Shown here one piece after another: positions 1 through 22,458 of a stretch of 22,458 nt of DNA. The DNA lies in the IMG/VR virus record IMGVR_UViG_3300023184_000559, positions 1 through 22,458 of that record. One strand, given 5' to 3'. Numbering within the stretch: the first letter of the stretch is position 1; each line of letters opens with the position of its first letter. Made by a program: the position numbers and the translations under genes. The DNA is from a virus. The notes under the pieces are model-generated. The model did no database searches. It was not told where the DNA came from and was given only the letters and a program-made list of their open reading frames with translations.

Positions 1-243
1 CGTGCGCCGCTGAAGCCAGTTATATACTGTCTGCCGATAGTTCGCCAGCGCCTTGTGCTTGGGATGGTCAGCCAGCAAGTGCTTAACGTACCGGCCCGCG
101 TTGCGGTCAGCTTTCTTTGCCGTAGTAACTTCTTGGCTGATAGCGCGGTCTTGCTTGGTTGCAGACCACACGTTGATGTCCACACAGACAAGCACCGCAG
201 AGGATGCCAAGCTGATAAGGTGCTGAGGTTTCTGTAATTCCAT
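1..243 (-). CDS. Hypothetical phage protein, N-terminal part (runs off the left edge)
   Basis: An open frame starts with ATG at 243, reads leftward (MELQKPQHLISLASSAVLV...) and stays open to position 1, giving 81 codons. An AGGAGA ribosome site lies about six bases upstream of the ATG. The visible part has a hydrophobic stretch at about residues 9-22, then a charged helical segment rich in Lys and Arg (TTAKKADRNAGRY, HPKHKALANYRQ). I do not recognise a domain; it resembles conserved hypothetical proteins of environmental phages, by impression only. It has its own promoter and a leader with a repeated inverted element, so it is likely regulated separately from the six genes upstream. The C-terminus is missing, so length and function cannot be judged. 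Confidence 0.8.
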   Translation of the reverse strand, partial: MELQKPQHLISLASSAVLVCVDINVWSATKQDRAISQEVTTAKKADRNAGRYVKHLLADHPKHKALANYRQTVYNWLQRRT

Positions 244-269
244 AATGATTCTCCTGAGATAAAACAAAT

Positions 270-297
270 CTCACGTTGCCGTGAGGTCTTAAGTAGG
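270..297 (-). promoter_or_regulatory. Leader element copy 1 (TCACG-N4-CGTGA inverted repeat plus conserved flank)
   Basis: A 28-bp element lies in the leader between the promoter at 330-358 and the gene starting at 243. It contains CTCACG-TTGC-CGTGAG and then a GTCTTAAGTAGG-type flank (plus strand). It matches copies at 1868-1895 (23 of 28 by eye) and 2528-2555. It begins 33 bp downstream of the -10 box, almost as in copy 2. It could act as an RNA hairpin or as a DNA operator. Confidence 0.7.
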
Positions 298-329
298 GTC
301 GCTCTAAGGTTGCTTCCCGACTTACAATA

Positions 330-358
330 AGTATAACACAACTTGACATACTAGTCAA
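330..358 (-). promoter_or_regulatory. Sigma70-type promoter overlapped by a palindrome
   Basis: On the minus strand there is a -35 box TTGACT (353-358), a 17-bp spacer and a -10 box TATACT (330-335). The -35 box sits inside a perfect inverted repeat CTTGAC-N6-GTCAAG (342-359), which looks like a repressor or activator site that would compete with RNA polymerase. The predicted start is near 323. It would drive the gene that begins at 243. Confidence 0.75.
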
Positions 359-376
359 GCACTTCAACTAACTTTC

Positions 377-580
377 TTATTCATGGGCGTACTTGTTCAA
401 TCCTTTCAATAAGGTTAGGTCAGTCACTAGGATGTAGTTGGACTTAGCCATAGGCACGATAGTCCTCGTAGGCGTAGCCATCTCAGTCTCGGCACAGGGG
501 ATGCAGTGCTTGTAACCAAGAGCCCACCGAGCCGTGGGGTACTGTTCGTCGCAGAGTCGGCAATGGGGTATGTGATTCAT
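377..580 (-). CDS. Small zinc-ribbon-like phage protein
   Basis: A 67-residue protein with two Cys pairs, CRLC at residues 8-11 and CIPC at about 26-29, flanking a conserved-looking ARWALGYKH stretch. This spacing fits a small zinc-binding ribbon. The C-terminal half (VPMAKSNYILVTD) reads like a short beta-rich segment. Similar small CxxC-GYK-CxxC proteins occur in many environmental phages without known function (from memory, not searched). Its ATG overlaps the stop of the gene upstream by ATGA, so it is translationally coupled and is the last gene of the leftward operon that begins at 1842. No intrinsic terminator is visible after it. Confidence 0.75.
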   Translation of the reverse strand: MNHIPHCRLCDEQYPTARWALGYKHCIPCAETEMATPTRTIVPMAKSNYILVTDLTLLKGLNKYAHE

Positions 581-891
581 TCGTCAGTCTCCTGAGTGAG
601 TTGTTTTAGGTCGTTATAAATAAGCCATAGTTTGTGACCCTCATCACGCATGTCATCAGTCCCACCATGCAGTCGGGTAAAGATGTTCTTCATCTTGGGT
701 AGGTAGTGGTCACGCACTTCTTCCTCTATGGCTTTCATGTTGTCGTACTGCTTCCATGCTTCACACACAGGGCAACCATCCTCGTGGTCAGGGCAACGCG
801 CACCCCAATAGAACAGAACGGCTTCGTGCACAGGGTTGTTATCCACTGCGGTGTTTGGATTGATTTCTAGGTCATGGTTGTGTGTCATCAT
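577..891 (-). CDS. Hypothetical acidic protein, 104 aa
   Basis: Starts ATG-ATG at 891/888 with GGAG five bases upstream. The protein is acidic and has a CPDHEDGCPVCEAW segment at about residues 33-46 with three Cys and one His that could bind a metal. A long helical region follows (DNMKAIEEEVRDHYLPKMKNIF) and then a second helix near the C-terminus. It overlaps the upstream membrane-protein gene by 20 bp and the downstream gene by ATGA, so it belongs to the operon. No function is recognised. Confidence 0.75.
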   Translation of the reverse strand: MMTHNHDLEINPNTAVDNNPVHEAVLFYWGARCPDHEDGCPVCEAWKQYDNMKAIEEEVRDHYLPKMKNIFTRLHGGTDDMRDEGHKLWLIYNDLKQLTQETDE

Positions 892-1063
892 GGTCTCCGT
901 TCATATACACAGTTATCAGGTAGCCAATGTTTGCGCCAGCCCACACCAAGCCAGCTTGGAATAGCCAGCCTTCTCTGTCCCAACAGGTGAACAGGAATAT
1001 GGTAGCAAGCACGGCGATGCCGATGTCGGCAAGGGTTTGTGGTTTAGTTGTTACGTAGTTCAT
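872..1063 (-). CDS. Small two-helix membrane protein, 63 aa
   Basis: I chose the ATG at 1063 because GAGGAAAT lies just upstream; a longer frame starting at 1114 would overlap the preceding gene and has no ribosome site. The protein has two likely membrane helices, about residues 11-28 (DIGIAVLATIFLFTCW) and 33-54 (WLFQAGLVWAGANIGYLI), and an acidic, hydrophilic tail ending in GDHDDTQP. Two helices and small size would also fit a holin or a superinfection-exclusion protein, but the position in a leftward, probably early operon away from lysis genes does not favour holin. Function unknown. Confidence 0.7.
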   Translation of the reverse strand: MNYVTTKPQTLADIGIAVLATIFLFTCWDREGWLFQAGLVWAGANIGYLITVYMNGDHDDTQP

Positions 1064-1065
1064 GA

Positions 1066-1248
1066 TTATTTCCTCAGTAGGTAGGTGATGTCGTACCCAA
1101 GCGTCTCGATGCACCTTAGAACGCGCTTAGTCAGGGTCGTGGTTCCTGCAATGGCGGCAAACCGCAAGGCATCGTCGCATATGGGGTAGACCTTCTCCGT
1201 GCCGTATACGTCACGGACTTGGACTGTTATTTGTTTGGTTGATGTCAT
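1066..1248 (-). CDS. Hypothetical protein, 60 aa
   Basis: The start at ATG 1248 is preferred: GAGG lies about ten bases upstream, and an in-frame extension to 1365 would run deep into the preceding gene. The protein begins TSTKQITVQVRDVYG, a beta-rich segment, followed by a helical half ending in a hydrophobic GYDITYLLRK. Its stop lies two bases before the start of the membrane-protein gene, so the two are tightly linked. I recall similar short proteins in environmental phages, all without function. Confidence 0.7.
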   Translation of the reverse strand: MTSTKQITVQVRDVYGTEKVYPICDDALRFAAIAGTTTLTKRVLRCIETLGYDITYLLRK

Positions 1249-1276
1249 AGTTAATACCTCATGTGAAGGTGAATGC

Positions 1277-1492
1277 TTAATCAGTGGATAGAGCGACTTC
1301 GGTGATTGCATACACCACCTTGTCGTCCATGTGCGCCTCGGCTTGCTTGCATAGCCACATCTCATAGTCAGCAGTTGCTTTATTCAAGTAAGCGTTGCAG
1401 GGTCTGCCGTTGCACGTAAGCACGTAGACAGTCGGTACGTCGTCGGACTGTGCGTCCATTTCCTCAAGATACAGTTGTTTCATAACACCCAT
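1277..1492 (-). CDS. Hypothetical protein, 71 aa
   Basis: Starts at ATG 1492 with AGGAG six bases upstream; a second in-frame ATG at 1483 is possible but has a poorer site. The sequence has a short beta segment (TVYVLTCNGRPCNAYL) with two Cys, then a helix with many Ala and Glu. No domain is recognised. It is the second gene of the operon driven by the 1929-1957 promoter, 20 bp after the first. Confidence 0.7.
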   Translation of the reverse strand: MGVMKQLYLEEMDAQSDDVPTVYVLTCNGRPCNAYLNKATADYEMWLCKQAEAHMDDKVVYAITEVALSTD

Positions 1493-1512
1493 GATGTTCT
1501 CCTAGTTAATGT

Positions 1513-1842
1513 TTAAATGATGTCGTAGCCAGTGCAGAAGCTCCAGAGGGATACCTCGTTGTCTGGCTCGTGGATGGTCAGTGTGGCAAACTCGTCGTCG
1601 ATGTCTTGGAACTCGTCGAAGTCGTAAGCGCGGTCTAAGAACTCAAGGTTCTGTGTGTGGTACGTGTCGGTGCGGTACTCAGTCTGCATATAGCACACCA
1701 CGTCGTCGTGAGATGCTACATTGGACGACGCATTGCGCCGCGCCACGGGACGATATGCCTTACGGATAGAACGTGGCATCTTGGCAAGCCATGCGGTTGC
1801 ATCAGCGTGCTGCTCAGGGGACATAGATATAAACGATAGCAT
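1513..1842 (-). CDS. Hypothetical protein, 109 aa, first gene of the leftward operon
   Basis: ATG at 1842 is the likely start, because AAAGGAG lies five bases upstream. An in-frame GTG at 1872 falls inside the leader inverted repeat and lacks a ribosome site. The N-terminal third is basic and helical (RSIRKAYRPVARR at about residues 24-36). The C-terminal two thirds are acidic (DRAYDFDEFQDIDDEFATL). No known domain. The gene lies about 80 bases downstream of the predicted transcription start and behind leader element copy 2, so its expression probably depends on whatever acts there. Confidence 0.7.
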   Translation of the reverse strand: MLSFISMSPEQHADATAWLAKMPRSIRKAYRPVARRNASSNVASHDDVVCYMQTEYRTDTYHTQNLEFLDRAYDFDEFQDIDDEFATLTIHEPDNEVSLWSFCTGYDII

Positions 1843-1867
1843 GTGAACTCCTTTCGGGGGTATAGGC

Positions 1868-1895
1868 CTCACGTGTCCGTGAGGTGTTAGTTAGG
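1868..1895 (-). promoter_or_regulatory. Leader element copy 2
   Basis: The second copy of the 28-bp element lies in the leader of the six-gene operon. The core CCTCACG-TGTC-CGTGAGG (1867-1884) can form a 7-bp stem with a 4-base loop in the transcript. The conserved flank GTGTTAGTTAGG follows on the plus strand. Its edge lies 34 bp from the -10 box, against 33 bp for copy 1. Confidence 0.7.
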
Positions 1896-1928
1896 ACGAG
1901 ACGCAGACTGCATCCCTTCCTAAGCTCC

Positions 1929-1957
1929 ATTATAAGGGAGAATGACTTTTATGTCAA
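1929..1957 (-). promoter_or_regulatory. Perfect-consensus sigma70 promoter
   Basis: On the minus strand TTGACA (1952-1957), a spacer of exactly 17 bp and TATAAT (1929-1934) match the bacterial housekeeping consensus at all twelve positions. The predicted start is near 1922, and it drives the genes from 1842 leftward. Such strength fits an early phage promoter used by host RNA polymerase on entry. Confidence 0.88.
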
Positions 1958-2022
1958 GTCTATATTTACATTAGTTAGGGCTGAGGACTGAGCAGTATGC
2001 GGCAGTTGCCCTGCGTGGAGGC

Positions 2023-2049
2023 TTGTTCTACTTGTTCTATTTGTTCTAC
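2023..2049. repeat. Tandem 9-bp repeat TTGTTCTAY x3, with scattered copies to 2400
   Basis: Three exact head-to-tail units: TTGTTCTAC, TTGTTCTAT, TTGTTCTAC. The same motif recurs as GTTCTAC at 2161-2167 and 2335-2341, and inverted as GTAGAAC at 2283-2289 and 2388-2394, with degenerate GAACAA forms between. The clustering in 380 bp suggests binding sites for one protein. Confidence 0.75.
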
Positions 2050-2095
2050 TTTTGGAACTTGACTTATAGAACGTGTTTTTGAAAAGGGGTGCTTT

Positions 2096-2323
2096 GTAAG
2101 TTGTTGATTTATATAGCCTTTTTTAATAAAATAGTTATAAATATAATAAGATGTTCCGATGTTCTACGAAATTTAGGGGGTATACGGTCTTATCCGGTCT
2201 TTTTTACTTTTGTATGCGGACTTGCTGCTAAAAGGTCTTAACGAGAAAAACGTGCAAAAATCTCCCCTATACCTGAAAAAACGTAGAACATTAGAACAAA
2301 ACCACGTAAGTTGTTGATTTATA
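2096..2323. repeat. Pair of 18-bp direct repeats (2096-2113 and 2306-2323)
   Basis: GTAAGTTGTTGATTTATA occurs twice, unchanged, 210 bp apart, with one copy at each side of the TTGTTCTAC-rich interval. They lie outside any gene. Confidence 0.8.
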
Positions 2324-2408
2324 AGGCAAATTCTGTTCTACGGGGTATAAAAAAGCGGAACAAAAAAGGCCTAAAACAGAACGAAAAGTAGAACAAAACG
2401 CACTTGGC

Positions 2409-2583
2409 TATCATTTAATCTTTGCGTAACTGAAGTTTGGCACTTTTTGGCCTATCATTTAATCTTTGCGTAACTGACGCAGCCCATATTTCACCTACAT
2501 CATTTAATCTTTGCGTAAATGATACATCTCACGTGTGCGTGAAGTCTTAATTAAGCCTCATCATTTAATCTTTGCGTAACTCA
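2409..2583. repeat. Four iteron-like direct repeats
   Basis: The 19-bp core TCATTTAATCTTTGCGTAA occurs without mismatch at 2411, 2455, 2500 and 2561, all in the same orientation, spaced 44, 45 and 61 bp. Copies 1 and 2 are identical over a longer 25 bp. The larger last gap holds copy 3 of the leader element. Spacers differ in sequence, so these are discrete binding sites rather than a CRISPR array. Iterons for a replication protein, or operators of a regulator, are the likely roles. Confidence 0.8.
2528..2555 (-). promoter_or_regulatory. Leader element copy 3, inside the iteron array
   Basis: A third 28-bp copy has the same TCACG-TGTG-CGTGA core and a GTCTTAATTAAG flank. The outermost stem pair seen in copies 1 and 2 is lost here. 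No good promoter is found at the equivalent upstream distance and no gene follows directly, so this copy may be a DNA site rather than a messenger leader. Confidence 0.6.
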
Positions 2584-2617
2584 CACGCCATACAACGCCC
2601 ACTCACGCGCGCGCACT

Positions 2618-2654
2618 AAAATAACTGGTTTCAAAACGCTGGGCGCAAAAAAAA
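2618..2654 (-). repeat. Post-terminator tail repeat, copy 1
   Basis: A segment beginning AAAATAACTGG, continuing TCAAAACG and ending GGCGCAAAAAAA. It is nearly the same as 3476-3511 (about 32 of 36 positions by eye). Each copy runs directly into the T-tract of an intrinsic terminator, marking the end of a single-gene cassette. Confidence 0.75.
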
Positions 2655-2682
2655 CCCGCATGGCCTCTCGACCATGCGGGTT
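2645..2682 (-). terminator. Intrinsic terminator of the 2696-3334 gene
   Basis: On the minus strand an 11-bp perfect stem AACCCGCATGG / CCATGCGGGTT (2672-2682 with 2653-2663) with an 8-base loop is followed by a run of eight T. It begins 14 bases after the stop codon. Confidence 0.9.
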
Positions 2683-2695
2683 AACCCTGACTTAA

Positions 2696-3334
2696 TTATT
2701 TCTTATTGTATGCTGTCCAGAAAGCATCCTTTGCCATGCGGAACTGAACATTGTTCGCAGTACTGTCGCCCTTACCTTGCTTGACCTTGACAGATTTTTC
2801 TAGGGCATCGAATACCTTAGTCACCGACTGCACAAAGTCCAGCGTAGTGCGAGTGTGTGATTGTCCAGCACCTAGAATTTTCTTAGCGGCTCTTTTCAAG
2901 TCGCCAAGTCGATTCGAACAATATACTTGAACTGTATCGCGCACCTTAGCGATTAGCGCGTGTTTTTCCGGCTCAGTATTTTTCAGCTTGCCAAATTCCT
3001 GACTAGTCAGGGAAAAAGCAAAATCTAATCCCACGTCGATTTTCTCGACCGACTTATTTGCAACATGCTCGGGCGTGGCCTTAACATAGTGCCCGTTTAT
3101 CACGGCATACTGTACCGCCGGATGTGTTTCATTCCAGCGCTTTTTATAACCCGAATACAGTTCCGATTTTGCTTCGTCTGAAATATCTTCAGGGAAACCC
3201 GCAATGTTGTCCAGCGCATATTGCGCCTGACTAGTCAGCGAATCAGACGTCTGCGCTTGCTTGTATCCAAGGTCAGCGATGCTGGAAAATGTCAGGGTTT
3301 CGCCTGACAGGGTAGTTGTGGCAGATTTTGCCAT
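2696..3334 (-). CDS. Conserved phage protein of unknown function, 212 aa
   Basis: ATG at 3334 is chosen because GGAGAT lies upstream at normal spacing; the in-frame extension to 3379 would cover a leader hairpin. The N-terminus (MAKSATTTLSGETLTF) is polar. The rest is mostly helical and rich in Lys, Glu and Ala, with a basic helix near residue 150 (RLGDLKRAAKKIL). The C-terminus ends NVQFRMAKDAFWTAYNKK. I recall close relatives in environmental phages, all hypothetical. The gene stands alone with its own promoter, leader hairpin and strong terminator, which points to high or specially timed expression. A DNA-binding role is possible but only a guess from its basic helices and the origin-like region next to it. 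Confidence 0.82.
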   Translation of the reverse strand: MAKSATTTLSGETLTFSSIADLGYKQAQTSDSLTSQAQYALDNIAGFPEDISDEAKSELYSGYKKRWNETHPAVQYAVINGHYVKATPEHVANKSVEKIDVGLDFAFSLTSQEFGKLKNTEPEKHALIAKVRDTVQVYCSNRLGDLKRAAKKILGAGQSHTRTTLDFVQSVTKVFDALEKSVKVKQGKGDSTANNVQFRMAKDAFWTAYNKK

Positions 3335-3361
3335 GGTGATATCTCCAAAAGGATTAAAAAA

Positions 3362-3387
3362 TTGTCGGTGCAAAATCACATCGACAA
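3362..3387 (-). promoter_or_regulatory. 5'-leader hairpin of the 2696-3334 gene
   Basis: TTGTCG (3362-3367) pairs with CGACAA (3382-3387), and GTG (3368-3370) pairs with CAC (3377-3379) across a two-base bulge. It lies at the predicted 5' end of the transcript, like the hairpin in the neighbouring cassette. Such hairpins often protect messages from decay. Confidence 0.5.
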
Positions 3388-3391
3388 ATAG

Positions 3392-3436
3392 ATAATGACA
3401 TAATGGCCGTCATAAGTAAAGTATCACGTGGGGATG
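3392..3436 (-). promoter_or_regulatory. Cassette promoter A with conserved upstream block
   Basis: Minus strand: -35-like TTTACT (3415-3420), 17 bp, -10-like CATTAT (3392-3397). A block at 3412-3436 (ATAAGTAAAGT ... CGTGGGGATG on the plus strand) matches 4093-4117 at 22 of 25 positions. The predicted start is near 3385, about 50 bases before the gene. Confidence 0.65.
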
Positions 3437-3475
3437 AAACGCTATTTAGGCCACGCACGCATGGCGCGCCCGACC

Positions 3476-3511
3476 AAAAATAACTGGCATCAAAACGTAG
3501 GCGCAAAAAAA
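3476..3511 (-). repeat. Post-terminator tail repeat, copy 2
   Basis: The second copy of the 36-bp segment found at 2618-2654, again joined to the T-tract of a terminator. Its position between two single-gene units supports a duplicated cassette. Confidence 0.75.
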
Positions 3512-3530
3512 CGGGGCCGAAGCCCCGTTT
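3504..3530 (-). terminator. Intrinsic terminator of the 3544-4014 gene
   Basis: A 9-bp perfect stem AAACGGGGC / GCCCCGTTT (3509-3517 with 3522-3530) has a four-base loop, with a run of seven T after it on the minus strand. It lies 13 bases after the stop of the leftward gene. Confidence 0.88.
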
Positions 3531-3543
3531 TCTAGTTAGTGCA

Positions 3544-4014
3544 TCAATCGCACTGAATTGCATATTCTTTGATAGTCTCGGCTCTCTCACCGATTACAAC
3601 TTTCCGGCATGTCTGACTATCATTCTTAACATACACATCGAACGATATTGCAGTGCCGTCTTCATATCTGTAGTGAAACGTGCGGTTGATTGCACTAGGA
3701 TACTCAGACACTGATTGCTTAGTGATTGGCTTCCAATTCTCCAATGCCCATAAGCGTGCAGACACTTCATTGCACTTAAATCCCTCAACGTCGTACATGT
3801 ACAACCGCACGGTAATACGGTCCGCATAATCGTTGTAATCCAGACTGACACTGTTGTTCTTAGTGTCATCAAACGCTACAAGCTTAAGCAGTGGAGTCAG
3901 TGCGCGTCGTGCGCGTTTGATAGCATCGCGTTCTATACGTGCGCGTCGTGCGCGCGATTGCATCTCTTTTGTATGGGTTTCGAAGATAGCGGAAACGGCT
4001 TTTGATGTTGCCAT
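3544..4014 (-). CDS. Hypothetical protein with a very basic N-terminal helix, 156 aa
   Basis: Starts ATG at 4014 after AAAGGA. Residues 15-45 form an Arg-rich segment (RARRARIERDAIKRARRALT) in which the RARRA unit appears twice, encoded by a 16-bp repeated GTGCGCGTCGTGCGCG. The remainder (about 50-150) looks beta-rich with aromatic residues, for example ITVRLYMYDVEGF and FDVYVKN. A nucleic-acid-binding tail joined to a globular domain is a fair description, but no family is recognised. It is the first single-gene cassette left of the divergence point and has its own promoter, hairpin and terminator. Confidence 0.8.
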   Translation of the reverse strand: MATSKAVSAIFETHTKEMQSRARRARIERDAIKRARRALTPLLKLVAFDDTKNNSVSLDYNDYADRITVRLYMYDVEGFKCNEVSARLWALENWKPITKQSVSEYPSAINRTFHYRYEDGTAISFDVYVKNDSQTCRKVVIGERAETIKEYAIQCD

Positions 4015-4041
4015 GGTATTGTCCTTTCAAGACGGTTTTGT

Positions 4042-4066
4042 ATGCACTGCAACCACTGCAATGCAT
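4042..4066 (-). promoter_or_regulatory. 5'-end hairpin of the 3544-4014 transcript
   Basis: 4042-4051 pairs with 4057-4066, giving a 10-bp stem with a five-base loop. The single mismatch in DNA becomes a G-U pair in the minus-strand RNA. The predicted start (near 4066) is the base of the stem, so the message would begin with the hairpin. Confidence 0.6.
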
Positions 4067-4072
4067 GAATAC

Positions 4073-4117
4073 ATAGTGGCATAAAACCATGTATAAGTAA
4101 AGTTTGGCGTGGGGATG
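4073..4117 (-). promoter_or_regulatory. Cassette promoter B with conserved upstream block
   Basis: Minus strand: TTTACT (4096-4101), 17 bp, CACTAT (4073-4078), with the same 25-bp block as promoter A (4093-4117). The shared bases extend beyond the -35 box into CATCCCCACG, which points to an activator site or a phage-specific promoter. Confidence 0.65.
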
Positions 4118-4130
4118 GGCCACTCCCCAC
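4109..4130. repeat. Inverted repeat GTGGGGA-N8-TCCCCAC
   Basis: Perfect 7-bp arms (4109-4115 and 4124-4130). The left arm is part of the conserved block of promoter B, so a bound protein would affect the leftward cassette and might also affect the rightward operon. The rest of the divergent spacer (4131-4250) holds two 7-C tracts (4130-4136 and 4211-4217) and no gene. Confidence 0.6.
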
Positions 4131-4250
4131 CCCCCCAAACGGCTCGCGGGTCCCATCCGGTCCCCCATACCCTTAGACTTACACAAATAACCTCGCTCAT
4201 TTCCAAAACACCCCCCCGTCACTAAAACAAAACCCCATGTAAAAAAATTT

Positions 4251-4280
4251 TTTACAAAAAATTCTGGAAAGTGCTATATA
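4251..4280 (+). promoter_or_regulatory. Extended -10 promoter of the structural operon
   Basis: TTTACA (4251-4256), 18 bp, TATATA (4275-4280), with TGC directly before the -10, which fits the extended -10 pattern. Transcription would begin near 4287, only about two bases before the ATG at 4289. Confidence 0.6.
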
Positions 4281-4288
4281 CTGCCGCC

Positions 4289-4864
4289 ATGACATCTCCA
4301 TTAGTGCCAACTATTGAGGAGAACATTCCTCTACCAGACAATGCTAAAGACGCATTTCCTGAGCTTTCACCAGCACAGGAACTAGAGATGCGCGCCAATG
4401 TAATTAAGTTAATGTCAGACTTAACAGGCGATCCAATAGCTCCCACCAAAGACAATGCGGAGCAGGCAAAGCAGATAGCTAAGGACATGATTAATGATCC
4501 TAAGCACAGACCTGATTTTGCTCAATACCCCAATGAGACCCTTGCATATCTAGCAGGCATGGTTGCCCAGATGAACATATCTATAGTCGATGAGCTATCA
4601 GACTTGAAGATGTATGTAGTTAATAAGCTGGTGCAAGAGGTAGAAACTGCTCGGGACTCCAAAGTTCGTATTGCAGCACTAGGAAAACTAGGCGAAGTAG
4701 ATGGAGTCGATGCCTTTAAGAAGCGCAGCGAAGTTACACACAAGGTACAAACCCTTGAAGAGGTCGAGAAAGAACTTCTTGAGACCCTTGGTGTACTAGA
4801 GAACAAAGCTATAGACGTAGAAGCTAGGGAAATTGTTAGGTTAGAGGCTCAAGATAGTGAGTGA
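4289..4864 (+). CDS. Probable small terminase subunit, 191 aa
   Basis: This gene lies directly before the large terminase and overlaps it by 8 bp, the usual place of the small subunit, which recognises viral DNA for packaging. The protein is acidic and mostly helical. The N-terminus is proline-rich (PLVPTIEENIPLP). There is a central helical core (LAYLAGMVAQMNISIVDELSDL, about residues 80-104) and a coiled-coil-like C-terminal helix (VQTLEEVEKELLETL, about 155-170). No clear helix-turn-helix is visible, so the role rests on position and general character. ATG 4289 has no ribosome site at normal distance; an in-frame GTG at 4271 is embedded in the promoter. A leaderless message starting at or near 4289 is the likely explanation. 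Confidence 0.65.
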   Translation: MTSPLVPTIEENIPLPDNAKDAFPELSPAQELEMRANVIKLMSDLTGDPIAPTKDNAEQAKQIAKDMINDPKHRPDFAQYPNETLAYLAGMVAQMNISIVDELSDLKMYVVNKLVQEVETARDSKVRIAALGKLGEVDGVDAFKKRSEVTHKVQTLEEVEKELLETLGVLENKAIDVEAREIVRLEAQDSE

Positions 4865-6380
4865 AGCCTTAAAACTGACCCCAGAACAGCTATTTAAGCT
4901 GCGGCAAGCGTTGCCGACCATGCCCGAAAAGCAAAAAAGGCGAGTTCTTGAGCTTTTGAAGGCCTATGACACTCAAATAACCCAGAATTTGGGTAAGGAG
5001 AGCTTTCTTGACTTCGTTAAACACGTCTACCCCGGATACAAGGTGGGACCTCATCATCTCAAACTGGCTCAAATATTTGAAGACATTGCCGCCGGGAAGA
5101 AAAAGAGGGTAATAGTTAACATTGCTCCCCGTCACGGCAAGTCAGAACTTATCTCATACCTTGCCCCAGCATGGTTTCTAGGTAAATACCCCCAAAAGAA
5201 GATCATTATGTCCTCCCACACAGCGGATTTGGCTGTGAACTTTGGTCGGCGCGTGCGAAATTTGGTTGGTTCAGAGTCATACCGTGACATATTTCCGCAA
5301 ATAGAACTGCAAGCAGATAGTAAATCTGCATCACGATGGGGGACAAACTTCAATGGTGAGTATTTTGCTATTGGTGTGGGTGGCGCTCTTGCTGGTAGGG
5401 GCGCGGATTTATTTATCATTGATGACCCCCACTCTGAACAAGAAGCGAAGACAGGTCGTCCAGATGTATTTCTTCCTGCTTGGGATTGGTTCCAGTCTGG
5501 TCCTCTCCAGCGTCTTATGCCGGGAGGCGCAATTATTGTTGTGATGACTCGTTGGTCCAAGCTGGACCTAACAGGGCAAATTGTTACCCAGATGGGGCGA
5601 GATGATGGTGTTGACCAGTGGGAAGTGGTTGAGTTTCCCGCTATTAAGGATGATGGAGAAGCGCTATGGCCTGAGTTCTGGCCTGTAGAGGAATTGCTTG
5701 CTAAGAAGGCTGGACTGGACGTGCGTTATTGGAATGCACAATACATGCAAAACCCAGTATCAGAAGAAGGTGCGCTTATTAAACGGGAATGGTGGAAAAT
5801 ATGGGATAAAGAAACTCCTCCTGTATGTGAATTTACTATTATGAGCTTGGATGCGGCACAGGAAGCCAATAACCGAGCAGATTACAACGCATTAACTACT
5901 TGGGGCGTCTTTTTTAATGATGAAACTAACAATTTTGCCATTATTTTGCTCAATGCTATAAAGAAGCGGATGGAGTATCCAGAGCTTAAAAAGTTAGTAT
6001 TAGAAGAGTATAAAGAGTGGCAACCTGATGCGTTTATGGTTGAGAAAAAGTCCAACGGCTCGGCGTTGTATCAGGAATTTAGGCGTATGGGTGTACCCGT
6101 GGGGGAGTTTACCCCCGGCAAAGGGCAAGATAAGATTGCACGGGTCAATGCAGTGAGCGACTTGTTTGCTTCTGGCATAGTATGGGCACCGGATCGCAGG
6201 TGGGCCAAGGAAGTTATTGAGGAATGCAATGATTTCCCTAGCGGTGCTAACGATGACTTGGTAGACTCGACTACCTTAGCATTATTAAGGTTTAGGCAAG
6301 GCGGATTTTTACGTCTCCCTTCGGATGAGCCGGAGGATGATTTCTTGTACAGAGCCCGCAAAAAAGCGGCGTACTACTAA
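4857..6380 (+). CDS. terL: Terminase large subunit (packaging ATPase and nuclease)
   Basis: A 507-residue protein of normal length for the family. It powers DNA translocation into the prohead and cuts the concatemer. The ATPase half has a Walker A-like PRHGKSE at about residues 91-97, Walker B LFIIDD at 185-190 and the coupling motif TRW at 231-233. The nuclease half has the acidic residues expected of an RNase H-like fold: Asp in SLDAAQE (about 332), Glu in MVEKKSNG (about 396) and Asp in NDDLVD (about 466-470). The start is GTG at 4857, inside the end of the previous gene, with GAGG ten bases upstream, so translation is coupled. It is followed after six bases by the portal gene. Confidence 0.96.
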   Translation: MSEALKLTPEQLFKLRQALPTMPEKQKRRVLELLKAYDTQITQNLGKESFLDFVKHVYPGYKVGPHHLKLAQIFEDIAAGKKKRVIVNIAPRHGKSELISYLAPAWFLGKYPQKKIIMSSHTADLAVNFGRRVRNLVGSESYRDIFPQIELQADSKSASRWGTNFNGEYFAIGVGGALAGRGADLFIIDDPHSEQEAKTGRPDVFLPAWDWFQSGPLQRLMPGGAIIVVMTRWSKLDLTGQIVTQMGRDDGVDQWEVVEFPAIKDDGEALWPEFWPVEELLAKKAGLDVRYWNAQYMQNPVSEEGALIKREWWKIWDKETPPVCEFTIMSLDAAQEANNRADYNALTTWGVFFNDETNNFAIILLNAIKKRMEYPELKKLVLEEYKEWQPDAFMVEKKSNGSALYQEFRRMGVPVGEFTPGKGQDKIARVNAVSDLFASGIVWAPDRRWAKEVIEECNDFPSGANDDLVDSTTLALLRFRQGGFLRLPSDEPEDDFLYRARKKAAYY

Positions 6381-6386
6381 GGATAA

Positions 6387-8915
6387 ATGATGGCTACTAA
6401 TATGGACAGAGCGTTATACGCTGCTCCCCAAGGACTTGACCAGATCAATAATGATGAGGAAGAGCCGATACAGATCACTATTGAAGACCCAGAGGCGGTA
6501 GATATTGAGGGTCCGGGCTTTGATATGCACATGGAGAAAGCTGAGCAAGACGAAGAAGATTTTGATGAAAACTTAGCAGAAGCGATGGATGAGGGTGACC
6601 TAGAGCAGTTAGCTGGGGACCTTATCGAAGACTATGAAGCAGATATTTCTAGTCGCAAGGACTGGATACAAACATACGTTGACGGCCTACAGTTACTGGG
6701 CCTAAAACTAGAAGAGCGTACGGAGCCGTGGCCCGGCGCTTGTGGCGTCTACCACCCGTTATTGGCTGAAGCTGTTGTGAAGTTCCAAGCTGAGACCATG
6801 ATGGAGACGTTCCCAGCAGCAGGTCCGGTCAAGACCCAGATCATTGGGAAAGAGACGACTGAAAAGAAAGAAGCTGCTGAGCGAGTTCAGAATGACATGA
6901 ACTACCAGCTAACCGACGTGATGATCGAGTTTAGGCCCGAGCATGAGCGCATGTTGTGGGGCTTGGGACTTGCTGGCAATGCGTTCAAGAAGGTGTATTT
7001 TGATCCGGGCTTAGACCGTCAGACATCTATGTACGTGCCTGCGGAAGATGTGGTTGTGCCATACGGTGCTTCAAGCATTGACTCCTCAGAGCGGGTTACG
7101 CACGTGATGCGTAAGACCAAGAATGAGTTACGCCGCCTTCAGCATGACGGGTTCTACAGAAATGTGGACCTAGGTGATCCCATCAACATGATGGACGACA
7201 TTGAGAAGAAGATTGCAGAGAAGCTGGGCTTTCGGGCTACGGCAGATAACCGCTATAAGTTCTTGGAAATGCAAGTTGACCTAGACCTCAAGGGTTACGA
7301 GCATAAAGACGAGAAGGGCAAGAAGACAGGCATTGCGCTGCCGTACATTGTCACCATAGAGAAGGGCACTGGCGAGGTGCTGGCGATACGGCGTAACTGG
7401 AGACCCGAGGATGACACACATCAGAAACGCGCTCACTTTGTGCATTACCCATACATTCCGGGTTTTGGGTTTTATGCTTTCGGCCTCATACATCTTATTG
7501 GCGCTTACTCTAAGTCTAGTACTAGTATCTTGCGGCAACTTGTTGATGCTGGCACTCTCTCTAATCTTCCGGGGGGATTTAAAACTCGTGGGCTTCGTAC
7601 GAAAGGGGACGACACGCCCATCTCGCCGGGGGAGTTCCGCGACGTAGATGTACCTAGTGGCACTATCAGGGATAACCTGATGGCGCTTCCCTACAAGGAG
7701 CCTAGCCAAGTGCTGATGGCTCTGTTGGGGCAGATGATCGAAGAGGGGCGCAGCTTTGCGGGGTCTATGGACCTGAACGCATCGGACATGTCTGCACAGG
7801 CTCCAGTGGGCACTACGCTGGCTATTCTTGAGCGTAGCCTAAAGACTATGAGTGCCGTGCAGGCGCGCATCCACTACGCGATGAAGCAGGAGTTTAAGCT
7901 TCTCAAAGAGATCATCCGTGACTACACCCCACCAGACTACAGCTACGAGCCAGAAGAAGGTGACCGCAAGGCTAAGCAGTCTGACTACGACATGGTGGAC
8001 GTTATCCCTGTTAGCGACCCCAACGCCACTACTATGGCTCAGAAGGTTGTTCAGTATCAGGCCGCTCTCCAGTTAGCGCAGACTGCTCCTCAGTTGTATG
8101 ACCTTCCGGTGTTACATCGTCAGATGTTAGATGTCCTTGGCATTAAGAATTACCAGAAGCTCGTGCCAGTTGAGGACGACATGAAGCCGCGTGACCCTGT
8201 AACGGAGAACATGAACATTCTCAAGAACAAGCCGGTCAAGGCGTTTTTGTATCAGGACCACAAGTCGCATATCGCGGTTCACATGGCGATGGCGCAAGAC
8301 CCGCATATCCAGCAGTTGATAAGTCAGAACCCGCAGTTGGCCCAGCAAATAATGGCAGCGGGATCGGCACACATTGCAGATCACTTGGGTATGGAGATGC
8401 GTAAGCAGATGGAGCAGGCGATGGGTCAACCCCTACCGGCTTACGAGGATGACGAGGATGAGGTGATGATGTCTCCAGAGATGGAGGTTCGTGTATCTCA
8501 GATGGCAGCGCAGGCGGCGCAGCAACTACTTCAGCAGCATCAGCAAGAGGCTCAGCAGCAGAAGAACCAACAGCAGTCGCAAGACCCGCTCATTCAGTTG
8601 CAGCAGAAAGAGCTTGAGATCAAGCAAGGTGAGTTGCAGCGCAAGCAGGCCAAAGACCAAGCTGATATGCAGGCCAAGATGGCGCAGATTGACGTTGAGT
8701 TAAAGCGTATTGAGGCTAACCAAGAGACTGACGGAGCCAAGCTAGCACTACAGCAACGCACCGCAGATAACCAACGTGAGCAGCAGCATGAAGCTAGCGG
8801 GTTCCAAGCTGGATTGGAGATGCGCAAGCATCAACAACAGCTATCGCATCAGGCTGAGATGGCTCAGGCACAGCGAGAAGCACAAGCGGGGAAACCCGCA
8901 AAGAAAGGTGAATGA
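6387..8915 (+). CDS. Portal protein, 842 aa
   Basis: The portal forms the dodecameric ring at the packaging vertex through which DNA enters and leaves. Position straight after the terminase, large size and the segment KLEERTEPWPGACGVYHPLL with AVVKFQAETMMETFPAAG just after it fit the long portal type seen in P22-like and other podoviruses. Residues 1-85 are highly acidic. The core runs to about 640. The last ~150 residues are a Gln-rich coiled coil (QQLLQQHQQEAQQQ) that probably forms a barrel or extension inside the capsid. Start is ATG-ATG at 6387/6390 after AAGGAT. It overlaps the next gene by ATGA. Confidence 0.92.
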   Translation: MMATNMDRALYAAPQGLDQINNDEEEPIQITIEDPEAVDIEGPGFDMHMEKAEQDEEDFDENLAEAMDEGDLEQLAGDLIEDYEADISSRKDWIQTYVDGLQLLGLKLEERTEPWPGACGVYHPLLAEAVVKFQAETMMETFPAAGPVKTQIIGKETTEKKEAAERVQNDMNYQLTDVMIEFRPEHERMLWGLGLAGNAFKKVYFDPGLDRQTSMYVPAEDVVVPYGASSIDSSERVTHVMRKTKNELRRLQHDGFYRNVDLGDPINMMDDIEKKIAEKLGFRATADNRYKFLEMQVDLDLKGYEHKDEKGKKTGIALPYIVTIEKGTGEVLAIRRNWRPEDDTHQKRAHFVHYPYIPGFGFYAFGLIHLIGAYSKSSTSILRQLVDAGTLSNLPGGFKTRGLRTKGDDTPISPGEFRDVDVPSGTIRDNLMALPYKEPSQVLMALLGQMIEEGRSFAGSMDLNASDMSAQAPVGTTLAILERSLKTMSAVQARIHYAMKQEFKLLKEIIRDYTPPDYSYEPEEGDRKAKQSDYDMVDVIPVSDPNATTMAQKVVQYQAALQLAQTAPQLYDLPVLHRQMLDVLGIKNYQKLVPVEDDMKPRDPVTENMNILKNKPVKAFLYQDHKSHIAVHMAMAQDPHIQQLISQNPQLAQQIMAAGSAHIADHLGMEMRKQMEQAMGQPLPAYEDDEDEVMMSPEMEVRVSQMAAQAAQQLLQQHQQEAQQQKNQQQSQDPLIQLQQKELEIKQGELQRKQAKDQADMQAKMAQIDVELKRIEANQETDGAKLALQQRTADNQREQQHEASGFQAGLEMRKHQQQLSHQAEMAQAQREAQAGKPAKKGE

Positions 8916-9118
8916 TGTACGAGACGCACAAGTTACTCGGAGTCATTAATGAACGAATTGACGAAGGAGTCAAACAGATCGAAGAGGCTCTAGCGGCTAA
9001 GGCTGCTAAGAGCTTTGACGAGTATTGCGAGATGTGTGGGGTTATTAGAGGTCTGCTCACCGCCCGCTCTTATCTATCAGACCTCACACACCAACTGGAG
9101 AAATCAGACGATGAATGA
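8912..9118 (+). CDS. Hypothetical helical protein, 68 aa
   Basis: Starts within the portal stop (ATGA) with AAGGTG upstream; ends eight bases inside the next gene. The protein is two amphipathic helices with a CEMC pair near residue 36 and an acidic C-terminus. No function is recognised. Its tight coupling to the portal and the GroES-like gene suggests a minor role in head assembly. Confidence 0.75.
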   Translation: MMYETHKLLGVINERIDEGVKQIEEALAAKAAKSFDEYCEMCGVIRGLLTARSYLSDLTHQLEKSDDE

Positions 9119-9515
9119 TATTGATCTAAGCAAAGCGGTGGACCTGTCCGCTGTAATGCACAAAGCAGCAGAAGAGAAAGCAAAGCAGTTACCCGTGCCC
9201 TCGGGCTATCGGATTCTGTGCGCGATCCCAGAAGCTGAGAAGGAGTATGAAGGTAGTGGGTTAGTTAAGGCAGATGAGACTATGCGCAACGAGGAGCTAC
9301 TGACTACAGTACTGTTTGTTGTTGATTTAGGCCCAGACTGCTACAAAGATGCAACTAGGTTCCCAACTGGACCTTGGTGCAAAAAAGGTGATTTTGTCTT
9401 GGTTCGGCCCCACGCTGGCACTCGACTACTCATCCATGACCGTGAATTTCGCATCATTAACGACGATTCTGTCGAGGGTGTTGTAGAAGACCCACGGGGT
9501 ATTAAACGCAAATAG
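9111..9515 (+). CDS. GroES-like co-chaperonin fold protein, 134 aa
   Basis: ATG 9111 is chosen over an upstream in-frame ATG at 9015 because GGAG lies ten bases before it and the extension would be antisense in character. From about residue 28 the protein follows the order of GroES/Cpn10: a first strand PSGYRILCAIPE, a flexible segment with GSGLVKADE in the place of the GroES mobile loop (which carries Gly-Gly-Ile-Val-Leu), then LFVVDLGPD, KKGDFVLVRPHAGT and a final FRIINDDSVEGVVEDP. GroES caps GroEL and helps fold capsid proteins; T4 gp31 is a known phage version. No GroEL is in the window, so it would work with the host chaperonin. It sits between portal and scaffold, upstream of the capsid gene. 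The match is by pattern only. Confidence 0.65.
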   Translation: MNDIDLSKAVDLSAVMHKAAEEKAKQLPVPSGYRILCAIPEAEKEYEGSGLVKADETMRNEELLTTVLFVVDLGPDCYKDATRFPTGPWCKKGDFVLVRPHAGTRLLIHDREFRIINDDSVEGVVEDPRGIKRK

Positions 9516-9523
9516 GAGCGCAC

Positions 9524-10492
9524 ATGGCTACATTTAAAGGCGAAGAGTATAAGTTTCCTGACGAGATTGACTCCGAAGAGAAACTGGAAGTTACTATCCA
9601 AGAGGACGATGATGACATTAAAGTCGAAGTCGTTGACGATACACCTAAAGAAGACCGGCATATTGATCCGCTGCCGGAGGCTATTAAGGAAGACCTTGAG
9701 AAAGCCGACGAGTCTGCTGACTATTCTAAGAATGTAAAGCAGAAGTTTACTCAGTATAAAAAGGCTTGGCACGACGAGCGTAGGGCTAAAGAAGCTGCAC
9801 TTCGGGAGCAGCAAGAGGCCTTGACGGCGGCGCAGCGCGTCCTTGATGAGAATCGTAGGCTAAAGAATCTACTCCAAAACGGAGAGAAAGAGCTTATTTC
9901 TACTTATCAAAGTTCCGCCCAAATGGAGTTGGATAAGGCTGAGCGGGCTTATAGAGAGGCCTATGACTCGGGCGATTCTGATAAAGTACTAGCGGCGCAG
10001 CGCGAGATGATTCGTGCTGAAATGAAACTAGATAAGACTAAAAATTTCCGTCCCACTGTACAAGTTGACGAAAATGAGGTACAAACTACCCCACAGCAGC
10101 AAGTTAGCCAGCAAATGGACCCGAAAGTGGCAAACTGGGTGTCCAGAAACCCTTGGTTTGTAGCGCAGGATAAGTTTGCGATGCGCAAATATGCCGAAGG
10201 TGTCCATGAGGAGCTTGCTGCTAAGTATGGTAGAGCATTCGTAGGTACTGATGAGTATTTCACTAGTATCGACAAAGAAGTACAACGTAGATTCCCAGAA
10301 GAATTTACGGCTTCTAAAAACGATGATGGCGGTAAGCCTCAACGTACAAGACCAAGTACGGTAGTAGCGCCTGCAAAGCGCAGTACCGCACCGAAACAAG
10401 TTGTGATGACTAAATCACAGGTTGCTTTGGCTAAAAAACTTGGATTAACCAACGAGCAATATGCTCGTGAATTTACAAAATTGGAGGCCTAA
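9524..10492 (+). CDS. Probable scaffolding protein, 322 aa
   Basis: Lies between portal and capsid genes, the usual place of the scaffold that guides prohead assembly. Residues 1-75 are very acidic (EDDDDIKVEVVDD). Residues 75-175 form a long coiled coil (EAALREQQEALTAAQRVLDE). The middle contains NPWFVAQDKFAMRKYAEG, and the C-terminus is basic and helical (KSQVALAKKLGLTNEQYA), as expected for a capsid-binding tail. Start ATG 9524 after GGAG. No protease active site is visible. Confidence 0.75.
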   Translation: MATFKGEEYKFPDEIDSEEKLEVTIQEDDDDIKVEVVDDTPKEDRHIDPLPEAIKEDLEKADESADYSKNVKQKFTQYKKAWHDERRAKEAALREQQEALTAAQRVLDENRRLKNLLQNGEKELISTYQSSAQMELDKAERAYREAYDSGDSDKVLAAQREMIRAEMKLDKTKNFRPTVQVDENEVQTTPQQQVSQQMDPKVANWVSRNPWFVAQDKFAMRKYAEGVHEELAAKYGRAFVGTDEYFTSIDKEVQRRFPEEFTASKNDDGGKPQRTRPSTVVAPAKRSTAPKQVVMTKSQVALAKKLGLTNEQYAREFTKLEA

Positions 10493-10494
10493 AA

Positions 10495-10944
10495 ATGGCT
10501 GAGAACAGATTACAACGCGAGATGACTGCACGGGTGATGGATGAGCGTCCTAAACAATGGATGCAAGCTGAATTGCTACCAGAACCTGATAAACAGCCGG
10601 GCTATGCGTACAGGTGGATTCGGGTTTCTACTTTGAATCAAGCTGATCCTCGTAATATCTCGGGTAAACTCCGGGAAGGATGGGAACCAGTCGGGCTTGA
10701 AGAGCAGCCTAAATTCAAGTTAATGGTCGATCCCGGTAGTCGATTTAAAGACAATATTGAGGTCGGCGGGTTATTGCTCTGCAAGACGCCACAAGAATTT
10801 GTTGAACAACGTGATGCGCATTTCGCAAAACAATCACAAATGCAAGTGGAAGCTGTAGACAATACCATGATGCGCCAGAGTGACCCGAGGATGCCAATGT
10901 TTAAAGAGCGGAAATCTTCGACGAGCTTTGGAAAAGGTATTTAA
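10495..10944 (+). CDS. Conserved phage head-module protein, 149 aa
   Basis: The ribosome site GGAGG is inside the end of the scaffold gene, and the ATG follows two bases after its stop. The central region (GYAYRWIRVSTLNQADPRN, KLREGWEPVGLEE, VGGLLLCKTPQEF) resembles a small conserved protein I remember from marine and freshwater phages just before the capsid gene. Its function is unknown. The C-terminus is polar and probably disordered. A minor head component or assembly factor is likely from position. Confidence 0.7.
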   Translation: MAENRLQREMTARVMDERPKQWMQAELLPEPDKQPGYAYRWIRVSTLNQADPRNISGKLREGWEPVGLEEQPKFKLMVDPGSRFKDNIEVGGLLLCKTPQEFVEQRDAHFAKQSQMQVEAVDNTMMRQSDPRMPMFKERKSSTSFGKGI

Positions 10945-10962
10945 TTAATTAGGAGTCCTTAA

Positions 10963-11787
10963 ATGGCTTATCCATCTGTCGATGCGGCTTACGGTTACAA
11001 ACCCGTAAACCTAATTGGCGGTCAAGTGTTTGCTGGATCAACTCGGAATCTTCCTGTCCAGTACAACTACGGAACCGCTTTGTACTATGGTGATTTAGTC
11101 ACCCTGTCGGCTGGTTATGTTGTAATTGCAACTTACCCTGTTAGCACTACCAATACTACTGTTGGTGTGTTCTTGGGCTGCTATTACACCAATCCAACGA
11201 CCAAGCAACGTCAATACTCACAGTATTATCCCGGTAGCGTGACTGCTGGCGATATCACTGCAATCGTTGGCGATGATCCTGACCAAGTAATCCGTTGTGC
11301 GGTTACTACTGGCGCTTCTGCTACTACCATTGGATCGGCTTCGTCGATTCTGGTTGGCGTGAACATGGCTGGTAATACCCTGACTGGTTCTGCTTCCACT
11401 GGTAACGGTGCAGGCGCTGTTGTTGCGGCTTCGGCTACGACTTCTGGCGGTGGCTTCCGTGTCCTCAATCTGGTTCCTGATACCCAAATCAGCACTTCCT
11501 GCACTTATGTGTCTGGCGGCGCTGCTTCGGCAACTTCGGTTGTTGTATCTGGCCTGACTGTTGGACAGTATCTGCCTGTTGGTACTGATGTGTTTAACTT
11601 GGTAAGCGGTCAACTGCAATTTACTGGCTCTACGCTAAGTTCTGCATCGACTGTAACTACCACCGGTAGCACGACTCTGACCATTACTTCGGTTACTACC
11701 GCAGTTGCTGGCACCGTTGTGTTGGTTCAAAGCCCTGAAGTGTTGGTTAAATTCAACTTCGGTGCCCATCGCTACTACGTAGCATAA
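10963..11787 (+). CDS. Probable capsid decoration or structural protein, 274 aa
   Basis: Directly before the capsid gene with a strong AGGAG site. The N-terminus (SVDAAYGYKPVNLIGGQVFAGSTRNLPV) is followed by a compact beta segment with YYGDLVTLSAGYVVIA. After about residue 130 it is an almost pure Ser/Thr/Gly/Ala/Val beta-rich stretch, ending in a more ordered VLVKFNFGAHRYYVA. This fits a decoration protein with an Ig-like or fibrous domain on the capsid surface, but no family is assigned. Confidence 0.6.
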   Translation: MAYPSVDAAYGYKPVNLIGGQVFAGSTRNLPVQYNYGTALYYGDLVTLSAGYVVIATYPVSTTNTTVGVFLGCYYTNPTTKQRQYSQYYPGSVTAGDITAIVGDDPDQVIRCAVTTGASATTIGSASSILVGVNMAGNTLTGSASTGNGAGAVVAASATTSGGGFRVLNLVPDTQISTSCTYVSGGAASATSVVVSGLTVGQYLPVGTDVFNLVSGQLQFTGSTLSSASTVTTTGSTTLTITSVTTAVAGTVVLVQSPEVLVKFNFGAHRYYVA

Positions 11788-11800
11788 GGAGTAACTTAAA

Positions 11801-12712
11801 ATGGCTATTTCACGCGCACAGCTACTTAAAGAGTTGCTCCCCGGACTGAATGCATTGTTTGGTTTGGAGTATGCAACGTATCAAGAAGAGCACAAAGAAC
11901 TCTATGAAACTGAGACTTCTGAGCGTTCCTTCGAAGAAGAGACCAAGCTATCTGGCTTCTCTGCTGCACCTGTTAAAAACGAGGGTTCTGCCATCGCTTA
12001 TGACAATGCACAAGAAGCATGGACTGCACGCTACAACCACGAAACCATTGCTTTGGGCTTCTCCCTAACGGAAGAGGCAATCGAAGACAATCTGTATGAC
12101 AGCTTGTCCGCTCGTTACACCAAATCGCTGGCCCGTGGTATGGCGTACACCAAACAGGTTAAGGCTGCATCCGTTATCAACAATGGCTTCTCCTCGGCTT
12201 ATCCCGGCGGCGATGGCGTTGCTCTGTTTAGCGCTTCGCATCCCTTGATCTCTGGTGGCACTAACAGCAATCGCCCAGCTACCGCCGCTGACCTGAACGA
12301 GACTTCTTTGGAAGCCGCCGTTATTCAGATCGCAGCTTGGACTGATGAGCGTGGTCTGTTGATCGCTGCTAAGCCCAAGAAGCTTATCGTACCTCCTGCT
12401 CTGCAATTCGTTGCTACCCGTCTGTTGGAAACCAGCCTGCGTGTTGGTACTACCGATAACGATATTAACGCTATCAAGAACAATGGTTCGATTCCTGAAG
12501 GCTACACCATCAATCACTACCTGACCGATAACAACGGTTGGTATTTGACTACTGATGTACCTAACGGTATGAAGCACTTCGTTCGTACTCCGCTGGCTAA
12601 CAGCATGGACGGCGACTTTGATACTGGCAACGTCCGTTACAAGTCTCGTGAGCGTTACAGCTTCGGCTGGTCTGACCCTCTGGGAATGTTCGGTTCGCCC
12701 GGCTCGTCCTAA
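11801..12712 (+). CDS. Major capsid protein (Mu gpT-like HK97 fold), 303 aa
   Basis: This is the main building block of the icosahedral head. The start MAISRAQLLKELLPGLNALF, the segment ERSFEEETKLSGFSAAPVKN, the motif ALFSASHPLISGGTNSN and the C-terminal VRYKSRERYSFGWSDPLGMF are typical of Mu-like major head proteins and the many environmental phage relatives. About 300 residues is normal for this group. There is a strong AAGGAG site, and an intrinsic terminator follows directly, so this message segment may accumulate. Confidence 0.88.
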   Translation: MAISRAQLLKELLPGLNALFGLEYATYQEEHKELYETETSERSFEEETKLSGFSAAPVKNEGSAIAYDNAQEAWTARYNHETIALGFSLTEEAIEDNLYDSLSARYTKSLARGMAYTKQVKAASVINNGFSSAYPGGDGVALFSASHPLISGGTNSNRPATAADLNETSLEAAVIQIAAWTDERGLLIAAKPKKLIVPPALQFVATRLLETSLRVGTTDNDINAIKNNGSIPEGYTINHYLTDNNGWYLTTDVPNGMKHFVRTPLANSMDGDFDTGNVRYKSRERYSFGWSDPLGMFGSPGSS

Positions 12713-12721
12713 TCGGACATG

Positions 12722-12753
12722 GAAAAGGGGCGCCTTGTGCCCCTTTTCTTTTT
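12722..12753 (+). terminator. Intrinsic terminator after the capsid gene
   Basis: A perfect 10-bp stem GAAAAGGGGC / GCCCCTTTTC (12722-12731 with 12739-12748), 7-base loop, then five T. It probably reduces, rather than fully stops, transcription into the downstream tail genes. Confidence 0.88.
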
Positions 12754-12757
12754 AGTG

Positions 12758-12851
12758 TATATTGCAGCTAATCCGGGCTTTCCGGTGCATCAAACAGTCC
12801 CGGCTGACGACATACCGATTGATGTACCTAACTTGTATGTAAGGATTTATC
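12758..12851 (+). promoter_or_regulatory. Folded leader upstream of the 12852 gene, with a possible weak promoter
   Basis: GGTGCATCAA (12784-12793) pairs with TTGATGTACC (12819-12828), giving 10 pairs with one G-U. The 25-base loop contains CCCGG (12799-12803), which can pair with CCGGG upstream at 12773-12777 and so make a pseudoknot. TATATT at 12758-12763 could be a -10 box 17 bp after a poor TTGTGC -35 that lies within the terminator. AAGGAT is the ribosome site of the next gene. Confidence 0.45.
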
Positions 12852-13334
12852 ATGGGATTCGCAACTCACCTTGGCCCTTGGCTCTTGGGCACGGTTAAAA
12901 ACACCACCGGCACGACTGCTGGAACCATCCGCAATATGGGCGCAACCGTTGTTACTCAAACAGCGCCTACAACCGTTAGCGATACCACTGCTACTACGTT
13001 GTTTGTCTTGCCCGCTGGCGCAATCATTAACAACTTTATTGTGAACATTACCACCGCTTATGCAGGCACTACTGGTAACACAATTACTGTAAAGATTGGT
13101 TCTACGACTTTGGGTACTGTTGGTGGCGCTACTACTACGCCTTTGTCTGTAGGCCGCGCAACATTTACCATTACTGATGCAAGCATTGCTACTTACGAAA
13201 ACGTAGGTTCTACTGATGCAATCGTTACGGTAACGTATGCTTGCGCTGGTACTGCCAGCGGCGGTGCTGCTAGTGTTACTTGTGTGTACACAGTTCGCGG
13301 CTCTGACGGCGTTGCTAACCCAACTTCTGTTTAA
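12852..13334 (+). CDS. Small beta-rich structural protein, 160 aa
   Basis: The N-terminus GFATHLGPWLLGTVKNTTGTT looks like a capsid- or tail-docking peptide. The rest is a Thr/Ala/Gly-rich beta protein with LFVLPAGAIINNFIVNITTAY and NTITVKIGSTTLGTV, ending in a strand-rich CVYTVRGSDG. This fits a head fibre or decoration protein. Start ATG 12852 after AAGGAT. It follows the capsid terminator with its own folded leader. Function is inferred from composition and neighbours only. Confidence 0.7.
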   Translation: MGFATHLGPWLLGTVKNTTGTTAGTIRNMGATVVTQTAPTTVSDTTATTLFVLPAGAIINNFIVNITTAYAGTTGNTITVKIGSTTLGTVGGATTTPLSVGRATFTITDASIATYENVGSTDAIVTVTYACAGTASGGAASVTCVYTVRGSDGVANPTSV

Positions 13335-13341
13335 TTAATCT

Positions 13342-13365
13342 CAGGGGCTTTGGCCCCTGCTTTAT
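13342..13365 (+). terminator. Terminator-like hairpin before the 13378 gene
   Basis: Perfect 7-bp stem CAGGGGC / GCCCCTG (13342-13348 with 13353-13359) with loop TTTG, followed by a short, interrupted T tract (CTTTAT). The next ribosome site AGGAG lies at 13366-13370, so the hairpin may be a weak terminator, an attenuator or a processing site. Confidence 0.55.
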
Positions 13366-13377
13366 AGGAGATTGATT

Positions 13378-13668
13378 ATGATGCAAACAGACGTTAAAAG
13401 TGCACATGCAAGTGCTGCTGGAACTTTGTTTAATGGACCAACACGCTTGAAGGGGTTGATTATTTGCCCAGCGGCAAGTACTGCGGCTACTGTACAGTTT
13501 AAAGATGGCGGTTCATCTGGTGCTGTTTTGCTAGAAATTGACATTGCGAGCAACTCAAACCCTAACACCTATACCTTTGATGTTCCCGGTGAAGGTATTA
13601 GGTTTAGCAGCACACTGTACCTAGCACTAAGCGCATCAGTCACAGGCGTTACGGTGTTCTATGGCTAA
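13378..13668 (+). CDS. Small structural protein, 96 aa
   Basis: ATG 13378 (with a second ATG next to it) is chosen because AGGAG lies seven bases upstream; an in-frame TTG at 13372 is less likely. The protein has a compact beta pattern (RLKGLIICPAASTAATVQFKDG, VLLEIDIASNSN, GIRFSSTLYLALSASVTGVTVFYG). Similar short beta proteins are common in phage head or tail modules. It overlaps the next gene by 8 bp. Function is unknown. Confidence 0.7.
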   Translation: MMQTDVKSAHASAAGTLFNGPTRLKGLIICPAASTAATVQFKDGGSSGAVLLEIDIASNSNPNTYTFDVPGEGIRFSSTLYLALSASVTGVTVFYG

Positions 13669-13915
13669 GAAGAACCCCTCCCTTGCAGTAGGTCGTGGCG
13701 AGAAGCTACCTGTCTCTAAAGGGGCGGGTTTGACTGCCAAAGGCCGTGCCAAGTACAACGCAGCAACAGGGTCTAATCTGAAGGCTCCACAACCCGAAGG
13801 TGGCCCTCGTAAGAAGTCATTCTGTGCCCGCATGTCTGGCATGCCCGGCCCAATGAAAGACGAAAAAGGCAAGCCTACCCGTAAGGCGGCTTCACTAGCA
13901 AGATGGAAATGCTGA
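13661..13915 (+). CDS. Conserved small basic phage protein, 84 aa
   Basis: Very Lys/Arg/Gly-rich. Two conserved-looking blocks: GAGLTAKGRAKYNAATGSNL (about residues 22-41), and RKKSFCARMSGMPGPMKD followed by GKPTRKAASLARWKC at the C-terminus, with two Cys. I recall this pattern from many environmental phages and cyanophages, where it is annotated only as a domain of unknown function. Basic charge and place in the structural operon suggest a virion or DNA-associated protein. It starts 8 bp inside the preceding gene. Confidence 0.78.
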   Translation: MAKKNPSLAVGRGEKLPVSKGAGLTAKGRAKYNAATGSNLKAPQPEGGPRKKSFCARMSGMPGPMKDEKGKPTRKAASLARWKC

Positions 13916-13922
13916 GGACAAT

Positions 13923-14117
13923 ATGAACAACACACATGACGCAAAAACAATGGCTGATGGCGCTGCCGTAGTAATGGGCCTTGGCGGTTTTTTAGGATGG
14001 ATGACCCCTGTGGTAACACTTATTGGCGGTGTTTTAACTATTGTCTGGATGTGCATTCGCATTTGGGAAACTGAAACCATACAGAAGTTGGTGAAAACCG
14101 ATGCCGTCGACCAGTAA
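13923..14117 (+). CDS. Holin-like small membrane protein, 64 aa
   Basis: A hydrophobic region at about residues 13-47 (AAVVMGLGGFLGWMTP, then VVTLIGGVLTIVWMCIRIWE) forms one long or two short membrane helices. A polar N-terminus and a short, mixed-charge C-terminus (ETIQKLVKTD) frame it. Size and plan fit a phage holin or a small tail-linked membrane protein, but no endolysin is next to it. Ribosome site GAGGAC precedes ATG 13923. The gene overlaps the next start by 17 bp. Confidence 0.6.
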   Translation: MNNTHDAKTMADGAAVVMGLGGFLGWMTPVVTLIGGVLTIVWMCIRIWETETIQKLVKTDAVDQ

Positions 14118-14508
14118 GAAGCAACACAATTTCATGGAAGCGATAGCGCATTCGCCGTCGTTTGCTAAGAAAGTAGGCGTCCCGCAGTCCGTGGGGCAAG
14201 ATTTCAGTAAGGCCGATAAAGGCAAAACTTTTAAAAGAGGTGGTGAGATGGCTACAAAGATGGACCCCAAGATGATGGCTATGATGGCAGCTAAAAAACG
14301 TGGCATGGGCAGCGCTCCTCCTCCCCCTCCCCCTCCTATGGGTGGCGGTATGGGCGGTATGGGTGGTGGCATGGGCATGAAAAAAGGCGGCATGGCTAAG
14401 AAGATGGCTTCTGGTGGATCGGCTTCTTCTCGTGCTGACGGTGTTGCTTCCAAAGGCAAAACTAAAGGTACGTTTGTAGCTATGAAAAAGGGCGGCAAAG
14501 CCTGCTAA
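14101..14508 (+). CDS. Lys/Gly/Met-rich small protein with shared C-terminal motif, 135 aa
   Basis: The N-terminus (STSKKQHNFMEAIAHSPSFAKK) begins like a helical DNA- or protein-binding segment. The middle has many Met and Ala, a run of seven Pro, and Gly/Met repeats (about residues 77-92). The C-terminal 35 residues carry SGGSASSRADGVASKGKTKG, nearly the same as the tail of the next protein. The basic, disordered character suggests nucleic acid or capsid-interior binding; no function is known. It may also use a second start at MATKMDPK, about residue 50. Confidence 0.72.
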   Translation: MPSTSKKQHNFMEAIAHSPSFAKKVGVPQSVGQDFSKADKGKTFKRGGEMATKMDPKMMAMMAAKKRGMGSAPPPPPPPMGGGMGGMGGGMGMKKGGMAKKMASGGSASSRADGVASKGKTKGTFVAMKKGGKAC

Positions 14509-14518
14509 GGAGTAGATA

Positions 14519-14767
14519 ATGTCACGTCCTAGTCAACAAGAAATTGACGATATACGCAATGCCCCTAAAACGGATAAAGCGTATGAAGCTGCTAATAAAA
14601 CAGAGGCTGCTCCGAAATCCGCAGGCGCTGGACGTGGCTTTGTAAATCCTCCTGTGAAGTCTATGGCTAAGGGCGGATCAGCTTCTTCTCGCGCAGATGG
14701 TATTGCTCAACGTGGTAAGACCCGTGGCACTATGATTATGTGTGGCGGCGGGATGGCTAGGAAATGA
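14519..14767 (+). CDS. Small basic protein with shared C-terminal motif, 82 aa
   Basis: Follows the previous gene after ten bases with an AAGGAG site. The first half is polar with Ala and Lys (NAPKTDKAYEAANKTEAAPKS). The second half ends in KGGSASSRADGIAQRGKTRG, then TMIMCGGGMARK. It shares GGSASSRADG-x-A-x2-GKT with the upstream protein, so the two C-termini are paralogous or under common selection. It overlaps the next gene by ATGA. Confidence 0.72.
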   Translation: MSRPSQQEIDDIRNAPKTDKAYEAANKTEAAPKSAGAGRGFVNPPVKSMAKGGSASSRADGIAQRGKTRGTMIMCGGGMARK

Positions 14768-15039
14768 AAGCCTCTCGGGGTATGGGTGATATCGCCCCAT
14801 CCAAAATGCCCGGTGCTAAGAAGAAAGCACGCAAAGATAATACTGACTTCACTCAGTATGCTGAAGGCGGTAAAGTAAATGCTGCGGGTAATTACACAAA
14901 ACCCAGTCTTCGTAAGAAGATTGTGTCCCAAGTAAAAGCTGCGGCTACCCAAGGTACTGGCGCAGGCCAATGGTCTGCACGTAAAGCACAGCTTGTAGCC
15001 AAGAAGTACAAGGCTTCTGGTGGGGGTTATCGTGATTGA
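14764..15039 (+). CDS. Small Lys/Gly-rich conserved phage protein, 91 aa
   Basis: Starts in the ATGA overlap at 14764. The C-terminal half, GNYTKPSLRKKIVSQVKAAA and then GQWSARKAQLVAKKYKASGG, has the look of a conserved basic helical domain that I remember from other phages without known role. The first 40 residues are polar and basic. Like its neighbours it may be a DNA-associated virion component. Its stop overlaps the GTG start of the small gene at 15032. Confidence 0.72.
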   Translation: MKASRGMGDIAPSKMPGAKKKARKDNTDFTQYAEGGKVNAAGNYTKPSLRKKIVSQVKAAATQGTGAGQWSARKAQLVAKKYKASGGGYRD

Positions 15040-15148
15040 ACACACCAAAGATTGTTTGCTTGAAGAGACGGGGCAATGCACTTGTGACGCAATGACCGAC
15101 GAAGAAATAAATGCTGAGTTACTTGAAAAAGAAGATGCAAAGGAATGA
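15032..15148 (+). CDS. Very small acidic Cys-containing protein, 38 aa
   Basis: A 39-codon frame starting with GTG at 15032, inside the stop region of the previous gene, and ending with TGA that overlaps the next ATG (ATGA at 15145-15148). A G-rich GGTGGGGG sits upstream as a possible ribosome site. The protein is acidic, with Cys at residues 8, 16 and 18 (DCLLEETGQCTCD) and a helix DEEINAELLEKEDAKE. It fills exactly the only gap in this tightly packed operon, and it is acidic among very basic neighbours. Translation is inferred from the double overlap. Confidence 0.6.
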   Translation: MIEHTKDCLLEETGQCTCDAMTDEEINAELLEKEDAKE

Positions 15149-15378
15149 AAGCGCCGCAGCAATCCCTTAAAGATTGGGGTGACCAGAAATGGCGCACCAA
15201 GTCGGGAAAGCCATCGTCAAAAACAGGTGAGCGGTACTTACCTGAAGCTGCTATAAAATCCCTATCATCGGCTGAGTACGCAGCTACCACTAAAGCTAAA
15301 CGTGCGGGCAAGGCAGCGGGTAAACAGTTTGTGGCACAACCCAAAACCATAGCAAAGAAAACAGCAGGGTTTAGATAA
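15145..15378 (+). CDS. Small basic conserved protein (DUF5872-like), 77 aa
   Basis: The segments SLKDWGDQKWRTKSGKPSSK, TGERYLPEAAIKSLSSAEYA and KQFVAQPKTIAKKTAGFR match my memory of the short basic DUF5872 family, found in phages and some large DNA viruses; this has not been checked by search. Function is unknown. It is strongly basic and almost certainly binds an acidic partner or nucleic acid. It starts in ATGA with the 38-residue gene and ends in TAATG with the adaptor gene, so the three are translationally coupled. Confidence 0.75.
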   Translation: MKAPQQSLKDWGDQKWRTKSGKPSSKTGERYLPEAAIKSLSSAEYAATTKAKRAGKAAGKQFVAQPKTIAKKTAGFR

Positions 15379-16301
15379 TGGCCTACACCACCGGCACTAC
15401 CGCGTTTAATTTAGACCTCAATGACATTATTGAGGAAGCATATGAGCGGGCCGGTATTGAGGTACGTACGGGCTATGAGTTTCGTACGGCACGTAGATCA
15501 TTGAACCTTCTTACGATTGAGTGGGCTAATCGCGGTATCAACTTGTGGACTATCCAAGAGGGCGCGATCTCTATGGTTACGGGGCAGGCGGTATACCCCC
15601 TTCCTGCTGATACGATTGACCTACTAGATCATGTCATTCGGCAAAACAATGGCTCTGCTAGCAATCAGTCGGATATCAACATCTCTCGTATCTCTGAGTC
15701 TACGTACTCCACGATTCCCAATAAGTTAATAAATGGACGGCCTATCCAAGTATGGGTTAATAGACAAACAGCCCAATCTAACGCTACTTCCATAACTTTA
15801 AGCACTACCCTAACAAGCACTGACACAACCGTCGTGCTAAGCAGTACATCAGGGTTAACCACTACTGGATTCATTAAGATTGACTCAGAGACTATTGGGT
15901 ACACCAACGTAAGCGGTAACAGCCTAATTAACTGTACCCGTGGGCAGAACGGCACTACGGCAGCTACACACACGGCTGGGGCAGCTATCTATGTCCAGAA
16001 CCTACCTTGCATTAACGTATGGCCTACTCCTGATGCCGGGGGTAACTACACGTTTGTTTATTGGCGTTTGCGCCGCCTTCAAGATGCTGGGAACGGTGTA
16101 AATATCGAAGATATCCCGTTTCGTCTTATTCCCTGCTTGGTGGCAGGCTTGGCGTTTTATGTAGCCGCTAAAAGAATTGATGCTGTTCCTGAGCGTATCT
16201 CGTTCCTAAAAGATGAGTATGAGCAGCAATGGTTGTTAGCGTCACAAGAAGATAGGGAAAAAGCGCCAGATAGGTTTGTACCTAGGCAGTTGTTTTATTG
16301 A
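15378..16301 (+). CDS. Head-to-tail adaptor-like protein with an inserted beta domain, 307 aa
   Basis: Residues 1-60 are helical (LNDIIEEAYERAGIEVRTGY, RSLNLLTIEWANRGINLWTI) and the C-terminus returns to helices (CLVAGLAFYVAAKRIDAVPE), the plan of podovirus adaptor or tail-tube-A-like proteins that sit below the portal. Between about residues 134 and 206 lies a Ser/Thr-rich beta module (TTVVLSSTSGL, IKIDSETIGYT, CTRGQNGTTAATH) that I have seen in many unrelated phage structural proteins. It probably entered as a mobile domain. Start in TAATG with the previous gene. Confidence 0.7.
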   Translation: MAYTTGTTAFNLDLNDIIEEAYERAGIEVRTGYEFRTARRSLNLLTIEWANRGINLWTIQEGAISMVTGQAVYPLPADTIDLLDHVIRQNNGSASNQSDINISRISESTYSTIPNKLINGRPIQVWVNRQTAQSNATSITLSTTLTSTDTTVVLSSTSGLTTTGFIKIDSETIGYTNVSGNSLINCTRGQNGTTAATHTAGAAIYVQNLPCINVWPTPDAGGNYTFVYWRLRRLQDAGNGVNIEDIPFRLIPCLVAGLAFYVAAKRIDAVPERISFLKDEYEQQWLLASQEDREKAPDRFVPRQLFY

Positions 16302-16309
16302 GGTGAAGC

Positions 16310-16699
16310 ATGTCTAGTAAGTACGCTTCAGGTAAGAATTCAATTGCCGAATGTGATCGGTGTGGACAACGCTATAAACTTAGTGAACTCAGAAAAGAGA
16401 TTATTAAGACAAAACTATTTAACATTAAAGTTTGCCCCACCTGTTGGGACCCAGACCAACCTCAGCTATCATTAGGTTTATATCCAGTAGATGATCCGCA
16501 GGCTGTACGGGAACCTCGTCCTGATGTATCCTACACTACATCTGGTACGAATATTGATGGATACCCTTCTATGGGGTCTAGGGATATTCAGTGGGGGTGG
16601 AACCCAGTTGGTGGGTCTAGGAATTTTGATGCGTCGTTAACACCAAATTATTTGGCGTTAAGCGTACAAATTGGTACAGTAACAGTAACAGTTTCATAG
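16310..16699 (+). CDS. Zinc-ribbon protein in the tail module, 129 aa
   Basis: The N-terminal half has CDRC (about residues 15-18) and CPTC (about 42-45), with KLSELRKEIIKTKLFNIKV between, which fits a four-Cys zinc ribbon. The second half is Gly/Ser/Pro-rich and ends in VQIGTVTVTVS, a strand-forming tail. It follows the first adaptor after eight bases with a GAGGTGA site. A role in joining tail parts or in DNA handling is possible; no function is recognised. Confidence 0.7.
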   Translation: MSSKYASGKNSIAECDRCGQRYKLSELRKEIIKTKLFNIKVCPTCWDPDQPQLSLGLYPVDDPQAVREPRPDVSYTTSGTNIDGYPSMGSRDIQWGWNPVGGSRNFDASLTPNYLALSVQIGTVTVTVS

Positions 16700-16705
16700 G
16701 AGTCC

Positions 16706-16906
16706 ATGATGGCTAAAGAAGACATGAAAAGTGATATGGCGCAAGACAAGGCCATGATTAAAAAAGCGTTCAAACAGCATGATGCTCAAGAACATAAAGG
16801 CGGTAAAGGTACTGCTTTGAAGCTTAAAAAAGGTGGCCCCACTACGGATGACCGTATGCGGCTTGGTCGTAATATGTCCCGAGCTAAGAACCAAGGGAGC
16901 AAGTAA
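16706..16906 (+). CDS. Small Lys-rich protein, 66 aa
   Basis: Begins ATG-ATG at 16706 after AGGAG. It is about a quarter Lys and Arg, with many Met and Asp near the start (EDMKSDMAQDKAMIKKAFKQ) and a Gly/Lys-rich second half (KGGKGTALKLKKGGPTTDDR). It shares the KKGG style of the proteins at 14101-15039. Its stop overlaps the next start by one base (TAATG). Function is unknown; DNA or capsid-interior binding is a guess from charge. Confidence 0.68.
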   Translation: MMAKEDMKSDMAQDKAMIKKAFKQHDAQEHKGGKGTALKLKKGGPTTDDRMRLGRNMSRAKNQGSK

Positions 16907-17184
16907 TGGCCTATAGCATGAAAAAAGGCGGCAAGGAAGTTGGGCCTGCTGCTACTTATGCACAACCCCATACGATGGATGGTAAGGCTATGGCTAAAGC
17001 TCCACAAGAATTTGGTACAAACCCCGGCTTTCCTCCTAACCGAAGCAAGCTAGATACGCTTGATATTAGCGTTGGGAACCTAAGTAAGTCTGCTGGTAAC
17101 GAACCAATCAAGACAACTGGTATCAAAACCCGTGGTAATGGCTGCGCTACCAAAGGTGTAACGGCAAGAGGTCCGATGGCATGA
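16906..17184 (+). CDS. Small basic protein, 92 aa
   Basis: Starts in TAATG with the previous gene. The N-terminus AYSMKKGGKEVGPAATYAQP carries KKGG again, and the C-terminus IKTTGIKTRGNGCATKGVTA ends in RGPMA. The G-x-A-x-KG-x-TARG pattern is a weak relative of the A-x2-GKT-KG motif in the proteins at 14101 and 14519. The middle is polar and Pro/Asn-rich. It couples by ATGA to the second adaptor gene. Function unknown. Confidence 0.68.
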   Translation: MAYSMKKGGKEVGPAATYAQPHTMDGKAMAKAPQEFGTNPGFPPNRSKLDTLDISVGNLSKSAGNEPIKTTGIKTRGNGCATKGVTARGPMA

Positions 17185-17837
17185 ACTATGCTGAACTCAG
17201 CACCGCCTTACAGGCGTACACACAAAACACGGATTCTAGCTTCGTGGCGGAGATTCCTGTTTTTGTTAAACAGGCTGAGCAGCGTATATACAACTCAATG
17301 CAATTCCCATCCATTCGTAAGAATGTGACGGGTTCTACCTCCGCTAACAATAAGTATGTGGGTTGCCCTGCTGACTTTTTAGCCCCGTATTCGATGGCAG
17401 TAATTGACGCTACGGGTGCATACGAGTACTTGTTGAACAAGGATGTCAACTTTATTCGTCAGGCATACCCAACACCTACTGATACTGCCATCCCTAAGTA
17501 CTACGCTTTGTTTGGCCCTCAAAGCAATGATGTGAACGAACTTTCGTTTATTTTGGGGCCAACCCCTGATGCGGTCTACTCTTTAGAACTGCACTACTAT
17601 TACTACCCTCAGTCTATTGTCACAGCAAGTACTACTTGGCTTGGCGATAACTTTGACACTGTGTTGCTGTATGGCTCTTTAGTAGAAGCATATACATACA
17701 TGAAGGGTGAGCAAGATATGATGGCGTTGTACGATGGTAAGTACAAAGAAGCACTTACCCTAGCTAAGCGTTTGGCAGATGGTATGGAGCGTCAAGATGC
17801 TTATCGTAGTGGTCAATACAGGCAGGCGGTTACATGA
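17181..17837 (+). CDS. Second adaptor-like protein (phage SU10 adaptor type), 218 aa
   Basis: The pattern ELSTALQAYTQNTDSSFVAE, PVFVKQAEQRIYNSMQFPSI, then VGCPADFLAPYSMAVIDATG, NELSFILGPTPDAVYSLELH and a C-terminal pair of helices (YTYMKGEQDMMALYDGKYKE) agrees with the adaptor proteins of SU10-like podoviruses that join portal and tail nozzle, as I recall the family. It overlaps the next gene by ATGA. With the 15378 gene this gives two adaptor-type proteins, as expected for stacked connector rings. Confidence 0.72.
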   Translation: MNYAELSTALQAYTQNTDSSFVAEIPVFVKQAEQRIYNSMQFPSIRKNVTGSTSANNKYVGCPADFLAPYSMAVIDATGAYEYLLNKDVNFIRQAYPTPTDTAIPKYYALFGPQSNDVNELSFILGPTPDAVYSLELHYYYYPQSIVTASTTWLGDNFDTVLLYGSLVEAYTYMKGEQDMMALYDGKYKEALTLAKRLADGMERQDAYRSGQYRQAVT

Positions 17838-18283
17838 GCATTCTTCAAACAGCAACGACGAGCTTTAAAGTTCAACTGCTACAAGCAGTACACAACTTTG
17901 GCCCAACAACACCCAATACTTTTAAAGTAGCTCTGTACACAGCCGCTGCAAACATCAACGCTACGACCACTGCGTACACTACAAGCGGTGAGTTGGTTGG
18001 TACGGGGTACACGGCGGGCGGAAACACGTTGGTGATTTCATTGTCACCAACTGCAACTAACAATAGCAGCGGCATACCTACGGCGTACATTTCTTTCAAC
18101 AACACAAGCTGGACAAATGCTACGTTTACATGCCGTGGGGCTTTGATCTATAACTCGACTGTTTCTGGTAACCCGTCTGTCGCTGTGCTGGACTTTGGTT
18201 CAGACAAGACTGTAAACAATGACACGTTCCAGATCATCTTCCCAACTCCCGATGCCAACAGCGCCATTGTGCGTATTTATTAA
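17834..18283 (+). CDS. Tail-associated beta protein, 149 aa
   Basis: Begins SILQTATTSFKVQLLQAVHN, then repeated strands (TFKVALYTAAANINATTTAY, LVGTGYTAGGNTLVISLSPT, FTCRGALIYNSTVSGNPSVA, QIIFPTPDANSAIVRIY). I recall this plan from many environmental phages, between adaptor and fibre genes. It is probably a collar, nozzle or fibre-attachment protein. Start in ATGA at 17834. No enzymatic motif. Confidence 0.7.
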   Translation: MSILQTATTSFKVQLLQAVHNFGPTTPNTFKVALYTAAANINATTTAYTTSGELVGTGYTAGGNTLVISLSPTATNNSSGIPTAYISFNNTSWTNATFTCRGALIYNSTVSGNPSVAVLDFGSDKTVNNDTFQIIFPTPDANSAIVRIY

Positions 18284-18292
18284 GGATTCATC

Positions 18293-18859
18293 ATGGAATA
18301 CAGTTCAGCAAAAGACCAAGTTTCCGCTGGTCTCATTACAAACCCAGTAGCTGGCGATATGGTTGGTGCTGGTGGTGTATACACAGTTGAGTGCGTAGGC
18401 CCGGACGGTCAAGTTAAATGGACAGACTCCGCCCACAACCTAGTGGTCAATCAGGGTCTTGCTAACATGAACGGCGCGTACCTTGCTGGTAGTGCGCAGA
18501 CTACTACGTGGTACATTGGTTTGGTCACTGGCCCCGGCTCCGGTACAACCTTTGCCGCTGGTGATACGTTGGCATCCCATGCTGGTTGGACTGAGAACAC
18601 AGCATACACAGGTAACCGTAAAACAGTGACGTTTGGTTCGGCTACTACGGCGAATCCATCGGTTATCAGTAACTCGGCTTCTCCTTCGTCTTTTGCAATG
18701 ACTGGGACGGCTACGATTGCTGGCGCTTTCTTGTGCAGCGTTGCTACTGGCACTTCTGGTGTTCTATTCTCTGGAAGCGACTTTACTGGTGGCGATAAGT
18801 CTGTTGCTTCTGGCGATACGCTAAACGTAACCTACACGTTTTCCTTGACCGCGACCTAA
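18293..18859 (+). CDS. Tail-associated beta protein, 188 aa
   Basis: Starts after AAGGATTCATC. An early segment GGVYTVECVGPDGQVKWTDS, then HNLVVNQGLANMNGAYLAG, WYIGLVTG and a long Ser/Thr/Gly strand-rich half ending in TLNVTYTFSLTAT. It resembles, in overall plan, the protein before it (a thin beta sandwich with VTYTF-type end), so they may be distant paralogues. Position suggests a fibre base or tail decoration protein. Confidence 0.68.
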   Translation: MEYSSAKDQVSAGLITNPVAGDMVGAGGVYTVECVGPDGQVKWTDSAHNLVVNQGLANMNGAYLAGSAQTTTWYIGLVTGPGSGTTFAAGDTLASHAGWTENTAYTGNRKTVTFGSATTANPSVISNSASPSSFAMTGTATIAGAFLCSVATGTSGVLFSGSDFTGGDKSVASGDTLNVTYTFSLTAT

Positions 18860-18865
18860 TAGGGT

Positions 18866-19888
18866 ATGTTCGGGGATGTAACCTTTGCACAAGCGCCATT
18901 TGCCTCCGCTGGGGGTAATGCGTTTGCGGTTGCTATTTCCGAATCAAGCTCAGGCATTGAAGCTGCTGATGCTATTTTTACTGCGGGGGGATTGATTGCC
19001 GAGACAGCTTCTGCGCTGGAGTCCCAGTCTGTCCTTACTACTTTTGTAGCAGCAAACGTCGAATCTGTATCTGGGGCGGACGTAATAGACACCCTCAACA
19101 ATATCTTCAATGTCACCGTAGTTGATGCGGTAAGTGGGTTGGATGATATTTCTGCGGTGGGCACATATCCCGGCAGCATTACTGAAGCAGCATCTATTAC
19201 TGATTCTGTGTTTTCGCTCGGTACATATCCCGGCGACATAACGGAAACCGCAAGCGCCCTTGAAACGGTTGTTGGCAACTTCATAGCTTCTTTGAACATC
19301 TCAGAGGCTGTATCTGGGATTGACGCTGTAGCAGCCCAAGTTGCATTTGTTGCATCTGTTGCTGAAGGTGTTTCAGCTATTGCAGTTAGTACCGCCCAAG
19401 CTGATTTTGTTGCAGCTATTGCAGAAGCAATCAGTGGGATTGACGCTAATACGGTTGCAGCTACGTTTGTAGCCTCAATTTCTGAAGCCTTGTCTGGGGT
19501 AGATACCGTTGCTGGTGGTCTGCTAATCCCAGTATCTATTTCCGAGAGTGCTTCGGCTGTAGACTCCGTAGCTACGCAGGTCATTTTTGCGGGTTCTATT
19601 GCAGAGTTTGTTTCCGGCATAGACGCAAATGTTGCCCTGTTGACGGTAAATGCGTATCCAGCGGGCATCCAGCTAATTGTTTCTATCGGGGATGTCCTTG
19701 TCTGGGCGGTAATAGATGACAGTCAGAGCGCAAACTGGCAAAATATCAGTAACGTGCAAACCGCAGGATGGCAGGATATAAGCAATGCGCAGACCCCCGG
19801 CTGGCAAGTTATTGGCAATGTCCAGACTCCCGGATGGCAAAATATTGATGATGAGCAAGCACCCGGTTGGATTAACCTACCGTCGTAA
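18866..19888 (+). CDS. Repeat-built tail or fibre protein, 340 aa
   Basis: ATG 18866 lies seven bases after the previous stop; the ribosome site (AGGG) is close and weak. Residues 1-26 form a leader (MFGDVTFAQAPFASAGGNAF). Residues about 27-268 are some 12 units of 20-21 residues with consensus [VA]SGIDAV-x5-FVASI-x-EA. A short spacer with AYPAGIQLIVSIGDVLVWAV leads to five or so WQxIxNxQTPG units up to the end. The build suggests an extended, probably trimeric, fibre or needle. Several units have YPG in place of the Phe core (two adjacent copies, about 90-130), which points to recent unit duplication. Confidence 0.72.
   Translation: MFGDVTFAQAPFASAGGNAFAVAISESSSGIEAADAIFTAGGLIAETASALESQSVLTTFVAANVESVSGADVIDTLNNIFNVTVVDAVSGLDDISAVGTYPGSITEAASITDSVFSLGTYPGDITETASALETVVGNFIASLNISEAVSGIDAVAAQVAFVASVAEGVSAIAVSTAQADFVAAIAEAISGIDANTVAATFVASISEALSGVDTVAGGLLIPVSISESASAVDSVATQVIFAGSIAEFVSGIDANVALLTVNAYPAGIQLIVSIGDVLVWAVIDDSQSANWQNISNVQTAGWQDISNAQTPGWQVIGNVQTPGWQNIDDEQAPGWINLPS
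18944..19669 (+). repeat. Protein-coding repeat, about 12 units of 60 bp
   Basis: Units of about 60 bp encode SGID-...-FVAS-I-EA. Most keep an exact 20-codon period; the first and third units have 21. DNA identity between units is lower than protein similarity, so the array is old except for the two GTYPG units. Confidence 0.7.
19703..19885 (+). repeat. Protein-coding WQ-x-I repeat, about five units
   Basis: Ten-to-eleven-residue units of the form NWQNISNVQTAG, GWQDISNAQTPG, GWQVIGNVQTPG, GWQNIDDEQAPG, GWINLPS. Trp and the QTPG turn are kept. A C-terminal cap or a docking surface is likely. Confidence 0.7.
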
Positions 19889-19897
19889 GGATTCAAA

Positions 19898-22458
19898 ATG
19901 GCTTTAGTACTCAAAGACAGAGTTAAACAAACCGCTGCGGCACCGGGTACAGGCACGATTACTCTGAGCGGCTCTGTCACAGGGTTCCAGTCTTTTTCCG
20001 CAGTAGGCAACGGTAACTCTACCTACTTTGCTATTTATGACCCCATATCTGGCGATTGGGAAGTCAACTACGGTACTTACACATCCTCCGGTACAACGCT
20101 GACTCGTAACGCTACCCCGCTCTCTTCATCCAATTCCGGGTCGTTAGTTAACTTCACCAACGCGGTAGATGTCTTTGTTACGTACCCATCCGAGAATGCA
20201 GTCTGGCGGGACACTTCTGGCGTTGTAGTCCAGCAAAGTTTTGGTGCAATTACAGCCACTTCTGCTGCTCTGACTTCGGGAACAATTACCGCTGCGCCAA
20301 CCAACGCCACCGATATCGTTAATAAAGAATACGCAGACTCCATTTCTTCTGGGCTTAATTACCACCAGCCTGCTAACTACGCTTCTACCGCCGCGCTACC
20401 TACATACACGTATAACAATGGCGCTTCTGGTATTGGGGCGACCATTACGGCTGTAGCCAATGGCGCTTTATCTTTAGGCGGCGGTTCTCCTACGGCTACC
20501 CAGCGGGTCTTAGTCAAAGACGAAATTGGTGGTAACGCTGCGTATAACGGCATTTACGTTGTTACACAAGCAGGCACAAGTCTTTTGCCGTTTATCTTGA
20601 CCCGTGCAACAGACTACGACACCTCTGGAGCAGGCACTAATGAGATTGACCAAGGCGACTACGTTTTAGTTATTTCTGGAACCTTGGCTTCTACGGCATG
20701 GGTTCAGCAAACACCACTACCAATTACGGTTGGAACAACAGCATTGACGTTTTTGCAGTTCAATGCGCCGATCACATACTACGCAGGCACAGGACTAACC
20801 CTTTCCCCAGCTACCACGTTTAACATTGCGACAACAGGTGTAACTGCTGCTACCTACGGCTCCGCCTCATCCGTACCGGTCATTACGGTAAATTCTCAGG
20901 GGCAGGCTACGGTTATTACCAATACGGCTATTGCGATCAATGGCTCTGCGGTATCTGGCAATATATCGGGTTCTGCGGGCTCTGTAGCCAATGCGCTTAC
21001 CGCTGGCACGTACCTGACTAGTGGCGGTACTTATAACGGCTCTGCTGCCCGTACATTTGCAGTGGATGCGACGGATGCAAACACAGCATCTAAAGTTGTA
21101 GCTCGTGATGCCTCGGGCAACTTCTCTGCGGGCACGATAACCGCTACATTGAGCGGAGCAGCTACAAGTGCGACTACGGCTACAAACATAGCTGGCGGCG
21201 CAGCCAATCAGATTCCCTACCAGACAGGCGCGGCTACCACATCGTTTGTCACAGCCCCAACAGTCGCAGGCACATATCTTAACTGGAGTGGATCGGCACT
21301 TGCATGGTCTGCTATTTCTCTACCTAACAACGCTACCTTCAATAACGGTGGCACAGGGGACGCATCAGGCACTACGTTTAACGGTTCTGCTGCCCGCACT
21401 ATTTCATACAACACGGTTGGCGCATCGCCACTGGCGGGCTCGTCTAGCCTAACTACAACCGGCACGGTAACCTCGGGTACATGGTCTGCATCGTTTGGTG
21501 CGGTAAGCGGAGCCAACTTAACCAGCCTGACTGCGGGTAACTTGTCGGGGACGATCCCATCAGCAGTTCTGGGTAACTCCACAGCTTATGTTGGAACTAC
21601 CGCCGTCGCGCTGAACAGGGCTTCTGGTAACTTAGCGTTAACGGGTATTCTGAGTGAAACCTATGTTGGGGCTACTTCTGGCACGACCCAAGTTATCCCT
21701 AATGCAGTTGCAGGCACGGGCACGGTTCTGACGCTCCCTAACACCACGGGAACCTTGGCGCTGACTTCTGACCTCCCAACGGTCAATAACGCCACACTGA
21801 CGATGAATACGTCAGGTACGGGCCTGTCTGGCTCCCAGACTTTCACAGCTAACCAAGCCACTGGCGCAACATTTACAGTAGCTTCCAATGCGACTAGCGC
21901 AAACACAATCTCAACCATTGTGGCGCGGGATGCCTCTGGCAACTTCTCTGCTGGGACGATAACGGCAACTTTGACTGGGCAGGCAAGCTCTGTCGCTAAC
22001 TCCTTGACTGCCGGTACATATTTATCTGGCACTGCTTACAACGGCTCAGCAGCACAGACATGGACAGTAGATGCAACATCCGCCAATACGGCTTCAAAAG
22101 TAGTAGCCCGTGACGCCTCGGGTAACTTCAGCGCGGGGACGATTACAGCTACGCTTAGCGGTAATGCAACATCCGCTACTACTGCCACAACAGCTACAAC
22201 AGCTACTTCATCCCCAAAAGTATCGACCCCAGATTTGCGGTCAACTGCATTAACACCAAGTTATTTTGGCCAAGGGTTGAATACTGCGTTCATGGCAAAC
22301 TCCACAGATGGGTTAAGTGATGGTGGTACGTACCACGGTATTATTCAATTTCAACAGTGGACTGATGCTTCTGGCGGTGGCTCAGCAGAAATTGCAATTA
22401 CAGACAACAATAATGTGTGGCATCGCGGTAGTAGTGGCGGGGTAAGATCATGGGCCTC
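19898..22458 (+). CDS. Large modular tail fibre protein (open at the right edge)
   Basis: ATG 19898 after AAGGATTCAAA opens a frame with no stop to the end of the window, 853 codons. The N-terminus (ALVLKDRVKQTAAAPGTGTI, GFQSFSAVGNGNSTYFAIYD, WEVNYGTYTSSGTTLTRNA) is a known-looking attachment domain of phage fibres. A second domain follows (VLVKDEIGGNAAYNGIYVVT, about residues 208-228). From about residue 350 it is Ser/Thr/Ala-rich with repeated modules ending VVARDASGNFSAGTITATL. Near the edge it reaches HGIIQFQQWTDASGGGSAEI, which looks like a receptor-binding tip. The C-terminal end is not in the window. Confidence 0.85.
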   Translation, partial: MALVLKDRVKQTAAAPGTGTITLSGSVTGFQSFSAVGNGNSTYFAIYDPISGDWEVNYGTYTSSGTTLTRNATPLSSSNSGSLVNFTNAVDVFVTYPSENAVWRDTSGVVVQQSFGAITATSAALTSGTITAAPTNATDIVNKEYADSISSGLNYHQPANYASTAALPTYTYNNGASGIGATITAVANGALSLGGGSPTATQRVLVKDEIGGNAAYNGIYVVTQAGTSLLPFILTRATDYDTSGAGTNEIDQGDYVLVISGTLASTAWVQQTPLPITVGTTALTFLQFNAPITYYAGTGLTLSPATTFNIATTGVTAATYGSASSVPVITVNSQGQATVITNTAIAINGSAVSGNISGSAGSVANALTAGTYLTSGGTYNGSAARTFAVDATDANTASKVVARDASGNFSAGTITATLSGAATSATTATNIAGGAANQIPYQTGAATTSFVTAPTVAGTYLNWSGSALAWSAISLPNNATFNNGGTGDASGTTFNGSAARTISYNTVGASPLAGSSSLTTTGTVTSGTWSASFGAVSGANLTSLTAGNLSGTIPSAVLGNSTAYVGTTAVALNRASGNLALTGILSETYVGATSGTTQVIPNAVAGTGTVLTLPNTTGTLALTSDLPTVNNATLTMNTSGTGLSGSQTFTANQATGATFTVASNATSANTISTIVARDASGNFSAGTITATLTGQASSVANSLTAGTYLSGTAYNGSAAQTWTVDATSANTASKVVARDASGNFSAGTITATLSGNATSATTATTATTATSSPKVSTPDLRSTALTPSYFGQGLNTAFMANSTDGLSDGGTYHGIIQFQQWTDASGGGSAEIAITDNNNVWHRGSSGGVRSWA
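21074..22162 (+). repeat. Three copies of an 84-bp fibre module
   Basis: Modules at 21074-21157, 21896-21979 and 22079-22162 encode 28 residues with the core VARDASGNFSAGTITATL. Copies 1 and 3 are also alike on both sides (TAGTYL, YNGSAA before; ATSATTAT after), so the full unit is about 70 residues. All are in the same frame. Confidence 0.85.

Follow-up and report, generated by a model that had tools for sequence, protein, structure and literature searches.

A palindromic element with a conserved flank is dispersed over the early region of a group of uncultured phages. We consider it moderately probable that the element is a DNA site for a putative phage DNA-binding protein that throttles early transcription, rather than primarily an RNA element. 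The window analysed, a stretch of 22,458 nucleotides from virus record IMGVR_UViG_3300023184_000559, comes from an uncultured phage of a ~60 kb group. The terminase shares 87-98% identity with those of the 80 IMG/VR relatives kept, and ~50% with those of cultured HTVC023P-type pelagiphages and phage DSL-LC04; a BLASTN comparison of the window with cultured phages gave no match. Exact matches to TCACG-N4-CGTGA lie at 271-284, 1869-1882 and 2529-2542 of the window and belong to a 28-bp repeat family (repeat D2) that an unprompted repeat search also found. When one mismatch was allowed, the scan returned 5 matches against 0.47 expected, a number reached by none of 100 shuffles. These exact matches and shuffles confirm the three copies with a common flank described in the original prediction.

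Site 1 (269-295, minus strand; scan score 28.0) consists of the palindrome CCTCACG-GCAA-CGTGAGA at 269-286 and the 5' flank TACTTAAGA at 287-295, and is located in the leader of a DUF3150-type operon. Site 2 (1867-1893, minus strand; score 29.2) combines CCTCACG-GACA-CGTGAGG at 1867-1884 with the flank TAACTAACA at 1885-1893 and is located in the leader of a second leftward operon. For both leaders there are homologues in relatives. The two leaders follow strong leftward sigma70 promoters, as had been proposed: promoter 1 (TTGACT-17-TATACT, 330-358, minus strand) matches the consensus at 10/12 positions, with a TG before the -10 box, and promoter 2 (TTGACA-17-TATAAT, 1929-1957, minus strand) at 12/12. 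Both are also found in relatives, and promoter 1 carries a TTGAC-N6-GTCAA dyad across its -35 box and spacer. The near-constant distance between the -10 box and the 28-mer holds as well, with each value one base shorter on recounting (32 and 33 bases for copies 1 and 2, previously given as 33 and 34).

Three weaker sites, absent from the original prediction, scored 22.5, 18.7 and 18.2 (sites 6, 4 and 5), compared with 17.6 for the best of 10 shuffled windows. Site 6 (CACCACG-TCGT-CGTGAGA at 1696-1713; 1687-1713, plus strand) has a flank on each side and falls within the minus-strand gene at 1513-1872. It is partly explained by the protein code, since 11/300 synonymous shuffles scored as high. 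The weak site 5 (CCTCATG-TGAA-GGTGAAT at 1257-1274 with flank TAGTTAATA; 1248-1274, plus strand) is intergenic; at the homologous place in locus L005 (494-511) the arms are nearer to L005's own. Site 4 (TTTCATC-CCCA-CGTGATA at 3422-3439; 3413-3448, minus strand) has a degenerate left arm, the flank TAAATAGCG at 3440-3448 and a mirror flank CTTTACTTA at 3413-3421. It is placed just upstream of a sigma70-like promoter read from the sequence (TTTACT-17-CATTAT, 3392-3420, minus strand), which precedes the gene at 2696-3334, and the arrangement is repeated in relatives.

Site 3 (CTTCACG-CACA-CGTGAGA at 2527-2544 with flank TAATTAAGA at 2545-2553; 2527-2553, minus strand; score 27.6) had been taken to argue for DNA binding on account of its broken outer pair and its position in an iteron array. 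Both features are present: on the minus strand the outer pair is T-G, which would be a wobble in RNA, on the plus strand it is C-A, and the site lies among four iterons around TCATTTAATCTTTGCGTAA (repeat D1, 2398-2586), which are conserved in L005 and probably constitute a replication origin. The copy is nevertheless not odd, because it belongs, like site 4, to a second class of sites with homologues in most relatives. In this class the flank and palindrome are again present, downstream of intrinsic terminators and of the conserved motif TTTGATACCAGTTATTT, which a GC-rich stretch follows. The window holds two versions of the motif (repeat D3), both on the minus strand: TTTTGAAACCAGTTATTTT at 2618-2636, upstream of site 3 and downstream of the terminator 2682-2653, and TTTTGATGCCAGTTATTTTT at 3476-3495, upstream of site 4. 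The motif is present in 71 IMG/VR contigs; because it had no match in a bacterial and archaeal genome collection, no host was found. The minus-strand gene at 2696-3334 encodes a protein of 212 amino acids whose family, with 118 distinct relatives among the loci examined, is tied to class-2 units and often occurs in tandem.

The same two leftward promoters are kept in related phages, and the element is conserved in the corresponding leaders, as the original prediction needed it to be: the centre of the palindrome lies 51-54 nt past the -10 box in 48/51 leaders. TAATTAG-like bases precede the palindrome in all leaders, and a covariance model found sites in most relatives, with strong matches on the leftward strand. 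The arms themselves vary from phage to phage (CCCACG, TTCCACG, ATCTGTC, TTCCGTC, TCCATC, CCAGC, CTCACG and others), and the loop sequences are not conserved across relatives. Identity of the arms had been thought to bar a covariation test, which is true inside the window and no longer so across relatives, whose arms differ.

Both strands of long records (G001-G004 and G009) were scanned. Full records contained about 6 to 15 sites, almost all within the first ~12 kb, the region of the leftward early genes. They are found in leaders, upstream of promoters, beside iterons, between genes and inside genes. High-scoring sites in the five long records were confined to this early leftward region, where they occupy leaders, class-2 units, intergenic stretches and genes, with null maxima mostly of 11-18 and one of 20. 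Within a phage the sites share one spelling. Seven TCTGTC palindromes in G002 are exact, and the seven other arms tried gave none there; likewise, G004 has five exact TCCGTC palindromes and none with the other arms, and locus L161 has three TTCGGG sites. Arm similarity within phages exceeded that in all 2000 permutations, also when one phage per arm type was used. Since common descent accounts for the CCCACG type in many phages, the independent evidence for phage-specific spelling comes from the rarer arm types. The resulting layout is that of a half-site made of a common outer flank, TAATTAGYG, and a lineage-specific 7-bp arm. Two such half-sites oppose each other with a spacer, usually of 4 bp, between them, and often one flank alone is well kept.

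Several observations bear on whether the palindrome is read as DNA or as RNA. At 24748 (plus strand) of G002, a leftward DUF3310 gene contains a site that is perfect in palindrome and flank, lies antisense to the gene and is not preceded by a promoter; in the homologous linker of G004 the site recurs in that phage's own version. In the linker of a VWA gene the site fits the arms of its own phage (mean 12.5) better than those of other phages (6.7), even though the encoded linker differs. None of 300 synonymous shuffles reached the observed score for the DUF3310 and VWA genes of G002 and G004 or for one gene of G009; several in-gene sites are selected beyond the protein code. The better flank was on the 5' side of the transcript in 18/32 in-gene and 11/23 intergenic sites, the latter count including four intergenic sites of L161 wrongly scored as 3'-flanked because that locus was scanned reversed. 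Class-2 sites had flanks on both sides in 9/29 cases, where a random flank passes in 1.7%. Wobble pairs were not favoured, with 51 G-U against 77 A-C in 127 arm-matched sites; a first wobble count was biased, as the hairpin finder used for it demanded pairing. DNA is favoured because sites occur antisense inside genes and are selected there, flanks lie on either side and wobble is not preferred.

The main alternative is an RNA element, in which the leader, made of a first hairpin (H1), a single-stranded UAAUUAG and the palindrome as second hairpin (H2), would act on RNA polymerase like HK022 put, or in which a phage RNA-binding protein would bind H2 as N binds boxB; the outcome could be antitermination, processing or translational control. 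Folding the leaders of relatives gave two hairpins at the predicted 5' end, where transcript starts are inferred from the promoters. Of 50 leaders, 41 had the outer stem of H1 and 35 the inner stem; a GA-rich 3 x 3 internal loop was frequent. H1 covaries: its strands paired better with their own partners than with swapped ones (13.4 versus 10.4, s.d. 0.38, 0/5000), a result inflated by the relatedness of the leaders, among which several different stem sequences occur. In the window, H1 is predicted at 1892-1922 (minus strand) for transcript 2, by folding (z = -4.7 for H1 alone) and by the family swap test, and folds weakly at 292-322 (minus strand) for transcript 1 (z = -0.6 for H1 alone). A conserved H1 makes the whole leader a structured RNA and is a counterpoint to a DNA site, as is the position of the flank on the transcript's 5' side in 45/48 leader and class-2 sites, which is what an RNA would need. 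Because the non-leader sites are without H1, we treat H1 as a separate RNA feature, with a possible role in protecting the 5' end. For H2, all seven pairs change on both sides across phages, so that the arm covariation proposed as a check is present and is as compatible with an RNA stem as with a dimer site. In some sites both arms had changed at one position, a count biased by the pairing-demanding finder, which also misframed L005, where the spacer is 5 nt. Against an RNA function stand the H2-type sites antisense inside genes and directly upstream of promoters, the lack of a wobble preference, the unconserved loops and an Rfam search with nothing above threshold; no boxA-like sequence was noticed when leaders were inspected by eye. 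A put-like role is weakened by these observations, and what speaks for antitermination is position and shape alone. We regard an RNA element as a rather unlikely explanation of the sites. We give a smaller chance to a dual use, in which the same palindrome would be read as DNA and also serve as the second leader hairpin, with a regulator and its dispersed sites, some of them kept in genes beyond what the protein code requires, forming an immunity-like specificity system and re-spelled together between lineages of a phage group that shows no signs of lysogeny.

Sites for replication, partition or DNA organisation around the origin, with a secondary effect on transcription, would account for site 3 and its homologues beside the iterons and for the clustering of sites to one side of the origin, within ~12 kb. 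Placement is however most constant relative to the two promoters, not the iterons, and ParB_N was found in 0/7 records (controls positive in 10/14 genomes), making this explanation quite improbable. Plain hairpins that stabilize messenger 5' ends or block read-through, and resemble each other through recent duplication, are suggested by the location of H1 and H2 at predicted transcript 5' ends. Pairing and duplication leave unexplained why arms and flank are shared with non-leader sites while loops and surroundings differ, and we consider such hairpins most improbable. Among the three functions originally proposed for the element, a downstream-binding regulator fits best with sites that are dispersed, occur in both orientations and have one spelling per phage; the two RNA options, antitermination and messenger stabilization, are less supported.

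If the palindromes are DNA sites, a phage-encoded and probably dimeric DNA-binding protein would read them. By occupying about +38 to +55 of the two strong early promoters, it would stop RNA polymerase soon after initiation; both the roadblock and the sign of the effect on transcription are inferred. The remaining sites lie upstream of other promoters, between and inside early genes and beside the iterons. There the protein would dampen early transcription and read-through across the first ~12 kb and mark the origin region, and it may coordinate early transcription with replication. Phage_integrase had no match in seven records of 51-65 kb (controls positive in 14/14 genomes), which leaves lysogeny, the classical reason for dispersed operators, without support and is a counterpoint to this mechanism. 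As neither integrase nor ParB_N was found, lysogenic repression is less likely than shut-off of early genes in a lytic phage.

Temperate phages are known to have dispersed operators whose spelling is phage-specific. The C1 repressor of the temperate phage P1 is a single regulator with dispersed, asymmetric operators, and the sites described here resemble these in their dispersion, compared by arrangement alone. In lambda nut sites with their boxB hairpins, which follow early promoters, the arms agree within one phage and vary from one phage to another. The same is true of the leader arms here; unlike nut, the loops vary freely, no boxA-like sequence was seen and copies are also found upstream of promoters and antisense in genes. 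Mycobacteriophage L5 and other cluster A phages have many repressor sites, some at promoters and most elsewhere, termed stoperators, where the bound cognate phage repressor blocks elongation (PMC6550527, PMC9283540). L5-type sites are 13 bp long, asymmetric and bound by a monomer; 20-30 of them are spread over a temperate genome and tend to follow the direction of transcription (PMC6550527, PMC9283540). Our sites share with these their multiplicity and a spelling common within a phage and different between phages. They differ in having a palindromic rather than asymmetric core, with 7-bp arms and some double flanks, and in numbering about 6-15 in the early region of phages with no integrase found. 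Their arrangement is thus stoperator-like, and the lack of an asymmetric site keeps us from counting them as stoperators. Orientation along transcription applies to 45/48 leader and class-2 sites and is mixed between and inside genes. HK022 put comprises two stem-loops in ~60-70 nt just past an early promoter, in two copies per genome, and promotes terminator read-through in cis through the beta-prime zinc-binding domain without a phage protein (PMC9378689). The two stem-loops at the predicted start of early transcripts resemble put only in how the leader is shaped and where it sits; in contrast to put, the H2 palindrome and flank (not H1) also occur upstream of promoters and antisense in genes, and H2 is among numerous dispersed sites whose arms are lineage-specific.

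What appears to be new here is the occurrence of putative dispersed operators that are palindromic, lineage-specific and partly in-gene, in phages without signs of lysogeny. A widespread group of uncultured freshwater phages seems to have a regulatory network that escapes annotation because the sites are short and their spelling changes from lineage to lineage. Without signs of lysogeny, it may be asked what drives specificity, for example early-gene shut-off or competition between co-infecting phages. Comparison of the arms across many genomes offers a way to seek the cognate protein by covariation. A 106-amino-acid helix-turn-helix (HTH) protein was rejected as arm reader, because G008 (arms CCAGC) and G020 (CTCACG) have the same recognition helix in it. 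The 212-amino-acid class-2 family, a possible reader, had no PHROG match, no convincing sequence match in the PDB and no clear match in a fold search (best VIA-align Z 4.9, rmsd 4.2, 84 residues aligned). Two fast-evolving proteins of 307 and 325 amino acids are further candidates. A single-subunit phage RNA polymerase that might use CCAGTTAT was sought through PF00940, with matches in 0/11 records and an equally empty control. An HTH-DUF3310 protein is a candidate arm reader only: its helix tracks the arms imperfectly (G001 differs), and its matches to HTH regulators such as KorA are weak (best E 1.4). Its N-terminal domain is modelled as three helices with a pLDDT of 81-88, at a low overall pTM of 0.34.

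In the class-2 units of the window, a terminator lies immediately upstream of a conserved minus-strand motif, TTTGATACCAGTTATTT (2618-2636 and 3476-3495), and a GCGCGCG-rich sequence comes after it. The strict form of the motif was present in 71 IMG/VR contigs. The motif with its GC-rich tail looks like a putative new type of promoter or a protein site.

Genes of a family of 212-aa proteins (2696-3334, minus strand, in the window), in which tandem paralogues are frequent, always adjoin class-2 units and the iterons. This family matches no known family; the structure model of the 212-aa protein is confident (pLDDT 88.8), and fold comparison gave no clear match. The iterons vary in sequence between phages (TCATTTAATCTTTGCGTAA in the window, CGCCTACCGTTTTCAGAACTGA in other phages) but are constant in position (2398-2586 in the window, 6300-6400 in the related locus L060).

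At the class-1 leftward promoters, a dyad, TTGAC-N6-GTCAA, spans the -35 box and spacer in most relatives, and is complete in promoter 1 (330-358) and partial in promoter 2 (1929-1957) of the window. It is possibly a second operator. The H1 hairpin (292-322 and 1892-1922 in the window), whose 3 x 3 internal loop is GA-rich (GGA/AAG), is found at the 5' end of many leaders and has no Rfam match at the gathering threshold.

The first leftward operon of the related locus L015 (1201-4847) encodes a DUF3150-like protein (a weak match, under the cut-off), a second protein without a Pfam match in L015, whose relative in the long phage record G002 matches AAA weakly, and a DUF2201 VWA-like protein. 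Judged by these matches, the operon would be a MoxR-VWA-like module.
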